From: Bdellovibrio bacteriovorus
Lineage (GTDB): Bacteria > Bdellovibrionota > Bdellovibrionia > Bdellovibrionales > Bdellovibrionaceae
Reading direction: 5' to 3'
Length of the DNA: 64,000 nucleotides
Assembly: GCF_001592755.1 (NCBI RefSeq)
Contig: NZ_LUKF01000014.1
Coordinates: 186,841 to 250,840 of the forward strand
Made by a program: the position numbers and the translations under genes
Notes under the pieces: model-generated
What the model was told of the DNA's origin: nothing
Databases searched by the model: none
The model's input: only the letters and a program-made list of their open reading frames with translations
Shown: piece by piece, positions 1-64,000 of the stretch
Layout: each line of letters starts with the position of its first letter
Position numbering within the stretch: position 1 is the stretch's first letter

Positions 1-2
1 TT

Positions 3-719
3 AGCTATGAAAGCTTTTCTTTTTTATCCACGGCTATTACGGAAGTTGCTCGGACTTACAAAGGCGGGCTGTCGTATATTTCAAGTGTGAAGCTGCCTCC
101 CGGAATGAAAGATGGACCGGATTTTTGGGGTTTGAATAATTTTTGGAAGTTTTATAAAAACGTCGAGCAACCTGTGTTGATCTATGCGACCGAGCAAGAC
201 CCGGCAGTTCCTTTCAATATCAATTCCCAGCGTATCCAGAATAAAGATATCAAGATTGAGAGCAAAAATATTCGTGTGGTGGATTTGCCTCAAGGCATTC
301 ATTGTTCACTGCCGATCACTTATGACTGGGGGGCTTTGACGACACTTCTGCAGTCCCAGATTCTTTCGCATTCTCCGAACTTCAAGATGACAGAAAAATC
401 TCTTTCTATCGAATTGACCGATGAAGAATGGAAGGGTTTTTTTGACAAAGGTTCTTCCGTGAAATTCACAGTGGAAGAGCCCGGTAAAAAATCAGGATTT
501 GTAACTGTCGAGCTTGAACTTGAAAATGCCGCTGGTAAAGAAAAGACAATGAATTTAAGTCTGCCGCTCTCTCAATTTGATTTCCGCTTTTTGAATAAAG
601 AACTGAGTGGTTCAGAACAAGAAATGATCGTGCGCTGGTTGAATCAAAATCTGCGCTTCACTTTGGATACAACGACAGGCAAAGCCATTCTTAAAGCTTC
701 ATGGCCGGTGGCTCAATAA
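3..719 (+). CDS. alpha/beta-hydrolase family protein, C-terminal part
   Basis: The frame is open from the left edge, so the N-terminus, including any nucleophile elbow, lies outside the window. The visible 238 residues carry what look like the last two triad positions of an alpha/beta-hydrolase: Asp in the strand-loop IYATEQDPAVPF and His in PQGIHCSLP. About 110 further residues follow the His; they are charged, have no motif I recognise, and could be a separate small beta-rich domain. A GTG at 87 could be taken for a start, but the reading frame upstream of it is uninterrupted and protein-like. Substrate cannot be told. A strong terminator follows 22 bases after the stop. Confidence 0.6.
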   Translation, partial: SYESFSFLSTAITEVARTYKGGLSYISSVKLPPGMKDGPDFWGLNNFWKFYKNVEQPVLIYATEQDPAVPFNINSQRIQNKDIKIESKNIRVVDLPQGIHCSLPITYDWGALTTLLQSQILSHSPNFKMTEKSLSIELTDEEWKGFFDKGSSVKFTVEEPGKKSGFVTVELELENAAGKEKTMNLSLPLSQFDFRFLNKELSGSEQEMIVRWLNQNLRFTLDTTTGKAILKASWPVAQ

Positions 720-740
720 TTTGAATTGAATGATTTTGAA

Positions 741-779
741 AAAAAAGGCTTTGCAGTGAATGGCAAAGCCTTTTTTATT
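741..779. terminator. bidirectional intrinsic terminator
   Basis: The stem AAGGCTTTGC / GCAAAGCCTT is flanked by A6 on one side and T6 on the other. It sits between the convergent hydrolase gene and the dadA-like gene and can serve both strands. Confidence 0.85.
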
Positions 780-782
780 TTC

Positions 783-2027
783 TTAGAAACGATTGGCGTC
801 TAAAACTTTCATATCAACAAAAGGTGTTTTTCCTTCGATAAGATCTGAAACCAAAAGACCTGTGCCGGTGCCACTTTGCAGTCCCAACATCTGGTGACCT
901 AAAGCCAACATCAGATTTGAAATCTTATCGTGATAGCCGACCAAAGGAACACCATCAGGAGTGCAAGGACGAAGACCCGCCCATAATTCTTGAACTTGAA
1001 GCTCTTCTGGTAAATGCAAGAATTCACGCGCGCCTTTTTTGATATTGTCGACGCGTTTTGGAGTGATGGAAAAATCCTGATCCACAAGTTCCAAAGTTCC
1101 GGCAATTCTCAATGAATTTTGACGAGGAGTGATCGCGATTTTTTTCTCAACCAACATCATGGGATATTGCGGTTGATTTTCCAAAGGCGGAACAATCATC
1201 GCATAACCTTTCCCACCTAAAACAGGGACGCGCAGGCGCATCATGCGCGCCATGGATTTAGACCAGCTGCCTGTCGCCATAACGACTTGTTTAGCTTTGA
1301 TTTCACCTAGCGAAGTAACGACTTTTTCAATCTTATTTCCACTGACCGGTAGATCTTGAAGCGTGCAGTTTTCTAAAATTTCTCCACCGTGCGCGCGAAT
1401 CTCTTTTGCTAGTGCTTGAACCACTTGATAGGGTTCCGCCATCGCTTCCTTTTCAAAATAAACGCCACCTAAAAGTGGTGACTTTAAAGCCGGCTCCATC
1501 TGACGAATGTCATCCGAGTTTAAAACTTTTCCGGGAACCCCTAAGTTCTTCACGTAGTTTAATTCTTCGACCGCGGCGGTAACGCCGGCTTCAGTCTTAG
1601 AAACCATCAAAAGACCTTTTTGTTGGAAAAAGATCTCGGGATATTTCTGTCCTAGTTTTTCGTATTCCGTCAGACTTTTTTGCGACAAAACGACCAAGGC
1701 ATCCACCGCGCGGCGAGCTTGTGTTTCGTTCATCGCTTTCATGAATTGGAAAAGCCAAGAGGCCAAATCCAAAGACAAAGAAGGTTTGATGTAAAGGGGA
1801 CTTGCTGGATCTAGCAACCACTTCATCGATTTTAAAAGCATTCCCGGCATCGGAAGTGGCATGGCAAAGCAAGGTGTCATCCAACCGGCATTCCCATAAG
1901 AACACCCGCGACCTACAGTGCCTTTATCGATCACTCCGACTTTGGCTCCACGACGAGATAGCTCTGCGCCGATAGAAGTTCCAATAATCCCTGCCCCTAC
2001 AATCAAAACATCGAACTCTTTTTGCAT
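783..2027 (-). CDS. dadA: D-amino-acid dehydrogenase-like FAD oxidoreductase
   Basis: This 414-aa protein fits the DadA/DAO family, which oxidises D-amino acids to 2-oxo acids with FAD and passes electrons to the respiratory chain. The N-terminal Rossmann motif GAGIIG (about 11-16) and the adjacent acidic residue bind FAD; YGNAGW near 45 and the C-terminal block LRPCTPDGVPLVG, then GHQMLGLQSGTGTG, are the usual DAO-family signatures. Length is close to that of E. coli DadA (432 aa). No Shine-Dalgarno is clear before the ATG. The AlkB-like gene ends 86 bases upstream on the same strand, so the two may be cotranscribed. Family is clear; the precise substrate (D-Ala, Gly, other) is inferred. A predator digesting peptidoglycan would release D-alanine, which would suit the enzyme. 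Confidence 0.8.
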   Translation of the reverse strand: MQKEFDVLIVGAGIIGTSIGAELSRRGAKVGVIDKGTVGRGCSYGNAGWMTPCFAMPLPMPGMLLKSMKWLLDPASPLYIKPSLSLDLASWLFQFMKAMNETQARRAVDALVVLSQKSLTEYEKLGQKYPEIFFQQKGLLMVSKTEAGVTAAVEELNYVKNLGVPGKVLNSDDIRQMEPALKSPLLGGVYFEKEAMAEPYQVVQALAKEIRAHGGEILENCTLQDLPVSGNKIEKVVTSLGEIKAKQVVMATGSWSKSMARMMRLRVPVLGGKGYAMIVPPLENQPQYPMMLVEKKIAITPRQNSLRIAGTLELVDQDFSITPKRVDNIKKGAREFLHLPEELQVQELWAGLRPCTPDGVPLVGYHDKISNLMLALGHQMLGLQSGTGTGLLVSDLIEGKTPFVDMKVLDANRF

Positions 2028-2113
2028 GGATCTTATTCAAAGATTTTTCTGAGGCAAAAGCAAGACCGGCGTCACAATTTGAAGCCGGTGACCAGAAGAG
2101 GATTAAGTTTGGT

Positions 2114-3037
2114 CTAGGTCTGAGGTTTTGCGAGTTGCTCTTTAAAGAATTCTGAGCGCTCGGAAAGCTTTTCTACGTAACCCTGCACATCCTCTTTCAC
2201 AGTCTCTGGCAGACGTTGAAACGGGACGACGTGTTCGTCAGGAACATAGCGGAAAGTGAAGTTGATTCGACGGGTTTCAAAATTTGAAATCTCATTCAAC
2301 GGAAAGAAGTGACCTTCTTTGGTATCTACGCGTTGCACACGGTGAAAAAGGTGTTTTTTAAATTTATCACCACCAAAGATCTGTAAAGAGCGGTCTTCCA
2401 ACCACTGCTGCAAGATCACATTGGATTTTGACTCGGTCCCTTTGCTGGAAACAAATTGAAAGAGGGCGCGTTCGCCAAAAGAAATAGAAGCGACAGGTCC
2501 AGGCTCGAAATCTTTGTGCTCGCCGACGCGAGCGCAGTCGATGCGTTTGCCTTCTTCAGTGATCTGATTGCCATAGTAATTGATAAGGCAGGTGTTCAGG
2601 TGCCAGCCTCGCGGAATGTCGCGCGGTTCAAAACTTTCGTGAACCAAGGCTTCAATTTTTTGCACCAGATATTCCAAAACCGGCGGGTAACCTTCAGCTT
2701 GAACGCAGCGGTTATAGATTCCTTTCGGGGGATGATAGTAGTTCAGACACGCAAACTGCCAGTTTCCAAGCCAGTAAACGGGGCGCAACAATGGCCGTTG
2801 CTTCTGGTTTTCGGGGGGAGGATTGTTCTTGGAATAGCGCATCTCCCAGATCGGATAAAGAGTCGCTAAATACTTAAGGATTTCTTCTTTTTCACGGGGA
2901 CTGATGTAGCCACTTTTATACACCAGACCTCGCGCCGGAGCCTTCTTCTCGGAAGAAGGTCGCGTTGCAGAAAAGGCACCTTTTTGCGGAGGTCGCGAAG
3001 GTCCTTTACCGAAGAATTTTCCTTTGGATTTTGTCAT
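2114..3037 (-). CDS. AlkB-like 2-oxoglutarate/Fe(II) dioxygenase
   Basis: The 307-aa product has the AlkB fold signature. HxD iron ligands lie in EHKDFE (H174, D176), the distal His probably in LFHRVQ (H232), and the 2OG-binding arginine pattern in RRINFTFR (257-263). NTCLINYYGNQ precedes the HxD as in AlkB homologues. The family removes alkyl groups from nucleic-acid bases, or sometimes from proteins. The first ~40 residues are basic and low in complexity (Lys, Pro, Ser), likely a disordered nucleic-acid-binding tail. It lies upstream of the dadA-like gene on the same strand. DNA or RNA repair is the likely role, but the substrate is not determined by sequence. Confidence 0.75.
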   Translation of the reverse strand: MTKSKGKFFGKGPSRPPQKGAFSATRPSSEKKAPARGLVYKSGYISPREKEEILKYLATLYPIWEMRYSKNNPPPENQKQRPLLRPVYWLGNWQFACLNYYHPPKGIYNRCVQAEGYPPVLEYLVQKIEALVHESFEPRDIPRGWHLNTCLINYYGNQITEEGKRIDCARVGEHKDFEPGPVASISFGERALFQFVSSKGTESKSNVILQQWLEDRSLQIFGGDKFKKHLFHRVQRVDTKEGHFFPLNEISNFETRRINFTFRYVPDEHVVPFQRLPETVKEDVQGYVEKLSERSEFFKEQLAKPQT

Positions 3038-3141
3038 GGGATGTCCATACCATAGCTAGGGGCTCATGGCCAACGGCCGAGTGATAAGAAGGTGACAGGG
3101 CCCCTGCCTTCCGTTAAAACCAAGGCCTGAAGGATGAAAAA

Positions 3142-4170
3142 ATGACAACACCTGTAAAGGCGACCGTAGGTCCGCAAGAAAAAGAACTTCTGATCAATCA
3201 ACTGCCTCTAATGAGAGGTAAAAAAATCCTCATTATCGGCGACGTCTGCGTTGATGAATACGTCCTGGGTGAAGTTCGTCGTATCAGCCCTGAAGCTCCG
3301 GTTCCGGTTTTGGAAGTAGAGCAAGAAGACGTGCGCCTGGGTATGGCGGCCAACGTCGCACAAAACGTCTGCAGCTTGGGTGGACAAGCAATGCTGGTTT
3401 CTGTTGTCGGTAACGACACGGGCGCAAACCTTCTTCGCGATCTTTGCGCTAAAAGCGGAGTGAGCTCTGAATTTCTTGTTACGGATACATCTCGTCCAAC
3501 GACACGCAAAACACGTGTGATGGCAAAACATCATCACTTGGTGCGCGTGGATTACGAAGTTCGTTCCAGCCTTTCTGCGGAAGTGGAAGCCCAGATGATC
3601 CACATGGTGGAAAAGAATGTTGAAGACGCAGATTGCGTGGTAATTGAAGATTATAAAAAAGGCGTGATCTCTCGCAACGTCATCGAAAAGGTTGTCGCGA
3701 TTTGCAAACAAAAAGGCAAACGCGTGCTCGTTGATCCACATAAAACTTCGTCGGGTCCTTTCTATCAAGGTGTGGATTTGATCAAGCCAAACTTTGATGA
3801 AGCGGTGACTCTGGCCGGAATGGATTTTGACGATCTTCGCAACAATCCGAATAAAGTTGTCGAGGTGGGTCGCGCTCTTCAAAAAATCACGGGTGCAAAA
3901 GAAGTTGTTCTGACTCGAGGAAAAGATGGAATGACGATCTTCTCTGGCGATCACATCACGGAAGTGCCAACGTATGCGCGCAAAGTTTTTGACGTGACTG
4001 GAGCAGGGGACACGGTGATTGCGGCTCTCTCTTTGGGTTTGGTGTCTGGCCTTTCGTTGGTTCAATCTTGCATGCTTGCGAACTTCGCAGCAGGTGTGGT
4101 TGTCGGCAAAGTCGGCTGCGTTCCTTGCGAGATTCCTGAGCTTAAAGAGTATATACAAACGGCTCACTGA
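3142..4170 (+). CDS. hldA: D-glycero-beta-D-manno-heptose-7-phosphate kinase (RfaE domain I)
   Basis: The 342-aa PfkB/ribokinase-family protein matches the kinase half of HldE/RfaE. It phosphorylates heptose 7-phosphate at C1 on the way to ADP-heptose for the LPS inner core. GDVCVDEYVLG near residue 32 and RISPEAPVPV are RfaE kinase hallmarks; DVTGAGDT (about 284-291) holds the catalytic Asp and anion hole. The adenylyltransferase half of HldE is absent, so the partner enzyme must be encoded elsewhere. GAAGGATG gives a fair ribosome site before the ATG. The downstream PLD-family gene starts about 50 bases after the stop. Confidence 0.9.
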   Translation: MTTPVKATVGPQEKELLINQLPLMRGKKILIIGDVCVDEYVLGEVRRISPEAPVPVLEVEQEDVRLGMAANVAQNVCSLGGQAMLVSVVGNDTGANLLRDLCAKSGVSSEFLVTDTSRPTTRKTRVMAKHHHLVRVDYEVRSSLSAEVEAQMIHMVEKNVEDADCVVIEDYKKGVISRNVIEKVVAICKQKGKRVLVDPHKTSSGPFYQGVDLIKPNFDEAVTLAGMDFDDLRNNPNKVVEVGRALQKITGAKEVVLTRGKDGMTIFSGDHITEVPTYARKVFDVTGAGDTVIAALSLGLVSGLSLVQSCMLANFAAGVVVGKVGCVPCEIPELKEYIQTAH

Positions 4171-4219
4171 GCGGTTTCAAATGACATATGGCTCTAAACT
4201 CTACAAGCAGCATAAACTG

Positions 4220-5752
4220 ATGAATATGAAACTTGTAGTTTTTGGGGCCTTTCTGTTTTTGGGCGTTTTAACAAGCTGTCAAAGCATACCCAAAGATTTC
4301 AAAGCGCCTGAATCCTATTATATAAAAAACACGGAACATACTTGGTGGGCAAAAACCCTGGCTGCCGAGATAAAAAAACATCCTGATCAATCGGGTTTTG
4401 TCCCTTTGGCCTCCGGGCCCGATGCTTTTATTGCGCGCTTGGCCTCTGTTCGTAAGGCCGAAAGAACTTTAGATATTCAGTACTATATCTGGCATGACGA
4501 TCTTGTGGGTCGCATGCTCATGCACGACGTTTTGCAAGCGGCCGACCGGGGAGTTCGGGTAAGATTATTGTTAGACGATCTGAATATTGGCCAGTACCAA
4601 GATACACTGTTGATATTGGACTCTCATCCTCTGATTGAAGTGCGAATGTTTAATCCCTTTGCCAATCGAAAGCTTCGATTTTTAGATGCCTTTCGCTTTA
4701 GCCAGGTCAATAGGCGTATGCACAACAAGGTGATGATCGCCGACAATCAAGCAGCCATTCTGGGCGGGCGCAATATCGGCAATGAATATTTCACGGCCAG
4801 CGAAGAAGAAAACTTTGGTGATTTCGATGTCTGGTGCTTTGGTCCTGTCGCCGAAGAAAGTTCTCAGTCCTTTGACCTTTATTGGAATAACAAACTAGCT
4901 GTTCCAATTCCGATATTGAACAAACGCGAACTTAAAAGCACAGAACTGGCAGAGCTTCGCCAAAATTTAGAAGGTGCGAAAGCAGAAGTGCAAAAATCCA
5001 AATATGGTCAGGATTTAGAAAATTCGCGCTTGATGAAACAGGTCCATGAACGGGACGTAAAAGCCTTTTGGGGACGCGCCAAGGTTTTTTACGATTCACC
5101 TGAAAAAGTGGAAAATGGCAAAAGTAAGTTGATGCTGAATCAGATCACGGCTCTTCCGATTCGCTCGACTAAAGAAGTTTTTATCGTTTCACCTTACTTT
5201 ATTCCGGGTAAAAAAGGTGTCGATTACTTTGCGAAGAAAAGTAAAGACGGCATCAAAGTCACAGTCGTGACAAATTCATTGGCATCGAATGACGTCAGTT
5301 TGGTATTTGCCGGATATAAGAAATATCGCAAAGGTTTGCTAAAAGGCGGCGTCGATCTTTATGAAATCAAACCTCGCGTGAATGTGAAAGCTCGCAAATC
5401 CAAAGTCGCTGGTTCTTCAGGGGCTCGCTTGGGTTTGCACGGCAAGGTTTATGTTTTTGATCGTCATGTGATGTTCGTGGGCTCGATGAATTTGGATCCT
5501 CGCTCTGTGGAGCTAAATTCAGAAATGGGAGTCCTTCTTGAAAACAAAGACTTCGCCAATCACTTCGTCAACTTAATGACCACCGAGCTTCCGGATATTG
5601 CGTATAAGGTGACCTTAGACGATGGTGATTTGCGCTGGACGACTCGTGAAGAAGAAGGTTCCGTCACCTTGAAGAAAGAACCTGAGGCCTCCTTCTGGAA
5701 AAGCTTCCAAGCCGGCGTCCTCAGTCTTTTTGTCCCGGAAAGCCTGCTCTAA
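4220..5752 (+). CDS. phospholipase D-family lipoprotein (cardiolipin synthase-like)
   Basis: Two HKD motifs define the family: HNKVMIAD near residue 168 and HGKVYVFD near 407, each followed by the usual G-S/G-G-x-N stretch (GGRNIGNEYF; GSMNLDPRS). Together they form one active site that transfers phosphatidyl groups or cleaves phospholipid. The chosen start gives MNMKLVVFGAFLFLGVLTSC, a lipoprotein signal with Cys in the lipobox, so the enzyme should sit on the periplasmic face of a membrane. An earlier in-frame ATG at 4181 is possible; neither start has a good Shine-Dalgarno. The arrangement resembles the YmdC/ClsC class of cardiolipin synthases. Action on self or prey lipids cannot be told. 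Confidence 0.8.
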   Translation: MNMKLVVFGAFLFLGVLTSCQSIPKDFKAPESYYIKNTEHTWWAKTLAAEIKKHPDQSGFVPLASGPDAFIARLASVRKAERTLDIQYYIWHDDLVGRMLMHDVLQAADRGVRVRLLLDDLNIGQYQDTLLILDSHPLIEVRMFNPFANRKLRFLDAFRFSQVNRRMHNKVMIADNQAAILGGRNIGNEYFTASEEENFGDFDVWCFGPVAEESSQSFDLYWNNKLAVPIPILNKRELKSTELAELRQNLEGAKAEVQKSKYGQDLENSRLMKQVHERDVKAFWGRAKVFYDSPEKVENGKSKLMLNQITALPIRSTKEVFIVSPYFIPGKKGVDYFAKKSKDGIKVTVVTNSLASNDVSLVFAGYKKYRKGLLKGGVDLYEIKPRVNVKARKSKVAGSSGARLGLHGKVYVFDRHVMFVGSMNLDPRSVELNSEMGVLLENKDFANHFVNLMTTELPDIAYKVTLDDGDLRWTTREEEGSVTLKKEPEASFWKSFQAGVLSLFVPESLL

Positions 5753-5781
5753 ACCAAAAAATCTCTGGCACCTTTTGGTTT
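5751..5781. terminator. AT-rich hairpin after the PLD-family gene
   Basis: A 9-bp perfect inverted repeat (AAACCAAAA / TTTTGGTTT) overlaps the stop codon. No T run follows, so termination is uncertain. The arm and loop contain AAAGGTGCC on the minus strand, a short motif seen again at 36527, 54724 and about 57102. Confidence 0.4.
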
Positions 5782-5801
5782 CTCGGTGTTAGAAGATCTG
5801 C

Positions 5802-6179
5802 ATGGAAAGAACTTACAAAGTAAATTCTCAGTTATTGCCTCAAGGATTTCCGCGCGAGTTTGATGCGCATATTTATTTTTCGAATGAGTCCTTGCAGTTT
5901 GCGACGGAGTTACGTGAAAAGGCGATAAAAGAATTTGCGGGGCGCCAGGTCTTTGTCGGACAGATGATTCCTGAAGCTATTGGTCCTCATCCGATTCCGA
6001 TGTTTGAAATCAATTTTCCGTTGTCTCTATTTACAGAAGTAGTGCTCTGGTTGATGAAAGCACGCGGGGACCTTTCGGTTTTAGTTCACGAGCTGACAGG
6101 CGATGATCTTTACGATCACACTCAAGCAGCGCTTTGGTTGGGCAAAGAAGTGCCGCTTCTTTACGAGCGCTTTAAATAA
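5802..6179 (+). CDS. DOPA 4,5-dioxygenase family protein
   Basis: The 125-aa protein shows the conserved blocks of the small DOPA 4,5-dioxygenase family: DAHIYF near the N-terminus, IGPHPIPMFEINF in the middle, and LSVLVHELTGDDLYDH near the C-terminus. The conserved His residues of these blocks would bind a metal. Full length for the family. The bacterial substrate is usually unknown; the name comes from plant and fungal betalain enzymes. The stop overlaps the end of the convergent GIY-YIG gene by 8 bases. Confidence 0.8.
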   Translation: MERTYKVNSQLLPQGFPREFDAHIYFSNESLQFATELREKAIKEFAGRQVFVGQMIPEAIGPHPIPMFEINFPLSLFTEVVLWLMKARGDLSVLVHELTGDDLYDHTQAALWLGKEVPLLYERFK

Positions 6180-7746
6180 AATCGATTTTTCGATCTTGGT
6201 TTTTGAGCTTATTGAGCTCGGTGAAAAGCACGGTCATGCGATCATAAGTATCAATCGACAGATCTTTCCACGAGCCGCGTTGTTTTATCAGCGGGGCTTC
6301 AGGTTCAACGACTTTTCCATTTTGAATTTTCAAAGTCATCGTTTCTTCAATTTGAATATGCACGTTCAAAAGCTTTGTCAGGCGTTTGGTGCGAAGATAG
6401 GTTGCCGCAGACCTGATAAAGTGGCGCTCATATTTATCGGCCAAGTCTTCGGGGGTCAGTTCAACTTCTAAGATTTCTTCTTCGCTTTCTTCGGGCGTGC
6501 TTTCGTTTGACTCGGAGGTTTCAGAAGCTTCGACTTCTTCTAGATCTTCCGTCTCTTCTTCCTCTTCGAGTTGACGATACCAATTCAAACCTACAGCTAA
6601 AATAGAACGAACCGACGTAAACGCGTCTTTGGAAAAACCATGGCGCTCGCAGAAAAGATCAAAGCCTTGTTCTAAAAGAGTGGCGTCAATCGGCTCATAG
6701 AACATGTTTTCGTTAAACGACTTATCTTGCAAAGAAGCGCTGAGCTTGAGGATCGAGTCCAAAGCCAGCGCATTTGAAAAGGGGCCAATACAATGATTTT
6801 CATCTGCTTCCGTTTGGAAGGAGGTGAAATCTCGACTGAAGAATGCTAATTCCCGTCGGCCGGTTTTTAAACTGATGTTGTATGGCGGATCCAGGCGTTT
6901 GATCTCGTCTGTTTCTAAGAGTGCCGCTTCCAGAGGACTTCCTACCGGAGTGACATGCAGATCCCAAACTTGCGTTAACATCTCTAACTTGCGAGTGTCG
7001 CGATTTTTTTGCCCGCGGAAATAGCTATTCACGCGATCATGCAAGGAGGTCGCTTTACCCACATAAAGCACTTCGCCCCAACGGCTCATCATGCGATAAA
7101 CGCCGGGCTGCTTGGGAAGACTTAAACGTTTTTCTTTTGGCAAAGGATATTCGTACTTTACCCGCGCGGCCTTCGGTGTGTCTTGAAGCCACTTTTGCAG
7201 GTCTTCGATAGAATGAATTCCTTTTTCTGACAAAGCCGCCGTTAATCCCTGCCAGATCACTTGGGTGGCCTGCACATGATTAGAAGCGCGCTTTAACTCA
7301 CCTGAAGGGCAGCCAAAATATCCTGCAAGTCCCTTGATTCCGCGCGTGGGCAGATTCGGGAACAGACGCTTTGCAATTTCGTGCGTGCACAGAATTGAAA
7401 ACGGCATTTCTTCTTGAAGCTTTTCATAAGCATCCAACAAGAAAGGTCGCTCAAATTGAGCAAAATGAATCACGGCGATGGGATTTGCGCCCAGATTTTT
7501 ATCGATAAAGCTTTTTAAGTCGGAAAAGACACTGGCAAACGGGCGAGCCGCTTCCATGTCTTTTTTGTAGATGCCCGTGATGAATTGAATACGACGAGGA
7601 ACTTCCTCGGCCTGTTCAATCAAAGAGCTTTCGATATGCTCGCTGGCGAGAGAGGCCCAGGCCATCTCAAGAATGCTTGCCGTGTCGGGTTTAGCTCCGG
7701 TTGTCTGAAGATCTAAAAATAGCACGGGTGTTTTAAGAAGACTCAT
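6172..7746 (-). CDS. exonuclease-like domain fused to GIY-YIG nuclease
   Basis: Residues 5-165 look like a DnaQ/DEDDh exonuclease fold, but key acids are changed: motif I reads FLDLQTTG (Gln for Glu), motif II HFAQFER (Glu for Asp), and motif III NHVQAT lacks the Asp, so catalysis is doubtful. Residues ~210-300 form a GIY-YIG nuclease of the UvrC type: GVYRMM, LYVGKA, LHDRVNSYF and the acidic LETDEIK are all present. A Glu/Asp-rich stretch lies near 415-455. The start at 7746 is chosen because its ATG overlaps the TGA of the upstream helicase gene (ATGA), with GGGAG at the right distance; a start at 7761 is less likely. Third gene of the set; incision at damaged DNA is a reasonable inference. 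Confidence 0.75.
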   Translation of the reverse strand: MSLLKTPVLFLDLQTTGAKPDTASILEMAWASLASEHIESSLIEQAEEVPRRIQFITGIYKKDMEAARPFASVFSDLKSFIDKNLGANPIAVIHFAQFERPFLLDAYEKLQEEMPFSILCTHEIAKRLFPNLPTRGIKGLAGYFGCPSGELKRASNHVQATQVIWQGLTAALSEKGIHSIEDLQKWLQDTPKAARVKYEYPLPKEKRLSLPKQPGVYRMMSRWGEVLYVGKATSLHDRVNSYFRGQKNRDTRKLEMLTQVWDLHVTPVGSPLEAALLETDEIKRLDPPYNISLKTGRRELAFFSRDFTSFQTEADENHCIGPFSNALALDSILKLSASLQDKSFNENMFYEPIDATLLEQGFDLFCERHGFSKDAFTSVRSILAVGLNWYRQLEEEEETEDLEEVEASETSESNESTPEESEEEILEVELTPEDLADKYERHFIRSAATYLRTKRLTKLLNVHIQIEETMTLKIQNGKVVEPEAPLIKQRGSWKDLSIDTYDRMTVLFTELNKLKNQDRKIDFI

Positions 7747-10109
7747 ACTGGTGTCTCCCAAAACTCTTTAATGTCATTCAAAATTTGGCGAGATACTAGT
7801 TCTTGCGGGGACTGTGTGAACCAACCCTCGGGCATAGTTTCATAGTAGCTTGTCTGTAAAAAGCGCGAGTCTAACATGACGATCACACCACGATCTGTTT
7901 CAGAGCGAATCACGCGGCCTGCTGATTGAATAGCCTTAGCCATTGCTGGATACACGTAAGCATAGTTAAAGGCATGCTCTTTCCCATAACGAAGCTCATA
8001 GTAAGAACGAATTTGTTCCCGTTCAAAATCAAAGTTAGGCAGAGCGGGACCAATGACGAAAGCCCCAATCAACATATCACCCGGAAAGTCGACACCTTCT
8101 GAAAACACGCCCCCTTGGACACCCAATAACAAAGTCGGCTTTTGCCCTGACTTTAATTCATCTAAGTACTCTTGAGTCTGCTTTTGCTTCATCTCGCGCT
8201 CTTGCACCAGAATTTGAAAGTCTGGCAAAGAAAGCTTTGATTCCACCATGCGCATAAATTCAAAACTTGGGAACAAGGCGATGTAGTTCCCTTTCTTTAA
8301 AGCGGTGATGCGCTGAATGGTTTCGGCAATCTTCCCGCTGCTAGCATGGCGATCCGAAAATTTTGTCGAGATTTGCGGGATGATAAGCAGTTTGCGGTTT
8401 TCTTTCTCAAACGGTGAAGAAAACTCAACTTGTTTTGTTGATTCCGTCGGAAAACCCATCAGCTCTTGATAATAAGTGAAAGGTTTTAAAGTCGCCGAAA
8501 ACGCGACGACGTTTTTGAATTCTTTGTAAGCTAAAGACAAATGCTCGGAAGCATCACAACAAGTGATCTTCAGCATTTCGGTGAAAGTACTTCTTTGATA
8601 AGTTTGAAAAAACTCTTCACCACTTAAAGTCAAAGACGCTACGAACTCTGACCACATGTTCATCATACGTAAGATGGGGTCTTGTGACAGAATCTCGGTT
8701 TCTGATTCTAGATAAGACGTCGTCATTTCGCGAACGTCTTGTTCCAGTTCTAAGAATGGATCTAGATCAATGTTTACCTTTTTAGAAACGCCATCTTTGC
8801 CATAAGAAGAAATCAACCGGCGCGCGCGCTGACAAAGGGCTTGGGCCTGCATATAAAATGTCGGCGGCAGACGAGAAAAATCTTTTTCTAATAAAGCCAG
8901 TTGTTGAGTTGAAATACTGGGAGAAAAATAATCTTGAGCACGAGAAGGCAGATTGTGAGCCTCGTCGATCACTAGATTGGCTTTTTCTTTCTGCTCTAAA
9001 AGTGGCTCCGCCAAGCGGCCAATCAAACTTCTTGGCGCAAAAACATAGTTGTAGTCACCAATGACGACATCAGCTCGCTCAATCGCCTCTACGGACAACT
9101 CAAACGGGCAGACTTGATACTCTTCACCCATTTTTTTGAGTTTTTCACTGTCCAGGCTGCGAAGTCGCGAAAGCTTATTCACTAAGTCGTGTTCAGCGAC
9201 TTTTTTGTAATAGTCTTTCGCGAACTCACAGTACTGAGGATTGCACAAAGGCTCGGCTTTTAAGCACATCTTGCTTTTGGCAGTGATAGTAAGTGAACGA
9301 ATTTTACAACCTTGCTCTTGCAAGCGTTCGACAGCTTCTTCAGCGACCTGATGTTGCGAGTTTTTTGGAGTGACGTAAACGACTCTTTGACCGCGAGGCA
9401 AAGCCTCTTTCAACGACGGATAAAGAACACCAATGGTTTTTCCTAATCCTGTCGGCGCTTGAACTAAAAGTGGATTTTCACTTTGCAGGTTCTCTGAAAT
9501 CGTATCGACGAGCTCTCTTTGGCCTTTGCGCGGGGATGCGAAGGGAAATGTCATTTCTTCGCCGGCCTTCTGGCGTTTTTTAAAAAGCTTTTCTTTTTCT
9601 TTCGTCTCTTCGACTAATTCCTCAAGACGGATTTTCAACCACGCTTCATAGCCATCTAGATCCAGTTCGATATTTAGATCATGCGATTTAAAATTGCGCA
9701 AAGAAACCAGATGCAGTTTTAAAGTAGGGAACTGACCCGTTTGCAGAAAATGAATGTACCCATAAGTGCGCAGTTGCCACACGTAAGGATGGTTCGGTTC
9801 TCTTTCTAATTTTGCGCGCAGTTCATCAATATCGAAGGCGGATTTGATTTCTTCAATCAAGCCTGTCGCTTCGACAAAGCCATCGGCCCGGCCCGAGACG
9901 ACAAATTCATAAGGACCCGCTTCAAAAGAGTGAACTAATTTTTTTTCTGGAGTGTAGCCGGGATTTTCGCGCACGCGCTGACGTTGGATTGTGACGTGCA
10001 CTTCTTGCCCACTTGTGGGAATGGGGCCATAGCCTGAATGCGTCTCGATGCTACCAACACGAGGCGCAGGCAATGCAAATTGTTTTAGATCCAACGTTAT
10101 TTTTCTCAT
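7743..10109 (-). CDS. PD-(D/E)XK nuclease-helicase fusion, XPD/DinG family
   Basis: This protein of about 788 aa is an SF2 iron-sulfur helicase of the XPD/DinG group. Walker A APTGLGKT lies near 218-225 and the DEAH box in VIDEAHNLPSRA. Four cysteines (in MCLKAEPLC, QYCEF and QVCPF) match an Fe-S cluster domain between them. Residues ~60-95 contain GRADGF then IEEIKSA, a PD-(D/E)XK-like pattern (Asp 76, Glu 87, Lys 89), suggesting an N-terminal nuclease domain as in Cas4/RecB or Dna2. A GTG three bases earlier (10112) overlaps the TAG of the upstream gene; I prefer the ATG at 10109. It sits between a radical SAM gene and a GIY-YIG gene with 4-base-scale junctions, so the three are almost certainly one operon for DNA repair. 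Confidence 0.8.
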   Translation of the reverse strand: MRKITLDLKQFALPAPRVGSIETHSGYGPIPTSGQEVHVTIQRQRVRENPGYTPEKKLVHSFEAGPYEFVVSGRADGFVEATGLIEEIKSAFDIDELRAKLEREPNHPYVWQLRTYGYIHFLQTGQFPTLKLHLVSLRNFKSHDLNIELDLDGYEAWLKIRLEELVEETKEKEKLFKKRQKAGEEMTFPFASPRKGQRELVDTISENLQSENPLLVQAPTGLGKTIGVLYPSLKEALPRGQRVVYVTPKNSQHQVAEEAVERLQEQGCKIRSLTITAKSKMCLKAEPLCNPQYCEFAKDYYKKVAEHDLVNKLSRLRSLDSEKLKKMGEEYQVCPFELSVEAIERADVVIGDYNYVFAPRSLIGRLAEPLLEQKEKANLVIDEAHNLPSRAQDYFSPSISTQQLALLEKDFSRLPPTFYMQAQALCQRARRLISSYGKDGVSKKVNIDLDPFLELEQDVREMTTSYLESETEILSQDPILRMMNMWSEFVASLTLSGEEFFQTYQRSTFTEMLKITCCDASEHLSLAYKEFKNVVAFSATLKPFTYYQELMGFPTESTKQVEFSSPFEKENRKLLIIPQISTKFSDRHASSGKIAETIQRITALKKGNYIALFPSFEFMRMVESKLSLPDFQILVQEREMKQKQTQEYLDELKSGQKPTLLLGVQGGVFSEGVDFPGDMLIGAFVIGPALPNFDFEREQIRSYYELRYGKEHAFNYAYVYPAMAKAIQSAGRVIRSETDRGVIVMLDSRFLQTSYYETMPEGWFTQSPQELVSRQILNDIKEFWETPV

Positions 10110-10111
10110 CA

Positions 10112-11188
10112 CTATTCAATATCAAATTTGAGTTGATCACCACGACGCTGAAAGTGCTCGGTGGAGAGATCAAACTTTTTCACATTTAAACCGTATTTGC
10201 GAGTATAAAGCTTGAACATTTGCGCCATTTGGTCGGCCCGAGGCCCTTCTCCGCGCATACGCGATCCGAAGTTCGCGTCATTCAATTTGCCGCCGCGTAT
10301 ATCACGCACCGAGTTTAAAACTTTTTCCTTTTTTAACGGTTGATGGACTTCCAGCCACTCTTCAAAAATAGGGCGCACGGACGAAGGAAGTCGCAAAGGC
10401 ACGTAACCCGCGTACTGGGCTCCCGCATCTTTGGCGGCTTTTAAGATCGCCGGCATCTCGTGGTCATTCAATCCTGGAATGCACGGTGCGACGTTGACGC
10501 CAACGGGGACACCGGCTTTCGCCAAAGTTTCGATCGCTTTAAGACGAGCTGCGGGACGGGACGTGCGTGGCTCTAAGATTTGCACCAGATCATCATTCAA
10601 AGACGTGATCGAAAGAAAAACCAAAGTGCCGTTGTAAGCCGCCATCTGCGAAAGAATATCGACATCGCGAGTGACCAAAGCATTTTTAGTAATTAATGAA
10701 ACTGGATTTTTAAACTCTAATAAAACTTCAAGACAGCCGCGAGTCAGCTGCATCTTTCTTTCTAAAGGCTGGTAGCAGTCGGTGATTCCGCTCATCGCGA
10801 TCACAGCAGGCTTCCACGAAGGTTTCATCAAAGCTTCGCGCAAAAGTTTTGGAGCTTCTTCTTTCACGAAAATTTTCGATTCAAAATCCAAACCGGGTGA
10901 AAGGCCTAAGTACTCGTGTGTGGGACGAGCATAGCAATACGCGCAGCCGTGTTCACAGCCGCGATAAGCGTTGATAGAAAATGTGAAGCCGATGTCGGGG
11001 CTTTTGTTTTCCGTGATAATCGTGCGAGAAGAATCTTTCAGAACTTCCGTTTTAAGAAGAGCTTTTTCGTCCTCAAGATAATTGTCGAAATCTTCTTCGG
11101 TAGCTTCGTATTTGAGTGAGTCGTAACGATTGGTGACGTTGCTACTGGCTCCACGACCGCGGATATCTTTACGAAATTCACGAGTCAT
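10112..11188 (-). CDS. PA0069-family radical SAM protein (SplB-related)
   Basis: The CxxxCxxC cluster motif reads CEHGCAYC and is followed by YARPTHEYLG, typical of the PA0069/Rv2578c group related to spore photoproduct lyase. The family binds a 4Fe-4S cluster and S-adenosylmethionine; its reaction is not established. The start at 11188 (MTREFRKDIRGRG) is chosen because the family begins with this block. A longer reading to 11350 runs through an intergenic repeat and is rejected. Its stop touches the start of the helicase gene. The operon partners make DNA photolesion or crosslink repair plausible, but that is inference. Confidence 0.8.
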   Translation of the reverse strand: MTREFRKDIRGRGASSNVTNRYDSLKYEATEEDFDNYLEDEKALLKTEVLKDSSRTIITENKSPDIGFTFSINAYRGCEHGCAYCYARPTHEYLGLSPGLDFESKIFVKEEAPKLLREALMKPSWKPAVIAMSGITDCYQPLERKMQLTRGCLEVLLEFKNPVSLITKNALVTRDVDILSQMAAYNGTLVFLSITSLNDDLVQILEPRTSRPAARLKAIETLAKAGVPVGVNVAPCIPGLNDHEMPAILKAAKDAGAQYAGYVPLRLPSSVRPIFEEWLEVHQPLKKEKVLNSVRDIRGGKLNDANFGSRMRGEGPRADQMAQMFKLYTRKYGLNVKKFDLSTEHFQRRGDQLKFDIE

Positions 11189-11228
11189 AAGAAACAAAGT
11201 ATGCCACAAATCCCCCACCCTTCCTAGT

Positions 11229-11353
11229 CGGCTGGTGAAAAAGGCCCATCCGACTGCGTTGTCGGACTCCAGCTTGCTCTCCGACGTACTAGAAGTACGC
11301 CTCCGTGGCAGCTGGAATCCTCCGCCTTGCGGCTGGACCTTTTTGACCAACCG
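11229..11353. repeat. covarying interspersed repeat, copy A
   Basis: A 125-bp element bounded by inverted arms: CGGCTGGT / ACCAACCG outside, then a conserved G-G mismatch, then AAAAAGG / CCTTTTT. Inside are the small hairpins CCGAC-tgcgtt-GTCGG and CGTACT-aga-AGTACG and the conserved blocks GCCTCCG and CCTCCGCCTTGC. Copies B and C lie at 54587 and 63383. It begins just downstream (minus strand) of the MFS gene's stop and lies upstream of the radical SAM gene. Confidence 0.85.
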
Positions 11354-11372
11354 ATGAGATGTGAGTGGATTT

Positions 11373-12569
11373 TTATTTGGCGGGGGCGTGGGTGTCGTGG
11401 TGGTGGAAATGTGGGTGTTTTTCTTCTTTGTGGCGTTTGAAGATGTATTTGTAGGTGTTGACCATGAGGAGGGAAACGACGACGAAGGCTAGGCCGAAGA
11501 GGACGGCTTCGCGGATGCCGAAGAGGTCGGTGAGTTTTCCGATTGCTAAGTGCATGATGATTAACATCATTGAGTCGGTCGCCATCATGTAAGAGACGGC
11601 GGTGTCTAGATCTTCGGGGAATTCAGAGGAGATCCAGGAGATCGCTAGTGGATAAAATGGCGCGATCATAAAGCCTGTTCCTGTTAGGAACAATGGGTGG
11701 ATGAAGACGCCTCCCAGAATGCAGATTGCCGTGAGTACGAGTGACGCTGAAAGCAGGAATTGCGGAGAGCGTTTGAAGTGGACTACGGCGAAGAGCAATC
11801 TTCCTAGCATCATCGCGATGAAGAAGTAGGTGACATAGATACTTGCCGATTCCATGTCGTAGTTCCAGGTTCTTTGCATGTACAGAGCTAAGCGTGATGA
11901 GACCATGATTTCAGCCGCGACGGCTAAGCTTAACATCACAGCTAGGAAAAGCTGAGGCTTGAAGTTTTTCTTTTTATTCGCTTTGTGCGTTTCAGGTGAA
12001 AAAGTCGCTTTCGTGTGCAGCGACTTGTGACTTGGATGAAAAGTGTAACCCACAAAAATCATCGGGGCTAAAGAGGCGGCGGCAAATGTCCAGCGCCAGC
12101 TTCCTGTGACATACTCCATGCCGGCGGCTAAAAGTGGCGCCATCAAACTTGCTAAGCCATACATCGTGTGAAGGCCTGAAAGCATTTGTTGTTTCTTTTG
12201 GGGAGTCGATCCCATTGGCACCAAAATGTTTGGTACCAGACCTAAAATACCCAGGCACAACCCATAAACGAAACTGCAAACCAAGAACATCGGGAAGATC
12301 GGGGATGCAGCTAAGCCCCACATCGCTAACATCAAACCGACCGCGCCCCCTTGAAGAACGCTAAGGCGGTCATAACGTCGTAGCATGTATCGGCAGCCGT
12401 AACTCGCAATAAATCCTGAGATATTGCTTAACGCAAACATCAAGGACCCCATCGAGTCGCTGACGCCAAATTGCTTTAAGATTTCGGGAAAAAGAGGGCC
12501 CCTGATATTGTCAGTCAGACCAAATACAAACAAGCTCGCATAAGAGAGAAAAATAAAGGGCCAAATCAT
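11373..12569 (-). CDS. MFS transporter
   Basis: The roughly 398-aa protein is almost entirely hydrophobic helices separated by short polar loops, consistent with a 12-helix major facilitator. GSLMFALSNISGF, with RRYDRL in the first cytoplasmic loop, fits the MFS motif A region. The tail is rich in histidine (KHPHFHHHDTH), which could bind metal. A GTG at 12578 would add three residues; the ATG at 12569 is preferred. Substrate is unknown. The gene is followed by repeat copy A and has no close cotranscribed neighbour. Confidence 0.75.
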   Translation of the reverse strand: MIWPFIFLSYASLFVFGLTDNIRGPLFPEILKQFGVSDSMGSLMFALSNISGFIASYGCRYMLRRYDRLSVLQGGAVGLMLAMWGLAASPIFPMFLVCSFVYGLCLGILGLVPNILVPMGSTPQKKQQMLSGLHTMYGLASLMAPLLAAGMEYVTGSWRWTFAAASLAPMIFVGYTFHPSHKSLHTKATFSPETHKANKKKNFKPQLFLAVMLSLAVAAEIMVSSRLALYMQRTWNYDMESASIYVTYFFIAMMLGRLLFAVVHFKRSPQFLLSASLVLTAICILGGVFIHPLFLTGTGFMIAPFYPLAISWISSEFPEDLDTAVSYMMATDSMMLIIMHLAIGKLTDLFGIREAVLFGLAFVVVSLLMVNTYKYIFKRHKEEKHPHFHHHDTHAPAK

Positions 12570-12828
12570 GAAACCCACTATAAAGACCGCTTCTTAGGAA
12601 GACAAGGGCAACTAATTATGCGGCTTTGGAATAGGTCGCGCCCGACGTGTCTATCGGGCAGGCACAATATGTAGAAAATGCTTGGGAGTCCTGCTCAATT
12701 TACTGAAATCTCTAGGAAATAAAGGGGTGCTATGCTACAAACGGAGCCCACATAAATCCTTAACCAAAGGGACTGACAAGGTCCCAGCTGTAATAAGCAT
12801 GGCTGTAACAAGCCAAGGAGCCCCGAAG

Positions 12829-14040
12829 ATGGAATTGAATGACGGTGCTAACACCACTCAAGCTAGCGCGCCCGTAAACTATTCTGACGATAATGTCGCA
12901 AAACCCCTCGAAAACAAGCCGGTGAATTTTTACTCTCTGACACTAGAGGGTCTAAAGTCTTATCTTAAAGGCAAAGGGAAAGAGCAATTCCGTGCTCAAC
13001 AGATCTTTAAATGGGTTTACGAACAACGTGTGACAGACCCGGAACAAATGACGAATCTGTCAAAAGAGTTCCGTGCCTCTTTACCCCAAATTCTTTCTTT
13101 CGATCTTCCTCCAGTTCTGACTCACTTAAAGTCTGTCGACGGAACACAAAAACTTCTCTTTGATATGGGTGGCGGTAACAGCGTTGAAGCCGTCGTCATT
13201 CCATCTGAAGACCGCCTGACTTTGTGTATTTCTTCAGAAGTGGGTTGCAACATTGGATGTAAGTTCTGCTTCACTGGAAAACAAAAATTAAAGCGTCGTT
13301 TGCGCACAGAAGAGATCGTTGGCCAATTCATGCAAGTGCATGACCGTTTAGGCGAAGGTCAGCGCATCACGAACATCGTGTTCATGGGTATGGGCGAACC
13401 TTTGGATAATCCTGAAGCGGTTTTCCAAACTATCGATGTGTTACATTCTCCATGGGGCATCAACTTGTCTCGTAAGAAAATCACGGTTTCTACATCCGGT
13501 ATTGTTCCAGAGATGTGGAGAGTTTCAGAAGCAAAAGTTCGTTTGGCGGTGAGCTTAAATGGTCCTACGGATGAGATTCGTACCCAAGTCATGCCGATCA
13601 ATAAAAAGTGGAACACAACAGAACTTTTGAATGCTTGTAAAGAGCACTATCGTATCACGAAAGATAAAATCACTTTCGAGTATGTGTTGTTAAAAGGTGT
13701 AACGGATCAAATCGAACACGCACGTCAGTTGGTGAAACTGGTGAAAGACGTTCCGTGCAAGATCAATATCATTCCGTTCAACGAACATCCAGGTTCAGGA
13801 TATGAGCGTCCTTCAGATGAAGCTGTCGAGGCTTTCCACTCTGAATTGATGCGTCTTGGGGCTCACGTTCTTCTTCGCCGCTCTATGGGTCGCGATATTT
13901 TCGCGGCTTGCGGCCAGTTAACAAGCCAAGTTCCAAATAAGCCTGTTTCTATGGACATTTCGAATTCAAAATTAGCAGGTCTACCAAAATACAAACGCGA
14001 GATGCTAGAAAACGCAACGGCATCACAACAGGAGCAATAG
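12829..14040 (+). CDS. rlmN: dual-specificity RNA methyltransferase RlmN
   Basis: RlmN is a radical SAM enzyme that methylates C2 of A2503 in 23S rRNA and of A37 in some tRNAs. The radical SAM cluster is CNIGCKFC (about 140-147) in the family context ISSEVGCNIGC; GMGEPLDNPE is the next RlmN block, and the C-terminal Cys in AACGQL (about 360) is the methyl-carrying residue. The ATG at 12829 is preferred because AAGGAG lies 8 bases before it; the longer frame from 12682 gives an atypical leader. About 150 bases of leader precede it, including a 14-codon open frame at 12678. The PfkB gene starts 5 bases after the stop. Confidence 0.92.
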   Translation: MELNDGANTTQASAPVNYSDDNVAKPLENKPVNFYSLTLEGLKSYLKGKGKEQFRAQQIFKWVYEQRVTDPEQMTNLSKEFRASLPQILSFDLPPVLTHLKSVDGTQKLLFDMGGGNSVEAVVIPSEDRLTLCISSEVGCNIGCKFCFTGKQKLKRRLRTEEIVGQFMQVHDRLGEGQRITNIVFMGMGEPLDNPEAVFQTIDVLHSPWGINLSRKKITVSTSGIVPEMWRVSEAKVRLAVSLNGPTDEIRTQVMPINKKWNTTELLNACKEHYRITKDKITFEYVLLKGVTDQIEHARQLVKLVKDVPCKINIIPFNEHPGSGYERPSDEAVEAFHSELMRLGAHVLLRRSMGRDIFAACGQLTSQVPNKPVSMDISNSKLAGLPKYKREMLENATASQQEQ

Positions 14041-14044
14041 TTTT

Positions 14045-14953
14045 ATGTCAGAGATTTTAGTCGTTGGAAGTTTGGCTTACGATTCCATTCAAACTCCTTC
14101 AGGAAAAGTGGACCGCGCCTTGGGTGGTTCCGCAAATTACTTTTCTTTGGCCGCTTCTTTGTTTTCTAAAGTGCGTGTGGTTGGTGTTGTTGGTGAAGAC
14201 TATGATCAAGGAGACTACGAGCTTTTAAATTCTCGTGGGGTTGATTTGAGCGGTCTTTCTAAAGTAGCTGGGAAGACCTTCCATTGGGCGGGTTCTTACG
14301 AAGGCGATATGAACGAAGCAAAGACGTTGCAAACAGATTTGAACGTTTTTGAACACTTCAATCCGCAATTGCCAGAGCACTTTAAAGATTCTTCTTTCGT
14401 CTTCTTGGCAAACATCGCTCCGGAATTGCAATTGCAGGTTCTTGAGCAGGTGAAATCACCAAAGTTTGTCGGCATGGATACGATGAACTTCTGGATTTCG
14501 ATCAAAAAAGAAAAGTTGATCGAAGTTCTTAAAAAGGTCGATCTTGTTCTTATCAATGAAGGTGAAGCAAAAATGTTAACGGGCGCGGCGAATGCTATTT
14601 CTGCAGCTCCGTTGATCACGGCGATGGGTCCTCAGGCCGTTGTTATCAAACGTGGCGAATACGGTTTTGCTATGTACACGAAGGAAGAAGGGTACTTCAT
14701 CCTTCCCGCAATGCCGATTCCGACTGTTGTTGATCCGACGGGCGCGGGTGATACTTTTGCTGGTGGTTTCTTCGGTTACTTGGCAGCACAAAAAGACAAG
14801 CCGACATTGGGTCACTTGAAACAAGCCTGCATCATGGGCTCTATGATGGCTAGCCATACGATCCAAGACTTCTCTGTTCGTGCACTGTCTAAAGTGACTT
14901 TGGGCGACGTTGAAAGACGCTTAGCTGACTATAAGAAAGTCATCACGCTTTAA
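14045..14953 (+). CDS. PfkB-family sugar kinase
   Basis: The 302-aa protein has the ribokinase fold: ALGGSANYFSLAASLF near residue 28 and the C-terminal DPTGAGDTFAGGFF (about 229-242), with catalytic Asp and anion hole. VINEGE-like LINEGEAKML marks the middle motif. Substrate specificity cannot be read from the sequence; the family phosphorylates sugars or nucleosides. AGGAG lies within the 3' end of rlmN, so the two genes are translationally linked. Confidence 0.85.
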   Translation: MSEILVVGSLAYDSIQTPSGKVDRALGGSANYFSLAASLFSKVRVVGVVGEDYDQGDYELLNSRGVDLSGLSKVAGKTFHWAGSYEGDMNEAKTLQTDLNVFEHFNPQLPEHFKDSSFVFLANIAPELQLQVLEQVKSPKFVGMDTMNFWISIKKEKLIEVLKKVDLVLINEGEAKMLTGAANAISAAPLITAMGPQAVVIKRGEYGFAMYTKEEGYFILPAMPIPTVVDPTGAGDTFAGGFFGYLAAQKDKPTLGHLKQACIMGSMMASHTIQDFSVRALSKVTLGDVERRLADYKKVITL

Positions 14954-14967
14954 AAAATACCGGATTT

Positions 14968-14994
14968 CCCAGAGGGTCTTTCGGACTCTCTGGG
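14968..14994. terminator. hairpin after the PfkB gene
   Basis: The arms CCCAGAGGGTC / GACTCTCTGGG form an 11-bp stem with one wobble and a short loop. No T run follows on the plus strand, so it may be a weak or factor-assisted terminator. Confidence 0.4.
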
Positions 14995-15067
14995 ACTATT
15001 GTCCAGAGTTCTTTCTTCCTGATAAATCCACCTTAAATCCCTCTCAATCCACGATATCTTAATAGAT

Positions 15068-16615
15068 ATGCGTTTTATTTTTGCCGTGAACATTCTGGTT
15101 TGGTGCTGCTTATTTTCTTGGGGCGCACATTCGCAAGAAAAAGAAGCTCTGCTTTCAAAGCAAATCGCCTGGGCGGCGGCGAACATTGAGAATCCCGCGG
15201 TCACGTCCGCTTTCAAAAGTTCCTTTGAAAAATTCATCAGCGATCCCGTAAATAAAAAAGCCTTGGAATCGCCGGAAGGAAAACTTTTGCTTCGTCAAGG
15301 CCGTGGACTTTTGAATGTTGTGTCTTTGCAAGAGAAGTTGAAAAAGTGCACCGTCAAAGAAGAGGCCTCTCAAGAAGTGCAAAAGGCATTGATCGCGGCC
15401 ATTAACGGAAAAGCAGCGACGGACCTCTCCAATTACGATCCTTGTCGCGAGGATGCACCAGCCCTCGAGTTTGCTAAAGGCTTGGTCGAACATCAAAAAG
15501 CTCAAACCCAAAAACGTATTTTGTCGATAGCTCAATCGCAAGTCCAACAAACCCAGAACTATTGGAAGAACGTAAAATCAAAGGACCCGATCGACACCGC
15601 CGTAGAGCTGATGGAAAAAGAGCGCGATCTTAAGGACTCTCCTCCGAAGGCGGGGGTTGAACTTTTGCTTTACACCCAAGCGATTAAGAAAAGATCTAAT
15701 AAAAACGTAATCACTAGCGCCAATGTTCATTCGGCACTTACCGAAGTGGATGCAGAACTGAACAAACACCAAAAGTATCTTGAAGACCTAGCCAAGGCTT
15801 CGTCCGACGAAGCTTTGCAAAAGTTGGTGGTCAGTAATCCAGCCGCGACAGCTCAGTATATGTTAGAAAATCCAGAAAGTTATGATCTGCTTTGCCGTTC
15901 TTTGCAAACCTATGACAAAGAGGCTTCGAAAAAAGCATTTATAGATAAAGCCGTGTTCTGGGGAGGTCTTGTTGTCGGGGGCGTCCTACTGGCAACAGGT
16001 ATTGGCGCCGGTGTTGGAGCGATGGTGGTTTCTAGTGCGACGGCCGCGACGACATTAACTACGGTGGCCGCTGGTGCTGCGTTAGCGGGTACCGTCACCG
16101 CGGGCGGAGAAGTTCTTTATTCATCCTCGAAGTCTCATGCTTCTTTTATCGAAGCACAAACTTTAAGATCAGCGGGATTTTCGGAATCTTCTTCATCGAA
16201 TATGAAACGCGCTGATAAAGCCACGGACCGAGCTTACGACGAATTGGCTGAAGCCGGATTTTCTGCCGTGTCCATCGTACCGTTCGGTGCGGGATTCAAG
16301 TATATGAAAAATGCGGCAGCCGCTTCAAAATTGGGGTCCGCAAGTAAAGTCGCTTCAGAAGGTGTGAAAGTAGAAAAAGAAACGGTTCAGGCTCTATCGG
16401 CTTCGTTGAAAGAGATTTCAACAGATAAAACGGCTTTAAAAGTTTTAGAAGACTCTTCTAAACAGGTGAGCTCTGAGGAAATGGGAACATTTTTAGGTTA
16501 CTTGTCGGATCTTCCCGCGCAACAGCGAAAAGAAGTTTTAGAGATGATCAAAGAAAAGCCAGATCGAGTCGCTAAATCTATTCGCGAATCCACTCAATCC
16601 GGAGTTTGCCGATGA
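15068..16615 (+). CDS. secreted/membrane protein of unknown function
   Basis: I do not recognise this 515-aa protein. It starts with a signal peptide (MRFIFAVNILVWCCLFSWGA, predicted cut near HSQ). A helical, charged region follows to about residue 290. Residues ~297-350 are a Gly/Ala-rich hydrophobic stretch (VFWGGLVVGGVLLATG onward), long enough for one or two membrane helices, followed by a Ser/Lys-rich helical tail. No Shine-Dalgarno is visible; TATCTT lies 7 bases before the ATG and could be a -10 box of a leaderless mRNA. The stop overlaps the ATG of the J-domain gene (ATGA), so the two products are probably made together. Confidence 0.7.
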   Translation: MRFIFAVNILVWCCLFSWGAHSQEKEALLSKQIAWAAANIENPAVTSAFKSSFEKFISDPVNKKALESPEGKLLLRQGRGLLNVVSLQEKLKKCTVKEEASQEVQKALIAAINGKAATDLSNYDPCREDAPALEFAKGLVEHQKAQTQKRILSIAQSQVQQTQNYWKNVKSKDPIDTAVELMEKERDLKDSPPKAGVELLLYTQAIKKRSNKNVITSANVHSALTEVDAELNKHQKYLEDLAKASSDEALQKLVVSNPAATAQYMLENPESYDLLCRSLQTYDKEASKKAFIDKAVFWGGLVVGGVLLATGIGAGVGAMVVSSATAATTLTTVAAGAALAGTVTAGGEVLYSSSKSHASFIEAQTLRSAGFSESSSSNMKRADKATDRAYDELAEAGFSAVSIVPFGAGFKYMKNAAAASKLGSASKVASEGVKVEKETVQALSASLKEISTDKTALKVLEDSSKQVSSEEMGTFLGYLSDLPAQQRKEVLEMIKEKPDRVAKSIRESTQSGVCR

Positions 16616-17310
16616 AATTAAAGAAACTTATTCTTCTTTTAAGCCTGACATTTTCTTTTCAAACCTTCGCGCAAACTGTGGAAGAGGCCAAGAAGATTTT
16701 AAATAGAGGCACTTCGCTTTACGAAGTTTTAGGGGTCTCCCCGAACGCTTCTGAGAGTGATATTAAAAATGCTTATCGTCGTTTGGTGCGCGCTTATCAT
16801 CCAGATCGTTTTCAAGGGGATCCGGTAAAATCACAAGTCATGAGTCAGGTAACCGCGAAGCTAAACACCACGCGTGACACCCTCATGGATTCCAACTTGC
16901 GCCAGCGCTATGATCAAACACTCAAAGCCTCAGGACGTTATAATACGACCTCATCTTCGGCGACGCCCAAAGCGGAAACTCCATCATATAAAAAATATGA
17001 CTTCGGTAATATCAATCCCGAAGAGCCGGTGAAAAAAACGCAAGAACCGCCTAAACAAAGTGCTGAAACATCTAAGAGCACTGAAAAAACAAGTCGTCCG
17101 ACCGAAGAACCAACGAAACCCACATCCTCGGCAAAGACCTCGGTCAACGAAGCTTCCGTAGCTCCAAAAACTTCTTCAACTCCTGCGACAACCACAGGAG
17201 GACAGCCTCGCGCCACTTCCGCCGAGGCGGCCAGGGCTACGAAGCTTTATAACGATGTTCAAAAATGTTCCGGTGGATTTTATAAAGCCTTCGTAGACGT
17301 GATGATCTAA
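16612..17310 (+). CDS. exported J-domain (DnaJ-like) protein
   Basis: A J domain occupies about residues 35-105: SLYEVLGVSPNASESDIKNA, then AYHPDR with the HPD motif near 63-65 that normally stimulates Hsp70 ATPase. It is preceded by what looks like a cleavable signal peptide (MKLKKLILLLSLTFSFQTFAQ). The C-terminal half is Pro/Thr/Ser/Lys-rich and likely disordered. An exported J domain is odd because Hsp70 and ATP are cytoplasmic; the N-terminal helix could instead be an anchor. The start at 16612 forms an ATGA overlap with the upstream gene and has GGAG 7 bases before it. The stop overlaps that of the convergent GMC gene. Confidence 0.8.
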   Translation: MKLKKLILLLSLTFSFQTFAQTVEEAKKILNRGTSLYEVLGVSPNASESDIKNAYRRLVRAYHPDRFQGDPVKSQVMSQVTAKLNTTRDTLMDSNLRQRYDQTLKASGRYNTTSSSATPKAETPSYKKYDFGNINPEEPVKKTQEPPKQSAETSKSTEKTSRPTEEPTKPTSSAKTSVNEASVAPKTSSTPATTTGGQPRATSAEAARATKLYNDVQKCSGGFYKAFVDVMI

Positions 17311-18995
17311 GCTTCCATTTTATCTTTGGTCTTAACGGTGTGCTTTTCGGGAATTTGTTCGGCAATGTATTCAGCCATCGCCGCAATCGTCAAAGACGGG
17401 TTGGTCCCAGTTGAAGTCGGAAGAATACTTCCATCGACAACATACAGTCCGGGATAGCCAAATACTTCGCCTTTTGTACTCACAAAACCTGTTTGTTCGG
17501 AATCTCCCATCGGGCAGCCGCCGAGCGGGTGAACTGAAATAACTTTCTTTAAGTGAGTCAGTGGGTTTTCGACATAAACGCCATCCACCATCTCGGCCAA
17601 CTTTTTCATCTCAGTGCGGATGCGCGTAAAGTGCTCTTGGCTTTCGTCGATTTTCCAACGAATCAATGCTTGATCGTCATCGCGCAATTGGATCTCTCCG
17701 TCGGGCTTGTCCCGCCCCATACCTAGAAGTACCAGGCAACGTTTCGTGAATTCAGCTCGGTCGATACTTTTAGCCATTTCATCACCAATATTGATCTGAT
17801 CATGGCCGACAATTTTTAAAACTTTGAAAATATATTTTTTCACGTGATGGGCGGCCATAGTGGCTAGACCCGCAAGTCCACTGAACTGAGGCACCTTGCC
17901 TGAAAGAAACCACGCAAATCCCACAGGAAAACCCGCTTCTTGAATAAACATTCCGTGCGGATATCCGTCAGCATAATCTTTATACTTATATTCGATGGAT
18001 CCCGTGATCACCGGGCCATTCGTTCCATCGACATTGTGTTTAGACTTAAAGATCAGGGAAATAAAATCTCCGTTGCCGCTCCATTTTTTTCCGAGCCACT
18101 TATTAAGAAGAGGCAAGTGCCCATAGCGTTTCATTTTTAAAAGCAAAGAGGTCGAGCCCAAAGAACCAGCCGAAAGCACCACGTTTTTGGCCGTGAACTT
18201 ATTTTCCTGCATTGGAAATTCAGGAATGACATAAGTGACGACGTAGTGATCATCTTTCTTTTCAATTCTTGTCACTTCGGCATGCGTGCGCACTTCTGCT
18301 TTATGAGCGGCCTCTTTCAGATTTCGGGCACGGAATAGATAATTTAAATCCAACGTGTTTTTTGCGTGAATATTGCAACCAATGTCACAATCTCCACATT
18401 TATTACAACGAGATTGAAGAGCCCCGTGAATATTTCGCGTTTGATGCCCAGGAAACTTTCCTTCAAAGCGTACGCCGATAGGTGGAAAGACCATGGATGG
18501 TTTTTCAGTCGCTCCTGGAGGAGTCGCCATTTCCTCGGCCAGCTTTTTTAGCAACGTGGTTTTAGGCGTGTTGCGATAGTAAGGATGAGTGTCGTAAGGA
18601 TAGGGTTTCGCCTCCATTACATTAAGAACGCGTTCATAATACGGTTCGAGTGTTTGGCGATTGATATTTCCCGGCCATCCCTTAAAGAAATCTTCGGGCA
18701 TTTTATAAAGGACATTGGCATAAATAAGGCTGCCGCCACCCAAGCCACTGGACGTGATAGTCATGACATCACTTTCAGGAGTGTCACGAACTTCCATCAG
18801 GCCAAATTTATTGTCGATCGGATCCCAGAACATATTCTTGCGAACTTCATGGGGGCGGCGAGGGAATTCGTGCATCTTCCATTCGCGGCCGCGCTCGAGC
18901 AAACAAACTTTATAACCTTTTTCAACAAGTCGGCACGTCATCACGGACCCGCCAAAGCCGGATCCGATCACGATATAATCATAGTCCCACTTCAT
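17307..18995 (-). CDS. GMC-family FAD oxidoreductase, cholesterol-oxidase-like
   Basis: The 562-aa flavoprotein has the dinucleotide motif GSGFGG at 12-17, the GMC block SSGLGGGSLIYANV near 80-95, and the C-terminal HPLGGCPMGD and VVDGSILPTSTGTNPSLTIAA with the catalytic His. A cysteine-rich segment (CNKCGDCDIGCN) lies near 190, as in the cholesterol-oxidase/ChoD-like subgroup. It probably oxidises an alcohol group on a sterol or other lipid. GAGGA lies before the ATG. The alpha/beta-hydrolase gene ends 8 bases upstream, so the two form an operon and may act on the same substrate, ester cleavage first and then oxidation. The true substrate is unknown. Confidence 0.82.
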   Translation of the reverse strand: MKWDYDYIVIGSGFGGSVMTCRLVEKGYKVCLLERGREWKMHEFPRRPHEVRKNMFWDPIDNKFGLMEVRDTPESDVMTITSSGLGGGSLIYANVLYKMPEDFFKGWPGNINRQTLEPYYERVLNVMEAKPYPYDTHPYYRNTPKTTLLKKLAEEMATPPGATEKPSMVFPPIGVRFEGKFPGHQTRNIHGALQSRCNKCGDCDIGCNIHAKNTLDLNYLFRARNLKEAAHKAEVRTHAEVTRIEKKDDHYVVTYVIPEFPMQENKFTAKNVVLSAGSLGSTSLLLKMKRYGHLPLLNKWLGKKWSGNGDFISLIFKSKHNVDGTNGPVITGSIEYKYKDYADGYPHGMFIQEAGFPVGFAWFLSGKVPQFSGLAGLATMAAHHVKKYIFKVLKIVGHDQINIGDEMAKSIDRAEFTKRCLVLLGMGRDKPDGEIQLRDDDQALIRWKIDESQEHFTRIRTEMKKLAEMVDGVYVENPLTHLKKVISVHPLGGCPMGDSEQTGFVSTKGEVFGYPGLYVVDGSILPTSTGTNPSLTIAAMAEYIAEQIPEKHTVKTKDKMEA

Positions 18996-19003
18996 TTAAT
19001 TCC

Positions 19004-20794
19004 TCACGCAATGCGAAGCTTGCGGGTTTCGACACCAGAGATACCGGAATGTTGTTTTAAAAATTCTATCAGTTCGGGAAATACTTCGTTGTGACAAAAC
19101 TGTCCCATAAAGACGTCCTGATGACCGTAGTTCGTAAATTCTTTATAAGAGACTTTTGCCGCATTCTTCGTCTGACTTAAAATTTCATAAGTCGTCTTAT
19201 TTGAGTTCGGGAAGATATGATTGTCCGCTCCCGAAATCAGCAGAGTAGGAGGCATGTCTCGTTTTTTCATCTCTTCCAAATAATTGATTTTCGAGTCAAA
19301 AGAAACCGACGCCTTCGCTAACAGCATTTTACGAATGTGTTTGTGATAGTGAAAGCTTGTGCCGCCGAATAAGTCCATCAAACGACGGTGAGTCACCGGA
19401 TGAATATTACGATGATTGAATGCGGCGGGAAAACCCCAACCCCACATAAAGCTCACCATATGACAAGCCGGCTCTTTGCATTCACTGCGCAGACTGCGCT
19501 CCATCCAGTACAACCATCGTCCAAAAGCACGGCCGGGATGATAGGGGATTTTAGGTGAAACATAGGGATAACCTAAAACCTGCTCTAAGATTTCAGGCCC
19601 CACCATCATTTTAGCCATGGCCTGCCAAGGAACCATCGGAGTTAGCGAGACACTGTTTGCCACAATGCTCGCAATATTTTTGACGTATCCCGCTGCGTAC
19701 GAAGCCATGAAAGACAAGGCGCCCACACAGTGAGCGATGACGTGAATTTTTACGTCGTTGCCGCAGGATTCTCGAATGAAATCGACGGCGCGGGGAATAT
19801 CGTACTTTGCCACGTCATCCATGGTGTAGCGATGCGGAGACATATTGTAAGTAAACCTTCCGCTGCCGCGCCAATCCAGCGACCACACGTCTGAATAGCC
19901 CGACGTATGAAGCTGATTCACGAGGTTTTGGTGCTCAGGCATGATGAACATATCTGTTGATGTCGTCAGTCCATGCAGTAAGAGCACCACGTTTTTGGAT
20001 TCTTGATGTTTAAATCTTTGCACGGAAATTGTCAGTCCGTCGCGGGTGTCTAAGGGATGAAGAGTTTTTTCTCCTAAAGCCACACCTTGAGTCGTATGCA
20101 TGGGATATTGATGCTCATTCCACCGAGCGGAAGTCGTTGTGAAGATAAACGGAGCATAACCTTCCCACAAAGTGTCGGTGAAAGCTTTGAAGTACTTCAT
20201 CAAGGCTTCTTTTTCTTGTAAAAAAGAAGAGGCGTTTGTTTTAAAACTTTTCATCTGGGTTAAGAAATCACTCAGCGAAATACGCAAGCTGCCAATAGCA
20301 TGCACTTCTTTGTCACTGTAATTATCAAACGGAGAATGTCCTTCCCAAAGATAATAGTACAAAGTCGTCGTTTGCTTCCACACCTCCGAAATATCTTCTT
20401 TTAAAAGGGCTTTGTAACCAAAAAAAGTCCATTTCTTTCCTTCACGATCCGTCAGAAAAAGAGTGTAGTGCATCTCTTTGACGGTATCGAAATGGGGACT
20501 TGCGGCTGGCAAAGTAAAAAGTTGGAAGTAACCTTTTTCGATGCGCAGTTCATCGCGAAAACGAAAATCCGTGATTCTTCCATACATCTGCGAAGGTGTG
20601 CTGTGATCGGCTAAAAACTTGTCGAGGTTTGGAACTTTGATCGTCACCGTAAACTCAAAAGGCTGCTTATCGAAACGATCGTTTTCGGCTAGAAAATCTG
20701 AATGTGAAAGCGGCTTGCCAGGAGACAAGACAAACTTTTTCGGAACAACGAATCCCGACATTCTCTCGGTGAATTCGACAGAAAGTGACGTCAT
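19004..20794 (-). CDS. alpha/beta-hydrolase with cysteine at the nucleophile position
   Basis: The first ~280 residues of this 596-aa protein form a domain I do not name. The rest is an alpha/beta-hydrolase: oxyanion region LLLHGLTTSTDMF, nucleophile elbow HVIAHCVGAL, acid in LLISGADNHIFP and His in NYGHQDVF. The elbow has Cys where GxSxG hydrolases have Ser, and Ala in the first Gly position. Similar hydrolase modules accompany cholesterol-oxidase-like GMC enzymes, as here. No signal peptide is evident. The start at 20794 is supported by AAAGGAT 6 bases before the ATG; the longer frame to 20917 is not. Confidence 0.78.
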   Translation of the reverse strand: MTSLSVEFTERMSGFVVPKKFVLSPGKPLSHSDFLAENDRFDKQPFEFTVTIKVPNLDKFLADHSTPSQMYGRITDFRFRDELRIEKGYFQLFTLPAASPHFDTVKEMHYTLFLTDREGKKWTFFGYKALLKEDISEVWKQTTTLYYYLWEGHSPFDNYSDKEVHAIGSLRISLSDFLTQMKSFKTNASSFLQEKEALMKYFKAFTDTLWEGYAPFIFTTTSARWNEHQYPMHTTQGVALGEKTLHPLDTRDGLTISVQRFKHQESKNVVLLLHGLTTSTDMFIMPEHQNLVNQLHTSGYSDVWSLDWRGSGRFTYNMSPHRYTMDDVAKYDIPRAVDFIRESCGNDVKIHVIAHCVGALSFMASYAAGYVKNIASIVANSVSLTPMVPWQAMAKMMVGPEILEQVLGYPYVSPKIPYHPGRAFGRWLYWMERSLRSECKEPACHMVSFMWGWGFPAAFNHRNIHPVTHRRLMDLFGGTSFHYHKHIRKMLLAKASVSFDSKINYLEEMKKRDMPPTLLISGADNHIFPNSNKTTYEILSQTKNAAKVSYKEFTNYGHQDVFMGQFCHNEVFPELIEFLKQHSGISGVETRKLRIA

Positions 20795-20970
20795 AAATAT
20801 CCTTTGTTTATATAAACAATAGAGTGTTTCACAATTTCTGTAAACGCGACTGGGACTTACGATCGGTGGCCAATTCAACCGGTTTTGACCACAGGTTGAA
20901 GGGCGAGAGTGTCTCATACTAAGAATCTCCCGACCTTGATCCTGATGTAGGGGGCAAGCTGTTTTATTCT

Positions 20971-20998
20971 TAAAGGGGACCAGGAAAAATTCCGATAT
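20971..20998 (+). promoter_or_regulatory. sigma-28 (FliA)-like promoter for the coiled-coil gene
   Basis: TAAAGGGG at 20971 and TCCGATAT at 20991 resemble TAAAGTTT and GCCGATAA, with spacing one base longer than the E. coli optimum. The -10 box ends 12 bases before the ATG at 21011, giving a very short leader; no Shine-Dalgarno is present. Confidence 0.45.
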
Positions 20999-21010
20999 TT
21001 CCCTATAGAT

Positions 21011-22330
21011 ATGAGCAAAAAGAAAAAGAAATCTTCAGCCGCGGAAAACCTTATTGAGTCCTTGATGGATGATCTTAAGGATATTCAGGCCGATTCTTCG
21101 TATCATGCGGGGCAATCGGAGGATGACTTTTCTGGTTTGCCAACTCTGGAAGACGAAGCTCACCGCGTGGAAAATACCAGTGCGGGAAATAATCTGTGGG
21201 ACAACTTAGAAAAGGGCTTAGAGAAAGATCTTGATGCCTCTGAGTTTACCGGCGGAGTGGAAGCTTCTTCCGAGGAAGAAGTTCCCGTTGAAGATTTTGA
21301 TATGCCAGAAGGCTTCGGTGATTTGCCACCGTCAGAGCGTTTCATGGTGAACGGGGCTCCGACCGCTGAAGAAGAACGCTATCAAGGTCCTTCTGCCGGT
21401 GGTGGATACCAATCTTCCGATGAATTATTTTCTCCTCCCACGCCAGATTTTTCATCTAGCGAATCGAGTGACTCTTCTTCCGATGAGGACGAAGCGACTC
21501 GACCGGTCTTTAGTGGACAAGCTAGTGGTGGTGAAGACAAAACGGTTTCTATTCAACAAGATTTCAATGTGACATCTTCGGTGGCGTCGACAAATTCGGA
21601 CGCTGATAAAACTGTGGCAGTGGATGGTTTTGCTAACGCTCGTTTGGGTGCGCGCAAGTCTGCTGACGTGGATGTCAAAGTCAGCGTCGGTAATTTCCGC
21701 GGAAGCCGGGGCTCTGCCAACGTGATGACATCTGTGGATGCCAGTTTAGCTCAGGCCGAAAACCTGAAGCTGGCGCAACAACGCATCCTTGAACTTGAAA
21801 AAGAAGTGGAACATCTTCGTGGCGACAATGAAGAATTGGCTTCGGCTGGTGAAATCATTCGTTCCCGCACGGATGAACTGACAGTTCGCATTACGGCTTT
21901 AGAAAAAGAAAAAGCCGAGATTCAAGAGTCCGCGCAAAGTGAAATTCTTATTTTAAAAGGCAATCTTCAGTACAAAGAAAACGAAGTTGCCAAGGCGCGT
22001 ATTAAAGTTGAAGAACTGGAAACTAGACTTAAATCTGACTTTAAAAAGATCCGCGTTCGCGAAAGAGAACTTGAAAACCGTCTGGAACTGCTGCGTGCAG
22101 AGAAGTCGGCTCTTGTTCGGTCCAAAGATGAGTATATTTTAGAACAGAAAAGAAAGATTGATCAGCTCTCTCAGGAACTCGATAATTACCGTAAGAAATG
22201 TCTTGAGCTTAACAAGACTATCGAGGCCAACCAAGATCAGGTCAAACGTACAGAGCGTGCTCTGCGTTTAGCCTTGACGAACTTGGAAGCTAAAGAGGAA
22301 AGTGCCATTCCACTGAAGAAAGCTGAGTAG
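21011..22330 (+). CDS. acidic coiled-coil protein of unknown function
   Basis: I do not recognise this 439-aa protein. It opens with a Lys-rich MSKKKKKSS. Residues ~20-230 are acidic and Ser-rich, likely disordered, with repeated DKTV(S/A)(I/V) pieces at about 177 and 199 that could be phosphothreonine sites. Residues ~250-430 are a long heptad-rich coiled coil (for example LELEKEVEHLRGDNEELA). The combination suggests a scaffold or polar organiser. A sigma-28-like promoter precedes it. It is followed within one base by the metallophosphoesterase gene, then pgi and the FHA-GGDEF gene; an FHA domain could read phosphothreonines on this protein, which is speculation. Confidence 0.7.
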   Translation: MSKKKKKSSAAENLIESLMDDLKDIQADSSYHAGQSEDDFSGLPTLEDEAHRVENTSAGNNLWDNLEKGLEKDLDASEFTGGVEASSEEEVPVEDFDMPEGFGDLPPSERFMVNGAPTAEEERYQGPSAGGGYQSSDELFSPPTPDFSSSESSDSSSDEDEATRPVFSGQASGGEDKTVSIQQDFNVTSSVASTNSDADKTVAVDGFANARLGARKSADVDVKVSVGNFRGSRGSANVMTSVDASLAQAENLKLAQQRILELEKEVEHLRGDNEELASAGEIIRSRTDELTVRITALEKEKAEIQESAQSEILILKGNLQYKENEVAKARIKVEELETRLKSDFKKIRVRERELENRLELLRAEKSALVRSKDEYILEQKRKIDQLSQELDNYRKKCLELNKTIEANQDQVKRTERALRLALTNLEAKEESAIPLKKAE

Positions 22331-22331
22331 T

Positions 22332-23471
22332 ATGGAATCTGCTTCCCCAGAAGAGAGCAACGAGACCGCCGTCGCGGTGAAGCCCGCTCCTATTAAAAAA
22401 ATCAAAGTGATTGTGAGCGACCTCCATCTGGGGAAAGGTCGTCTATTGGAACAAGGCGGAATCAACTCTTTAGAAGAGTTCTACTATGGGGAAAAGTTAG
22501 TGGAGTTCATCCACTACTATTCTTCGGGTGTGTACCGCGATTACGAAGTGGAACTTATCATCAACGGGGATTTTCTTAACTTCTTGCAGTGTGATTACAA
22601 AGGCCATTTTCTTTCCGTCATCACTGAATCCGTCACTCTGGAAATTTTAAAAGAGATCGTCAAAGGTCACCAAAACGTTTTCAAAGCGCTGGCGGAATTT
22701 GCCTCTAAGCCGAACAACACCGTGACTTACATCGTAGGCAATCACGATCAAGGTATGTTGTGGCCTGCGTGTCGCGCTTATCTGAACCAAGTGATCGGCA
22801 CGCCTATTCGTTTCAAAAACATCGTTTACTTTTTTGATGGTGTGCACATTGAGCATGGGCACATGCACGAAGCGGCCAACCGTATGGACCCCAAAAAGTT
22901 TTTCCTAAAGAAAGATTTGGTAGAGCCCATCTTGAATTTGCCTTTTGGTTCCCACTTTTTCTTGGAAGTGGTGTTAAAGATCAAACAACACTATCCGCAC
23001 GTCGATAAAATTCGTCCGTTCGGAAAAATGGTGCGCTGGTCTTTGATGAACGAAACTAAAACCATGATTCGCGCTTTCTTTATGGCGCTTTTCTATTTTG
23101 CCAAAAGTGCTTTCATTAAAGATCCACGTCGTCACTATCCTTTGAAGCGGATCATCAAAGTCATTGCAGAAAGTGCGATCTTTCCTGATTTGAGTGAATC
23201 AGCGCGTAAAATTCTTCACGATGACCGCGTGCATACAGTTGTTTTTGGCCACACCCATGTTTACCAATATCGTCAGTGGTCCGAGAATAAAGAATATTTT
23301 AACTCGGGAACATGGACGGAGATCACATCTTTGGATATTGTGTCCCTAGGAAAAATCACAAAGCTGACTTATGTGCTGATTGAGTACCCTGAAGACGGAG
23401 GTCGTCCTCGTGGCCGACTGAAAGAGTGGAAGGGTTATCATCGTATCGAAGAAGACGTTGCGATTTCTTAG
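22332..23471 (+). CDS. calcineurin-like metallophosphoesterase
   Basis: The five metallophosphoesterase blocks are present in order: SDLHLGKG near 30, NGDFLNF near 77, GNHDQ near 137, a His in HIEHGHMHE near 175, and VFGHTHVYQYR near 305. These bind a two-metal centre. Order and spacing resemble UDP-2,3-diacylglucosamine hydrolases (LpxH type), but the protein (379 aa) is longer and the extra middle segment is hydrophobic and basic, so a membrane-lipid substrate is only a guess. Starts one base after the stop of the coiled-coil gene. Confidence 0.78.
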   Translation: MESASPEESNETAVAVKPAPIKKIKVIVSDLHLGKGRLLEQGGINSLEEFYYGEKLVEFIHYYSSGVYRDYEVELIINGDFLNFLQCDYKGHFLSVITESVTLEILKEIVKGHQNVFKALAEFASKPNNTVTYIVGNHDQGMLWPACRAYLNQVIGTPIRFKNIVYFFDGVHIEHGHMHEAANRMDPKKFFLKKDLVEPILNLPFGSHFFLEVVLKIKQHYPHVDKIRPFGKMVRWSLMNETKTMIRAFFMALFYFAKSAFIKDPRRHYPLKRIIKVIAESAIFPDLSESARKILHDDRVHTVVFGHTHVYQYRQWSENKEYFNSGTWTEITSLDIVSLGKITKLTYVLIEYPEDGGRPRGRLKEWKGYHRIEEDVAIS

Positions 23472-23511
23472 GGGCCAACTATACTGGCCTCTCTTACAAT
23501 GAGGCGGACGT

Positions 23512-24729
23512 ATGTTGGAAATTGTTCAAGCTGGTCATAAACTCGATGATGCTATCCTGCAAAAGTGCCAGGAATCCCTAAAAATCTTTTTACACCGTAA
23601 GGACATTGGCTTTCCTCAATTGGTAGAGCGCATTCCTTTGTGGCAGCAATCTCACAAAGTGGGTCAAGAGTTCAGCCGTCGCTTCAAGCAATTGGTGGTG
23701 GTCGGTCTTGGTGGCAGCTCTTTGGGAAATCGTGTTTTGGCGGAAGTCTTTCGCGCAAAGAACATGTTCTTTGTCGATAATGTGGATGCCTTAGAGTTTG
23801 AAACTCTGATGGAAGAGCTCGGGGACCTGAAAGAGGTTGGCTGGGTTTTCATCTCTAAGAGCGGAACAACGATCGAATCTTTGTGTTCATTAGAATTTAT
23901 CGATCAAATGTACAAGCAAGAGAATCTAAATCTGGCTTCTCAAAGTGTTGTTATCTCTGAAAGCAAAGACAACACGCTAGTTCAGTGGGCGAAAAAGAAT
24001 GACATTCCTATGTGCGAAATTCCAGTGGATGTCGGCGGACGCTTTTCCGTTCTGTCACCCGTAGGAATGATGCCCGCAGCTTATTTTGGCTTAGACTTAG
24101 AAAAGTTTCGCGTAGGTGCAATGCGTGCATTGCAAGACACGGCCTTAGTGACGCAAACTATGGCGCATGTAGCGCAAAGTTATAAGCGCGAAGAGTGGAT
24201 CACTCTTTTGTGGTTCTATGGTTCACGCCTTAAAAACTTCGGCGCTTGGTTTCAACAATTGTGGGCCGAGTCTTTAGGAAAAGCTCACGGTCGTGACGGT
24301 GGACCTGCGGCACGTGCCAGCACTCCGATGTCAGCGGTCGGAGCTTCTGATCAGCACTCGATCTTGCAACAAGTGATGGAAGGTCATCGCGATAAATTCG
24401 TGATCTTCATGCGCATCGAAGAAGCCGAAGCCGGATCTCAGCGTTTGAAAAAAGCGCAGTTCAAAGAAACTATGGATCTTGAAGGCCGCACCATGGGTGA
24501 GCTATTGAGGGCAGAAGCTTTGGCCACACAAGAAGCGCTCACTCAAAATGGAGTGTCAACGATGACTCTTAAGACAAAGGTCCTAGATGAACATGCATTG
24601 GGTTATATGTTTATGTTCTGGGAACTTGTCGTTGCGGGCCTAGGTGAATACTTGCAAATCGATGCCTTTAATCAACCAGGTGTAGAGCTAGGCAAGAGAC
24701 TAGCGAAAGAGAAATTGAAGAAAGCGTGA
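23512..24729 (+). CDS. pgi: glucose-6-phosphate isomerase
   Basis: The enzyme interconverts glucose 6-phosphate and fructose 6-phosphate. VVGLGGSSLGNRV and VFISKSGTTIESL are the two phosphosugar-binding SIS motifs, and the C-terminal FNQPGVELGK carries the usual Q/E active-site region. At 405 aa it belongs with the short bacterial forms, not the ~550-aa E. coli type. GAGGCGG lies about 6 bases before the ATG. It sits between the phosphoesterase and diguanylate cyclase genes, possibly in one transcription unit with the former. Confidence 0.9.
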   Translation: MLEIVQAGHKLDDAILQKCQESLKIFLHRKDIGFPQLVERIPLWQQSHKVGQEFSRRFKQLVVVGLGGSSLGNRVLAEVFRAKNMFFVDNVDALEFETLMEELGDLKEVGWVFISKSGTTIESLCSLEFIDQMYKQENLNLASQSVVISESKDNTLVQWAKKNDIPMCEIPVDVGGRFSVLSPVGMMPAAYFGLDLEKFRVGAMRALQDTALVTQTMAHVAQSYKREEWITLLWFYGSRLKNFGAWFQQLWAESLGKAHGRDGGPAARASTPMSAVGASDQHSILQQVMEGHRDKFVIFMRIEEAEAGSQRLKKAQFKETMDLEGRTMGELLRAEALATQEALTQNGVSTMTLKTKVLDEHALGYMFMFWELVVAGLGEYLQIDAFNQPGVELGKRLAKEKLKKA

Positions 24730-24766
24730 TTGTCATCAGTCGTAGAGGAGATTTATACTTTCCTCT
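24730..24766 (+). promoter_or_regulatory. promoter giving a leaderless dgcB-like mRNA
   Basis: TTGTCA at 24730, an 18-base spacer and TATACT at 24754 form a good sigma-70-type promoter. The -10 box ends 7 bases before the ATG at 24767, so transcription should begin at or next to the start codon. A GAGGAG inside the spacer is too far from the ATG to be the ribosome site. Confidence 0.6.
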
Positions 24767-25702
24767 ATGGCTCACAACGATGATTCTTCCAATGACAACT
24801 TAGAAAAAACCAGTATTGTCGCCAGTGACACTTTCCGCGGTCGTCTGAAAGAGGCCGACGAAGTTCCACCGGCGATTGTTGTTTTAATTGGTCCTCCGGG
24901 ATACGTGGGAAAACAATATCCTATCACCGCGAACGACATCGTGATCGGTCGCTCGGTGGAAAGCCAAGTTTACATCGACGATAAAAGTTTAAGTCGTTCG
25001 CACGCAAAATTTGCGGTGAATGGCAGTGAAGTGTCGGTGATTGATCTAGGTTCTACAAATAAAACCATCGTGAATGGCCAAGTCATTCCGCCGCTGGCTT
25101 CTTGTCTTCTAAAAAATAATGACCAGATTAAAACTGGGAATGTCATCTTCAAGTTCCTTGAAAAAGGAAGTATCGAAGCGATGACCAATGCGGCGATGTA
25201 CGAGCGCGCGCAAAAAGACGCGTTGACGGGAGCGCACTCCAAAGGGGCTCTTCTTGAAAAGGGACCCGAGGCGATGAAACGCGCCGAAGTCCTCAACGAG
25301 CCGCTGAGCTTAGTGACTTTTGATATCGACCACTTTAAGAAAATCAATGACAACTACGGACACCCTGGTGGCGACCATGTGCTTAAAGAGTTATGCCGGA
25401 TTGTCATCACTAAATTGATTCGCTCGAACGATTTCTTTGCACGCTACGGTGGAGAAGAGTTCGTCCTGCTTCTTTCAGGATCTCCTTCGAAAACAGCCGG
25501 CGAAGTGGGTGAGCGTATTCGCCAAACTATCGAAGCTCATGAATTCGTTTTTGAGAATAAAAAGATTCCTGTAACAATTTCTGTCGGCGTAGCCACGAAA
25601 TTACCACAAGAAACTGAGTGGACTCAGATATACGACCGCGCAGACAAGGCGCTTTATCAGTCGAAGCAAGGTGGCCGTAACAAGGTTACGATTGCTCCAT
25701 AG
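24767..25702 (+). CDS. dgcB: FHA-GGDEF diguanylate cyclase, DgcB-like
   Basis: The 311-aa protein joins an FHA domain (about 40-130: VIGRSVESQVYIDD, LSRSHAKF, DLGSTNKTIVNG) to a GGDEF domain with GGEEF near 228-232 and an inhibitory-site RSND five residues before it, so it should make cyclic di-GMP and be feedback-inhibited. The N-terminal tail has two Thr-containing sites (EKTSIV, SDTFRG) that could be phosphorylated and read by the FHA domain. In Bdellovibrio bacteriovorus this architecture is DgcB (Bd0742), required for prey invasion. The symbol is by architecture and context, not by alignment. Confidence 0.85.
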   Translation: MAHNDDSSNDNLEKTSIVASDTFRGRLKEADEVPPAIVVLIGPPGYVGKQYPITANDIVIGRSVESQVYIDDKSLSRSHAKFAVNGSEVSVIDLGSTNKTIVNGQVIPPLASCLLKNNDQIKTGNVIFKFLEKGSIEAMTNAAMYERAQKDALTGAHSKGALLEKGPEAMKRAEVLNEPLSLVTFDIDHFKKINDNYGHPGGDHVLKELCRIVITKLIRSNDFFARYGGEEFVLLLSGSPSKTAGEVGERIRQTIEAHEFVFENKKIPVTISVGVATKLPQETEWTQIYDRADKALYQSKQGGRNKVTIAP

Positions 25703-25713
25703 GTTTCCACGAG

Positions 25714-25741
25714 AAAGCCTCCAATAGGAGGCTTTTTTTAT
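25714..25741 (+). terminator. intrinsic terminator after dgcB
   Basis: AAGCCTCC-aata-GGAGGCTT followed by a run of T. Confidence 0.9.
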
Positions 25742-25837
25742 TTCGGGGGCCAGCGAGTACAAAAAATGGCTTTCTTTTGAAAGAAGCTCCCGTCCACTGA
25801 ATTCTCTTACGGTTCCGGCTAAGATTTGTTAATACTC

Positions 25838-25858
25838 TCTTCCGAAACATTCGGAGGA
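25838..25858 (+). promoter_or_regulatory. hairpin that pairs off the Shine-Dalgarno of the next gene
   Basis: TCTTCCGAA-aca-TTCGGAGGA folds into a 9-bp stem (one wobble) with a triloop. The ribosome site GGAGGA lies fully in the 3' strand, a few bases before the ATG at 25864. Confidence 0.6.
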
Positions 25859-25863
25859 ATGCC

Positions 25864-26247
25864 ATGAAACTTAGCGCTGCTCTTATCACTCTTTTGACTG
25901 CGTTTTCAGCTCAAGCCCAAACACCTGTAGTTCACGCCGTTTGCACTGGTAAAATTGATGACATCCAAGTGGTGTTTGAAATTCGTGACACTTACGCGGT
26001 TACTTTGAAACAAGGTCTTTTGACTATCGGTGAGGATACTATCAGCCTTCACTGCCGCGACAGCAAGAAATCAAAACTAGCTGATAAAACTTCTGTGTAT
26101 CAATGTGCAGAGTCTCGCAAAGGTGACGGTAAACTTCTTGTTGAAGTTGAGCGCGGAGTCACAGGTCATTTGATCGCGAACATCCAACGCGAACAAATCT
26201 ACCCAATGCCACCAGCGTCTTTGGGTTCGTTACTTTGTCTTGAATAA
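25864..26247 (+). CDS. small exported protein of unknown function
   Basis: The 127-aa product begins with a signal peptide (MKLSAALITLLTAFSAQAQ) and is then a soluble beta-rich domain with four cysteines (AVCTGK, LHCRD, YQCAES, LLCLE), enough for two disulfides in the periplasm. I do not recognise the family. The ribosome site is strong but lies in a hairpin, and a strong terminator follows, so this is a single-gene unit. Confidence 0.7.
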   Translation: MKLSAALITLLTAFSAQAQTPVVHAVCTGKIDDIQVVFEIRDTYAVTLKQGLLTIGEDTISLHCRDSKKSKLADKTSVYQCAESRKGDGKLLVEVERGVTGHLIANIQREQIYPMPPASLGSLLCLE

Positions 26248-26288
26248 TTATTTTGAATCAGAAATGAGTTTTGATTCCTATGTGTGTA

Positions 26289-26316
26289 GGGCCTCTGAAA
26301 AGAGGCCCTTTTTTTT
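26289..26316. terminator. bidirectional intrinsic terminator
   Basis: GGGCCTCT-gaaa-AGAGGCCC followed by T8; serves the exported protein gene and possibly the convergent peptidase-like gene. Confidence 0.9.
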
Positions 26317-26323
26317 ACCCGAA

Positions 26324-27070
26324 CTATTTTTCTTCAATCAGGCTAAGGACAGTCCAACGTAAAGGGATGCCGAACGCGAACTCTTTAAAGTCTTCGCGAC
26401 CGGCAGGACGAACGAAGTTTTCCGAACCCGCCTGAAGCCAAGTATAGCGTGTCGGGCTTTCGGGATCGATCACGCCGATCAGACCTTTTTCTTTATCTGC
26501 AAAGACCTTTAAGACAAAATGATTTCCTCGCACCGGAGGACGGTCATTAAGCATATCATCAGGAAAGGGTATGTCACGGCGAGGAGGAAAGCGTCCCCCA
26601 CGTCCTGGTGGGTTTTGCGGCCGAATCTCTGTATAGTTCAACATCAAGATTTGAATCTTGTCTGACCATACTTCTTCAATATTGAAATTCGTGCGGCCTT
26701 TGATAACGAAGTCACGCTTGATATTCAACTTAGTATCAAGAATTTTTAAAAAGCGGACTAGGTCTGTTTCCAGCAAGCCGCGATTGATCTCTATATAATG
26801 AGGGCGCAGTGCCTCGCCGGTTTCTTTAATAAGGTCTACCAACTCCTCTTTAGAAAAAGTTTGTGCCTGAAGCTGCAACCAGTTCGCGGCACTGGTAGGA
26901 CCACATAAAGAGCTCGATTGGTTAGCGGGAATCACACCACGATCATAAAAAAGTTCATCTTTTTGATCGAGCATAAGGTGGCGAAGTGCACCCTCTTCAG
27001 GAAGAGCCTGCGCCAGTGACACCGATCCCCAAAAGAGCACCGCCGTTAGTAAAAGTCCGATATTTTTCAT
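26324..27070 (-). CDS. exported C39-like cysteine peptidase family protein (putative)
   Basis: The 248-aa protein has a signal peptide (to about AQA, residue 22). SSLCGPTSAANWLQ places a Cys at 56 in the nucleophile context of papain-like/C39-like peptidases, GNHFVLKV gives a His at 184, and VIDPESP an Asp at 202, the usual order and spacing. A Pro/Arg/Gly-rich insert lies near 152-180. It probably acts in the periplasm or outside; whether it cuts peptides or is inactive cannot be said. The assignment rests on motif pattern only. Confidence 0.55.
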   Translation of the reverse strand: MKNIGLLLTAVLFWGSVSLAQALPEEGALRHLMLDQKDELFYDRGVIPANQSSSLCGPTSAANWLQLQAQTFSKEELVDLIKETGEALRPHYIEINRGLLETDLVRFLKILDTKLNIKRDFVIKGRTNFNIEEVWSDKIQILMLNYTEIRPQNPPGRGGRFPPRRDIPFPDDMLNDRPPVRGNHFVLKVFADKEKGLIGVIDPESPTRYTWLQAGSENFVRPAGREDFKEFAFGIPLRWTVLSLIEEK

Positions 27071-27398
27071 GAGCGCTGTTTTAGCAGAGTTCCGGTGATT
27101 CCCACAGGGGGCGCGGACCCATTCAGAAATCTTTCCAGTGTCGTCGTGTTCCTAGACCAAGGCCCGGATCCATAAGTTTTGCTAATACGTGTTATAACGG
27201 AATGCGTAATTCCTAAATTATTTCATATATTTAGAGCCATTTTGACCACCTTTCTTCGGCATCAACGTTGCATTAACGAAACAGTGTAGGCAGCGCGGGT
27301 TTGGGGGCGAATTTACCGCGAGCTGAGGGGGGCCAGACGGCTTCACTGGGAAAAAAATTCAGAACGTTAACCGAATTTAGACAGAAGCGAGTCAAAGT
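27071..27398. other. 328-bp intergenic region upstream of the ECF sigma gene
   Basis: Divergent promoters for the peptidase-like gene and the sigma operon must lie here. A perfect dyad GGAAT-gcgta-ATTCC at 27199-27213 could be an operator. A GC-rich stretch covers ~27290-27340. I see no coding frame with a ribosome site and no clear -35/-10 pair. Confidence 0.4.
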
Positions 27399-28019
27399 AT
27401 GGAGAGAGATCTTTTAGTATCGGATCTTGAACTGGTTGAAAAAGTAAAGTCTGGCGACAGACGTTCTTTTTCCGAACTCGTGAAACGACATCAGAGAAGT
27501 GTGCTGCGACTGAGTTTGAGGTTTGTGAAGGACATGGACACCGCGGAGGATGTGACGCAAGAAGCGTTCATCAAAGCTTACGAGAAGCTGAACTCATTTG
27601 AGGGCAGAGCTTCTTTCAAAAGCTGGTTGTTTCAAATCGCTGTGAATACAGCAAGAAACAAAATCCGTGAGTGGAAAAGGGAAACCGTCGATATAGATGA
27701 TGTGCAGCTGGCAGTGGATGCTGAAGCTGAAACAACTCTGGTTCACACGGCGGTGGCTGACATCCTTCAGCAAGAGGTGGAGAAGTTACCCTTCAAACAA
27801 AAAACAGCGTTGGTTCTTCGCGTTTACGAAGACCTTAGCTTTAACGAGATTGCCGATATTATGGAGTGTCCTTACGACACTGCGAAGGCGAATTACCGCC
27901 ACGCTCTCCTTAAACTTCGTCAAACTTTTGAGCAAAAAGCAGAGCTCAAAAATTGGACGGAAGAAGTAGGTGGTTTCTTTATGGAAGTGAATCAAAGATT
28001 TGCGGAAGCAGAAGGATAA
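27399..28019 (+). CDS. ECF RNA polymerase sigma factor (RpoE-like)
   Basis: The 206-aa protein has sigma region 2 (about 10-85: FSELVKRHQRSVLRLSLRFV, then DMDTAEDVTQEAFIKAYE and FKSWLFQIAVNTARN) and region 4 (about 135-185: LPFKQKTALVLRVYEDLSFN and EIADIMECPYDTAKANYRHA). It directs RNA polymerase to envelope-stress-type promoters. The next gene, 3 bases downstream, encodes a one-helix membrane protein that is the likely anti-sigma factor, followed by a Spy/CpxP-like periplasmic protein. Confidence 0.9.
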   Translation: MERDLLVSDLELVEKVKSGDRRSFSELVKRHQRSVLRLSLRFVKDMDTAEDVTQEAFIKAYEKLNSFEGRASFKSWLFQIAVNTARNKIREWKRETVDIDDVQLAVDAEAETTLVHTAVADILQQEVEKLPFKQKTALVLRVYEDLSFNEIADIMECPYDTAKANYRHALLKLRQTFEQKAELKNWTEEVGGFFMEVNQRFAEAEG

Positions 28020-28022
28020 TCA

Positions 28023-28493
28023 ATGGATCGTATGGATCGATTAGACAAAGTTCGAAAAGGACTTAAGAAAGCCGATGATCTTGAACTCCCGATGAATGAA
28101 GATTTCTTCAATCGTCTGCACGACAAGATCATGGCCGAGGTCGAGGAGACTGCAATTGCTCCCGCGCCGATGTTGATGACGCCACGAAATCTTTTGCGCT
28201 CTCACTGGAGAGGATGGCTTTATCCTGCAGGCGGTGTAACATCTCTTTTTATTTTGGCGTCACTCTTGCTCACTCAGGTGTCAAAAGTAAACCAATCCAT
28301 GCAACGCGTAGGATTGTTGAGCGATGGTCATGAAAGAATTGTAGCAGAAGCCTTGTTGTCCCCAGAGGATTTATCCCAGACTTTAATCAGCACTCAGAGC
28401 GAATCTGATTTTTATATGGACGTAGCTCGCGAATCATTCGAAAATTTATCAGGATCTAAATTCAATAAAATCATGGGTGAAAGCGGACGCTAA
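28023..28493 (+). CDS. probable membrane anti-sigma factor
   Basis: This 156-aa protein has a cytoplasmic N-terminus of ~60 residues, one membrane helix (about 65-83, WLYPAGGVTSLFILASLLL) and an ~75-residue outer domain. The position right after an ECF sigma gene and this topology are typical of anti-sigma factors, although no Zn-binding HxxxCxxC is present. The inner part would bind sigma; the outer part could respond to the Spy-like protein encoded next. Confidence 0.6.
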   Translation: MDRMDRLDKVRKGLKKADDLELPMNEDFFNRLHDKIMAEVEETAIAPAPMLMTPRNLLRSHWRGWLYPAGGVTSLFILASLLLTQVSKVNQSMQRVGLLSDGHERIVAEALLSPEDLSQTLISTQSESDFYMDVARESFENLSGSKFNKIMGESGR

Positions 28494-28507
28494 TCACCCA
28501 TTGTCGG

Positions 28508-28999
28508 GTGATAAAAGTGCGTTTGATTTTTCTGTTCACTATTTCAATTCTGTTTTCCACGTCGTTGGTTTCCGCTGCGCACGCGGCGGAAAAACGCAAT
28601 CAGCTGGAAGAGTTGCTTATTTGGAAAATGAGTGACGAATTAAAGCTGACTCCGGTGGAAGAAAAAAAGTTCACGGACATTGTTAAAAGCCTGAATCGGA
28701 AAAAAGCAGACCTCAATCACGAGTTGCAAGTCTCTGTTGAAAAAATGCAGAAGGCAGCGAACGCGAAATCCAAAGAGGACGAACTTACAAAGTACCGCAA
28801 AACGTTGCAAAGCTATGGACGAGTGGGTGAAGAGGAGTTCGATAAACTAAAACCCCTTCTGGGGTCAGAGCGAATGGCTCAATATCTGGTGATCAAGCAG
28901 GATTTAACGAATCGAATTAAATCCATGCTCGCCAATCCTGAAAGCAATGGCAAAGGAAGCAAAGCACTCCCTTCGCCAAAACTCATCGAAGAAAAATAA
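28508..28999 (+). CDS. periplasmic Spy/CpxP-like helical protein
   Basis: The 163-aa product has a signal peptide (to AHAAEK) and then an almost all-helical domain with KMSDELKLTPVEEKKFTDIV, which resembles the LTxxQ region of CpxP/Spy/ZraP-type periplasmic stress proteins. The start is a GTG 15 bases after the preceding stop. With the ECF sigma and anti-sigma genes it would form an envelope-stress circuit. The match is by pattern and context, not strong homology. Confidence 0.55.
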   Translation: MIKVRLIFLFTISILFSTSLVSAAHAAEKRNQLEELLIWKMSDELKLTPVEEKKFTDIVKSLNRKKADLNHELQVSVEKMQKAANAKSKEDELTKYRKTLQSYGRVGEEEFDKLKPLLGSERMAQYLVIKQDLTNRIKSMLANPESNGKGSKALPSPKLIEEK

Positions 29000-29287
29000 T
29001 TAGTTACAGTCAGAGTAGTTTTTGCCTGAACGGATACAAGCTTCGAACTCAGAACGATCTGGGCCGGCAGCTTTTGCGCACAATTGGATAGCGTCAGCGT
29101 AGTTGATGCCGTTGTTCTGTCTGATGATTTCAGAAACGTTGCAAGTCGCTTCGCCCAAACGGCAAAGTTGAGAAGCAAGTTCACGGTCACCGTGAGTCTT
29201 CTTCATCATTTCAGATACACAGTTTGAAGCCGCATTTGCAGCAGAAAAAGAAAGTACAACAGTTACCATAGCAATAAGTTGTTTCAT
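29000..29287 (-). CDS. small exported cysteine-rich protein
   Basis: The 95-aa protein has a signal peptide (MKQLIAMVTVVLSFSAANAA) and a ~75-residue mature part with six cysteines (NCVSE, LCRLGEATCNV, LCAKA, ACIRSG, DCN), consistent with three disulfides. I do not recognise the family. It ends exactly against the convergent Spy-like gene. The ribosome site AAAGGAGAA is good but can pair with an upstream complement. Confidence 0.75.
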   Translation of the reverse strand: MKQLIAMVTVVLSFSAANAASNCVSEMMKKTHGDRELASQLCRLGEATCNVSEIIRQNNGINYADAIQLCAKAAGPDRSEFEACIRSGKNYSDCN

Positions 29288-29289
29288 GG

Positions 29290-29326
29290 TTTCTCCTTTA
29301 GATGCCGCCTGCGTATCAAGGAGAAA
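29290..29326 (-). promoter_or_regulatory. inverted repeat covering the ribosome site of the Cys-rich protein
   Basis: On the minus strand TTTCTCCTT (29326-29318) and AAGGAGAAA (29298-29290) are perfect 9-base complements separated by 19 bases. The second arm contains the Shine-Dalgarno, 3 bases before the ATG. Confidence 0.55.
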
Positions 29327-29477
29327 AATTGATGTCTATGTGGAAAATCGTAATATTCGGGCTCGTGGAACACTTTGAGGATAGGACAGAAGTTTATTAG
29401 GTCTGGGAAATGTTTCGCTTTTTATGGCGGAACACTTCCCAGGACATTATCTCAGAAAATTTCGTGGAACAGCTAAA

Positions 29478-29657
29478 CTAAGGAGCTTGTTCTTCGGAAT
29501 CGTCTTCAACATTACCTTGGAATTGTTGTTCGCTTTGTTGGCTACCAGGCTGCTGTTGTTGTTGGCCTTGGTTGCGTGACTCTTTTTCCAGGTTTTGTTC
29601 TTTAGAAGGGATTTTCGAAGACTGCTGATTCTGTTGGTTCATGTTTTGATTAGCCAT
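29478..29657 (-). CDS. 59-aa Gln/Asn-rich hydrophilic protein
   Basis: A short frame with an excellent ribosome site (GGAGGTGATAT directly before the ATG) encodes 59 residues, 18 of them Gln and 7 Asn, with Ser, Glu and Lys and no hydrophobic core. It begins MANQNMNQQNQQSS and ends with EDDSEEQAP. It should be disordered, like small hydrophilins or stress proteins. I do not recognise it. It stands alone between the Cys-rich protein and a lipoprotein gene on the same strand. A perfect dyad lies in its upstream region. Confidence 0.7.
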   Translation of the reverse strand: MANQNMNQQNQQSSKIPSKEQNLEKESRNQGQQQQQPGSQQSEQQFQGNVEDDSEEQAP

Positions 29658-29687
29658 ATATCACCTCCTACGGTTGATCTGCCCTTA

Positions 29688-29704
29688 TTGTACTCAATAC
29701 AATC
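29688..29704. promoter_or_regulatory. perfect dyad upstream of the Gln-rich gene
   Basis: ATTGTA-ctcaa-TACAAT is a perfect 6+6 inverted repeat 30 bases before the ATG at 29657. TACAAT could double as a -10 box, so this may be an operator. Confidence 0.4.
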
Positions 29705-29736
29705 GTGAGAAGGTGATAGTGTGTGATTAATCAGTA

Positions 29737-30462
29737 TTAATTCTGCAATCCTGTGCGAATTAAAACTAGATCAGCTGACTTTTTAGCGAGGTCCATCATT
29801 TGTTCCTTGTACAAAGTCGCGACTTTCTCAGGACCAAGCTTCAGGGCCTCCGCACAAGTTTTGCCCGTTTTAAATGCCAGATCTTCTGGCGTGATATTCA
29901 CCGTGGCTTCCAACTCTTTTGTTTTCACATTCCAGAGTTGCGCACGCAACAGCGTGTAGCCTTGCAAGTCTCCTTTCACGTTCGTGGTAGATTGGCAGAA
30001 GAAGCCAAAACCCGCGCGATAATTTGTGTAAGACTCATGAGTTGCCGGGTGAATGACGAAGAGGTATTTTGCCCCTTGTTTTTCGGCTTCGGTGCCTAGA
30101 TATTCTTGAAGAGCTTGATAGCGATTGCCAAGGTAAATGTCCTTTAACTGGGCTCCGGTTTCTTTCCCTGTTTTAATCACTACGGGATCTACATTCAGCT
30201 CGAAGACTTTTTTATTTTTATCCTTCAAGCTGTTCTGAATTTCAGCGGCCACACTTTGATTTAAAGACCAGGTGCTGATGTTGGCGGACATTTCTTTATT
30301 GGTCTTTTTATTTGTGCCTACATACTTTACCGGAAGCGTGTCATCAAAAAGAGCGACAACACCCACGTCGTTTAATTTTTGCAAACGTGTTTCTGGTTTT
30401 GAGGTGGTGGTGCAGGCGAAAAGAAGTGCGGATGCGCAAGTAAGAACAACATACTTCATCAT
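29737..30462 (-). CDS. lipoprotein of unknown function
   Basis: The start at 30462 has GGAGG 6 bases before it and gives MMKYVVLTCASALLFAC, a lipoprotein signal with Cys near 17. The mature part (~225 aa) is a mixed alpha/beta soluble domain without motifs I recognise; NVDPVVIK, YLFVIHPATHESY and LRAQLWNVKTKELE suggest strands. Longer in-frame starts lack a ribosome site. The ribosome site can pair with an upstream ATCCTC. Confidence 0.7.
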   Translation of the reverse strand: MMKYVVLTCASALLFACTTTSKPETRLQKLNDVGVVALFDDTLPVKYVGTNKKTNKEMSANISTWSLNQSVAAEIQNSLKDKNKKVFELNVDPVVIKTGKETGAQLKDIYLGNRYQALQEYLGTEAEKQGAKYLFVIHPATHESYTNYRAGFGFFCQSTTNVKGDLQGYTLLRAQLWNVKTKELEATVNITPEDLAFKTGKTCAEALKLGPEKVATLYKEQMMDLAKKSADLVLIRTGLQN

Positions 30463-30466
30463 TTGA

Positions 30467-30492
30467 ATCCTCCGGGAACTTTGAAAGAGGAT
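30467..30492 (-). promoter_or_regulatory. hairpin covering the ribosome site of the 30462 lipoprotein gene
   Basis: On the minus strand ATCCTC (30492-30487) can pair with GAGGAT (30472-30467), which holds the Shine-Dalgarno; 14-base loop. Confidence 0.4.
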
Positions 30493-30537
30493 ACGAATTT
30501 TTAAAGACGAAGTCATCGTCAGGAAAAAACAACTAGG

Positions 30538-31599
30538 CTATTTTGCGGCGCTCAGATTTTGGATCAAATCTTTCAAACCTTGGTTTGGATCTTTTGATTT
30601 TTCCAAGGATTTGCAGGTTTCAATGAAACGAGAATAATTGGATCCGACAAGTTCATAAAGTTTTTCGAACTCACTCAAGTCCTGCATATATGTCTTATAA
30701 ACAAGAAGGCGGGCGTTGTTCAACTTCAGTTCGGGGAACTTTGCATAGTTGTCTGTCAACATCTGCGGCTGGATCTCTTTAACGAACTTGTCCTGAATTT
30801 CGTGAATCCGCCGAAGACGTTGTGCCTCGTCACGTTTATTGGAGGGAAGATTTTTATACCAGTTTTCTAAATCCTTAAGCTCCGCAGAGATGAACTTCGA
30901 GAATGTTTTGCTGTCAGAACTTTCTTTTTGAATTTCTTTTAACGTCGGAGAATTTGGGCCTTCGCGTTTTAAATAAAACTGTTCGGCGCCTTTATTGCCT
31001 AAGAATGTTGCCAAACGTTCGTTAAAGTCCGCGGAATTTTTGATGTACAAGGTCGCATGCACGGTTTCGTGAATGATCGTGTTCACCAAAGTATAATCGT
31101 CATAGCGAAGCATGGAACTTAAAATAGGGTCGTTAAACCAACCTAATGTGCTGTAAGCAGAAACACCCCGCATGTATGTATCGAGATCTTCTTTCTGCAT
31201 TTCTTTTTCAAGTTCTTGAGCGTCGGCCTCATTGAAGAAGCCCTTGTAAGGCATCTTTCCCATGAATGGATACGACCATTGATAATGCTTTAATTCCCAA
31301 CGTGGGGCCGCACTCACGACATACGTGACATAAGGTCGACCTAGTTCCACGTAAGACGTGTAGTTTTTTGTCGCGGTCAAGTGCAGCTCTTGCTCGGCAA
31401 ATACGCGGGCCTCTTGAGCTAAGCGCAATTTCTGCTTTTTACTGTCTTCTAGTTTAGGATCTTTTAAAGCTTCCTCTAAAGGGACGCGACTGCTCAGCAA
31501 TTGCATTTGTCCCATGCCAGATTTCATCAGATAGCCCATCTGGCATCCCGTCAGACCTATCAGAAGAGTGGCTAGAGTCAGAGATTTTAGAGCACCCAA
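30538..31599 (-). CDS. putative aminopeptidase lipoprotein (HExxH, PF10023-like)
   Basis: The 353-aa protein is read from a TTG at 31599, supported because it gives a proper lipoprotein signal (MGALKSLTLATLLIGLTGC) and overlaps the end of the beta-barrel gene. IIHETVHATLYI near 190 is a zinc HExxH motif, followed by NSADFNERLATFLGNKGA with the third-ligand Glu, a pattern of predicted aminopeptidases. It would act in the periplasm, anchored to a membrane, trimming peptides. Cotranscribed with the beta-barrel gene. Confidence 0.75.
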   Translation of the reverse strand: MGALKSLTLATLLIGLTGCQMGYLMKSGMGQMQLLSSRVPLEEALKDPKLEDSKKQKLRLAQEARVFAEQELHLTATKNYTSYVELGRPYVTYVVSAAPRWELKHYQWSYPFMGKMPYKGFFNEADAQELEKEMQKEDLDTYMRGVSAYSTLGWFNDPILSSMLRYDDYTLVNTIIHETVHATLYIKNSADFNERLATFLGNKGAEQFYLKREGPNSPTLKEIQKESSDSKTFSKFISAELKDLENWYKNLPSNKRDEAQRLRRIHEIQDKFVKEIQPQMLTDNYAKFPELKLNNARLLVYKTYMQDLSEFEKLYELVGSNYSRFIETCKSLEKSKDPNQGLKDLIQNLSAAK

Positions 31600-32156
31600 G
31601 TGATGCCCGCACGAACTGAAGAGTCATCCGTTTGCATGCCGCCACCAATGGGCGTCTTCCAAACGTCATAGCTCAACTTGATCCCGAAGGTCTCTGTCAT
31701 TTGAATTTTTAAACCGGCGCCGTAACTGGGAACGGTCGCATTTTCAGGTTCGATCGTATAGGAGTCCTGTCCTTCGATTTTAACTTCTTGGAAACGGCTG
31801 ATCTGCGCGCCGCCACCCTTGATGTAGGGTTGAAACAAAGATTTTTTATCCGCGAAAACCAGAATCAGGTCCGCACCCATGATTTGGGATTTTTGCGTTG
31901 TTGTACGTTGAGGATCCGAAGAATTCGCTTTTTCTTCACGCAAGCCGCGCGCGTCTGTGTAGCTCAGTTCCAGCGCGAGACGTTCCAGAAAGTAGATTGA
32001 GATCGAGCCCGTGATAGATTCAGAGTCGAAGGAGTTGTTTTCATCAAAAGTCGTCGTTTTTCGTCCGTAAGAAAGACCCAATTCCGTATAAAGAGCATGG
32101 GCCGGGGAAGACATGAACAAAACGGTCAGAACAAAGACAGAAAATACTTTTTTCAT
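31587..32156 (-). CDS. outer-membrane beta-barrel protein
   Basis: The 189-aa product has a signal peptide (to SPAHA) and repeated amphipathic strands ending in an aromatic/aliphatic C-terminus (AGITWVL), typical of 8-strand OmpW/OmpX-like barrels; YIKGGGAQ and YGAGLKIQM are strand-turn patterns. No Shine-Dalgarno is visible. TAGAAT lies 8 bases before the ATG with CTGTCA 17 bases further up, so the mRNA may be leaderless. Its stop overlaps the aminopeptidase start. Confidence 0.7.
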   Translation of the reverse strand: MKKVFSVFVLTVLFMSSPAHALYTELGLSYGRKTTTFDENNSFDSESITGSISIYFLERLALELSYTDARGLREEKANSSDPQRTTTQKSQIMGADLILVFADKKSLFQPYIKGGGAQISRFQEVKIEGQDSYTIEPENATVPSYGAGLKIQMTETFGIKLSYDVWKTPIGGGMQTDDSSVRAGITWVL

Positions 32157-32288
32157 ATCTTTTCATTCTAGCAAGGACTGTGGCGAGTGACAGAAATTTA
32201 AGACCGCAGCTAGACAAAAGTGGAAATGGAAACCAGAAATGGTGTTGATGAGTCATCCTAAAGTCCAAGTGGCGATCTCTAGCAGCTC

Positions 32289-33173
32289 TTAATTTCTATT
32301 CACCAGAACAGGAGGCGCGTAGTTCACGGTGAACGAAAATTTAATATGGATATAACCATCTTCCTGCACCATTTCAGGAGGAGGATTAGGGAAAACCTTG
32401 GCATCACGAAACGCGTTCACTGCTGCGGCATCAAATGCCGGAATGCCGGAACTTTTCATGATCAAAGACTGACGAAGGTATCCGTTTTTATCCAAAAGAA
32501 ATTCGATGTGGGTGACCCAGTTGCGATTTCCCGCATTCACCAAAGTCAGTCGATCAAATCTATCAATAGCTTGTTGCACTCGGCTTTCCCAGCGATAGCG
32601 AACCAGCTCTTCCATGCGTGCATAGAACGTATAGAACAAATAGCGATCCGTATTGAGTGCGGTGAAGGAACCCACTTTCATTTCGTTCGGCATAGTTTCG
32701 CCGATCGTGGACATGCCCTCGTTGAAGCGATTCATCTCTTGCAAATCTTTACTGATGTCGACCTCTTTAAAGCCATCCTTGTCCATACTTGGATGAGATT
32801 CGGTATTGCGCGATCTTTGGGGCGGGGTCGGCGTCGGTTTTTTCGGTTCCGAAACCGCAGCTTGATTGCTGCGATTTGTAGTCATCCCTGATTGAGCAGC
32901 GCGAGTTTCTTCTTTCACACGTTGTTTTTGTTCAGAAAGGAATTTCGCCAAAGTGTCGTCTTCAGGAAGCTTCATTTTTTCAGGAACTATCGCTTGTCGA
33001 ACGATTTGCTGCTCTTTGGGTTTCAGGGCCTGCATGATCTGCGCTTCCGGTGTCAGTTCCACTTCAATAGTTTCCGGTTCAGGAAGCTGAAATTTCGGCG
33101 CGATCCAAATTACTGTCCCCATTAAGAGGAAGTGAACTAAAACGCTAATAAAGACGGCGCGAATAACAGGCAT
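32289..33173 (-). CDS. TonB-family C-terminal-domain protein
   Basis: A single N-terminal membrane anchor (about 5-25, FISVLVHFLLMGTVIWI) is followed by a Pro/Lys-rich spacer and a C-terminal TonB-like domain (about 195-290): FLLDKNGYLRQSLIMKSSGI, then AFDAAAVNAFRDAKVFPNPP. TonB proteins carry proton-motive energy to outer-membrane receptors; similar AgmX/TolA-like proteins serve motility or envelope integrity. TATATT lies 5 bases before the ATG and no Shine-Dalgarno is seen, suggesting a leaderless mRNA. It is divergent from the PilZ gene. Confidence 0.8.
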   Translation of the reverse strand: MPVIRAVFISVLVHFLLMGTVIWIAPKFQLPEPETIEVELTPEAQIMQALKPKEQQIVRQAIVPEKMKLPEDDTLAKFLSEQKQRVKEETRAAQSGMTTNRSNQAAVSEPKKPTPTPPQRSRNTESHPSMDKDGFKEVDISKDLQEMNRFNEGMSTIGETMPNEMKVGSFTALNTDRYLFYTFYARMEELVRYRWESRVQQAIDRFDRLTLVNAGNRNWVTHIEFLLDKNGYLRQSLIMKSSGIPAFDAAAVNAFRDAKVFPNPPPEMVQEDGYIHIKFSFTVNYAPPVLVNRN

Positions 33174-33214
33174 GTCTCAATATAAGACGAAACTGGACCT
33201 TGGTGCAAGACGGC

Positions 33215-33241
33215 TAAAGTTGAAACATATTTTACCGATAA
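33215..33241 (+). promoter_or_regulatory. sigma-28 (FliA)-type promoter for the PilZ gene
   Basis: TAAAGTTG, 11 bases, then ACCGATAA matches the E. coli FliA consensus TAAAGTTT-N11-GCCGATAA at 14 of 16 positions with exact spacing. It ends 22 bases before the ATG at 33264. Confidence 0.7.
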
Positions 33242-33263
33242 GAAATGAGTCACAGGGGGAAAA

Positions 33264-33773
33264 ATGGGTAAGGTTCTCGATATTACGCCGCGCCTAAGAG
33301 GTCAAAATTCTTTAGAAAATACAAAATTCGAAGCGCGTGCTGAGGTCCTTGATATTACTGAGGCTCGTCAAGAAATTCTGAGCCGCGATCGTCGTGATGT
33401 AAAACGTACGATTCTGACTGAGTTCGTGGGGGCGTTTGTAGTCCTTCCTGAAAAAGGTCTTTTGAAAGCAGCTTTGTACGATATCTCTGAAAACGGGATG
33501 GCGTTTGATTTGGAACTCACTGAAGGCGGCTTCTCTCAAGGAGACGAAGTGGCTATGCGTGTGTACTTGAATCATTCGACTTATTTCCCATTCACGATTC
33601 GTGTCACAAACAGTCGTGCTATCGAAGATGAAGGTGTTGTTCGTCACGGTGCTAATTTCGTGAAAGGCACGATGAATGATGTCGCACTTCATCATTTTGT
33701 AAAGTTCATCGAAAACGTCAGCGCTAGTCTGAAAACTGATTCCGGGGACGTTCTCGTTTCCCACATCTCTTAA
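33264..33773 (+). CDS. PilZ-domain cyclic di-GMP receptor
   Basis: The 169-aa protein carries an RRDVKR motif near 46 and DISENGMAFD near 76, the RxxxR and (D/N)xSxxG elements of PilZ domains that bind cyclic di-GMP. The first 40 residues are a separate tail. A sigma-28-type promoter points to expression with flagellar genes in the free-swimming phase. It may couple cyclic di-GMP, perhaps from the DgcB-like cyclase, to motility. Its partner is unknown. Confidence 0.8.
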   Translation: MGKVLDITPRLRGQNSLENTKFEARAEVLDITEARQEILSRDRRDVKRTILTEFVGAFVVLPEKGLLKAALYDISENGMAFDLELTEGGFSQGDEVAMRVYLNHSTYFPFTIRVTNSRAIEDEGVVRHGANFVKGTMNDVALHHFVKFIENVSASLKTDSGDVLVSHIS

Positions 33774-33803
33774 TTTAATCACGCGGCCCTTTTCCGTAGA
33801 CTT

Positions 33804-33874
33804 TAGTCCTGCAATTTGTTGCAATTTAGACAGTAGAAGTTCTGCTGTCTGAATTGCAGAATTTCTCAGGACTA
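33804..33874 (+). promoter_or_regulatory. large leader hairpin before phoH
   Basis: The inner stem TGCAATTTAGACAG (33820) / CTGTCTGAATTGCA (33845) has 14 pairs with one wobble and can extend to a triloop. A symmetric 8+8 internal loop separates it from the outer stem TAGTCCTG (33804) / CAGGACTA (33867). It ends 7 bases before the phoH ribosome site. No T run follows. Confidence 0.65.
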
Positions 33875-33893
33875 TAACTACGGAGGGATGTCC

Positions 33894-35210
33894 TTGAGTA
33901 AAGCTAAACGCAGAAAAATTGTTGTCGACACGAATGTCATTCTTTTCGATGCTCAGGCTATCCTGCGATTCGGCGAGGCCGACGTACATATTCCCATCTC
34001 TGTTATCGAAGAGGTGGATAAGTTTAAAAGAGACCAAGGCGAAAACGGACGTAACGCCCGTCAATTCAGCCGTTTTATCGACGTGCTTCGTGCGAAGGGT
34101 TCCTTAGCGAGTGGCGTGCAGATCGATAATTCTGAAACCATGGTCTACATCAATACGGATTTGATGTTGGCGGGGATGCCTTCAGAATTGGATCACCAAA
34201 AAGCGGACAACCGTATCTTGAATACGGCGCTAGCTTTGCAAAAACAACATCCACGCTACAAAGTGGAATTGATCTCTAAAGACATCAATCTTCGTATCAA
34301 AGCGGACGTTTACGGTGTTGTTGCGAAAGACTACGAAACAAACGACATCAATCGCGACGACCTTTACGAAGGTTATCAAGAGATCATGGTGACTCCAGAT
34401 CAGATCGATGCTTTCTACAAAGAAAAACGTTTCGTCACAGATGTGAAACTTTACGCCAACCAATACGTGATCATGAAGGATTCTGCGAATCCAAATCATT
34501 CCGCTATTGGTCGCTATAGCAATAATGAAAAAGCGATCGTGCCTCTTGTTCAGGCAGCGGATTCTATTTGGGGCATTCATGCTCGCAACGTCGAACAAGC
34601 TTTCGCATTGGACTGCTTGTTGAACGATGAAATCATGTTTATCTCGCTGGTGGGTAAAGCCGGTACGGGTAAAACTTTGATGGCGATTGCTGCGGGTCTT
34701 CATAAGACTTTGGATCAAGGTCAATTTCAGAGATTACTCGTATCTCGTCCGATCTTCCCTATGGGACGTGACATCGGTTATTTGCCAGGTGACATTGAGC
34801 AAAAATTAAATCCCTGGATGCAGCCAATTTTTGATAACGTTGAATTCTTGATGGGTGCGGACAAAAAAGCAGCCGGTCGCGCGCAAGAGCTTATTAATCA
34901 GGGTATGCTGAATATTGAGCCTTTGACTTACATTCGCGGTCGCAGCATTCCGAAGCAATACCTCATTGTTGACGAAGCACAAAACTTGACTCCGCATGAA
35001 ATCAAGACGATCGTTACGCGTGCCGGCCGAGGGACGAAAGTAGTTCTTACGGGCGACGTTTACCAGATCGATAACCCTTACGTGGATTCAGCGAACAGCG
35101 GTCTTACGTATGCCGTCGAGAGATTCAAAGGCCAACCTATCGCGGCCCATGTCACTCTGACGAAAGGTGAAAGATCTGAGCTCGCAGAACTGGCAGCGAA
35201 TATTTTGTAG
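33894..35210 (+). CDS. phoH: PIN-PhoH family ATPase/RNase (PhoH2-like)
   Basis: Residues 1-140 form a PIN nuclease domain (VVDTNVILFD, then ISVIEEVDKFK, with Asp/Glu metal ligands). Residues ~235-440 form a PhoH ATPase: Walker A VGKAGTGKT and Walker B YLIVDEAQNLTPHE, then VVLTGDVYQID. PhoH2 proteins unwind and cut RNA. An ATG at 33888 is in frame but abuts the ribosome site GGAGGG with no spacing; the TTG at 33894 has 6 bases, so I choose it. The MaoC gene starts 13 bases after the stop. A large hairpin lies in the leader. Confidence 0.85.
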   Translation: MSKAKRRKIVVDTNVILFDAQAILRFGEADVHIPISVIEEVDKFKRDQGENGRNARQFSRFIDVLRAKGSLASGVQIDNSETMVYINTDLMLAGMPSELDHQKADNRILNTALALQKQHPRYKVELISKDINLRIKADVYGVVAKDYETNDINRDDLYEGYQEIMVTPDQIDAFYKEKRFVTDVKLYANQYVIMKDSANPNHSAIGRYSNNEKAIVPLVQAADSIWGIHARNVEQAFALDCLLNDEIMFISLVGKAGTGKTLMAIAAGLHKTLDQGQFQRLLVSRPIFPMGRDIGYLPGDIEQKLNPWMQPIFDNVEFLMGADKKAAGRAQELINQGMLNIEPLTYIRGRSIPKQYLIVDEAQNLTPHEIKTIVTRAGRGTKVVLTGDVYQIDNPYVDSANSGLTYAVERFKGQPIAAHVTLTKGERSELAELAANIL

Positions 35211-35222
35211 GAGTTTTTTAAG

Positions 35223-35639
35223 ATGACTGATACGGCGACTTCGATTGATGTAGGATACACAGCTTCCATTACTGTTCAGGTGACTGACAAAATGGTGCAG
35301 CAATTTGCGGATCTTTCCGGAGATCGCAATCCTATTCACTTGGATGATGATTATGCTTCTAAAAGCAGATTCGGTCGCCGTATTGCTCACGGTATGATCG
35401 TAGGGGCTCTGATTTCCAGAGCTCTTGTTGATGGCATCGGTGGCGGCGGTATTTACCTAGGCCAGTCTTTGAAATTCGTAAATCCTGTATTCATCGATGA
35501 TACGATTGTGATCACGATCAAAATCACGGGCATTCGCAAAGAAAAAGGTATCGCCACTGTTGAAACAAACGCGGCGAAACTGAATGGCGATGTCGTGGTG
35601 AAGGGTGAAGCCGTCATCATGATGAGCCGCCCTGCCTAA
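35223..35639 (+). CDS. MaoC-like (R)-specific enoyl-CoA hydratase
   Basis: The 138-aa hot-dog-fold protein carries the hydratase motif: FADLSGDRNPIHLDDDYA with the catalytic Asp and His, then GRRIAHGMIVGALIS. It hydrates trans-2-enoyl-CoA to (R)-3-hydroxyacyl-CoA (PhaJ type) or works on a related acyl thioester. Length is normal for the family. TAGGAG lies before the ATG. It is tucked between phoH and the BLUF gene with short gaps, so likely cotranscribed. Confidence 0.85.
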   Translation: MTDTATSIDVGYTASITVQVTDKMVQQFADLSGDRNPIHLDDDYASKSRFGRRIAHGMIVGALISRALVDGIGGGGIYLGQSLKFVNPVFIDDTIVITIKITGIRKEKGIATVETNAAKLNGDVVVKGEAVIMMSRPA

Positions 35640-35654
35640 CAGACAAAGGAACTA

Positions 35655-36077
35655 ATGGGACCTGTATTCCAACTGGTTTATTTAAGTCAGGCTGCCGAGG
35701 ATATCAGCTATTCTGATATTCAGGATATTCTCGAAGTCTCACGCATTAATAACGAGACGGAAGAGGTCACCGGAGTTCTTATTTTTCGCGATGGCTATTT
35801 CTTGCAGCTTCTAGAAGGCCGCGAACAAGACGTCAAAAAAGTTCTAAGTAAAATTCTGATGGACGATCGCAATCATTCGATCCGCGTGCTTATTGAGACG
35901 ACGGCGGTGGATCGTCTTTTTGAAAAATGGTCGATGGCTTTTTATGACGGCGATATTTCGCACAATGAAACCGAAGACCTGGTTGAACTTTTCAACACGT
36001 GTCTAACTGGCAGCCGTCGCACCGTTATTATTCCTATGCTTAAAAAGTTCCAGGCCTCGGCGCCGGAACCTCAATAA
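35655..36077 (+). CDS. BLUF-domain blue-light photoreceptor
   Basis: The 140-aa protein is a stand-alone BLUF domain that binds FAD. The switch Tyr lies in QLVYLSQA (about 8), Asn in SRINNETEEVTGVLIF (about 31), Gln in FLQLLEG (about 51), and the WSMAF Trp/Met near 97. All light-sensing residues are present, so it should be photoactive. No output domain is attached; short BLUF proteins signal through partner proteins. AAAGGA lies before the ATG. Neighbours are MaoC and DoxX genes. Confidence 0.85.
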   Translation: MGPVFQLVYLSQAAEDISYSDIQDILEVSRINNETEEVTGVLIFRDGYFLQLLEGREQDVKKVLSKILMDDRNHSIRVLIETTAVDRLFEKWSMAFYDGDISHNETEDLVELFNTCLTGSRRTVIIPMLKKFQASAPEPQ

Positions 36078-36096
36078 ACATCAAAGGACCACAACA

Positions 36097-36528
36097 ATGA
36101 AAAACTTCATGATGCGACTTCTTGCAGCTAAAAACTACAATACAAATTTAGACGACGTGGCTTTGGCCATTTTGCGCGTCTTCATCGGATTGACGATGGC
36201 ATTTTCCCACGGCTTAGGAAAGCTTCCTCCGAATGAAATGTTGATCGGTGGCGTTTCCGGAATGGGCTTCCCGGCACCAGAACTTTTTGCATGGCTTGCC
36301 GCTTTGGCTGAATTCGCCGGCGGACTTTTACTTGCAGCAGGTCTTCTAACCCGTCCGGCAGCTTTAACCGTCATTATCACCATGCTAGTAGCCGTCTTTG
36401 GTGTCCACGCGGCAGATTCTTTCCAGCAAAAAGAAATGGCTTTGCTCTACCTTTTCACAGCATTATTCTTCCTACTTCACGGTGCCGGTCGCTGGTCTCT
36501 AGACCACTTCATCACCAAGAAAAATTAA
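36097..36528 (+). CDS. DoxX-family membrane protein
   Basis: Four hydrophobic helices and the motif AILRVFIGLTMAFSHGLGKL (about 24-43) place this 143-aa protein in DoxX/DUF417-type families, inner-membrane proteins sometimes linked to redox or sulfur metabolism. Function is not established. The gene ends the PhoH-MaoC-BLUF cluster; a short repeated motif begins directly at its stop. Confidence 0.8.
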   Translation: MKNFMMRLLAAKNYNTNLDDVALAILRVFIGLTMAFSHGLGKLPPNEMLIGGVSGMGFPAPELFAWLAALAEFAGGLLLAAGLLTRPAALTVIITMLVAVFGVHAADSFQQKEMALLYLFTALFFLLHGAGRWSLDHFITKKN

Positions 36529-36548
36529 AGGTGCCTGCTTCTTTTTTG
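36527..36548. repeat. 22-bp dispersed repeat, copy 1
   Basis: AAAGGTGCCTGCTTC followed by TTTTTTG starts within the DoxX stop codon. An identical copy (same preceding T too) is at 54724-54745. Shorter AAAGGTGCC matches occur near 57102 (+) and 5771 (-). Confidence 0.7.
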
Positions 36549-36615
36549 CAATCCACCGCGCCAATCAAATTTTTTTAAACGAATTTTTGATTTCAAAAAA
36601 GCTGTATTTTTCTTC

Positions 36616-36656
36616 ACAAGACGGATGTCCCAACGGGCTCCGTCTTTTTGTTTTTT
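36616..36656 (+). terminator. intrinsic terminator after doxX
   Basis: AAGACGGA...CCC-aac-GGG...TCCGTCTT followed by T runs. Confidence 0.8.
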
Positions 36657-36745
36657 GATGTTGTTTCAGAGCATTTTCCGCACTGATTTTCTGATTCTTA
36701 GACCTCTGCCTTTTCACTTTACGACATCTGCTTCAAGGTTGTGGG

Positions 36746-36764
36746 ACCGAGAACAACTCTCGGT
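36746..36764 (+). promoter_or_regulatory. leader hairpin before the KGG-repeat gene
   Basis: ACCGAGA-acaac-TCTCGGT is a perfect 7-bp hairpin 14 bases before the ribosome site. It may stabilise the mRNA 5' end. Confidence 0.4.
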
Positions 36765-36788
36765 CTGAGAATAATCAAGGAGGGTGTT

Positions 36789-37454
36789 ATGGCATCTAGG
36801 TCATCAAGCAGTCGGGGATCCTCTAAACGAGGATTTGCGGCGATGGATCCAGAAGAACAAAGAAGGATTTCTTCCATGGGAGGAAGAGCAAGTCATGGCG
36901 GCGGTCGTGGTCGTCGAGAAGAAGAAAGCTACGAAGGATCGGACCGTAGCAGTCGTGGCGGAGGCGGCAGCGAGCGTGGCTTCGCGGCGATGGACCGAGA
37001 AGAGCAAAGAAGGATTTCTTCAATGGGTGGACGCGCAAGTCACGGTGGTGGCCGTGGTCGAAACGAAGACTATGACGACGATCGCGGAAGTCGCGGTGAA
37101 GGCCGCAGCAATCGCGGCTTCGCAGCCATGGATCGTGAAGAACAAAGAAGAATTTCCTCCATGGGAGGTCGTGCGAGTCACGGAGGCGGTCGCAGTCGCA
37201 GCGAAGACTATGACGATGATCGTGGAAGTCGCAGTGAAGGCCGTAGCAATCGCGGTTTCGCATCGATGGATTCTGAGGAACAAAGACGCATTTCTTCGAT
37301 GGGCGGACGCGCGAGTCAAGGAGGCCGAGGACGTGATTGGGATGACGACTATGATGAAGATCGTTATTCAACTCAGTCAGACTGGGATGAAGATGACGAT
37401 ATGGATTCCGACGAAGACTACGGAAGAGACCACCGTTCCTCGAATTACTATTAA
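36789..37454 (+). CDS. KGG-repeat stress protein, four repeats
   Basis: The 221-aa protein is built of four near-identical units of RGFA(A/S)MDxEEQRRISSMGG then RAS(H/Q)GG at about 14, 63, 109 and 155, joined by Gly/Arg/Ser/Asp linkers, and ends in an acidic tail. The unit matches the KGG stress-induced motif (PF10685, as in GsiB and YciG), with GGRAS for GGKAS. Such proteins are hydrophilic, disordered and linked to desiccation, heat or stationary phase. The ATG at 36789 has GGAGG 5 bases before it. The tandem DNA repeats come from the protein repeat. Confidence 0.85.
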   Translation: MASRSSSSRGSSKRGFAAMDPEEQRRISSMGGRASHGGGRGRREEESYEGSDRSSRGGGGSERGFAAMDREEQRRISSMGGRASHGGGRGRNEDYDDDRGSRGEGRSNRGFAAMDREEQRRISSMGGRASHGGGRSRSEDYDDDRGSRSEGRSNRGFASMDSEEQRRISSMGGRASQGGRGRDWDDDYDEDRYSTQSDWDEDDDMDSDEDYGRDHRSSNYY

Positions 37455-37473
37455 TTATATAGCCATGTTTTTC

Positions 37474-37504
37474 GGGAAGGTTCGACCGGGGACCTTCCCT
37501 TTAT
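37474..37504. terminator. terminator between KGG gene and lipB
   Basis: GGGAAGGT / ACCTTCCC stem, followed by TTTAT on the plus strand and GAAAAAC on the minus strand. Confidence 0.7.
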
Positions 37505-37505
37505 T

Positions 37506-38153
37506 CTATAAAATATCCAGAAGTTTTAATTTCAGTTTCTCTTTAAAATCGTCCAAATTTACGGGACGTTTCAAAAGCTCTTCAAGACTGATCATCGTTT
37601 CAGGTGGGAAACCACAAGGATTCAAACCTTGAAACGCTTGAGAATCGTACGTCATGTTAATGGCGGCGCCGTGAAAGCTGACCCATTGACGAATGCCCAC
37701 GCCGACCGAAGCCACTTTTTTATTGCCGATCCATACGCCGGTATCGTCTGTGAGCGAACGACCTTCTACGTTTTCAAGACCATAGGATTTTAGAACTTCG
37801 ACAATGCCTTCTTCAAAAACGCGTAGAAAAGGAACGATGTCGCGTTCTTTGCGACCTTTGCGCATCTGATTTAAATTAATAATCGGGTAGACAACAAGCT
37901 GGCTGGGGCCGTGATAGGTCGCGCGTCCGCCGCGAGTGACCTCAACTTGAGGGCCTTGCCAAGCAAAGACATCTCCAGGCTTCGTAGAGCGACCTAATGT
38001 CACGACGGGGGGATGCGTGCAGAATACAAGAACACCCGGAAGATTTTCTTTTGAAATCTTCTCTACCAAAGCCAACTGTTTTTTCAGGGCGTCTTCATAG
38101 TTGATCAGACCCCAATCTTGAAACTGCAAAACCGACATACCTTTTTTTGCCAT
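37506..38153 (-). CDS. lipB: octanoyltransferase LipB
   Basis: LipB moves octanoate from acyl-carrier protein to the lipoyl domains of enzymes such as pyruvate dehydrogenase E2. RGGRATYHGPSQLVVYPI (about 75-92), the Lys in GNKKVASVGVGIRQWVSFHG and the catalytic Cys in LNPCGF are all in place. Length (215 aa) is typical. A start at the second Met (38138) is possible. The E2 protein with two lipoyl domains encoded at 44762-46405 is a likely target. Confidence 0.92.
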   Translation of the reverse strand: MAKKGMSVLQFQDWGLINYEDALKKQLALVEKISKENLPGVLVFCTHPPVVTLGRSTKPGDVFAWQGPQVEVTRGGRATYHGPSQLVVYPIINLNQMRKGRKERDIVPFLRVFEEGIVEVLKSYGLENVEGRSLTDDTGVWIGNKKVASVGVGIRQWVSFHGAAINMTYDSQAFQGLNPCGFPPETMISLEELLKRPVNLDDFKEKLKLKLLDIL

Positions 38154-38332
38154 TGAACGGAAACATTGTCATGCACTTCGATGAAAAGGGCTGGTTTCTT
38201 TGAAGTGAAAAAAAATTGGACAGCAATGTTTTTGGGTGTGTAAACGCTTTAGTCACAAAAATTTCAAAATGAGATTCGTTTGAAATGCCCCCATCTTTGC
38301 TTTCACAATGGAATTCAGAGAGGGAGTATCTC

Positions 38333-39949
38333 ATGAAGAATCTAGGATTGATCGTCGTTCTGCTAGGAGCTATCGCACTGACAGGATGTCTTGAAAACGG
38401 CGGAGGCACGGAAGCTCCTTCAAATAATAACAACGGCGATTTCTCTGTGATCACGGAGCCTCCTCCGGAGGATCCTGGCAGCACGGGTGGTGGTGGTACC
38501 GGTGGCGGGGACAACGGTGGAACTGTCCCGCAATCCACTGAACCTAACGGGTTTGATATCAATAAAGGCGAAGTTCTTACGGGATCTAATAATCTGCTTC
38601 TTGATTTCTATCCTCCATTTACCAGCGCTTACACGAAAATTTCTGAAGATGAAACTTGCTCTGCAGGAACTTTTGCAAGCTTTGTCGGAAGCCGTTACTT
38701 CCTGAGTTCTAAAACAAATCAAAGTGTTCCATTGAGCGTTCAATTCCGTGACCATGACGGCCGAACAAGTGTTTGTTATGTTCGCAGAATTTATATCGAT
38801 CAGGCGGGCCCAGAAATCGTTTTCGCCAAATACCCTTCAGCTCCGGTTGAAGAAGGTACGGATGTTGAAGTGGTGTTCTCGGTGACGGACCCAGGTGCGG
38901 GTGTCCAAAGTGTGACCTGCATGGTGGGGGCCGTATCCAAGCCTTGTGCGGCAGGGACGAACAAAATAGTATTCCCCAAACTTGCTGGCGGCGAATACAC
39001 CTTGAAGGTGTCAGCGACGGACAAGTTCAATCAGTATTCAGAAAAGTCCGTCACATTCACGGTCACGTCTTTGTACAAACAAATGGTTCAAAACGTGAAG
39101 GTCAACGAGTATCAAAAAGTCGATATCTTATTCGTGATCGACAACTCGGGATCCATGGAATACGAGCAAAAAAGCATGGCTTCACGTGTGCGCAACTTTT
39201 TGGATGTCGTTAAAGGACTGGATTGGCAGATCGCGGTGACGACGACGGATCCATCAAATTCAACATTGGGTGATGGACGTTTAGTTCCCATCTATGGCCA
39301 AACAAATAACTACATTTTGAATTCATCAATGAGCGACACGGTAGCCAGAAATGCCTTAGGTATGACATTGCAAAGACCTGAAACAGGCAGTGGCGATGAA
39401 CAAGGGATTTATGCGGCTTATCGCGCGATCGAAAGATCTTTAGCGTCGACGGCAACTAATAAAAACTTTATTCGCTCGGACTCGCAGTTGGCGGTGGTCT
39501 TGATCTCTGACGAAGATGAGTCCGCTAACGGAGCTAAAAACGACCCGGCAAACTTTGTGAAGTATGTGCAAACAGCCTTCAACGGACAAAAAAGTGTGAG
39601 CTTTCACTCGATCATCGCTCGCCCTGACGATAAAGCGTGCCTAAGCGGCGAAGGTTATTCCGCAGGTTACCGATACGAACAGATTTCAAAACTGACAGGG
39701 GGTGTGATTGGTGATGTGTGCGCAACAGACTATGCAGCGCAAGTCCAAGGGATCGCTGAAGGTGTGCGCCAGACACTTAAATCCATCACCCTGTCATGTT
39801 CTCCTGTTATTGACAGCATGAGATCCTTGCTTGTTCTGAAAGATGGACAGGTTTATAACGGGGCTCGTACGATTAATGGTGTGAATGTCGTTTTTAGCGA
39901 TATGTTGCCGAAAGGCGATTACGAAGTTTATTACTCTTGCTTGAAATAG
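38333..39949 (+). CDS. VWA-domain lipoprotein
   Basis: The start at 38333 has GGGAG before it and gives MKNLGLIVVLLGAIALTGC, a lipoprotein signal. A Gly/Thr/Asn-rich linker follows, then a beta-sandwich-like region (~110-240: FVDH-type repeats with PGAGVQSVTCMV) and a von Willebrand A domain from about 262, with the metal-binding DNSGSM and VVLISDEDES. VWA domains mediate protein contacts through Mg. The combination of surface anchor, Ig-like and VWA domains suggests adhesion, possibly to prey, but this is inference. Confidence 0.82.
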   Translation: MKNLGLIVVLLGAIALTGCLENGGGTEAPSNNNNGDFSVITEPPPEDPGSTGGGGTGGGDNGGTVPQSTEPNGFDINKGEVLTGSNNLLLDFYPPFTSAYTKISEDETCSAGTFASFVGSRYFLSSKTNQSVPLSVQFRDHDGRTSVCYVRRIYIDQAGPEIVFAKYPSAPVEEGTDVEVVFSVTDPGAGVQSVTCMVGAVSKPCAAGTNKIVFPKLAGGEYTLKVSATDKFNQYSEKSVTFTVTSLYKQMVQNVKVNEYQKVDILFVIDNSGSMEYEQKSMASRVRNFLDVVKGLDWQIAVTTTDPSNSTLGDGRLVPIYGQTNNYILNSSMSDTVARNALGMTLQRPETGSGDEQGIYAAYRAIERSLASTATNKNFIRSDSQLAVVLISDEDESANGAKNDPANFVKYVQTAFNGQKSVSFHSIIARPDDKACLSGEGYSAGYRYEQISKLTGGVIGDVCATDYAAQVQGIAEGVRQTLKSITLSCSPVIDSMRSLLVLKDGQVYNGARTINGVNVVFSDMLPKGDYEVYYSCLK

Positions 39950-39974
39950 ACCGAAATATTTCAGCACGTCGCGG

Positions 39975-40007
39975 GAAAAGGGCCTACCAAGGCCCTTTTA
40001 GTTTTTG
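39975..40007. terminator. bidirectional intrinsic terminator
   Basis: AAAAGGGCCT-acca-AGGCCCTTTT, then AGTTTTT; lies between convergent genes and overlaps the last codons of the transglycosylase gene. Confidence 0.8.
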
Positions 40008-41416
40008 CTGATAGCCGAAGTGGATTCAAAGTCGTCGTTCTGCGTGATTTTAGTATCTTCCACAGCGCGAGTGTCTTTAGTCAGAAGACTCTTTAAAACC
40101 AGGCGCGCCGGTGTGTCCACCATCAAGCTAAAGCCTGATGGAATAGCGACGTTTCTGTCCAACGCTTTTTTAAGATCCGGATTGTACATAACGAAATCTT
40201 CTTTAGCTAAACCGCTGCGACGAAGAAGTTCTTTCGCTGAAATAGCGCGCGCCAATTTCACTGTGTGTAAATCTAAAGTCTTTTCGTATTGAAGATCTTT
40301 ATAGATTTGCTCGTGATACTTTTCCGCATAAAGAGCCGCTAAGAACTCACAATAAAAATTTGAAGAAGCAAAATCAAAAGTCTTCGATTGATAGTTGGCG
40401 ATAATAACACCCAGGTCGTCACTTTCCGCTGCTTTCGCCGCACGACGAATACCTGAAGGGCCGTGATTCCACGCCGTAATAGCCATAGGCCAAGAGCGTT
40501 TTAGAATCATGTGATTTTCTTTAAGCAAGCGAGCCGCCGCATCGGTAGCTTTGAACGGAGAATTTCTTTCATCGATATGATCATTCACCGTCATAAAGCT
40601 CTTACCGGTGTAATCCATAAATTGCCAGATGCCCGAAGCGCCGACTTTACTAACCGCATGACGATTGAAGCTGCTTTCCACGAAAGGAATACGCGTGAGT
40701 TCTACCGGAAGTTTGTGATTGCGGAAGATTTCTTCCATACCACTTAAGTACAAAGGACTGACTTCGATACCTTCAGCAAAGAAGTTCTTTTGGCCTGTTT
40801 GCGAGCGAATATTTTTAAGTGCATCCTGAGCATTTTCCTGCAAAGAACCTTCGACGTTTTCAAAAGCTTTAGCGATGGCGACTTGATACGGGTTTTCGTC
40901 ATCAACGTCTTGACCTTCAGCCAAGGACTTCATCGCTTGTTTAATCTTCTTAATTTCCTCGTCAACAAAATCATCCGCTTTCATATTGCGCATCCAGCGG
41001 GCCTTTGGAGTCTCGGCATTAATGATGTGAGAAATATCAATCACTTTAAAAACAATCCACGGATACATCGCGTGGTGGACGACCTTTTTGTTCGAGTCAT
41101 AGCGAGTGTAAATATCAAACCAAAACCCGACGCGATCACGTAGGTTTGCAGGGATTGAGAACTCATCAGAGATGCGGTTCTGATAGTCATTCAGAATTTC
41201 TTCGCGGTGATAGACCACTTCCGGATCATGTGAAAAGACGACGCCGTCCAAGATCATTTTCTGGATCTTTTTGATTTGCGCGACAACGACCGGGAAACTA
41301 GCAGAGTTAAAAAGAGCAATCACCAAAGTCATCATGACGAGCGAACCCAACACATTGCGGGTGCTTCTTTTTGAGACGGCATTGATAATTTTCTTCATGT
41401 TTTCAAGGGTCTTCAT
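39998..41416 (-). CDS. lytic transglycosylase, MltD/Slt-like
   Basis: The catalytic domain (~225-375) carries the GH23 motifs: catalytic Glu in RIPFVESSFN, GASGIWQFM, and AITAWNHGPSGIRR. The enzyme cuts peptidoglycan glycan strands, leaving 1,6-anhydro ends. An N-terminal hydrophobic stretch (VLGSLVMMTLVIALF) anchors it in the inner membrane or acts as signal. The C-terminal ~90 residues (LHTVKLARAISAKELLRRSG) may be a degenerate LysM-like part. In a predator such an enzyme may act on its own or on prey wall. Confidence 0.82.
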   Translation of the reverse strand: MKTLENMKKIINAVSKRSTRNVLGSLVMMTLVIALFNSASFPVVVAQIKKIQKMILDGVVFSHDPEVVYHREEILNDYQNRISDEFSIPANLRDRVGFWFDIYTRYDSNKKVVHHAMYPWIVFKVIDISHIINAETPKARWMRNMKADDFVDEEIKKIKQAMKSLAEGQDVDDENPYQVAIAKAFENVEGSLQENAQDALKNIRSQTGQKNFFAEGIEVSPLYLSGMEEIFRNHKLPVELTRIPFVESSFNRHAVSKVGASGIWQFMDYTGKSFMTVNDHIDERNSPFKATDAAARLLKENHMILKRSWPMAITAWNHGPSGIRRAAKAAESDDLGVIIANYQSKTFDFASSNFYCEFLAALYAEKYHEQIYKDLQYEKTLDLHTVKLARAISAKELLRRSGLAKEDFVMYNPDLKKALDRNVAIPSGFSLMVDTPARLVLKSLLTKDTRAVEDTKITQNDDFESTSAISKN

Positions 41417-41570
41417 GCCTTTGATAAGAGCAAGAGTGATGCTAGGGAGACAGCCTTTGTAAGCCCGTTAATTACAGCTCAGGAAGCTTCACTGTCTAAG
41501 AGTTCATCACTGACAACAATTTCGGCGCAACTCGTATAAGAGTTCGTCTTTTATTGAAACTTTATGGAAG

Positions 41571-41593
41571 AAAAAAAGCCCGTCTTTCGGGCC
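41571..41593 (-). terminator. intrinsic terminator after the DUF72 gene
   Basis: On the minus strand GCCCG-aaaga-CGGGC is followed by T7. Confidence 0.85.
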
Positions 41594-41675
41594 CTTAATA
41601 TATTTTTGAATTTTTCGCTCGACAGCTCTTCTTGGCGTGCTCGGTGGCTGTACGAGGCTCAAATTTTAGGTGCGA

Positions 41676-42587
41676 TTATAAATTTAGCTCTGGCGGCCGC
41701 CTGGCAGAATCTTCTTTAGAAGCCTTCTTACCCAGCATTCGCATCAAGGACTGAGCATCAAACGGAGCGCGCACTTTGATGTCGTTGTCGAAATAAACGA
41801 AAGCGTCCCGCTTTCTTTCGGTCGCAGGCTTGTCGCTGATTGAAAGCGCATTTGTAGGCTCTTTTCCTTCGGTCCACAGTTTCAACCGATCGGCCCACCA
41901 CCGCAGTGTCGCATCGTCATACCCACTGGCATAGAGTTCTTCAGGACCGTGCAGCCGCAAGTACACAAAGTCACTTGTTAGATCTTCCATGTAAGGCCAT
42001 GTCCCCGCCGTATCGGCAAACACCAACGCAATATTGTACTTTCTTAAAAGATCAATAAAGGCGGGATTTTCAAACGAGTGATGGCGGACCTCAATGGCAT
42101 GACGAAGTTTCTTTTTAATACTTTTAAAAGGCCGAGGATATCGCTTCCCATAACGCGGTGATGATTCCGAAAGCTTCACCGCCTCAGAAAATGTCGTTGG
42201 TAAAAGTTTAAAGAAATTTTCCAGACGTTCTTCATCGAATAGAAAGTTGGGTGGGAATTGCCACAAAAAAGCGCCTAACTTTTCTTGAAGGTACAACACA
42301 CCCGTTGCAAAAAAGTTCGCTAAGGGCTCTTCGATGTCTTTTAAGCGTCGAATGTGAGTGATGTAACGCGGGCCCTTCACCGAAAAGACGAAGTCTTTCG
42401 GTGTTGTGACGAACCACTTCTGGTAGGACTCAGGGCTTTGCGAAGAATAAAACGAACCGTTGATTTCGATAGAAGACACCTGCCGACTTGCATAGTGCAG
42501 CTCTTGCTTCTGCGGAAGATCTTCAGGATAGAATATTTTGCGCCAGGGTGGATAGAGCCAGCCTGAAATGCCGATTCGTATTTCCAT
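41676..42587 (-). CDS. DUF72 (YecE-like) TIM-barrel protein
   Basis: The 303-aa protein has the DUF72 blocks IGISGWLYPPWRKIFYPEDL at the N-terminus, SSIEINGSFYSS, FVFSVKGPRYITH, FLWQFPPN and YLRLHGPEELYASGYDD. The family is a TIM-barrel of unknown reaction. Possible metal or active-site acids are conserved, but no function is proven. Full length. It has its own terminator. Confidence 0.85.
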   Translation of the reverse strand: MEIRIGISGWLYPPWRKIFYPEDLPQKQELHYASRQVSSIEINGSFYSSQSPESYQKWFVTTPKDFVFSVKGPRYITHIRRLKDIEEPLANFFATGVLYLQEKLGAFLWQFPPNFLFDEERLENFFKLLPTTFSEAVKLSESSPRYGKRYPRPFKSIKKKLRHAIEVRHHSFENPAFIDLLRKYNIALVFADTAGTWPYMEDLTSDFVYLRLHGPEELYASGYDDATLRWWADRLKLWTEGKEPTNALSISDKPATERKRDAFVYFDNDIKVRAPFDAQSLMRMLGKKASKEDSARRPPELNL

Positions 42588-42654
42588 TCTTTTACGTTAG
42601 CAAATGCGGAAGAGACTTGTCGTTGTCATGCAACAGAAGCGACAAGATACAGAA

Positions 42655-42681
42655 AGAAAAAAGCCCGCACGCGGCGGGCTT
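42655..42681 (-). terminator. intrinsic terminator after the DUF3011 gene
   Basis: On the minus strand AAGCCCGCC-gcgt-GCGGGCTT is followed by T runs. Confidence 0.85.
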
Positions 42682-42703
42682 AAAACACTTTGTGAAACAG
42701 AAA

Positions 42704-43126
42704 TTAGTAATAGCGAATGATTTCGAAAGTCGCATTACAACCGCGATCAACCCAAACGCGGTCACCATAAGCACCCGCAGTGCGACCCCAGATGCAAGCA
42801 TCATAAGAGTGTTGAGAGTACAAACGGATTTGAGAAACACCGTAAGAGTTGAAGTAGCACTCTTGGTAACGATAACCGTAAGAAGAACATGTCACGTATT
42901 CATAACGGTAAGATGGTGGCGGATTTGGATACGGAGGGTAGCCTGGATTGTGCGGAGGGCGTGGACCTGGGCGCACAGGATCTGGATAAGGAGCAGGGCG
43001 ACCCGGAGGACGAGGACCCGGTCTGATATAAGAAGTTTCTGCCTGATATTCAGAATCCATAACATCAGCATGAGCTGCTGGTGCCGAAGAGCACATCAAT
43101 AGAAGCGCTGCGAAAAGGTGTTTCAT
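42704..43126 (-). CDS. exported DUF3011 protein with proline-rich linker
   Basis: The start at 43126 follows GGGGGAA and gives a signal peptide (MKHLFAALLLMCSSAPAAHA). A Pro/Gly/Arg-rich linker (~30-70) leads to a C-terminal DUF3011 domain (VTCSSYGYRYQECYF, GRTAGAYGDRVWVDRGC) with four conserved cysteines for two disulfides. DUF3011 proteins are exported and of unknown function. TTTCC upstream of the GGGAA ribosome region can form a short hairpin. Confidence 0.8.
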   Translation of the reverse strand: MKHLFAALLLMCSSAPAAHADVMDSEYQAETSYIRPGPRPPGRPAPYPDPVRPGPRPPHNPGYPPYPNPPPSYRYEYVTCSSYGYRYQECYFNSYGVSQIRLYSQHSYDACIWGRTAGAYGDRVWVDRGCNATFEIIRYY

Positions 43127-43276
43127 GTATTCCCCCAATGGAAAGGTGTCATAGTGACGCCAAAAAATATTTTTTTACTATAAATATGCACAAACGATGC
43201 CGCGAAATTCGGTGCCAAAAAGTACAATTGCTCAGCGAGATCACGTCAGTCACGAAGTCTGTTTATGATTTTGCGC

Positions 43277-43309
43277 AAAAAAAAGCCCCGTTTTTCGACG
43301 GGGCTTTTT
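43277..43309. terminator. intrinsic terminator after lpd
   Basis: AAAGCCCCGT / ACGGGGCTTT stem with A and T runs on both sides, just beyond the lpd stop on the minus strand. Confidence 0.88.
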
Positions 43310-43312
43310 GGT

Positions 43313-44737
43313 TTATTTCGGAAGTGGTTTTTGAATGATGTGAATCGCGTGGCCAAGTGTGGCTTCAGCGGTTTCCATCATTGCTTCACCAAGCGTAGGA
43401 TGTGGATGGATCGACAATGCGATGTCTTCCATGCGTGCCCCCATCTCGATGGCTAGAACAGCTTCAGAGATCAAATTGGAAGCCTCTGGTCCCACAATGT
43501 GAACGCCCAACAAAACATGCGTTTTCTTATCAGCGATCATTTTAACGAAACCGTCCGTTTCCATCATGCTCACGGCGCGACCATTCGCTCCGAATGGAAC
43601 TTTACCAATCAATAGATCGGTGAAGCCCTTCGCTTTGGCTTCAGCTTCGGTCATGCCTGCAGATGCAATTTCTGGATCCGTAAATACAACCGCCGGAACT
43701 GTTTTCGCATCGTAAACACGATTTTGACCGGAAATAACTTCAGCCACCAACACACCTTCGTGAGAAGCTTTGTGCGCTAGCATGGGTTGTCCCGCGACGT
43801 CACCGATAGCAAAGATGTTTTGAACATTGGTTCTGCGTTGAGCATCCACTTTAATAAAGCCACGCTCGTCAACCGCGATACCCGCCGCTTTTAAGTTGGC
43901 TTGATCGCCATTAGGGCGACGACCTACAGTCACAAGAATCTTATCGCACTTAACAACTTCTTCTTTGCCGTTGATCTCAACAGTCACTTCGTAACCGTCT
44001 TTGACTTTTTTCTGACCTTTCGCTTTTGCCCCGTACATGACGTTGACGCCGGCTTTTTTAAGCTTACGTTCAACTACTTGTGCGCAGTCTGGATCAACAA
44101 CACCTGCAAGCAATGCAGATTGAGCTTCGATCACAGTCACTTCTGTGCCCAATTTACGAAGGTAAGAAGAAATCTCTAGACCGATATAACCACCGCCGAT
44201 AACAGCGACACGCTTAGGAATAGTATCAAAAGCCAACGCGCCTGTTGATGAACAGATGTCTTTTTCATCAAATTTGAAACCAGGGATTTCAATCGGACGA
44301 GAACCAGTTGCGACGATAAAGTATTTTGCTTGAATCGTATCTTCGCCAGCCGAAGACTTCACTGTGATCTCTTTCGAGTTTTTGAAGTTCGCTTCGCCAG
44401 GAATGTGCGTAACGCCGTAACCTTTAAGAAGTTGCTTCACGCCACCAGACATTTTATCGCAAACAGATTGTTTCCAAGTCACAAGTTGTTTCATATCAAC
44501 AGTGATATCACCCTTGATCATTAAACCCATGTCTTTGAAGTTGTGTTGCGCTTTATGCAAAAGGTGAGTGGCTGTGATCATGGCTTTAGATGGGATACAT
44601 CCCACGTTCAAGCACACGCCGCCTAAAAATTCTCTTTCGATAACAGCTGTTTTAAATCCAAGTTGTGCCGCACGGATCGCAGCGACGTAACCGCCAGGAC
44701 CCGCACCAATTACTACGACGTCAAAAGTTTGTGCCAT
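43313..44737 (-). CDS. lpdA: dihydrolipoyl dehydrogenase (E3)
   Basis: E3 reoxidises dihydrolipoyl groups with FAD and NAD. FAD-binding GAGPGG is near 11-16, the redox pair in GGVCLNVGCIPSKA near 40-50, NAD-binding GGGYIG near 180 and the C-terminal HPHPT with the catalytic His near 448. The ATG at 44737 has GGAG 7 bases before it; a TTG at 44749 is less likely. The E2 gene ends 24 bases upstream, so they are one operon. No E1 gene is in the window. Confidence 0.93.
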   Translation of the reverse strand: MAQTFDVVVIGAGPGGYVAAIRAAQLGFKTAVIEREFLGGVCLNVGCIPSKAMITATHLLHKAQHNFKDMGLMIKGDITVDMKQLVTWKQSVCDKMSGGVKQLLKGYGVTHIPGEANFKNSKEITVKSSAGEDTIQAKYFIVATGSRPIEIPGFKFDEKDICSSTGALAFDTIPKRVAVIGGGYIGLEISSYLRKLGTEVTVIEAQSALLAGVVDPDCAQVVERKLKKAGVNVMYGAKAKGQKKVKDGYEVTVEINGKEEVVKCDKILVTVGRRPNGDQANLKAAGIAVDERGFIKVDAQRRTNVQNIFAIGDVAGQPMLAHKASHEGVLVAEVISGQNRVYDAKTVPAVVFTDPEIASAGMTEAEAKAKGFTDLLIGKVPFGANGRAVSMMETDGFVKMIADKKTHVLLGVHIVGPEASNLISEAVLAIEMGARMEDIALSIHPHPTLGEAMMETAEATLGHAIHIIQKPLPK

Positions 44738-44761
44738 TTCTATCTCCAAGCTAGCCAGGGG

Positions 44762-46405
44762 CTAGACAAGCTCCACCAAAAGTTTACCAGGGTTTTCAAT
44801 ACGCGCGATGAAGGCAGCCAAGAAGCGAGCGGCCACAGCACCATCAATCAAACGGTGATCCGCTGTCATTGTGTAGTTCATCACTTTGATAGCTTTCAAC
44901 TGACCGTCTTTGATCACTGGTTTTTCATCAATTTTGTACATACCAAGGATCGCCACTTCGGGGTGGTTGATCACTGGAGTCGCGTATGTGCCACCGATAG
45001 AGCCGATGTTTGTTACAGTGATAGTTGCACCTTTCATTTCGTCTGGTTTCAACTTACCGTCGCGAGCACGTTTAGAAAGATCCAAGATTTCTTTAGAGAT
45101 TTCCAAGATCGTTTTTTGGTCTGCATTCTTGATCACTGGAACAACAAGTCCGTTTGGAGTGTCGGCCGCGAAACCAAGGTTGAAGTATTTTTTGTAAACG
45201 ATTTCACCCGCCGCATCGTCGATAGATGCATTGAACATTGGGAATTCGCGGATTGTCGCGATCAATGCTTTCATCACGATTGGCAGATAAGTGATTTTTG
45301 TGCCGTGCTTTTCAGCGTGTTCTTTCAAAGACTCACGCATTGCAACCATCGCATCCACTTTCGCTTCATCCATGATCGTGAAGTGAGGGATCACGTGCTT
45401 AGAACGTTGCATGTTTTCAGCAATCTTCTTACGGATACCGATCAATGGAACGCGCTCTTCCGCCGCACCTGCTGGGCCTTGATAAGCTGGTTTCGGGATC
45501 GACATACCTGGAACCGAAGCCGGAGCTTTCGCCGCGGCTGGAGCGCCACCTTTTGCTGACAAGACATCTTCACGAGTCACACGACCCGCTAGACCTGTAC
45601 CACCCAATGAATTGATATCAACACCCATTTCACGAGCCAAACGACGTGTCGCTGGAGTCGCAAGAACTTTCGAATCTGCAACGGGAGGGAAGATCCCTGT
45701 AGCCGTAGTTGCTGCTGAAGAAGCTTGCGCCGGAGCAGAGTGAGCCGCTGCAAAGTTCGCATGAGCCGAAGCCGGAACTTCACGTTGCGCACCCGCTGGA
45801 GGTTGAGCTGCCGGAGCTGAAGGAGCCGCACCTGCGCCACCTTCTAGAGTAATCATAGTAGATCCGACTTTTACAACTTCACCAGTTTTGAATTTCAAAT
45901 CTTTCACAACGCCCGCAACGGGAGTTGGAACTTCCACCGTCGCTTTGTCCGTCAAAACTTCTGCAATAGCTTGATCCGCTTTTACAGAGTCACCTGGTTT
46001 TACCAACCATTTTACAAGTTCACCTTCAGTAACACCTTCTCCCAATTCAGGAAGTTTGATGTCTTGAACTTTACCGCCACCGGCTGCCGGTTTTGCTGCT
46101 TGAGGAGCGGGAGCAGAAGCAGTGGGAGCTGCAGGCTTAGAAGCGGGAGCCGAAGCCGCCGCACTCGCGCCACCTTCAAGAGTGATCATTGTCGATCCCA
46201 CTTTCACAACATCGCCGGCTTTGAATTTCAAATCTTTGACAGTGCCGGCAACAGGAGATGGAACCTCAACAGTTGCTTTGTCCGTCAATACTTCAGCGAT
46301 AGGTTGATCCGCTTTAACAGAGTCACCTGGTTTTACCAACCATTTTACCAATTCACCTTCTGTAACACCTTCGCCAAGTTCAGGCAGTTTTACTTCAGTA
46401 GCCAT
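44762..46405 (-). CDS. dihydrolipoamide acyltransferase (E2) with two lipoyl domains
   Basis: The 547-aa protein has two almost identical lipoyl domains (about 1-80 and 115-195), each with the lipoylated Lys in LTDKATVEVP, joined by Ala/Pro-rich linkers. A peripheral-subunit-binding domain follows (~245-280, ATPATRRLAREMGVDINSLG) and the catalytic domain (~320-547) ends with the active-site MTADHRLIDGA. It could serve pyruvate or branched-chain 2-oxoacid dehydrogenase; DKA in the lipoyl motif is seen in both. E1 is not adjacent, only E3. The lipoyl domains look like a recent tandem duplication. Confidence 0.9.
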   Translation of the reverse strand: MATEVKLPELGEGVTEGELVKWLVKPGDSVKADQPIAEVLTDKATVEVPSPVAGTVKDLKFKAGDVVKVGSTMITLEGGASAAASAPASKPAAPTASAPAPQAAKPAAGGGKVQDIKLPELGEGVTEGELVKWLVKPGDSVKADQAIAEVLTDKATVEVPTPVAGVVKDLKFKTGEVVKVGSTMITLEGGAGAAPSAPAAQPPAGAQREVPASAHANFAAAHSAPAQASSAATTATGIFPPVADSKVLATPATRRLAREMGVDINSLGGTGLAGRVTREDVLSAKGGAPAAAKAPASVPGMSIPKPAYQGPAGAAEERVPLIGIRKKIAENMQRSKHVIPHFTIMDEAKVDAMVAMRESLKEHAEKHGTKITYLPIVMKALIATIREFPMFNASIDDAAGEIVYKKYFNLGFAADTPNGLVVPVIKNADQKTILEISKEILDLSKRARDGKLKPDEMKGATITVTNIGSIGGTYATPVINHPEVAILGMYKIDEKPVIKDGQLKAIKVMNYTMTADHRLIDGAVAARFLAAFIARIENPGKLLVELV

Positions 46406-46576
46406 GTTGAGAAAGTCCTTTCCAAAGTTCTTCTAAAGTCGTCAAATTTAACAAACACTCCCTTCTAGTCTTCCCCTAGAGTAATTGCACCGAATTACAC
46501 CCCGCGACATAGGGGTTAAAAGCCCGTACTTTCGGATAATTCGGGGCTTCATGAAAAGCTATCGACAAAACCAGCC

Positions 46577-46615
46577 GGAACTGACTAATTTGGCGGCCTG
46601 TCGAAGGGGAGTTCC
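46577..46615 (+). promoter_or_regulatory. inverted repeat at the sfsA ribosome site
   Basis: GGAACT (46577) and AGTTCC (46610, directly before the ATG) are perfect complements with a 27-base loop holding GGGG of the ribosome site. The stem is short, so this is weak. Confidence 0.3.
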
Positions 46616-47344
46616 ATGAAATTTTCTCAAAAGTTGCACGAGGGTGTTTTTCTTAAGCGCTACAAAAGATTTTTTGCCGATGTTCAGTTTCAAGGGCAGG
46701 AAGTCGTGGCTCACGTCCCCAATACCGGAAGCCTTAAAAGCGTAAACAATCCCGGGCAGCTGTGTCTGATTTCAGAGACCGACAATCCCGAGAGAAAACT
46801 CAAATTCACTTTGCAAGCGATTCAATCTCCGCAAGGCGCTTGGGTGGGTGTAAATACGGCGACTCCGAACACGATCATGAAAGAGACGTTGATGGATGTC
46901 GTTGGCAAACCAGGAGTGATGGGAACTTTCGCGCATTGGTCGCAATTTGATGAAGTAAAACCAGAATACAAAATCAGTGCTGAGACTCGCCTGGATTTCG
47001 TTCTTAAAAAGAAGAACAGCGACAAAATGCATTTTATCGAAGTGAAAAACGTCACTTTAGCAGAAGAAACGACCGCAAAATTCCCCGATGCCGTTTCTGA
47101 ACGCGCTCAAAAGCATTTACGCGAACTTATGCAGCTTGTAGAGCAAGGTCACAGCGCTGAAATCGTTTTCACTGTGCAACGTCATGACTGCGACGTTTTT
47201 GCTCCTGCTGACGACATTGATCCTGACTATGGTCAACTGCTGCGCGAAGCTCATGGCAAAGGTGTGAAAGTAACGCCTTTGGTGGTGAAGCTCAGCCCCG
47301 AAGCGGTGGAGCTTTCTGAACAAGAACTGCCATTCAGATTCTAA
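46616..47344 (+). CDS. sfsA: SfsA family DNA-binding/nuclease-like protein
   Basis: The 242-aa protein matches SfsA (sugar fermentation stimulation protein): FLKRYKRFFADVQ, VAHVPNTGSLKSV near the N-terminus, and a C-terminal region with the PD-(D/E)XK-like LDFVLKKKNSD-HFIEVKNVTLAE. E. coli SfsA binds DNA and affects maltose genes; the true biochemical role is not settled. GGGGAG lies before the ATG. Confidence 0.88.
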   Translation: MKFSQKLHEGVFLKRYKRFFADVQFQGQEVVAHVPNTGSLKSVNNPGQLCLISETDNPERKLKFTLQAIQSPQGAWVGVNTATPNTIMKETLMDVVGKPGVMGTFAHWSQFDEVKPEYKISAETRLDFVLKKKNSDKMHFIEVKNVTLAEETTAKFPDAVSERAQKHLRELMQLVEQGHSAEIVFTVQRHDCDVFAPADDIDPDYGQLLREAHGKGVKVTPLVVKLSPEAVELSEQELPFRF

Positions 47345-47349
47345 AAAAT

Positions 47350-47377
47350 CAGGCCGCCAACAAAGCGGCCTTTTTAT
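47350..47377. terminator. bidirectional intrinsic terminator
   Basis: AGGCCGC-caacaaa-GCGGCCT followed by T5; on the minus strand an AAAAAAT run gives the T run for the CBS gene. Confidence 0.85.
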
Positions 47378-47378
47378 T

Positions 47379-47795
47379 TCAATGATGAGAAACGTTGGAA
47401 AGAATTTCGTGACTTAGGCGAGCATCCTTGGCGCGATTCGCAACGTCACCTAAGCTGACCATGCCCACCAAGCGCTTGTCTTTATTCACCACGGGCAGAC
47501 GGCGATGTTGGTGACGACTCATTTTTTCGTTCACTTCTTCAATACTGTCTTCTTCAAAGCAGTAATTAATACCTTCGCTCATCACTTCTTCCACCTTCGT
47601 GCGGCGTGGGTCCTTTCCTTGAGCTACCACACGGATGGTGATGTCTCGATCGGTAATCATGCCGATCATTTTATCGTCTTTTTCCACGGGCACGGATCCG
47701 CAATCTTCTTGGAGCATGATTTGTGCTGCTTCAAAAACGCTGTGTTCGAAGTTAATCACTTTGGCTTTGGGGGTCATCACGTCACGAACTTTCAT
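47379..47795 (-). CDS. CBS-domain protein
   Basis: The 138 residues consist of two CBS domains: MTPKAKVINFEHSVFEAAQI with MITDRDITIRV, and VMSEGINYCFEEDSIEEVNE with GMVSLGDVAN. CBS pairs sense adenine nucleotides and regulate partner proteins. Stand-alone form, so the partner is unknown. AAGGAG lies 9 bases before the ATG and can pair with an upstream TCCTT. Confidence 0.85.
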   Translation of the reverse strand: MKVRDVMTPKAKVINFEHSVFEAAQIMLQEDCGSVPVEKDDKMIGMITDRDITIRVVAQGKDPRRTKVEEVMSEGINYCFEEDSIEEVNEKMSRHQHRRLPVVNKDKRLVGMVSLGDVANRAKDARLSHEILSNVSHH

Positions 47796-47878
47796 GGGAA
47801 GATCTCCTTTTTGCCACCAAGGATAGAGTCTTTCCTGCGACGAGGAATGGAAAATTTTAATGTTTTATAACGGGGGAC

Positions 47879-48349
47879 TTATTTGTCTTCTTTTTTTATT
47901 ATGCTGATCGCACCATTGTTTTCTAAGACGGCCAATTTCACTTGGTCCAAACGCGTGCAGCCTTCTTGTCGCAAAGATTCGTCAATTTCATGCTTCGTCA
48001 TTTTTTCTTTTTTCACGAGCTTGTCATTGATTTTACCATTGTAGATTAAAACTTGGGGAATGCCGTCAATGATATCGGCGGCTTTTTTGCTTTTGAACGA
48101 AACGATTCCGGTCAGGTGATCGATAGCAAAGAGTGTGGCCGCAGTGATGAGTCCGCCTTGCAACGACTCGTCACCACCACTCATGGAATTCTGAACGCCA
48201 TCGGCGACGATAAGAAGGAGTACAAAATCAAAGGGAGAAGACTCTGAAATCTGTCTTTTTCCCGTCAGACGAAGAGCGACAAGTAAAAACAGATAAACTA
48301 TTAAAGCACGGACAATCATTTCGCCCGCAGAAACAGCCATCTCAAACAT
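47879..48349 (-). CDS. DUF421 (YetF-like) membrane protein
   Basis: Three N-terminal helices (about 10-75) contain ALRLTGKRQISESSPFDFVL, the DUF421 hallmark. A cytoplasmic domain follows (~85-156: DGIPQVLIYNGKIN, LRQEGCTRLDQVKLAVLENN), typical of the YetF/YcaP family, which has no assigned function; YetF-type proteins occur in spore membranes in Bacillus. The start at 48349 has GGAGG 7 bases before it; longer in-frame starts lack one. Confidence 0.82.
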   Translation of the reverse strand: MFEMAVSAGEMIVRALIVYLFLLVALRLTGKRQISESSPFDFVLLLIVADGVQNSMSGGDESLQGGLITAATLFAIDHLTGIVSFKSKKAADIIDGIPQVLIYNGKINDKLVKKEKMTKHEIDESLRQEGCTRLDQVKLAVLENNGAISIIKKEDK

Positions 48350-48498
48350 ACTTCGGCCTCCCATTGATTTATTGTACGTCATTGCATGTGAAATAAAGGA
48401 TATGTGTTTTGCCAGCGTGTCAGAGGAAAAAGAGGTTTGCCTCGAAGAACTCCAGGCATACAATTGTGCCTTATATTGTTACTAATCAGGAGATGATC

Positions 48499-49545
48499 AT
48501 GTCTACAACGCAAGCCTTTGCCGCTCACAATCCCAATGAAGCTTTAAAACCATTTTCGTTCGAACGCCGCGAGCCTCGCGCCAATGATGTCGCTATTGAT
48601 ATTCAATTTTGCGGCGTTTGCCATTCAGACTTGCACCAAGTTCGTGATGAGTGGGGAAAAGGAATTTTCCCTATGGTTCCTGGTCACGAAATCGTCGGTG
48701 TTGTCAGCGCTGTTGGATCTTCCGTTAAAAAATTTAAGGTAGGCGACCGAGTGGGCGTAGGCTGTATGGTCGACTCTTGCTTAAGCTGCCCCTCATGTTC
48801 GGAAGGTCTTGAACAATTCTGCGAGCAAGGAATGGTCGGAACTTATAATTCGATGGAAAAAGACGGAAAGACCGTCACGCAAGGCGGATATTCAACGAAG
48901 ATTGTCGTGCGTGAAGAGTTTGTGTTGCGCATTCCAGATAATATTCCGATGGACAAAGCCGCGCCGTTGCTGTGCGCAGGCATTACGACTTATTCTCCGC
49001 TGCGCCACTGGAATGTCAAAGCTGGAACTAAAGTTGCGGTGATGGGGCTTGGTGGTTTGGGACATATGGCAGTGAAACTTGCCGCAGCGATGGGTGCGGA
49101 AGTGACGGTCGTCAGCTCTTCGATGAAGAAAAAAGAAGACGCCGTACGCTTGGGCGCAAAAAACTATGTTGTCGGCTCGGATCCCGAGACGGCAAAAAAG
49201 TACAACCGTTACTTTGACGTGATCATCAACACGGTTTCAGCCGGTTTGGATTTAAATCAATATCTGCAATTGGTAAAACGTGATGGCTCCATGGTACTTT
49301 TGGGTGTTCCTGAAAAACCAGAACCTGTGCATCCGTTCCCTTTGATCATGGCTCGTCGTAGCCTTGCGGGTTCATTGATCGGGGGAATTGCGGAAACTCA
49401 AGAGATGCTGGATTTCTGCGGGTCTAAAAACATCACTCCGGATATCGAGGTGATCCCCATTCAAAAAATCAATGAAGCCTACGAAAGAATGTTGAAAGGC
49501 GATGTCCGCTATCGCTTCGTGATTGATATTTCCTCTCTGAAATAA
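48499..49545 (+). CDS. zinc-dependent NADP alcohol dehydrogenase (YahK/CAD-like)
   Basis: The 348-aa medium-chain dehydrogenase has catalytic-zinc ligands in GVCHSDLHQ and PGHEIVGVV, a structural-zinc lobe ([16 protein letters not shown]) and the NADP-binding [13 protein letters not shown]. The pattern fits the cinnamyl-alcohol-dehydrogenase/YahK subgroup, broad aldehyde reductases. The ATG at 48499 follows AGGAG by 6 bases. A larger frame from 48409 is unsupported. Single-gene unit, divergent from DUF421. Confidence 0.88.
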
Positions 49546-49642
49546 GTCCTGTAAAAACGTCTAGAGTTCCGACAGTTTTCCTCTAAAAAGCTGTCGAGAA
49601 CTCAGGCGTTTCTAAAATGTTTTAAGTTTTAAAAATGAGTGA

Positions 49643-49676
49643 CCGATGGGCTCTGTGTAACCACACGGAGGATCGG
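49643..49676 (+). promoter_or_regulatory. stable hairpin hiding the ribosome site of the L,D-transpeptidase-like gene
   Basis: CTCTGTGT-aacc-ACACGGAG (8 pairs, one wobble) stacked on CCGAT / ATCGG places the Shine-Dalgarno GGAGG in the stem. It ends 1 base before the ATG at 49678. Confidence 0.65.
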
Positions 49677-49677
49677 T

Positions 49678-50433
49678 ATGATGTCTATCTCACCTGGTAA
49701 AGTCTTAATGACGATAGCTTTCACCTTCACACTCGCAGCTTGCGGAAACCAAATGCCCGCACTTCCTGATGACCCTAACGACGAGCCTGTAGCGACAAAT
49801 CCTGATGATAATAGCGGGCAGGGAAGTACAGAACTTCCTTCTATCGTTGAGCCCGCACCCACAGAGCCCGTGACGCCACCGACGTTGAGCGAACGTGAAC
49901 AGATTCTGAAGAACTATGACTACGTGGACCCCACTCACATTGTTCCCACAGAACCTTTGGAAGAGGCCCTTATCTACTTCCACAAAAATAAAAGCAGCTT
50001 CAAGAATCAATCCGTTATCTCGGTCTTGGATTTCAGCCAGAAGTCGACCCAGAAGCGTTGGTACTTTATCAATATGTCGACAGGAAGTGTTTGGAATATC
50101 CACGTATCTCACGGTAAAGGATCCGACAGCAATCACGACGGCTACGCCGAAAAGTTCAGCAATGTGTCGGGCTCGAATGCCAGCTCTTTGGGATTCTATA
50201 AAACGGCAGAAACTTATCAAGGGAGCAACGGCTATTCGTTGCGCTTAGATGGATTGTCTTCGACGAATTCCAATGCCCGTTCACGCGCTATTGTCGTTCA
50301 CGGGGCCAGTTACGTTCAAGATTCAAGTGTGATTCAGGGAAGAAGCTGGGGATGTCCCGCGGTTTCGTCTACAAACCGCGATAAAGTCATCAATATGATC
50401 AAAGGCGGAAGTCTGATTTACGCGACAAATTAA
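49678..50433 (+). CDS. L,D-transpeptidase-like lipoprotein (murein L,D-transpeptidase catalytic domain family)
   Basis: The ATG at 49678 has GGAGG 6 bases before it and gives MMSISPGKVLMTIAFTFTLAAC, a lipoprotein signal. An acidic Pro/Thr-rich linker (~25-70) follows, then a YkuD-related domain: VLDFSQKSTQKRWYFI, HVSHGKGSDSNHDGYAEKFS, then VVHGASYV with His and the catalytic Cys in RSWGCPAVSS. The fold resembles PF13645. It would cross-link or edit peptidoglycan in the periplasm. In Bdellovibrio, L,D-transpeptidases remodel the prey wall; this paralogue could do so, which is inference. Convergent overlap of 4 bases with the HEPN gene. Confidence 0.82.
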   Translation: MMSISPGKVLMTIAFTFTLAACGNQMPALPDDPNDEPVATNPDDNSGQGSTELPSIVEPAPTEPVTPPTLSEREQILKNYDYVDPTHIVPTEPLEEALIYFHKNKSSFKNQSVISVLDFSQKSTQKRWYFINMSTGSVWNIHVSHGKGSDSNHDGYAEKFSNVSGSNASSLGFYKTAETYQGSNGYSLRLDGLSSTNSNARSRAIVVHGASYVQDSSVIQGRSWGCPAVSSTNRDKVINMIKGGSLIYATN

Positions 50434-50813
50434 AGAAGCTTCAGTTGTTCGCCAACAAGCTTCTTTAGATTTTCCACGTAACCAACATACTCTTCCATAT
50501 CCAAGCGCTCATCGGCACGAACGTGGGCGTTTGTTGCATTGTAGGGAGTCAACTCGATCACGTCAGCGTGAGAAGAAATCGCGGCAAAGTTGTTTTCCTC
50601 AAGAACCTGCATCAAAGCATCTAGGTCATGACCCTCGTCATCGGAGGGGTATTCCAAGCCACGCATTTCGCACAAAGCTTTCAGGTATTTTTCACAAGCT
50701 TGGGCTAAGTTATAACCGACCATGTCGTGCTGCTTTTCATCGTGCAGATTTTTCTTTGCAAGATCCAAATCGTCTTGAGCTTTAAGAATGAGAGATTTTG
50801 CGTGAGCGCTCAT
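50430..50813 (-). CDS. HEPN-domain protein
   Basis: The 127-aa helical protein starts MSAHAKSLILKAQDDLDLA and has NLAQACEKYLKALCEM, the HEPN helix pattern. HEPN proteins often pair with MNT nucleotidyltransferases or act as RNases through an RxxxxxH motif, which is not clear here, and no MNT gene is adjacent. It could be a stand-alone HEPN protein with another role. The start at 50813 is chosen for AGGAG 5 bases before it. Confidence 0.7.
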   Translation of the reverse strand: MSAHAKSLILKAQDDLDLAKKNLHDEKQHDMVGYNLAQACEKYLKALCEMRGLEYPSDDEGHDLDALMQVLEENNFAAISSHADVIELTPYNATNAHVRADERLDMEEYVGYVENLKKLVGEQLKLL

Positions 50814-50898
50814 GAAGACTCCTGTGTTCAAGGGTTGATAGCTCTACTTTAGTCTGAGTCTAAGGGCGCTGCCAAAGAAATTCGCTTTTAAAAATAAA

Positions 50899-50927
50899 AA
50901 AACCCGCGGGGACACCGCGGGTTTTTG
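50899..50927 (-). terminator. intrinsic terminator after the DsbA-like gene
   Basis: On the minus strand AAACCCGCGG / CCGCGGGTTT is followed by T runs. Confidence 0.88.
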
Positions 50928-50947
50928 AAGTTCCGGTAAGAAACTAA

Positions 50948-51730
50948 TTATTTCTTAGCAGCCAAGTGACGGTCGATGATGTCCTTGAACTCAGAGAATG
51001 GGTAAGCACCACGCAAAGAAACGCCGTTGATCAAGAAACCTGGAGTTCCAGAGAAACCGAATTTACGAGCTTCTTCCATGTCAGCTTCAATACGTTTAGT
51101 GATTGCTTCGCTGTTAAGATCTTTTTCAAGTCTCTTCATGTCAGCGCCTGCTTTTTTAGCAGATTCTTTCAAAGAGCCTTCTTTTTTCGTACGTAGGTCA
51201 CCTTGGTTTTCGAAAACTAGGTTGTAGAACTTTTCAGCTTTAGCATGGTCTTGCATAGCGATAGCTTCGAAGTATCTTGCCGCTGGCATTGCCATTGGGT
51301 GGAAATCCAAAGGAAGGTGTTTGTAAACAACACGAACGTCTTTTGGATAAGCTTTCATAACTTCATCAACTGTCGCGTGACCTTTAGAGCAGTACGGGCA
51401 CTCGAAGTCAGAGTATTCGATGATAGTGACTTTAGCGTCTTTTGGACCAAAGATAACGCGGCCTTCTTCAACAACAGGTTGAAGTGGGTTTGCGAATTCT
51501 TCGTCACGCTTTTTGCCTTCTTCAGCAACGGCTTTTTCTTGAGCTTTACGTTGTGCATTTTGAGCTGCTTTATTTACAACTTCGATAAATGCTTCAGGGT
51601 CTTTTTCGATAGCTACGAAAACGATGCTTGGATCTTTTTCTACTGCTTCTTTAAGTTGTTTTGCAGAAGGAGCACAGTTCACTAGGGAAAGTGCCAACGC
51701 GCCGATGCTAAAAATCTTTAGTGCTTTCAA
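50948..51730 (-). CDS. DsbA-like thiol oxidoreductase lipoprotein
   Basis: The start is TTG, 7 bases after GGAGG, giving MKALKIFSIGALALSLVNC, a lipoprotein signal. A helical charged stretch (~25-85) precedes a DsbA-type thioredoxin domain (DFECPYCSKGH with the CPYC pair near 112, and the cis-Pro in FSGTPGFLINGV). It should form or shuffle disulfides in exported proteins, fitting the many Cys-containing exported proteins nearby. No DsbB partner is in the window. Confidence 0.85.
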   Translation of the reverse strand: MKALKIFSIGALALSLVNCAPSAKQLKEAVEKDPSIVFVAIEKDPEAFIEVVNKAAQNAQRKAQEKAVAEEGKKRDEEFANPLQPVVEEGRVIFGPKDAKVTIIEYSDFECPYCSKGHATVDEVMKAYPKDVRVVYKHLPLDFHPMAMPAARYFEAIAMQDHAKAEKFYNLVFENQGDLRTKKEGSLKESAKKAGADMKRLEKDLNSEAITKRIEADMEEARKFGFSGTPGFLINGVSLRGAYPFSEFKDIIDRHLAAKK

Positions 51731-51894
51731 TGTTTCCTCCGAGATGGATGATTAAGTTTTTAAGCCCTTTTATTTGACATTATTTTTAGTTTAGAAGGAA
51801 GGAAAAAAGCCTCTAGTCAAAGGTCGTGAATTAAAATGAGCCGTCTTATCCTTCTGGTCTTGTTTCATTGCCGGAGGTCTTTAAACTCGAAATT

Positions 51895-52539
51895 ATGAAA
51901 AAAGCAAATTTCCTTTTAACAATGATCATCTATGTATTTTGCGCACAGGCCCATGCGGGTTTGTTGTTTAACTACTCTCAACTGGCACTGAAAGATCTTG
52001 ATCAGATGAATAAATTGGTCAACGACAAGGTGAAAGAGTCCAAAAAATCGAGCAGTGGAAAGGTTGTTCCGCTGAAAGAAGCATTGCAGGCGGTTTATTC
52101 TCGGCCGAATGATGATGACATGATCGACAAAATCGTGGCTCCGTTGCGGTCGAATTTAGATGAGTTGGAGTCCTGGGAAAAAACGATCAGTCAATTAACT
52201 GACGAAGCGATCAACGCGCTGAAAAATCCTCGGGCTTTTAAACCGGTGGTGCAGACGACGTACGTCATTTTCTTGGAAAATCTTTTGGCAGAGGTCAAAC
52301 CTTACGTGAAAAGTGAAGGCTTCGAACGCCAGATCGTAGAACGGGTGCGGGATGCAAAGATTGAAGTTTCGAAAGAAGCTGTCAACGAGCGCAAACTGCG
52401 CACGATGAAATCGACAGCATCTCCTTCAGAAATTGCGGAAAAAATTCTGTCTCAAAGCACAAAGCCTGCGGAAGCAACGCCGGCTGCGGACGAAAAATCG
52501 TCTGAAACTTCGGCAGAAAATACTTCTTCCGGGCAATAA
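51895..52539 (+). CDS. exported helical protein of unknown function
   Basis: The product (~214 aa) begins with a signal peptide (MKKANFLLTMIIYVFCAQAHA), then is mostly helical and charged, ending in a Ser/Thr/Glu/Ala-rich tail. I recognise no motif. A GGAGG lies 17 bases upstream, too far for normal use; no better start is seen. The gene is followed by an operon with a cupredoxin-like protein and CpaF, but a 170-base gap separates them. Confidence 0.6.
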   Translation: MKKANFLLTMIIYVFCAQAHAGLLFNYSQLALKDLDQMNKLVNDKVKESKKSSSGKVVPLKEALQAVYSRPNDDDMIDKIVAPLRSNLDELESWEKTISQLTDEAINALKNPRAFKPVVQTTYVIFLENLLAEVKPYVKSEGFERQIVERVRDAKIEVSKEAVNERKLRTMKSTASPSEIAEKILSQSTKPAEATPAADEKSSETSAENTSSGQ

Positions 52540-52634
52540 TTTCCCTCGACCAGACCGGCTCTTGGCAAATTCGACCACGGGCCAGCGTCAAACGATAGAT
52601 CTCCTCAAGTCTCAAAAAATCGCCTCAAATTGAC

Positions 52635-52662
52635 TCAAGTTCTCACGAACTCCTACCGATAG
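52635..52662 (+). promoter_or_regulatory. possible sigma-28 promoter for the 52710 operon
   Basis: TCAAGTTC at 52635 and ACCGATAG at 52655 resemble the FliA -35 and -10 boxes, with one extra spacer base. It is a weaker match than the PilZ promoter. Confidence 0.35.
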
Positions 52663-52709
52663 AAACAACATGTGGGCTGGATGCCCTAAGAGCAATTAGG
52701 AGGATTCGA

Positions 52710-52988
52710 ATGTTTCTGCAAGGCGATTTGCAAATAGTGTTTGATGCGCTTTACACCGTAGGTGCCATTGACCCTGTTTTAAAATTGGATTGGAGCGAAG
52801 TCACAAAAGACATGATGGCAAATCCACAGGTCTTGAGTGATGCGTTTCATTTGATTAATTCTTGCAAAGGCGACAAAGACCTCCTGATTCAAAAGCTCCA
52901 CATGATGGATCCGAGATCCGTGAATTATATCGCTATGGAGGTGGCACGTGAATTTTGTGAGTTCCAAGATCGTACAGAGCTGCACTAA
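52710..52988 (+). CDS. small protein of unknown function
   Basis: The 92-aa product is soluble and helical (LQIVFDALYTVGAIDPVLKL, DPRSVNYIAMEVAREFCEF) with no signal peptide. I do not recognise it. AGGAGG 6 bases before the ATG is a very good ribosome site, part of which can pair with an upstream CCTAA. It overlaps the cupredoxin gene by 41 bases, so the two are cotranslated. Confidence 0.7.
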   Translation: MFLQGDLQIVFDALYTVGAIDPVLKLDWSEVTKDMMANPQVLSDAFHLINSCKGDKDLLIQKLHMMDPRSVNYIAMEVAREFCEFQDRTELH

Positions 52989-53454
52989 GATTGCATTGCT
53001 TCTACTGATCACTCAAAGCGCGTTTGCCTGGGAAGTGGATTTTTCTCGTCGCCAAGTTCAGTTCAACGACGTTAAAAATGAAGACCGCTTGCCTGCGAGC
53101 ATTAAAGAAGATCAAAGCGTGATCTTGACGAAAGTTTTTGATGCGGTCGAACCCGCTCAAGACGTCGTGATCATGAATACCGAGAAAGGCTTTGTTCCTG
53201 AAGTCGTGCGCCTGAAAAAGGGTGGCAACTACCGCATTCACGTCGTGAATGTGAACGGCAAAGAAAAGAACGTCAGCTTTGTTTTGGATGCTTTTTCTGA
53301 GCACCACAACACAGTGTTTGGTGAACAGAAAACTTTTTCCGTATCGCCAAAAACAGACGGCATTTTTTCTTACCAATGCCCGGAAACAGCGGTTCAAGGA
53401 AAGTTCATTATTTATTCTGATATTGCGGCAGACAGAAAACCTGCCTCTCATTAA
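52948..53454 (+). CDS. exported cupredoxin-like protein
   Basis: A GTG start (GGAGG 6 bases upstream, inside the previous gene) gives a signal peptide (up to SAFA). The mature 140 residues show a cupredoxin-like beta-sandwich: FVPEVVRLKKGGNYRIHVVN, then KNVSFVLDAFSEHH, then a final IFSYQCPETAVQGKFIIY in which Cys sits like the copper ligand. The His ligands are less clear, so metal binding is uncertain. The operon position before cpaF suggests a link to a secretion or pilus machine, but that is not shown. Confidence 0.6.
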   Translation: MNFVSSKIVQSCTKIALLLLITQSAFAWEVDFSRRQVQFNDVKNEDRLPASIKEDQSVILTKVFDAVEPAQDVVIMNTEKGFVPEVVRLKKGGNYRIHVVNVNGKEKNVSFVLDAFSEHHNTVFGEQKTFSVSPKTDGIFSYQCPETAVQGKFIIYSDIAADRKPASH

Positions 53455-53471
53455 TTCGGAAGGTCGCACCC

Positions 53472-54584
53472 ATGTCTGATAAGTCGAGCGTTTTCAAACA
53501 GACCATTCAGCAGAATTTAGGTCCTGTATTGAAGTACCTTGATGACAAGGGTGTTTCCGAAATTCTTATCAACGGACATCAAGAAATTTTCGTCGAAAAA
53601 AAAGGGAAGCTCGAAAGAGTTCCTGAAACTTTTCCTTCAGAAGATGATCTGCGCGCGGCGGTGAACAGTATCGCCCAAAGCGTGGGTCGACGTATCGATG
53701 ACGAATCGCCTCGTCTAGATGCGCGTTTGCCGGATGGTTCACGTATCGCGGCGGTGATCCCGCCAATGTCCCGCAAGGGCACTACGCTTTCGATTCGTAA
53801 ATTTACCAATAACAAAATCACTTTTGCTGATTACATCAAGTTCGGCGCAATCACTGAAGATGGCGCGCGCTTTTTGGATATCTGCATGTTCTTAGGAAAA
53901 AACATCATCGTCAGCGGTGGTACCGGCTCTGGTAAAACCACGTTGCTTTCACTTTTGTGTACGCGCATTCCTAAAGGACAGCGTGTGATGGTGATCGAAG
54001 ACTCTTCCGAGCTGCAAGTGGATTACGAACACGTGGTGATGTTTGAAACTCGCCAAGCCGACCAAATGGGGAAGGGTGAAGTTTCCATCAAAGATCTTTT
54101 AAAAAGCGCTCTTCGTTTAAGACCGGATCGCATCATCGTGGGGGAGGTTCGTTCTAGCGAAGCCCTTGAACTTTTGAATGCGATGAACACGGGTCACAAA
54201 GGTTGTATGGGCACGGTCCACGCCAACACGCCTGAAGATGCCATCGTCCGTTTGGAAGCCTTGGCTCAAGGTGGTGACGGTAAGATCAGCGAAAAGGCTT
54301 TGCGCTCGCAAGTCGTCTCGGCCATCGAAATTATTATCCAAGTGTCGCGTTTTTCAGACGGATCTCGCCGTATCGCCGCAATCAGCGAAGTGCGCGGATT
54401 TAATAGCGATGGTTCGTACAACGTCGTCCCCATTTTTGAAATGTCCCGTCTTACACGGCGCCCCGACGGAACCCTCGAAGGAAAGCTCCAAGCCACCGGC
54501 GCGGTGCCAACGTTCATGGACGAAATCATCGATAACAACCTCCCATTCCCAAAATCCAAATTCAGCAAACCCCAAGCCGCATAG
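53472..54584 (+). CDS. cpaF: CpaF/VirB11-family secretion ATPase
   Basis: The 370-aa protein has the full type II/IV secretion ATPase core: N-terminal domain (~20-125), Walker A IVSGGTGSGKTTLLS near 150-164, the Asp-box VMVIEDSSEL, and the arginine-rich KSALRLRPDRIIVGEVRSSEAL with Walker B and GCMGTVHANTPEDA. CpaF drives Tad-type pili. No other tad/cpa gene is adjacent, so this copy is separate and its partners lie elsewhere or it serves another process. Precedes repeat copy B. Confidence 0.85.
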   Translation: MSDKSSVFKQTIQQNLGPVLKYLDDKGVSEILINGHQEIFVEKKGKLERVPETFPSEDDLRAAVNSIAQSVGRRIDDESPRLDARLPDGSRIAAVIPPMSRKGTTLSIRKFTNNKITFADYIKFGAITEDGARFLDICMFLGKNIIVSGGTGSGKTTLLSLLCTRIPKGQRVMVIEDSSELQVDYEHVVMFETRQADQMGKGEVSIKDLLKSALRLRPDRIIVGEVRSSEALELLNAMNTGHKGCMGTVHANTPEDAIVRLEALAQGGDGKISEKALRSQVVSAIEIIIQVSRFSDGSRRIAAISEVRGFNSDGSYNVVPIFEMSRLTRRPDGTLEGKLQATGAVPTFMDEIIDNNLPFPKSKFSKPQAA

Positions 54585-54586
54585 CG

Positions 54587-54715
54587 CGAGGCTTGTGAAA
54601 ACGACCCGATCGACTGCGTTGTCGGGCTTTGTCTTCCGCTCCGACGTACTAGGAGTACGCCTCCGCTGCAGCCAAAACCCTCCGCCTTGCGCTCGAGTCG
54701 TTTTGACAAGCCTCG
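54587..54715. repeat. covarying interspersed repeat, copy B
   Basis: A 129-bp copy with perfect 10-bp outer arms (CGAGGCTTGT / ACAAGCCTCG), the conserved G-G mismatch, then AAAACGAC / GTCGTTTT. Central hairpin CGTACT-agg-AGTACG; conserved GCCTCCG and CCTCCGCCTTGC. It starts 2 bases after the cpaF stop. Confidence 0.88.
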
Positions 54716-54723
54716 TCATTTCT

Positions 54724-54745
54724 AAAGGTGCCTGCTTCTTTTTTG
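54724..54745. repeat. 22-bp dispersed repeat, copy 2
   Basis: Identical to 36527-36548. It sits just after repeat copy B in the gap between cpaF and the next gene. Confidence 0.7.
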
Positions 54746-54817
54746 TAACCCTGGGTGTCATGGGAAATTCGCCATTATATAGTTTAAATGGCTAACGATT
54801 TACGCTAAGACTTCGTC

Positions 54818-57101
<2,284 letters not shown>

Positions 57102-57140
57102 AGGTGCCGAAAAGAACCAAGATTTGAAATCTTAAAATAA

Positions 57141-57169
57141 AAAAAGGCGATCCTTGTGATCGCCTTTTT
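57141..57169. terminator. bidirectional intrinsic terminator
   Basis: AAAGGCGATC-cttgt-GATCGCCTTT followed by T and preceded by A runs; shared by eno and the convergent exported-protein gene. Confidence 0.9.
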
Positions 57170-57194
57170 CGTTTTTAGTCGAGCTAACTACGTC

Positions 57195-57857
57195 TTACTT
57201 AACCAAGTACATCGGAACATTAGCAACCGATAAAGACAGGGTGCCTGAACCCTCTACCGCAGTCAGGTAGTGGAAAAGCTCAAGTCTGTTGTGATTTGTA
57301 TCGAACAAAGAAGCATTGAAAAGATTCGTTGTATCAAGCTTCAAAGTTTCACCATCTTGTTTTAAAGAAGCAAAGACCGTCAATGTATGGAAAGGATTCA
57401 ACCATACTTGAACTTGGTCCCAACCTTTCGGTGGAGCTACAGGAAGAACCCAAGGGCCTTGAGAAGTCGTAACATACATCGCCGTTTCTTTGGCGAAGTC
57501 AGAAGCCGTAGTCACGCATTCTTCATTGTCGTTTTGGATTGAAGTCGTCGCTGTAAGCTCCATAGTACGAACCAAAGTATTTCCAGTGATAACATTCTTC
57601 ACTGTCGTTACCAAAGTACCAACCTTGAAGTTCAATGAAGAAACACAGAAGTTTTCGCCATCATCATGACGTTGGCTTCTTTTGATTTCAGAAGTAACCA
57701 CTTGATTGTTAGCTGTGAACTGCGCTGTCACTTCATACAGGCCTGCATTGAAGCCACCGTAAGTGTTTGTAAGGTCTAACGTTGCTTTACCAGTGAGGTC
57801 TGCAGCGAACGCCGTCAAAGAGGTAAATAGAACAGCAAAAAATGCGATTTTTTTCAT
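57195..57857 (-). CDS. exported protein of unknown function
   Basis: The start at 57857 follows GGAGA by 6 bases and gives a signal peptide (MKKIAFFAVLFTSLTAFAA). The ~200-residue mature part is beta-rich and has two cysteines (NFCVSS, EECVTT). I do not recognise the family. The ribosome site is paired in a 7-bp hairpin. The gene has its own terminator, so it is a single-gene unit. Confidence 0.65.
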   Translation of the reverse strand: MKKIAFFAVLFTSLTAFAADLTGKATLDLTNTYGGFNAGLYEVTAQFTANNQVVTSEIKRSQRHDDGENFCVSSLNFKVGTLVTTVKNVITGNTLVRTMELTATTSIQNDNEECVTTASDFAKETAMYVTTSQGPWVLPVAPPKGWDQVQVWLNPFHTLTVFASLKQDGETLKLDTTNLFNASLFDTNHNRLELFHYLTAVEGSGTLSLSVANVPMYLVK

Positions 57858-57862
57858 ACGAA

Positions 57863-57884
57863 TCTCCACGTCTTAAAGTGGAGA
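57863..57884 (-). promoter_or_regulatory. hairpin hiding the ribosome site of the 57857 gene
   Basis: On the minus strand TCTCCAC (57884-57878) pairs perfectly with GTGGAGA (57869-57863), the Shine-Dalgarno, across an 8-base loop, 5 bases before the ATG. Confidence 0.65.
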
Positions 57885-57956
57885 CGTTATGGCCGTCCTA
57901 TCGCTGAAACTCAAGTTTGGAAACTGTCAGGGTTCTGTCAGGACGGCCAAGGCAGA

Positions 57957-59390
57957 CTATTTAAGTCCCAAGTACGCTAGAATGCGGGCGCCATACTCGG
58001 GATCACACTTGCTAAAGTGGGCGATGTTTTTTCTTTGCAACTCTTCTGGAAGTCCCTTCATAGTTCCTGCAATATTGCGAGTCAGTCGATCGCGCTCTTC
58101 ATTCGTGAAAATGCGATAAAGATTCCCGGCTTGAGTGAAATCATCATTATCTTTGTGAGCATCATAGCGATCGGCCGCTCCTGATAAAGGCAGCGGTGGT
58201 TCGCTATAACGAGTGTCTTGAGTTGGACCGCCAAATCCGTTGGGTTCATAATTGTCGACACCGCCTCCGTTATTATCAAAGCGCATGCTGCCATCTCGGT
58301 GATAAGTATTCACCACCGAATGAGGACGATTCACAGGCAGATGCTGGTAATTCACACCCAAACGATAACGGTGAGCATCGGGATATGCGAACAGTCGTCC
58401 TTGCAACATCTTATCCGGAGAAAATCCTACGCCCGGAGGAACATTGCTAGGTGAAAAGGCGGCTTGTTCAACTTCCGCGAAATAGTTTTCAGGATTGCGG
58501 TTCAGCTCTAGGACACCCACATCTATCAAAGGAAAGTCTTTGTGTGGCCAGATTTTCGTTAAATCGAAAGGATTAAAATTTGTTTGCTCGGCCTGTCTTT
58601 CCGTCATGATTTGAACTTTTAAAGTCCAGCGCGGAAATTCCTTTCGCTCAATGGCTTCAAACAGATCTCGTCCTGCATAGTCGGGATCGCTTCCCGCAAG
58701 CGCTGTGGCTTTTTCAACCGAAAGATTTTTAATCCCTTGCATAGATTTGAAATGGAATTTCACCCAGACGCGTTCATTCTTGTCATTGATGAAACTAAAC
58801 GTGTGGCTTCCGAAACCATGCATAAAGCGATAGCCATCGGGAATTCCGCGATCACTAAAAAGAATCGTGATTTGGTGAAGGGCTTCTGGGGCCTTTGCCC
58901 AATAGTCCCACATGCGGAACGGGTTTTTATATCCTGTACGGGGGTCACGCTTTTGTGAATGGATAAAATCCGGAAACTTCAGTGGGTCTCGTTCAAAGAA
59001 CACCGGCGTGTTGTTGCCCACGATGTCCCAGTTTCCTTCTTCCGTGTAAAACTTCAAAGCGAAACCACGTGGATCGCGCTCGGTATCGGCAGAGCCTTTT
59101 TCACCAGCTACGGTAGAAAAGCGTAAGAACACATCTGTTTTCTTTCCGATTTTGGAAAACAAGGCGGCTTTCGTAAAGCGAGTGATATCGTGCGTGACAG
59201 TGAAAGTGCCGTAAGCTCCAGAACCTTTCGCGTGCACGACACGTTCAGGAATTCTTTCGCGATTAAAGTGCGCCAGTTTTTCGATCAAATGAAAATCTTG
59301 GATCAAGACCGGACCGCGTTCACCCGCCGTGACAGAGTGTTGATTTTCAGAGACGGGAATACCTGCTGATGTTGTCAGTGTTTTACTCAT
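57957..59390 (-). CDS. katA: catalase (heme, small-subunit KatA type)
   Basis: The 477-aa protein matches clade-3 monofunctional catalases: [20 protein letters not shown] (catalytic His), the Asn of [20 protein letters not shown] and [14 protein letters not shown], and the proximal Tyr in [15 protein letters not shown]. It converts H2O2 to water and oxygen in the cytoplasm. Full length. Its start is overlapped by 8 bases by the upstream ankyrin gene. AAAGGAG lies before the ATG. Confidence 0.95.
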
Positions 59391-59892
59391 GATGTAAGGC
59401 TCCTTTATTTGTAAACGGGGACTGTAGAAGTTGGAAAACAGCTTTAAGACGGCGCAAAGCCTTCGGTCCTTTAAAGCGCAGGTGAGGGGAAGTTTCGGTT
59501 AACATAAGGGCCATGTCTTTTCGACCAAAGGCCTCGGCATACATTAAAGCTGTTTGTCCGTTATTGTTTTTCGCATGAATGTCAGCACCGGCATTGATAA
59601 GAACCTGTGCAATCTTGTTATGACCTTTAAAGGCAACGCCCATCAAGATCGTGCTACCGCCATGGTCGCGAGAATTGGGATTAGCCCCATAGCGAAGAAG
59701 CAGGTGAACCAAAGACAGGTGGCCGTTGTACGCCGCCAACATCAAAAGGGAATGTCCCTTGTGATTCACCAAATCCGGATCTCCATGTTTTGCTAAATAT
59801 AATAGGACGTTTTGAATCTGACCTTGGCGAACCGACTCAAATACAGAGTCCTCGCCTTGAGCTGTTAATTTATAATTTTCCCATGTTCTCAC
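59383..59892 (-). CDS. ankyrin-repeat protein linked to catalase
   Basis: The 169-aa protein contains about four ankyrin repeats ([50 protein letters not shown]). No signal peptide is present. The start GTG at 59892 has GGAGG 6 bases upstream; a TTG at 59895 is too close. It overlaps katA by 8 bases, the same pairing as catalase/AnkB in Pseudomonas, where the ankyrin is needed for full catalase activity. Role here by analogy. Confidence 0.85.
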
Positions 59893-59947
59893 CAACGACC
59901 TCCAGTGGGTATATGAGTAATTTCGGTCTTTTTGGTTTATAAATCGA

Positions 59948-59984
59948 ATCGATAGTTTTGATTTGAAGTATCGATATTAACTAT
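59948..59984. promoter_or_regulatory. dyads upstream of the katA-ankyrin operon
   Basis: ATCGATA (59948) / TATCGAT (59969) and ATAGTT (59952) / AACTAT (59979) are nested inverted repeats. They resemble, but do not match in spacing, OxyR-type ATAG/CTAT sites. Candidate operator for oxidative-stress control. Confidence 0.35.
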
Positions 59985-60062
59985 AAGTGCAAGGGATCGT
60001 TTTAGCGAGGACTGGTCTTCAGTCTTGTAGCCAACTCTCGTATAATGAAGCAGAATATTCTC

Positions 60063-60368
60063 ATGTCTTACACTCAGTTTGCTGTCGGAGTACGTCGTTT
60101 CTTGAATCATCCCACAAAAGTGGCGACCTGCTGTCTTGTGGTCTTTGCAGTTTCCATCGTTCTAAATGGAAATGTGTTCCGCCTTTGGGGATTGCATCGC
60201 GATTTTGACCGCATCAATGAGGAAATCAATTCGACTCGCAAAAATATTGCCGGGTTGTCCGCGCAACTGAAACAAGCTAAAGACCCCTCATTTATTGAGC
60301 GCCAAGCCCGCGATAAATTAGACCTGGCGGGCGAACATGATTTGGTCTTCGTTTTCCCTGAGCAATAG
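60063..60368 (+). CDS. ftsB: FtsB/DivIC-family septum protein
   Basis: The ~101-aa protein has a short N-terminus, one membrane helix (about 25-40) and a coiled coil (DFDRINEEINSTRKNIAGLS) followed by DPSFIERQARDKLDLAGEHD, the FtsB/DivIC signature. It would bridge the FtsQ/FtsL complex in division. An ATG at 60045 overlaps TATAAT, a likely -10 box, so I choose the ATG at 60063. The symbol is by family. Confidence 0.75.
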   Translation: MSYTQFAVGVRRFLNHPTKVATCCLVVFAVSIVLNGNVFRLWGLHRDFDRINEEINSTRKNIAGLSAQLKQAKDPSFIERQARDKLDLAGEHDLVFVFPEQ

Positions 60369-60403
60369 TCCATAGCCTATCGCGTTAACTGATGCCTATC
60401 AGG

Positions 60404-60442
60404 TATAATCCAACTAGTATTTCGACTCTAATCCAACCTAGT
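60404..60442. promoter_or_regulatory. promoter and direct repeats upstream of the XRE-like gene
   Basis: TATAAT lies at 60404. TAATCCAAC-TAGT (60406) and TAATCCAACC-TAGT (60429) are direct repeats 23 bases apart, and GCCTATC occurs twice just upstream. Such repeats suggest autoregulation by the XRE-like protein. Confidence 0.4.
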
Positions 60443-60466
60443 TTTAGAGTAAATCTAGAGGTTTAT

Positions 60467-60766
60467 ATGATTGATAAGCATGAACTGGAATGGACAAAAG
60501 AATCTCTTCGCACACTTCGCCTTCGCATGGGCTGGAGTAAGTCGGACCTTGCTCGTCGCTTGCACTGCTCATCTGAAGATGTGGATTCTTGGGAAGATGG
60601 AGTTCGTCTGATTGAAACTCCGATCAAGAGTGAATTGGAAATCCTATTAAGACAAGCCGAAGAAGTTTGCGACGAAGTGAAGTACGCTCCATTTGCTGAA
60701 AATGAGTGCGATAAAAAAGCGCTTGAGCAAATTCACTTTTCTCGCGTCAAACTAGACTTAGAATAA
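60467..60766 (+). CDS. XRE-family HTH protein
   Basis: The 99-aa protein has a Cro/CI-type helix-turn-helix near 12-55 (LRTLRLRMGWSKSDLARRLH, CSSEDVDSWEDG). The rest is a helical extension (SELEILLRQAEEVCDEVKYA). No effector domain. The start at 60467 has AGAGG 5 bases before it. It is 51 bases upstream of polA, with a hairpin between, so it may be cotranscribed with polA; direct repeats upstream could be its operator. Confidence 0.75.
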   Translation: MIDKHELEWTKESLRTLRLRMGWSKSDLARRLHCSSEDVDSWEDGVRLIETPIKSELEILLRQAEEVCDEVKYAPFAENECDKKALEQIHFSRVKLDLE

Positions 60767-60774
60767 TCGACATT

Positions 60775-60817
60775 AAGAATCTCCCAGTGTAAAAATAGGC
60801 CTTCTCTGGGAGATCTT
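60775..60817 (+). promoter_or_regulatory. hairpin hiding the polA ribosome site
   Basis: AAGA, a bulged A, TCTCCCAG (60775-60787) pairs with CTGGGAGATCTT (60806-60817) across an 18-base loop. The Shine-Dalgarno GGGAGA lies in the 3' strand and the ATG follows immediately. No T run follows, so it is not a classic terminator. Confidence 0.65.
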
Positions 60818-63379
60818 ATGAAAAAGCTTTATCTCATCGACGTCAGTGCCATGTTTTTCCGCGCGTTCTTCGCGATTCGCCAACTGACGTCGCCATCAGG
60901 TGTTCCTGTTAACGCCGTGTATGGATTTTTATCCATGCTCATCAAACTTCTAAAAGAAGAAAAGCCTGAATACTTAGTTTTCTGTTACGACCGTAAAGAG
61001 CCTTCTTTCCGTAAAGATATGTATGCTGACTACAAAGCACACCGTACGGAAATGCCCGACGATCTTCAAAAACAAGTCCCCTACATCAAAAAGTTCGCGG
61101 AGCTTTTGGGAATTCCAGCATTCGATATGCAAGGTTATGAAGCCGATGACATCATTGGTTCGTTGGTAAAATGGGGTCGTCATCACAATATGGAAGTTTT
61201 CATTGTCAGCGGCGATAAAGACTTCGGACAGTTGGTGCAAGAGCACGTGTGGCTTTACGACACCATGAAAGACGTTCGTTACGACGCTAAGGGTGTTTTT
61301 GAAAAGTGGGGAGTCAGCCCCGCACAATTCATTGATTACCTCGCGATCGTGGGCGATGCCTCAGATAACGTGCCTGGTGTAAAGGGTGTCGGTGAAAAAG
61401 GCGCAATCAAACTTCTAGAGCAGTTTAAAACTTTAGAGGGTATTTACGAAAATATCGACAAGGTCGAAAGCAAAAGCGTGCGCGAAAAACTTTTAGCTTC
61501 TAAAGACAATGCGTTTTTATCGAAAAAACTAGTCACTATTTCCACAGACTGCAAAGTTCCCGAAGACTACAACGCTTATAAACTTCAGCCTTTTAAATCA
61601 GACGAATTAAAAGCCCTTTTGCAAGAGCTGAACTTTAAGACGTTCGAAAAGAATTTGTTCGGTTCAACTACCGAAGTGCCCTCTTCTACGCCTAAAGTAT
61701 CTGTTCCGAGCGAAGCTGTGGCGGAAGGCGAGATCCAACCAACATTAGTTATCACAAAAGATGATAAGCATTTCCAAGAGCGCACCGTAACGACACGCGA
61801 CTTGGCTGAAATGCTCGCTGAAAATCAGACCCTCTGGGGATTTAGTGACACCCGCGGAGTTTTCATTGGCACAGACTCTGAGGTTTTAGAGGTTTCTGAC
61901 TTTGAATATCTCGGAAAGCTTTCTGATACTTTCAGAATTCGCTGGAGTGGCTTCGATCTAAAAGCCTTCTGGTACAAAATCGGAGCCAAATCTCCTATCG
62001 CCGCTTGGGATTCCCAATTGGCGGCCTATGTGCTTAAAGCGGGCGACACTTCTGATTTCAATAAGATCTACACTCGCTACATGCTAGAGAATATTCCGGA
62101 ACTGGTTTCACCATCGGCTTTGTACAATGCTCATCGCAACTTTGCGGCGACTTTGCAACACGAGCTAAAAAAACTGGCTAGTGAAAAAGTTTATCAGGAG
62201 TTGGAGCTTCCCTTAGTGCGCGTTCTTCTTTCAATGGAAAGATGGGGCGTGCGTATCGATAAAGACCTTTTAGCAAAGCAAAGTGCCGAGCTAGAAAGCG
62301 AAATCGCGACATTAGAGCAAGGCATCTTCAAAGAAGCCGGCGAAACCTTCAATGTCGGAAGTCCTAAGCAATTAGGAGTGGTCCTTTTTGAAAAAATGGG
62401 ATTGCCAGCCGCGAAGAAAACAAAGACAGGTTATTCCACAGACGAAGAGGTTCTTTCTGGTTTGGATCACCCGATTGCGAAGCTCATTTTGCAATGGCGT
62501 GAACTTTCTAAGTTGAAATCGACTTATGTAGATGCACTTCCAACAATGATTGATGCTAAAGATGATCGCGTGCATACAAGCTTTAACCAAGCTTTGACGA
62601 CAACCGGTCGTCTTTCCAGCACGCAACCGAACTTACAGAATATTCCGATCAAAACAGCTCGCGGCCAGCAAGTGCGTAAGGCCTTTGTGGCAGCTCCAAG
62701 AATGAAACTGCTGTCCGTAGACTATTCTCAGATCGAACTAAGAATTCTAGCGCATATTTCGGAAGATCCGAATTTATGTAAAGCCTTTGCAGAAGACTTA
62801 GATATCCATGCAGCAACCGCCGCAGAAATTTTCAACGTGTCTTTAGATCAAGTCACTTCAGACTTAAGAAGATCGGCAAAAGCCGTCAACTTCGGTATCG
62901 CCTACGGCCAAGGAGCGTTCGGTTTGGCTGAAAACTTGGGCATCTCAAGAACTGAAGCTAAAGATATTATCGAACGTTACTTTACAAGATTTAAAAACGT
63001 TCGCGAGTACATCGAAGGCACGGTGAAGAAAGCCCATGAACAAGGTTACGTAGAAACTTTGTTCGGTCGTCGCCGTTACATCGAAGAGTTGAAATCAAAA
63101 AACATGGCTCTGAAAAAATTCGGAGAGCGCGCCGCCATCAACGCTCCAATCCAAGGAACAGCAAGCGATCTAGTGAAAAAAGCCATGATCGAAGTCTTCG
63201 AAAAAGTCCCCGTCAGAATGCTACTGCAAGTGCACGATGAATTGATTTTCGAAGCAACGGAAGAAGACCTACAAAAGTATTCTCCAGAGCTAGTGAAGAT
63301 TATGGAAAATGTGGCGCAACTCAAAGTCCCACTAAAAGTGAATTATGCGATAGGAAACAACTGGGACGAAGCCCACTGA
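60818..63379 (+). CDS. polA: DNA polymerase I, with degenerate 3'-5' exonuclease domain
   Basis: The 853-aa protein has the 5'-nuclease domain (1-~290: YLIDVSAMFFRAFFA, YEADDIIGSL, VSGDKDFGQL), a middle region of exonuclease size (~310-470), and the polymerase domain (~480-853) with motif A SVDYSQIELRILA (~635), motif B RRSAKAVNFGIAYGQG and motif C VHDELIFE (~806). The middle region lacks the DxE exonuclease motif: the expected place reads GFSDTRGVFIG, so proofreading is probably lost. A hairpin hides the ribosome site. Repeat copy C starts 4 bases after the stop. Confidence 0.93.
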   Translation: MKKLYLIDVSAMFFRAFFAIRQLTSPSGVPVNAVYGFLSMLIKLLKEEKPEYLVFCYDRKEPSFRKDMYADYKAHRTEMPDDLQKQVPYIKKFAELLGIPAFDMQGYEADDIIGSLVKWGRHHNMEVFIVSGDKDFGQLVQEHVWLYDTMKDVRYDAKGVFEKWGVSPAQFIDYLAIVGDASDNVPGVKGVGEKGAIKLLEQFKTLEGIYENIDKVESKSVREKLLASKDNAFLSKKLVTISTDCKVPEDYNAYKLQPFKSDELKALLQELNFKTFEKNLFGSTTEVPSSTPKVSVPSEAVAEGEIQPTLVITKDDKHFQERTVTTRDLAEMLAENQTLWGFSDTRGVFIGTDSEVLEVSDFEYLGKLSDTFRIRWSGFDLKAFWYKIGAKSPIAAWDSQLAAYVLKAGDTSDFNKIYTRYMLENIPELVSPSALYNAHRNFAATLQHELKKLASEKVYQELELPLVRVLLSMERWGVRIDKDLLAKQSAELESEIATLEQGIFKEAGETFNVGSPKQLGVVLFEKMGLPAAKKTKTGYSTDEEVLSGLDHPIAKLILQWRELSKLKSTYVDALPTMIDAKDDRVHTSFNQALTTTGRLSSTQPNLQNIPIKTARGQQVRKAFVAAPRMKLLSVDYSQIELRILAHISEDPNLCKAFAEDLDIHAATAAEIFNVSLDQVTSDLRRSAKAVNFGIAYGQGAFGLAENLGISRTEAKDIIERYFTRFKNVREYIEGTVKKAHEQGYVETLFGRRRYIEELKSKNMALKKFGERAAINAPIQGTASDLVKKAMIEVFEKVPVRMLLQVHDELIFEATEEDLQKYSPELVKIMENVAQLKVPLKVNYAIGNNWDEAH

Positions 63380-63382
63380 CCC

Positions 63383-63507
63383 GCGCTGATGAAAAAGGCC
63401 CATCTGACTTCGTTGGAGGGCCTTTTCCTTCACTCCGACGTGCCTCCAGCACGCCTCCGTTTCGGAAAAAACCCTCCGCCTCGCAGCTGAACCTTTTTGA
63501 TCAGCGC
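63383..63507. repeat. covarying interspersed repeat, copy C
   Basis: A 125-bp copy: outer arms GCGCTGAT / ATCAGCGC, conserved G-G mismatch, AAAAAGG / CCTTTTT. Its central hairpin is CGTGC-ctcca-GCACG instead of CGTACT / AGTACG. Left half AAAAGGCCC / GGGCCTTTT also forms a terminator-like hairpin for polA. Confidence 0.88.
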
Positions 63508-63654
63508 TAGTGTTCGGTGGGGTGAAGTTAGTAGACGGTGGGGCGTGAAATTGGTTTTGATCAAAGTCAGATTTTTCTTTTTAAGAGGAGCATCGCGCAC
63601 GCTCAGCTAGCGCGGCAGCCGGCCACCGCGACTGGCGTGGAGACGAGAGACTTG

Positions 63655-63799
63655 TTCCTTGGTAAGGGCTTTTAGCTAAGCTTCCCTGCAGCGAGTTCCG
63701 CAGCGAAGCAAGAAACACCAGCGGTAGCCAAGAAGAAAAGAAAAGAGCGAGGACTGTCCGAGCGAAAGGGAAGCTTAGCTAAAAGCCCTTACCAAGGAA
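63655..63799. repeat. 145-bp element with perfect 32-bp terminal inverted repeats
   Basis: The left arm (63655-63686) and right arm (63768-63799) are perfect reverse complements of 32 bases, beginning TTCCTTGGTAAGGGC. They enclose an 81-base loop with its own repeats (GCAGCGA twice, GAGCGA twice, GGAC/GTCC). About 60 bases upstream are GC-rich and hairpin-prone (CGCT-cagct-AGCG; GCCA...TGGC). It may be a structured RNA gene or a MITE; no target-site duplication is obvious and no open frame fits. Confidence 0.7.
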
Positions 63800-63804
63800 G
63801 CAAT

Positions 63805-64000
63805 CTACTCCGTCTCCCACCCAACAACGCGACCGCCTTCGAAGTAGACGAATCGTGTTTCCTGTCTAAACCCCGAAGAAGTAGAGACATGTCTTTGATA
63901 TTTCCAGCGTTCATTTTTATAAATCGGATTTCCTGAAACTTCGACGGCTAGGGGTTCGCCCCAGGAGCGGCGTACGTATTCTTGGGGCATTCCGACGGCG
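63805..64000 (-). CDS. C-terminal part of an unknown protein, gene runs off the right edge
   Basis: The last ~64 residues are visible on the minus strand; the frame continues upstream beyond base 64000, so the Met at 63990 need not be the start. The sequence GMPQEYVRRSWGEP, then NERWKYQR and FVYFEGGRVVGWE, resembles the end of small BamE/SmpA-like domains of exported lipoproteins. This is a weak pattern match. Only the C-terminus can be seen. Confidence 0.45.
   Translation of the reverse strand, partial: AVGMPQEYVRRSWGEPLAVEVSGNPIYKNERWKYQRHVSTSSGFRQETRFVYFEGGRVVGWETE

Follow-up and report, generated by a model that had tools for sequence, protein, structure and literature searches.

A two-gene unit of the EndoDinG nuclease-helicase and a pseudo-exonuclease/GIY-YIG protein in Bdellovibrio bacteriovorus

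The window, a 64,000-nucleotide stretch of Bdellovibrio bacteriovorus DNA (contig NZ_LUKF01000014.1, positions 186,841 to 250,840), harbors three genes that are all transcribed from the minus strand and encode a radical SAM protein, a helicase and a nuclease fusion protein, respectively (Table 1). The TAG stop codon of the radical SAM gene touches a GTG, and alignment with the homologues of the helicase places its start at an ATG 3 nt downstream; the helicase is therefore best taken as the 788-residue product starting at that ATG. The helicase gene in turn overlaps the fusion gene at an ATGA (7743-7746). Both junctions are as the sequence-only reading of this DNA had described them. Upstream of the radical SAM gene lies a palindromic repeat element, which has more copies elsewhere in the same genome; the 412-residue open reading frame listed for the radical SAM gene starts at an upstream TTG within this element. 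A search for RNA families and tRNAs found none in the window.

Table 1. Features of the locus, in positions of the window
Feature	Position	Strand	Description
PA0069-family radical SAM gene	10112..11188	-	358 aa; facultative neighbour, outside the conserved unit
EndoDinG, PD-(D/E)XK nuclease + XPD/DinG helicase	7743..10109	-	788 aa
PD-(D/E)XK nuclease domain of EndoDinG	9585..10109	-	N-terminal, about residues 1-175
Fe-S cysteine region of EndoDinG	9108..9266	-	C282, C289, C294, C334
Pseudo-epsilon-Cho, DnaQ fold + GIY-YIG + C-terminal domain	6172..7746	-	524 aa
DnaQ-fold domain of pseudo-epsilon-Cho	7177..7746	-	residues 1-190
GIY-YIG nuclease domain of pseudo-epsilon-Cho	6859..7137	-	residues 204-296
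C-terminal domain of pseudo-epsilon-Cho	6172..6849	-	residues 300-524
Palindromic repeat element	11225..11352	.	upstream of the radical SAM gene; outside the pair

The helicase core is of the XPD/DinG type, with Pfam matches to Helicase_C_2 (6.5e-39), DEAD_2 and HBB, the first two of which exceed the Pfam cut-offs. Its N-terminal nuclease motif (H38, E55, D76, E87-x-K89, Q112 and Y116) and the four Fe-S cysteines are invariant in the 13 and 22 aligned homologues, and the phmmer alignment to PDB 9kqh_A extends across the N-terminal nuclease region. The Pfam matches and invariant residues thus bear out the initial assignment of a PD-(D/E)XK-like motif, an XPD-like core and four Fe-S cysteines. 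Judged by sequence, the protein is a member of the EndoDinG subgroup, with which it shares the N-terminal PD-(D/E)XK domain with H, E, D, E and K, the FeS CCCC signature and the XPD core (PMC11981726). The definition of the subgroup further includes a truncated Arch domain that lacks beta7. This subgroup was described in 2025 with a representative from B. bacteriovorus HD100, which is said there to be an endonuclease, as unpublished data; section 3.7 of that paper names no partner gene (PMC11981726), and the partners below are added by the present analysis.

The downstream gene encodes a protein that we name pseudo-epsilon-Cho, composed of a DnaQ fold, a GIY-YIG domain and a C-terminal domain; its RNase_T and GIY-YIG matches each exceed the Pfam cut-off. 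The exonuclease motifs read DLQTTG/HFAQFE/KRASNHV, compared to DLETTG/HNAPFD/HRAEEDA in the canonical DnaQ of the same genome and DLETTG/HNARFD/HRALDDA in an actinobacterial fusion. Four of the five DEDDh residues, including the catalytic His, are replaced. All 71 distinct relatives carry the motifs D-x-Q and F-E, retaining D12, Q14 and E99, and are devoid of the catalytic His and the last Asp. Recurrence of these altered states in every relative, together with the conserved neighbourhood, argues against chance, and their being common to all 71 rules out lineage-specific decay of the exonuclease. The modelled DnaQ fold is intact, with a Z score of 22.8 to the PolC exonuclease (PDB 9qpc). As judged from these alignments, the domain offers a case of a fold that appears to be held under strict constraint after the loss of its catalytic residues.

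The GIY-YIG residues Y217, Y228, G230, R238, E278 and N290 are kept in all 69 testable relatives; Tyr, Arg, Glu and Asn are catalytic residues of GIY-YIG nucleases. This domain matches UvrC (PDB 1yd6) both by phmmer (2.6e-16) and by Foldseek. The combination of a degenerate DnaQ domain with an intact UvrC-like nuclease, as proposed from the sequence, holds in both parts, except that the list of lost residues had left out the catalytic His. The C-terminal domain is confidently modelled, and no PDB match was found for it (lowest E value 1.9 with Foldseek; top Z score 2.8 with VIA, over 42 aligned residues), but matches this weak do not show a new fold. A separate 652-residue UvrC-like frame in the same genome matches UvrC-type models, which indicates that pseudo-epsilon-Cho is not the cell's own UvrC.

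In the phylum sample, pseudo-epsilon-Cho is present in 32 of 290 genomes, all 32 of which also encode EndoDinG. The two genes adjoin in 30 of them, with pseudo-epsilon-Cho downstream in 28 and upstream in two, and are unlinked in the remaining two (G142 and G267). Moreover, 53 genomes were searched from the order to which an Obscuribacterales genome belongs, and the pair is adjacent in all 23 of them that carry pseudo-epsilon-Cho; among 140 Legionellaceae genomes, it is adjacent in 13 of the 14 with pseudo-epsilon-Cho, so that a survey of gene order shows the two genes to be co-conserved across three phyla. Same-strand, reversed (L213) and divergent (L208) arrangements all occur, indicating that the linkage is not just frozen synteny. 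The paired distances of the two proteins correlate with r of 0.947 over 54 pairs, a value in which shared ancestry is still included. Both genes are missing from two of 24 same-genus genomes, and the pair is therefore dispensable. On an EndoDinG tree built by a quick method from 70 of the 80 EndoDinG loci of the genome collection plus the window, leaving out short or split rows, linkage to pseudo-epsilon-Cho needs six changes, at least three of which are forced by well-supported branches; single placements are unsure owing to several long branches. Altogether, the conserved unit is two genes, EndoDinG and pseudo-epsilon-Cho, not three. We found no description of this pair in the titles and abstract openings covered, a scope outside which most subscription journals lie.

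EndoDinG also has an alternative partner. In 27 of the 66 EndoDinG-encoding genomes of the phylum, a ligase-associated metallo-beta-lactamase exonuclease (TIGR04122) adjoins it instead, as it does in G267, compared to 30 with pseudo-epsilon-Cho, none with both and nine with neither. A PDB sequence search with this partner at E 0.01 returned CPSF/RNase J-like beta-CASP enzymes and no SNM1-named entry, and SNM1 kinship is accordingly not claimed.

On three Legionella plasmids, the pair sits among mutagenesis and repair genes, including those for UdgX, Ku, LigD, DinB, UmuC, UmuD and SRAP; some of the plasmids carrying the pair are typed as conjugative. In addition, a lexA-dinB-EndoDinG run occurs in a Desulfuromonadaceae contig (L123), and dinB-EndoDinG in another locus (L187). 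This DNA-damage neighbourhood belongs mainly to the Legionella plasmids, not to Bdellovibrio, and no UvrA/UvrB-like damage sensor was seen beside the pair. The motif TTACN3GTAA, which we take to be a LexA-type box, occurs twice in the window (5813 and 23590) against a chance mean of 0.51; neither copy lies upstream of the window genes, which rules out LexA control of the operon through this motif. It was found in three of 30 regions scanned in relatives, among them a box 14 nt before a metallo-beta-lactamase/EndoDinG pair (L106), which may be due to chance.

The reading we favor, at about even chances, is that the pair constitutes a two-protein machine for processing DNA lesions, apart from UvrAB. 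The analysis shows the domain composition, the conserved residues, the linkage of the genes, the alternative partners and the DNA-damage neighbourhood on plasmids, whereas a physical complex, the incision side, the lesion type and independence from UvrAB are inferred. The Fe-S XPD-type motor of EndoDinG would unwind DNA where it is blocked or damaged, and the strand thus exposed would be cut by the PD-(D/E)XK nuclease of the same protein. The GIY-YIG domain of pseudo-epsilon-Cho would add a second, UvrC/Cho-type incision, most probably 3' to the lesion, while the DnaQ domain would no longer digest DNA and might serve as a docking or 3'-end-reading platform. In the actinobacterial fusion, the exonuclease is proposed to degrade the damaged strand starting at the GIY-YIG nick; this step would have been lost here and taken over by the neighbouring nuclease-helicase, and gaps could be filled by translesion polymerases, either those of the host or co-encoded ones. 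Next to EndoDinG genes without an adjoining pseudo-epsilon-Cho, the position is often occupied by the ligase-associated metallo-beta-lactamase exonuclease. The sequence-only idea of a lesion-excision system retains its coupling of nuclease-helicase and GIY-YIG nuclease, backed by the damage-gene context on Legionella plasmids and the lexA-dinB-EndoDinG run, and loses its radical SAM component. A bolder version, which we regard as speculative, is a self-contained dual-incision excision system without UvrAB, in which the PD-(D/E)XK nuclease would make one cut and the GIY-YIG domain the other, the D-Q-E pseudo-site would read 3' ends or lesions, and EndoDinG would be a hub whose second nuclease can be exchanged (pseudo-epsilon-Cho for the ligase-associated exonuclease) and which is plasmid-borne in a damage-tolerance island.

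The radical SAM gene could be counted in as a damage reverser or sensor, making a three-gene photoproduct-repair operon of the kind first suggested for this locus, for which two observations would speak: the genes are tightly ordered in 12 of 31 close EndoDinG genomes, one of them the genome of the window itself, and the radical SAM gene is associated with EndoDinG at genome level (Fisher p 1e-10, shared ancestry still included). However, the gene adjoins EndoDinG in only 11 of the 66 genomes and is absent from 41; 11 of its 36 host genomes in the phylum sample lack EndoDinG, and it neighbours EndoDinG at none of the 80 loci of the genome collection. On these counts, we reject the three-gene module, of which the helicase/GIY-YIG unit stands, being co-conserved elsewhere; the radical SAM gene is only a frequent but facultative neighbour of the pair. 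Its product is a PA0069-family protein (NF033668, scoring 481.7 bits where 360 are required) and falls below the cut-offs for spore photoproduct lyase (PF20903, 20.8 versus 27; TIGR04070, 22.2 versus 400 bits); we therefore reject that relation, and the SplB-based hint at photoproducts is left without support. We consider such an operon highly improbable.

A more serious, though still doubtful, rival is general processing of forks, R-loops or DNA ends, in which the pair would trim branched or flapped intermediates in a Dna2- or RecE-like manner rather than act on base lesions. The PD-(D/E)XK relatives named for the subgroup, RecE, EXO5, Cas4, AddA and Dna2 (PMC11981726 section 3.7), fit such a role, as do the capability of GIY-YIG domains to cut branched DNA (ANKLE1) and the Ku and LigD genes adjoining the pair on one Legionella plasmid; nevertheless, UvrC, and not a branch nuclease, is the closest relative of the GIY-YIG domain, and the adjoining translesion polymerase genes point to lesions. 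Defence, with a helicase and two nucleases degrading phage or plasmid DNA, appears unlikely. Patchy distribution and carriage on conjugative-type plasmids are compatible with it, and a PADLOC scan of four window proteins matched the helicase to typeIV_DinG (2.6e-117), but this match carries an accessory label and spans the helicase core (residues 182-769), and the neighbours of the pair are repair and mutagenesis genes. Compared to the intact Fe-S cysteines here, the CasDinG of Type IV CRISPR is described with a vestigial FeS domain (PMC10450177). The helicase matches 34 phage records, all below 60% identity (29-33% for the ten listed). The ten pattern matches in viral contigs include no relative of pseudo-epsilon-Cho.

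The linkage of EndoDinG to a conserved pseudo-exonuclease/GIY-YIG protein in three phyla, and its switch to a second exonuclease elsewhere, define a concrete biochemical system, in which it can be asked whether a nuclease-helicase acting with a nicking enzyme of the UvrC kind can excise lesions without UvrAB; if so, the pair would represent an additional, XPD-type route of excision in bacteria.

Among known proteins, pseudo-epsilon-Cho most resembles the actinobacterial epsilon-Cho (PRK07883), which likewise has a DnaQ fold followed by a UvrC/Cho-type GIY-YIG domain and is its best NCBIfam match (1e-44), though all five cut-offs are missed by a wide margin (best 152.9 versus 495 bits) and the exonuclease site is lost in pseudo-epsilon-Cho. 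For the mycobacterial fusion, the exonuclease was proposed to digest from the incision, and Cho makes 3' incisions (PMC1564403). In one example from Tsukamurella, no helicase is annotated within an 11-kb plasmid stretch around epsilon-Cho. UvrC and E. coli Cho share the catalytic GIY-YIG residues with pseudo-epsilon-Cho, but the UvrC model (TIGR00194) scores 86.2 versus 285.45 bits over residues 206-337 only, with the other UvrC regions not detected, and the Cho model (PRK10545) scores 36.4 versus 367 bits. The MrfAB pair of B. subtilis also joins a helicase and a DnaQ-superfamily protein, although MrfA presumably belongs to another helicase family (YprA). MrfAB acts on adducts independently of UvrABC in mitomycin C repair, and MrfB is described as a DEDDh exonuclease that is active, in contrast to the lost site of pseudo-epsilon-Cho, and that has a TPR domain, with no mention of GIY-YIG (PMC11194089). 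ExoDinG and pExoDinG combine a DnaQ-type exonuclease or pseudo-exonuclease with a DinG helicase in one chain (PMC11981726), and the modelled DnaQ domain of pseudo-epsilon-Cho matches S. aureus DinG (PDB 8zef) with a Z score of 20. In the present pair, by contrast, the pseudo-exonuclease and a GIY-YIG domain together make up a protein distinct from the helicase, which carries a PD-(D/E)XK domain of its own.

The gene for a PA0069-family radical SAM protein (rSAM), the helicase gene and a third gene lie in close contact, as the sequence-only reading had described: the rSAM stop codon TAG abuts a GTG, homologous helicases beginning at an ATG 3 nt further on, and the helicase and third genes overlap by ATGA. 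The end of a DOPA 4,5-dioxygenase-like gene overlaps that of the third gene. Upstream lies an MFS gene, separated from rSAM by a palindromic repeat of ~125 nt (11225-11352). Its own-genome search gave 11 rows including itself, the others with 73-91% identity and some partial; two rows lie near each other on C3, and two more copies are in the window, near 54590-54707 and 63385-63503.

Genes of the proposed module and the convergent neighbour (window positions)
Gene	Position	Strand
rSAM	10112-11188	-
Helicase (EndoDinG)	7743-10109	-
Third gene (pseudo-epsilon-Cho)	6172-7746	-
DOPA 4,5-dioxygenase-like	5802-6179	convergent to third gene

The third protein, which we call pseudo-epsilon-Cho, contains RNase_T and GIY-YIG domains, both over Pfam cut-offs. 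The closest NCBIfam models are DEDD-exonuclease/GIY-YIG fusions (PRK07883), for which it reaches 152.9 bits, far below the cut-off of 495 bits. In alignment with a Tsukamurella fusion and with a canonical DnaQ from the window's own genome, the DEDDh catalytic set D-E-D-H-D reads D-Q-E-K-H. Among 71 distinct relatives (from 81 sequences including the window; 85 loci pooled, those below the score limit dropped), D12, Q14 and E99 are invariant (71/71), the residues at position 152 are K (54 relatives), N (14), Q (two) and Y (one), and those at position 157 are H (60), Q (nine), Y (one) and N (one), with no H at the former and no D at the latter, bearing out the proposed loss of most DnaQ acidic motifs. 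The GIY-YIG residues Y217, Y228, G230, R238, E278 and N290 are kept in 69/69 relatives, two further rows being cut short, so that the proposed intact UvrC-like nuclease holds at the residue level.

The AlphaFold2 model of pseudo-epsilon-Cho (pLDDT 87.5, pTM 0.80) retains the DnaQ fold, with a Z of 22.8 against PolC (9qpc) over 183 residues and of 20 against S. aureus DinG, and its GIY-YIG portion matches UvrC (1yd6). Folded on its own, the C-terminal part (pLDDT 87.5, pTM 0.82) gave no convincing match in structure comparison. An acidic linker (model residues 395-427; window 6466-6564, -) has low confidence and varies in length among relatives.

The helicase has the XPD/DinG core expected from the initial reading (Pfam), and phmmer matched PDB 9kqh_A (“DNA 5'-3' helicase”) across residues 32-763, spanning nuclease and helicase. 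The nuclease residues H38, E55, D76, E87, K89, Q112 and Y116 of its PD-(D/E)XK motif, and the four cysteines 282, 289, 294 and 334, are invariant in sets of 13 and 22 homologues. In nuclease residues, cysteines and core it agrees with the EndoDinG subgroup as described in section 3.7 of PMC11981726. The representative of that subgroup comes from B. bacteriovorus HD100 and, according to unpublished data mentioned there, is an endonuclease. By sequence, the helicase thus fits an already described type of gene.

Among 59 near relatives, the helicase is present in 31. The third gene gives strong matches in 22 of the 24 genomes assigned to the same genus (by comparison with named Bdellovibrio relatives, 80% identity) and in G024, G035 and G052, and a partial one in G056; G003 and G012 gave neither. 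In the regions read, the two adjoin wherever both occur. Among 290 evenly drawn genomes of the phylum, EndoDinG was found in 66, pseudo-epsilon-Cho in 32, the TIGR04122 (ligase-associated metallo-beta-lactamase) exonuclease in 51 and rSAM in 36, as raw counts ignoring shared ancestry. All 32 pseudo-epsilon-Cho genomes carry EndoDinG, with pseudo-epsilon-Cho downstream in 28, upstream in two and unlinked in two. Profile A3 was drawn largely from genes adjoining the helicase; the whole-genome searches set no adjacency condition, and therefore unlinked copies would have appeared. Of a three-gene module, the helicase and third gene are co-conserved (adjacent in 30/32), whereas rSAM adjoins EndoDinG in only 11 of 66 genomes, lying elsewhere in 14 and being absent from 41. 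EndoDinG neighbours pseudo-epsilon-Cho in 30 genomes, TIGR04122 in 27, both in none and neither in nine, and a quick EndoDinG tree (70 of 80 loci plus the window) suggests repeated change of partner.

Beyond this sample, the EndoDinG alignment was scanned against genome contigs, some ending close to the gene. Among the best 80 loci of the matches listed, pseudo-epsilon-Cho follows in 17, including Melainabacteria/Obscuribacterales and Legionella, the TIGR04122 exonuclease precedes in eight (three scanned with NCBIfam, 3/3 over cut-off counting repeat proteins), DinB precedes in two, and rSAM adjoins in none. Of 53 genomes from the order to which one Obscuribacterales genome belongs, 23 have pseudo-epsilon-Cho, adjoined by the helicase in 23/23. 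Among 140 Legionellaceae, 14 pass for pseudo-epsilon-Cho; the helicase adjoins in 13 (one divergent, one in reversed order), whereas in the remaining genome, which gave the weakest match, no helicase lies in the 12 kb examined. Eight plasmid records match EndoDinG, and all three from Legionella carry the pair.

On these Legionella plasmids (L197, L198, L199) a repair and mutagenesis island surrounds the pair, with varying sets of UmuDC, DinB, Ku, LigD, UdgX and SRAP. UmuC and UmuD lie near the pair on all three, UdgX and Ku on that of L. lytica (of which L202 is a repeat, with equal length and 100% identity), and LigD and Ku on that of L. sainthelensi. L. lytica and L. longbeachae have an annotated DinB, of which tblastn shows only pieces in L. 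sainthelensi; the SOS-response-associated peptidase is annotated on two plasmids, with pieces in L. lytica (tblastn). In Legionellaceae contigs L204 and L205 the pair lies beside DinB with UmuC or UmuDC; most remaining Legionellaceae copies lack such neighbours within the stretch read. Locus L123 (1-4543) carries the run lexA-dinB-EndoDinG and L187 (4673-8343) the run dinB-EndoDinG, pointing to a possible SOS link of EndoDinG in Desulfuromonadaceae and Geothrix. Among 30 regions scanned, a TTACN3GTAA box lies 14 nt ahead of a metallo-beta-lactamase/EndoDinG gene pair (L106:4889).

Because the exonuclease is lost and a nuclease-helicase adjoins, the simplest account, which we infer, is a division of labour in which EndoDinG would open, cut and clear DNA, and pseudo-epsilon-Cho would nick and dock. 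Rival explanations are that the pair processes forks or ends, or that it serves in defence. For the division of labour, known systems offer comparisons: PMC1564403 attributes 3' incisions to Cho, and proposes that the mycobacterial exonuclease/GIY-YIG fusion may digest starting at the nick. MrfAB of B. subtilis comprises a helicase with a DnaQ-type partner and is able to act apart from UvrABC.

Follow-up and report, generated by a model that had tools for sequence, protein, structure and literature searches.

The inverted repeat studied here apparently belongs to an interspersed family of hairpins at gene ends which, judging from sequence comparison, combine a conserved tip with arms that are free in sequence. 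Our favored reading, to which we give a probability of about 0.55, is that of a gene-end hairpin with a self-folding core, the arms of which would be kept by template switching during replication. The stretch of DNA analyzed (64 kb, hereafter the window) contains the following features.

60818..63379, plus strand: polA, convergent neighbour (ORF; name from the preliminary description)
63655..63687, to 63648 with mismatches, plus strand: arm 1, gene-distal (perfect over 33 bp)
63691..63704, plus strand: core motif 1, GCGAGTTCCGCAGC (from the sequence; recurs in the extracted copies)
63705..63746, plus strand: variable loop part, T-rich on the minus strand (from the sequence and the extracted copies)
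63747..63763, plus strand: core motif 2, GCGAGGACTGTCCGAGC (9 copies in the genome; 23 of 24 genomes of the genus)
63767..63799, to 63806 with mismatches, plus strand: arm 2, gene-proximal (perfect over 33 bp)
63805..63999, minus strand: 3' end of the gene preceding the hairpin, about 212 aa overall and continuing beyond the window (ORF calls)

The perfect inverted repeat reported in the preliminary description is real, its dimensions being 33 bp without a mismatch around a loop of 79 nt (63655-63687 and 63767-63799) rather than 32 bp and 81 nt; with mismatches allowed, the arms reach 40 nt at 93% (63648-63687 and 63767-63806). The whole 64-kb window has no other perfect inverted repeat of more than 14 bp within 300 nt, the chance expectation of one of 33 bp is negligible, and the element folds far below shuffled sequences on both strands (z of -7.2 and -7.6). 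As had been claimed, no coding frame fits: the ORF listing of the window has none of at least 60 aa across the hairpin, and the stop codon of the ~212-aa minus-strand gene lies about 5 nt from the hairpin arm. The internal direct repeats ascribed to the loop could not be recovered, as there are none of at least 12 nt in the hairpin region and only a GCGAG word is shared by conserved motifs 1 and 2. The preceding stretch at 63583-63643, described earlier together with the repeat, lies outside the arms and is no part of the hairpin repeat family. Neither a promoter-like site nor a T-run directly after the stem was found at the window copy. Between polA and the hairpin lies a separate repeat, CTCCGACGTGCCTCC ... 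GCGCTAGTG (about 63433-63505), which was correctly noted before as "repeat copy C" and is dispersed over 8 places in the genome.

The genome search proposed in the preliminary description yielded many further copies and proved the element to be multicopy. Other places match the window element mainly in the part inside the arms, and the arms themselves have only chance-level matches at other genomic sites. Motif 2 is found 9 times in the window's Bdellovibrio genome (at most 2 mismatches), and 23 of the 24 Bdellovibrio genomes carry it, a reversed-motif control giving 0 or 1 match per genome. In the rest of the phylum nearly all motif matches fall within the same order, with two single matches as exceptions, and 7 further genera of the order carry copies, with arms of up to 90 bp. 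The 127 copies extracted from Bdellovibrio and one neighbouring genus, by a procedure that demanded arms, have a median arm of 34 bp with 6.7% mismatches. Most of the 15 motif matches left out by the extraction, some of them in other genera, nevertheless have arms, three being chance-like and two degenerate; outside the genus, 8 of 28 matches are without arms detectable by script, some of these being chance matches and one lying at a contig end. Nearly every genuine copy in the genus is flanked by long, almost perfect inverted arms, and their sequence varies from locus to locus. In G244 (L301 and L308) the arms measure 87-90 bp with 4-6 mismatches and, in contrast to Bdellovibrio, an outer arm sequence (GGTGCCTGACACTTATTC) is common to the copies. 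In the G018 assembly, stretches of N fall precisely within two hairpins (L245 and L267), which may reflect assembly failure and an undercount of copies.

No match over the element was found in Rfam 15 at gathering or relaxed thresholds, in agreement with the earlier view of it as undescribed, and a literature search that missed most subscription journals found no published description of such Bdellovibrio repeats or palindromes. As far as the literature and Rfam could be searched, the family thus appears to be undescribed. At one locus (L012), some 280 nt upstream of the element, many species have about 280 nt of conserved sequence that contains no long ORF; this stretch has no Rfam match and could represent a stable RNA gene missed by annotation.

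The arms of a copy pair with each other at 0.92, compared with 0.40 when arms are swapped between loci and a random-pair arm identity of 0.28. At orthologous sites (flanks more than 85% identical) arm identity ranges from 0.05 to 1.00 and every copy is still paired, while core identity is 0.47 to 0.97 and mostly above 0.65. The window locus carries the element in G000, G018 and G008, and also in G017 with different arms; most other species have no such element after the window's gene, polA often being close by. After the same gene, G012 has an inverted repeat with another loop sequence, which may represent a third type of core (L192, minus strand, from about 1920).

In the 44 pairs of orthologues that could be aligned, double changes, which hit both partners of a pair position, number 175 and one-sided changes 66; the counts are not independent, since the orthologue pairs are related. 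The window element differs from its G008 counterpart by 10 double changes and no one-sided ones. Stepwise compensation in an RNA passes through G-U and favours transitions. The transversion share of the double changes (0.55) equals that of core and flank substitutions (0.56), and the double changes are clustered (64 adjacent vs. 36.8 expected), which argues for templated copying of DNA rather than stepwise RNA compensation. A hairpin maintained by template switching would be expected to show just this pattern of double changes, concerted and clustered and with a substitution spectrum like the neutral one. A 3-nt insertion at L169 is present in both arms, and in G001 an orthologous site (L272) carries an almost perfect hairpin that lacks a core, the expected product of a fold-back switch. 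Plus-strand G-U mismatches are more numerous than those of the mirror class (55 to 21, or 28 to 7 with one copy per locus), and G-U accounts for less than 2% of the pairs in the arms, whichever strand is read. The sense strand was rejected as the folded strand on these mismatch counts, which favour the plus strand. Copying alone does not predict the plus-strand excess, and it is therefore likely that selection or repair also acts on a folded plus strand.

By crude ORF calls, 86 of 124 copies follow a co-oriented upstream gene, with the arm beginning a median of 9.5 nt past the gene end; other copies lie between divergent genes. In 25 locus groups a gene ends on the side of arm 2, as against 6 with a gene end on the opposite side. 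About ten copies begin where a tRNA gene ends, mostly tRNA-Leu, and their far arm copies that 3' end. Together, the copied tRNA ends and the preference for the arm-2 side suggest that constraint probably rests on the gene-side arm, of which the far arm would be the copy.

In the minimal copies (L123, L129, L228 and L230) the two motifs are a few bases apart, and in most of the predicted folds of minimal cores GTTCC pairs with GGAC around a short inner stem, although predicted core fold energies are not exceptional compared to shuffles. Long copies have a loop that is T-rich in the sense direction, and terminator shapes occur on the sense strand in 38 of 101 long loops and on the antisense strand in none. 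The outer hairpin was also considered as an intrinsic terminator and rejected, as a U-tract directly after the stem is not typical: the first 8 nt past the hairpin contain 2.4 T on average, and 22 of 127 copies have a T5 run within 30 nt.

From these patterns we infer the following model of template switching between the arms. The core, with its two motifs around a variable loop, would fold on itself and act as a nucleus bringing both flanks together; template switching in replication would then copy the flank beside the gene to the far side again and again. In this way the arms would become, and stay, near-perfect inverted repeats with no fixed sequence and a fast turnover. The hairpin might serve the gene end through 3'-end protection or termination, long loops often having the sense-strand terminator shape.

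A functional RNA is a possible but rather doubtful alternative to template switching. Such an RNA would be transcribed from the plus strand, antisense to the preceding gene, or would form the 3' end of an mRNA, with a stem selected for pairing and a core that binds protein by means of possible plus-strand G-A pairs and an A-rich loop. The very strong covariation, the plus-strand G-U excess, the conservation of the core over an order of bacteria and the one-sided terminator shapes are all as expected for an RNA, and the structured RNA proposed in the preliminary description keeps some plausibility on account of its strongly conserved pairing. The clustered double changes with their neutral transversion share speak for DNA copying instead, G-U pairs are rare, and neither a promoter-like site nor an Rfam family was found. 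A far arm that copies a tRNA 3' end would also be hard to explain by selection for RNA pairing. We take G005 to be the genome of HD100. On that assumption, none of 8 published HD100 attack-phase sRNAs (PMC3627812) coincides with a listed G005 copy.

In several Bdellovibrio genomes, perfect arms that are locus-specific enclose a second, unrelated apical core, GCTTCGAGCGGCACGCATCC ... GAAGGCCGCTCTTCG (L320, L324 and L321). It has 9 matches in the window's genome and matches in 15 of the 24 genomes, several of them with perfect or nearly perfect locus-specific arms. The 3' end of one gene, whose product ends like sigma-54, bears the first core in G005, G023 and G011 and the second in G000 and G018. 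The cores could themselves be propagating DNA elements that join a gene end, prime fold-back synthesis and carry an inverted copy of the host site as their arms, unrelated cores having converged on this habit and replacing each other at the same gene ends; we consider this unlikely.

Movement by a transposase that recognises structured ends (MITE, REP/RAYT or related) appears improbable. It would account for the scattered presence and absence among close species and for the occupation of the same gene end by two different cores, and Y1 transposase genes were found in 21 of the 24 genomes. Nevertheless, the listed Y1 genes are not beside listed copies, G012, G016 and G007 contain copies but lack a Y1 match, and no autonomous version was seen among the loci read, where motifs far apart were sought. 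The MITE suggested in the preliminary description did not hold, as the arms are locus-specific and not common to copies, and the arms are not flanked by an excess of 3-9 nt direct repeats, the mark of target-site duplication, relative to shuffled partners. In a first comparison, only L252 and L260 looked element-free, more such sites being seen in a later one, and simple insertion with one arm already present was demonstrated at none of the empty sites. RAYT-size Y1 transposase genes are common in Bdellovibrio, with up to 12 per genome.

A recombination site folded as single-stranded DNA, like the attC of integrons, is very hard to credit: the position just after genes, the structure kept without arm sequence and the mismatches pointing to one folded strand would suit it, but GTTRRRY / RYYYAAC end boxes are overall no commoner than in shuffles (7 of 127 copies vs. 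7.6; both ends 2 vs. 0.1), the conserved part is the tip and not the ends, and no cassette arrays were noticed.

Compensatory changes are usually taken as proof that an RNA is functional. At more than 100 natural sites, the stems of these hairpins keep their pairing even as they diverge or are exchanged entirely, and the spectrum of changes fits DNA copying. The family may thus serve as a test bed, in cultivable predators, of how long hairpins arise and persist, and as a warning that covariation alone is insufficient for inferring RNA function.

Several known systems share features with the family. The bottom strands of integron attC sites are likewise found at gene ends, with structure instead of sequence conservation and a single folded strand (PMC2727003); the Bdellovibrio hairpins lack the conserved end boxes and conserve the tip. 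A MITE is similarly a dispersed non-coding unit with inverted ends, but the ends of the present family are not conserved and target-site duplication is absent. REP/REPIN sequences (PMC3733652) are short intergenic palindromes that occur in many copies, often touching gene ends; however, REPs have family-conserved stems of 20-40 bp and a GTAG or CGTC tag, whereas the Bdellovibrio hairpins, with locus-specific arms of 34 bp in the median, have free stems and a conserved tip, and assignment to REP/REPIN was rejected. Long perfect inverted arms are also known from the mitochondrial palindromes of Nematomorpha, which lie inside the coding genes of an animal organelle, a conserved core going unmentioned in the abstract (PMC6649704). 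The closest process is quasipalindrome template switching, in which reverse-complement copying makes or mends perfect stems and leaves multi-base double changes, so that creation and repair of hairpins by this route are already known (PMC8794818; PMC7202029). It has been described at individual sites and in RNA genes, whereas the Bdellovibrio family is dispersed, with a conserved tip and locus-specific arms. What seems unusual, and new as a variant among interspersed palindromic repeats, is a dispersed family that joins a fixed tip to free arms.
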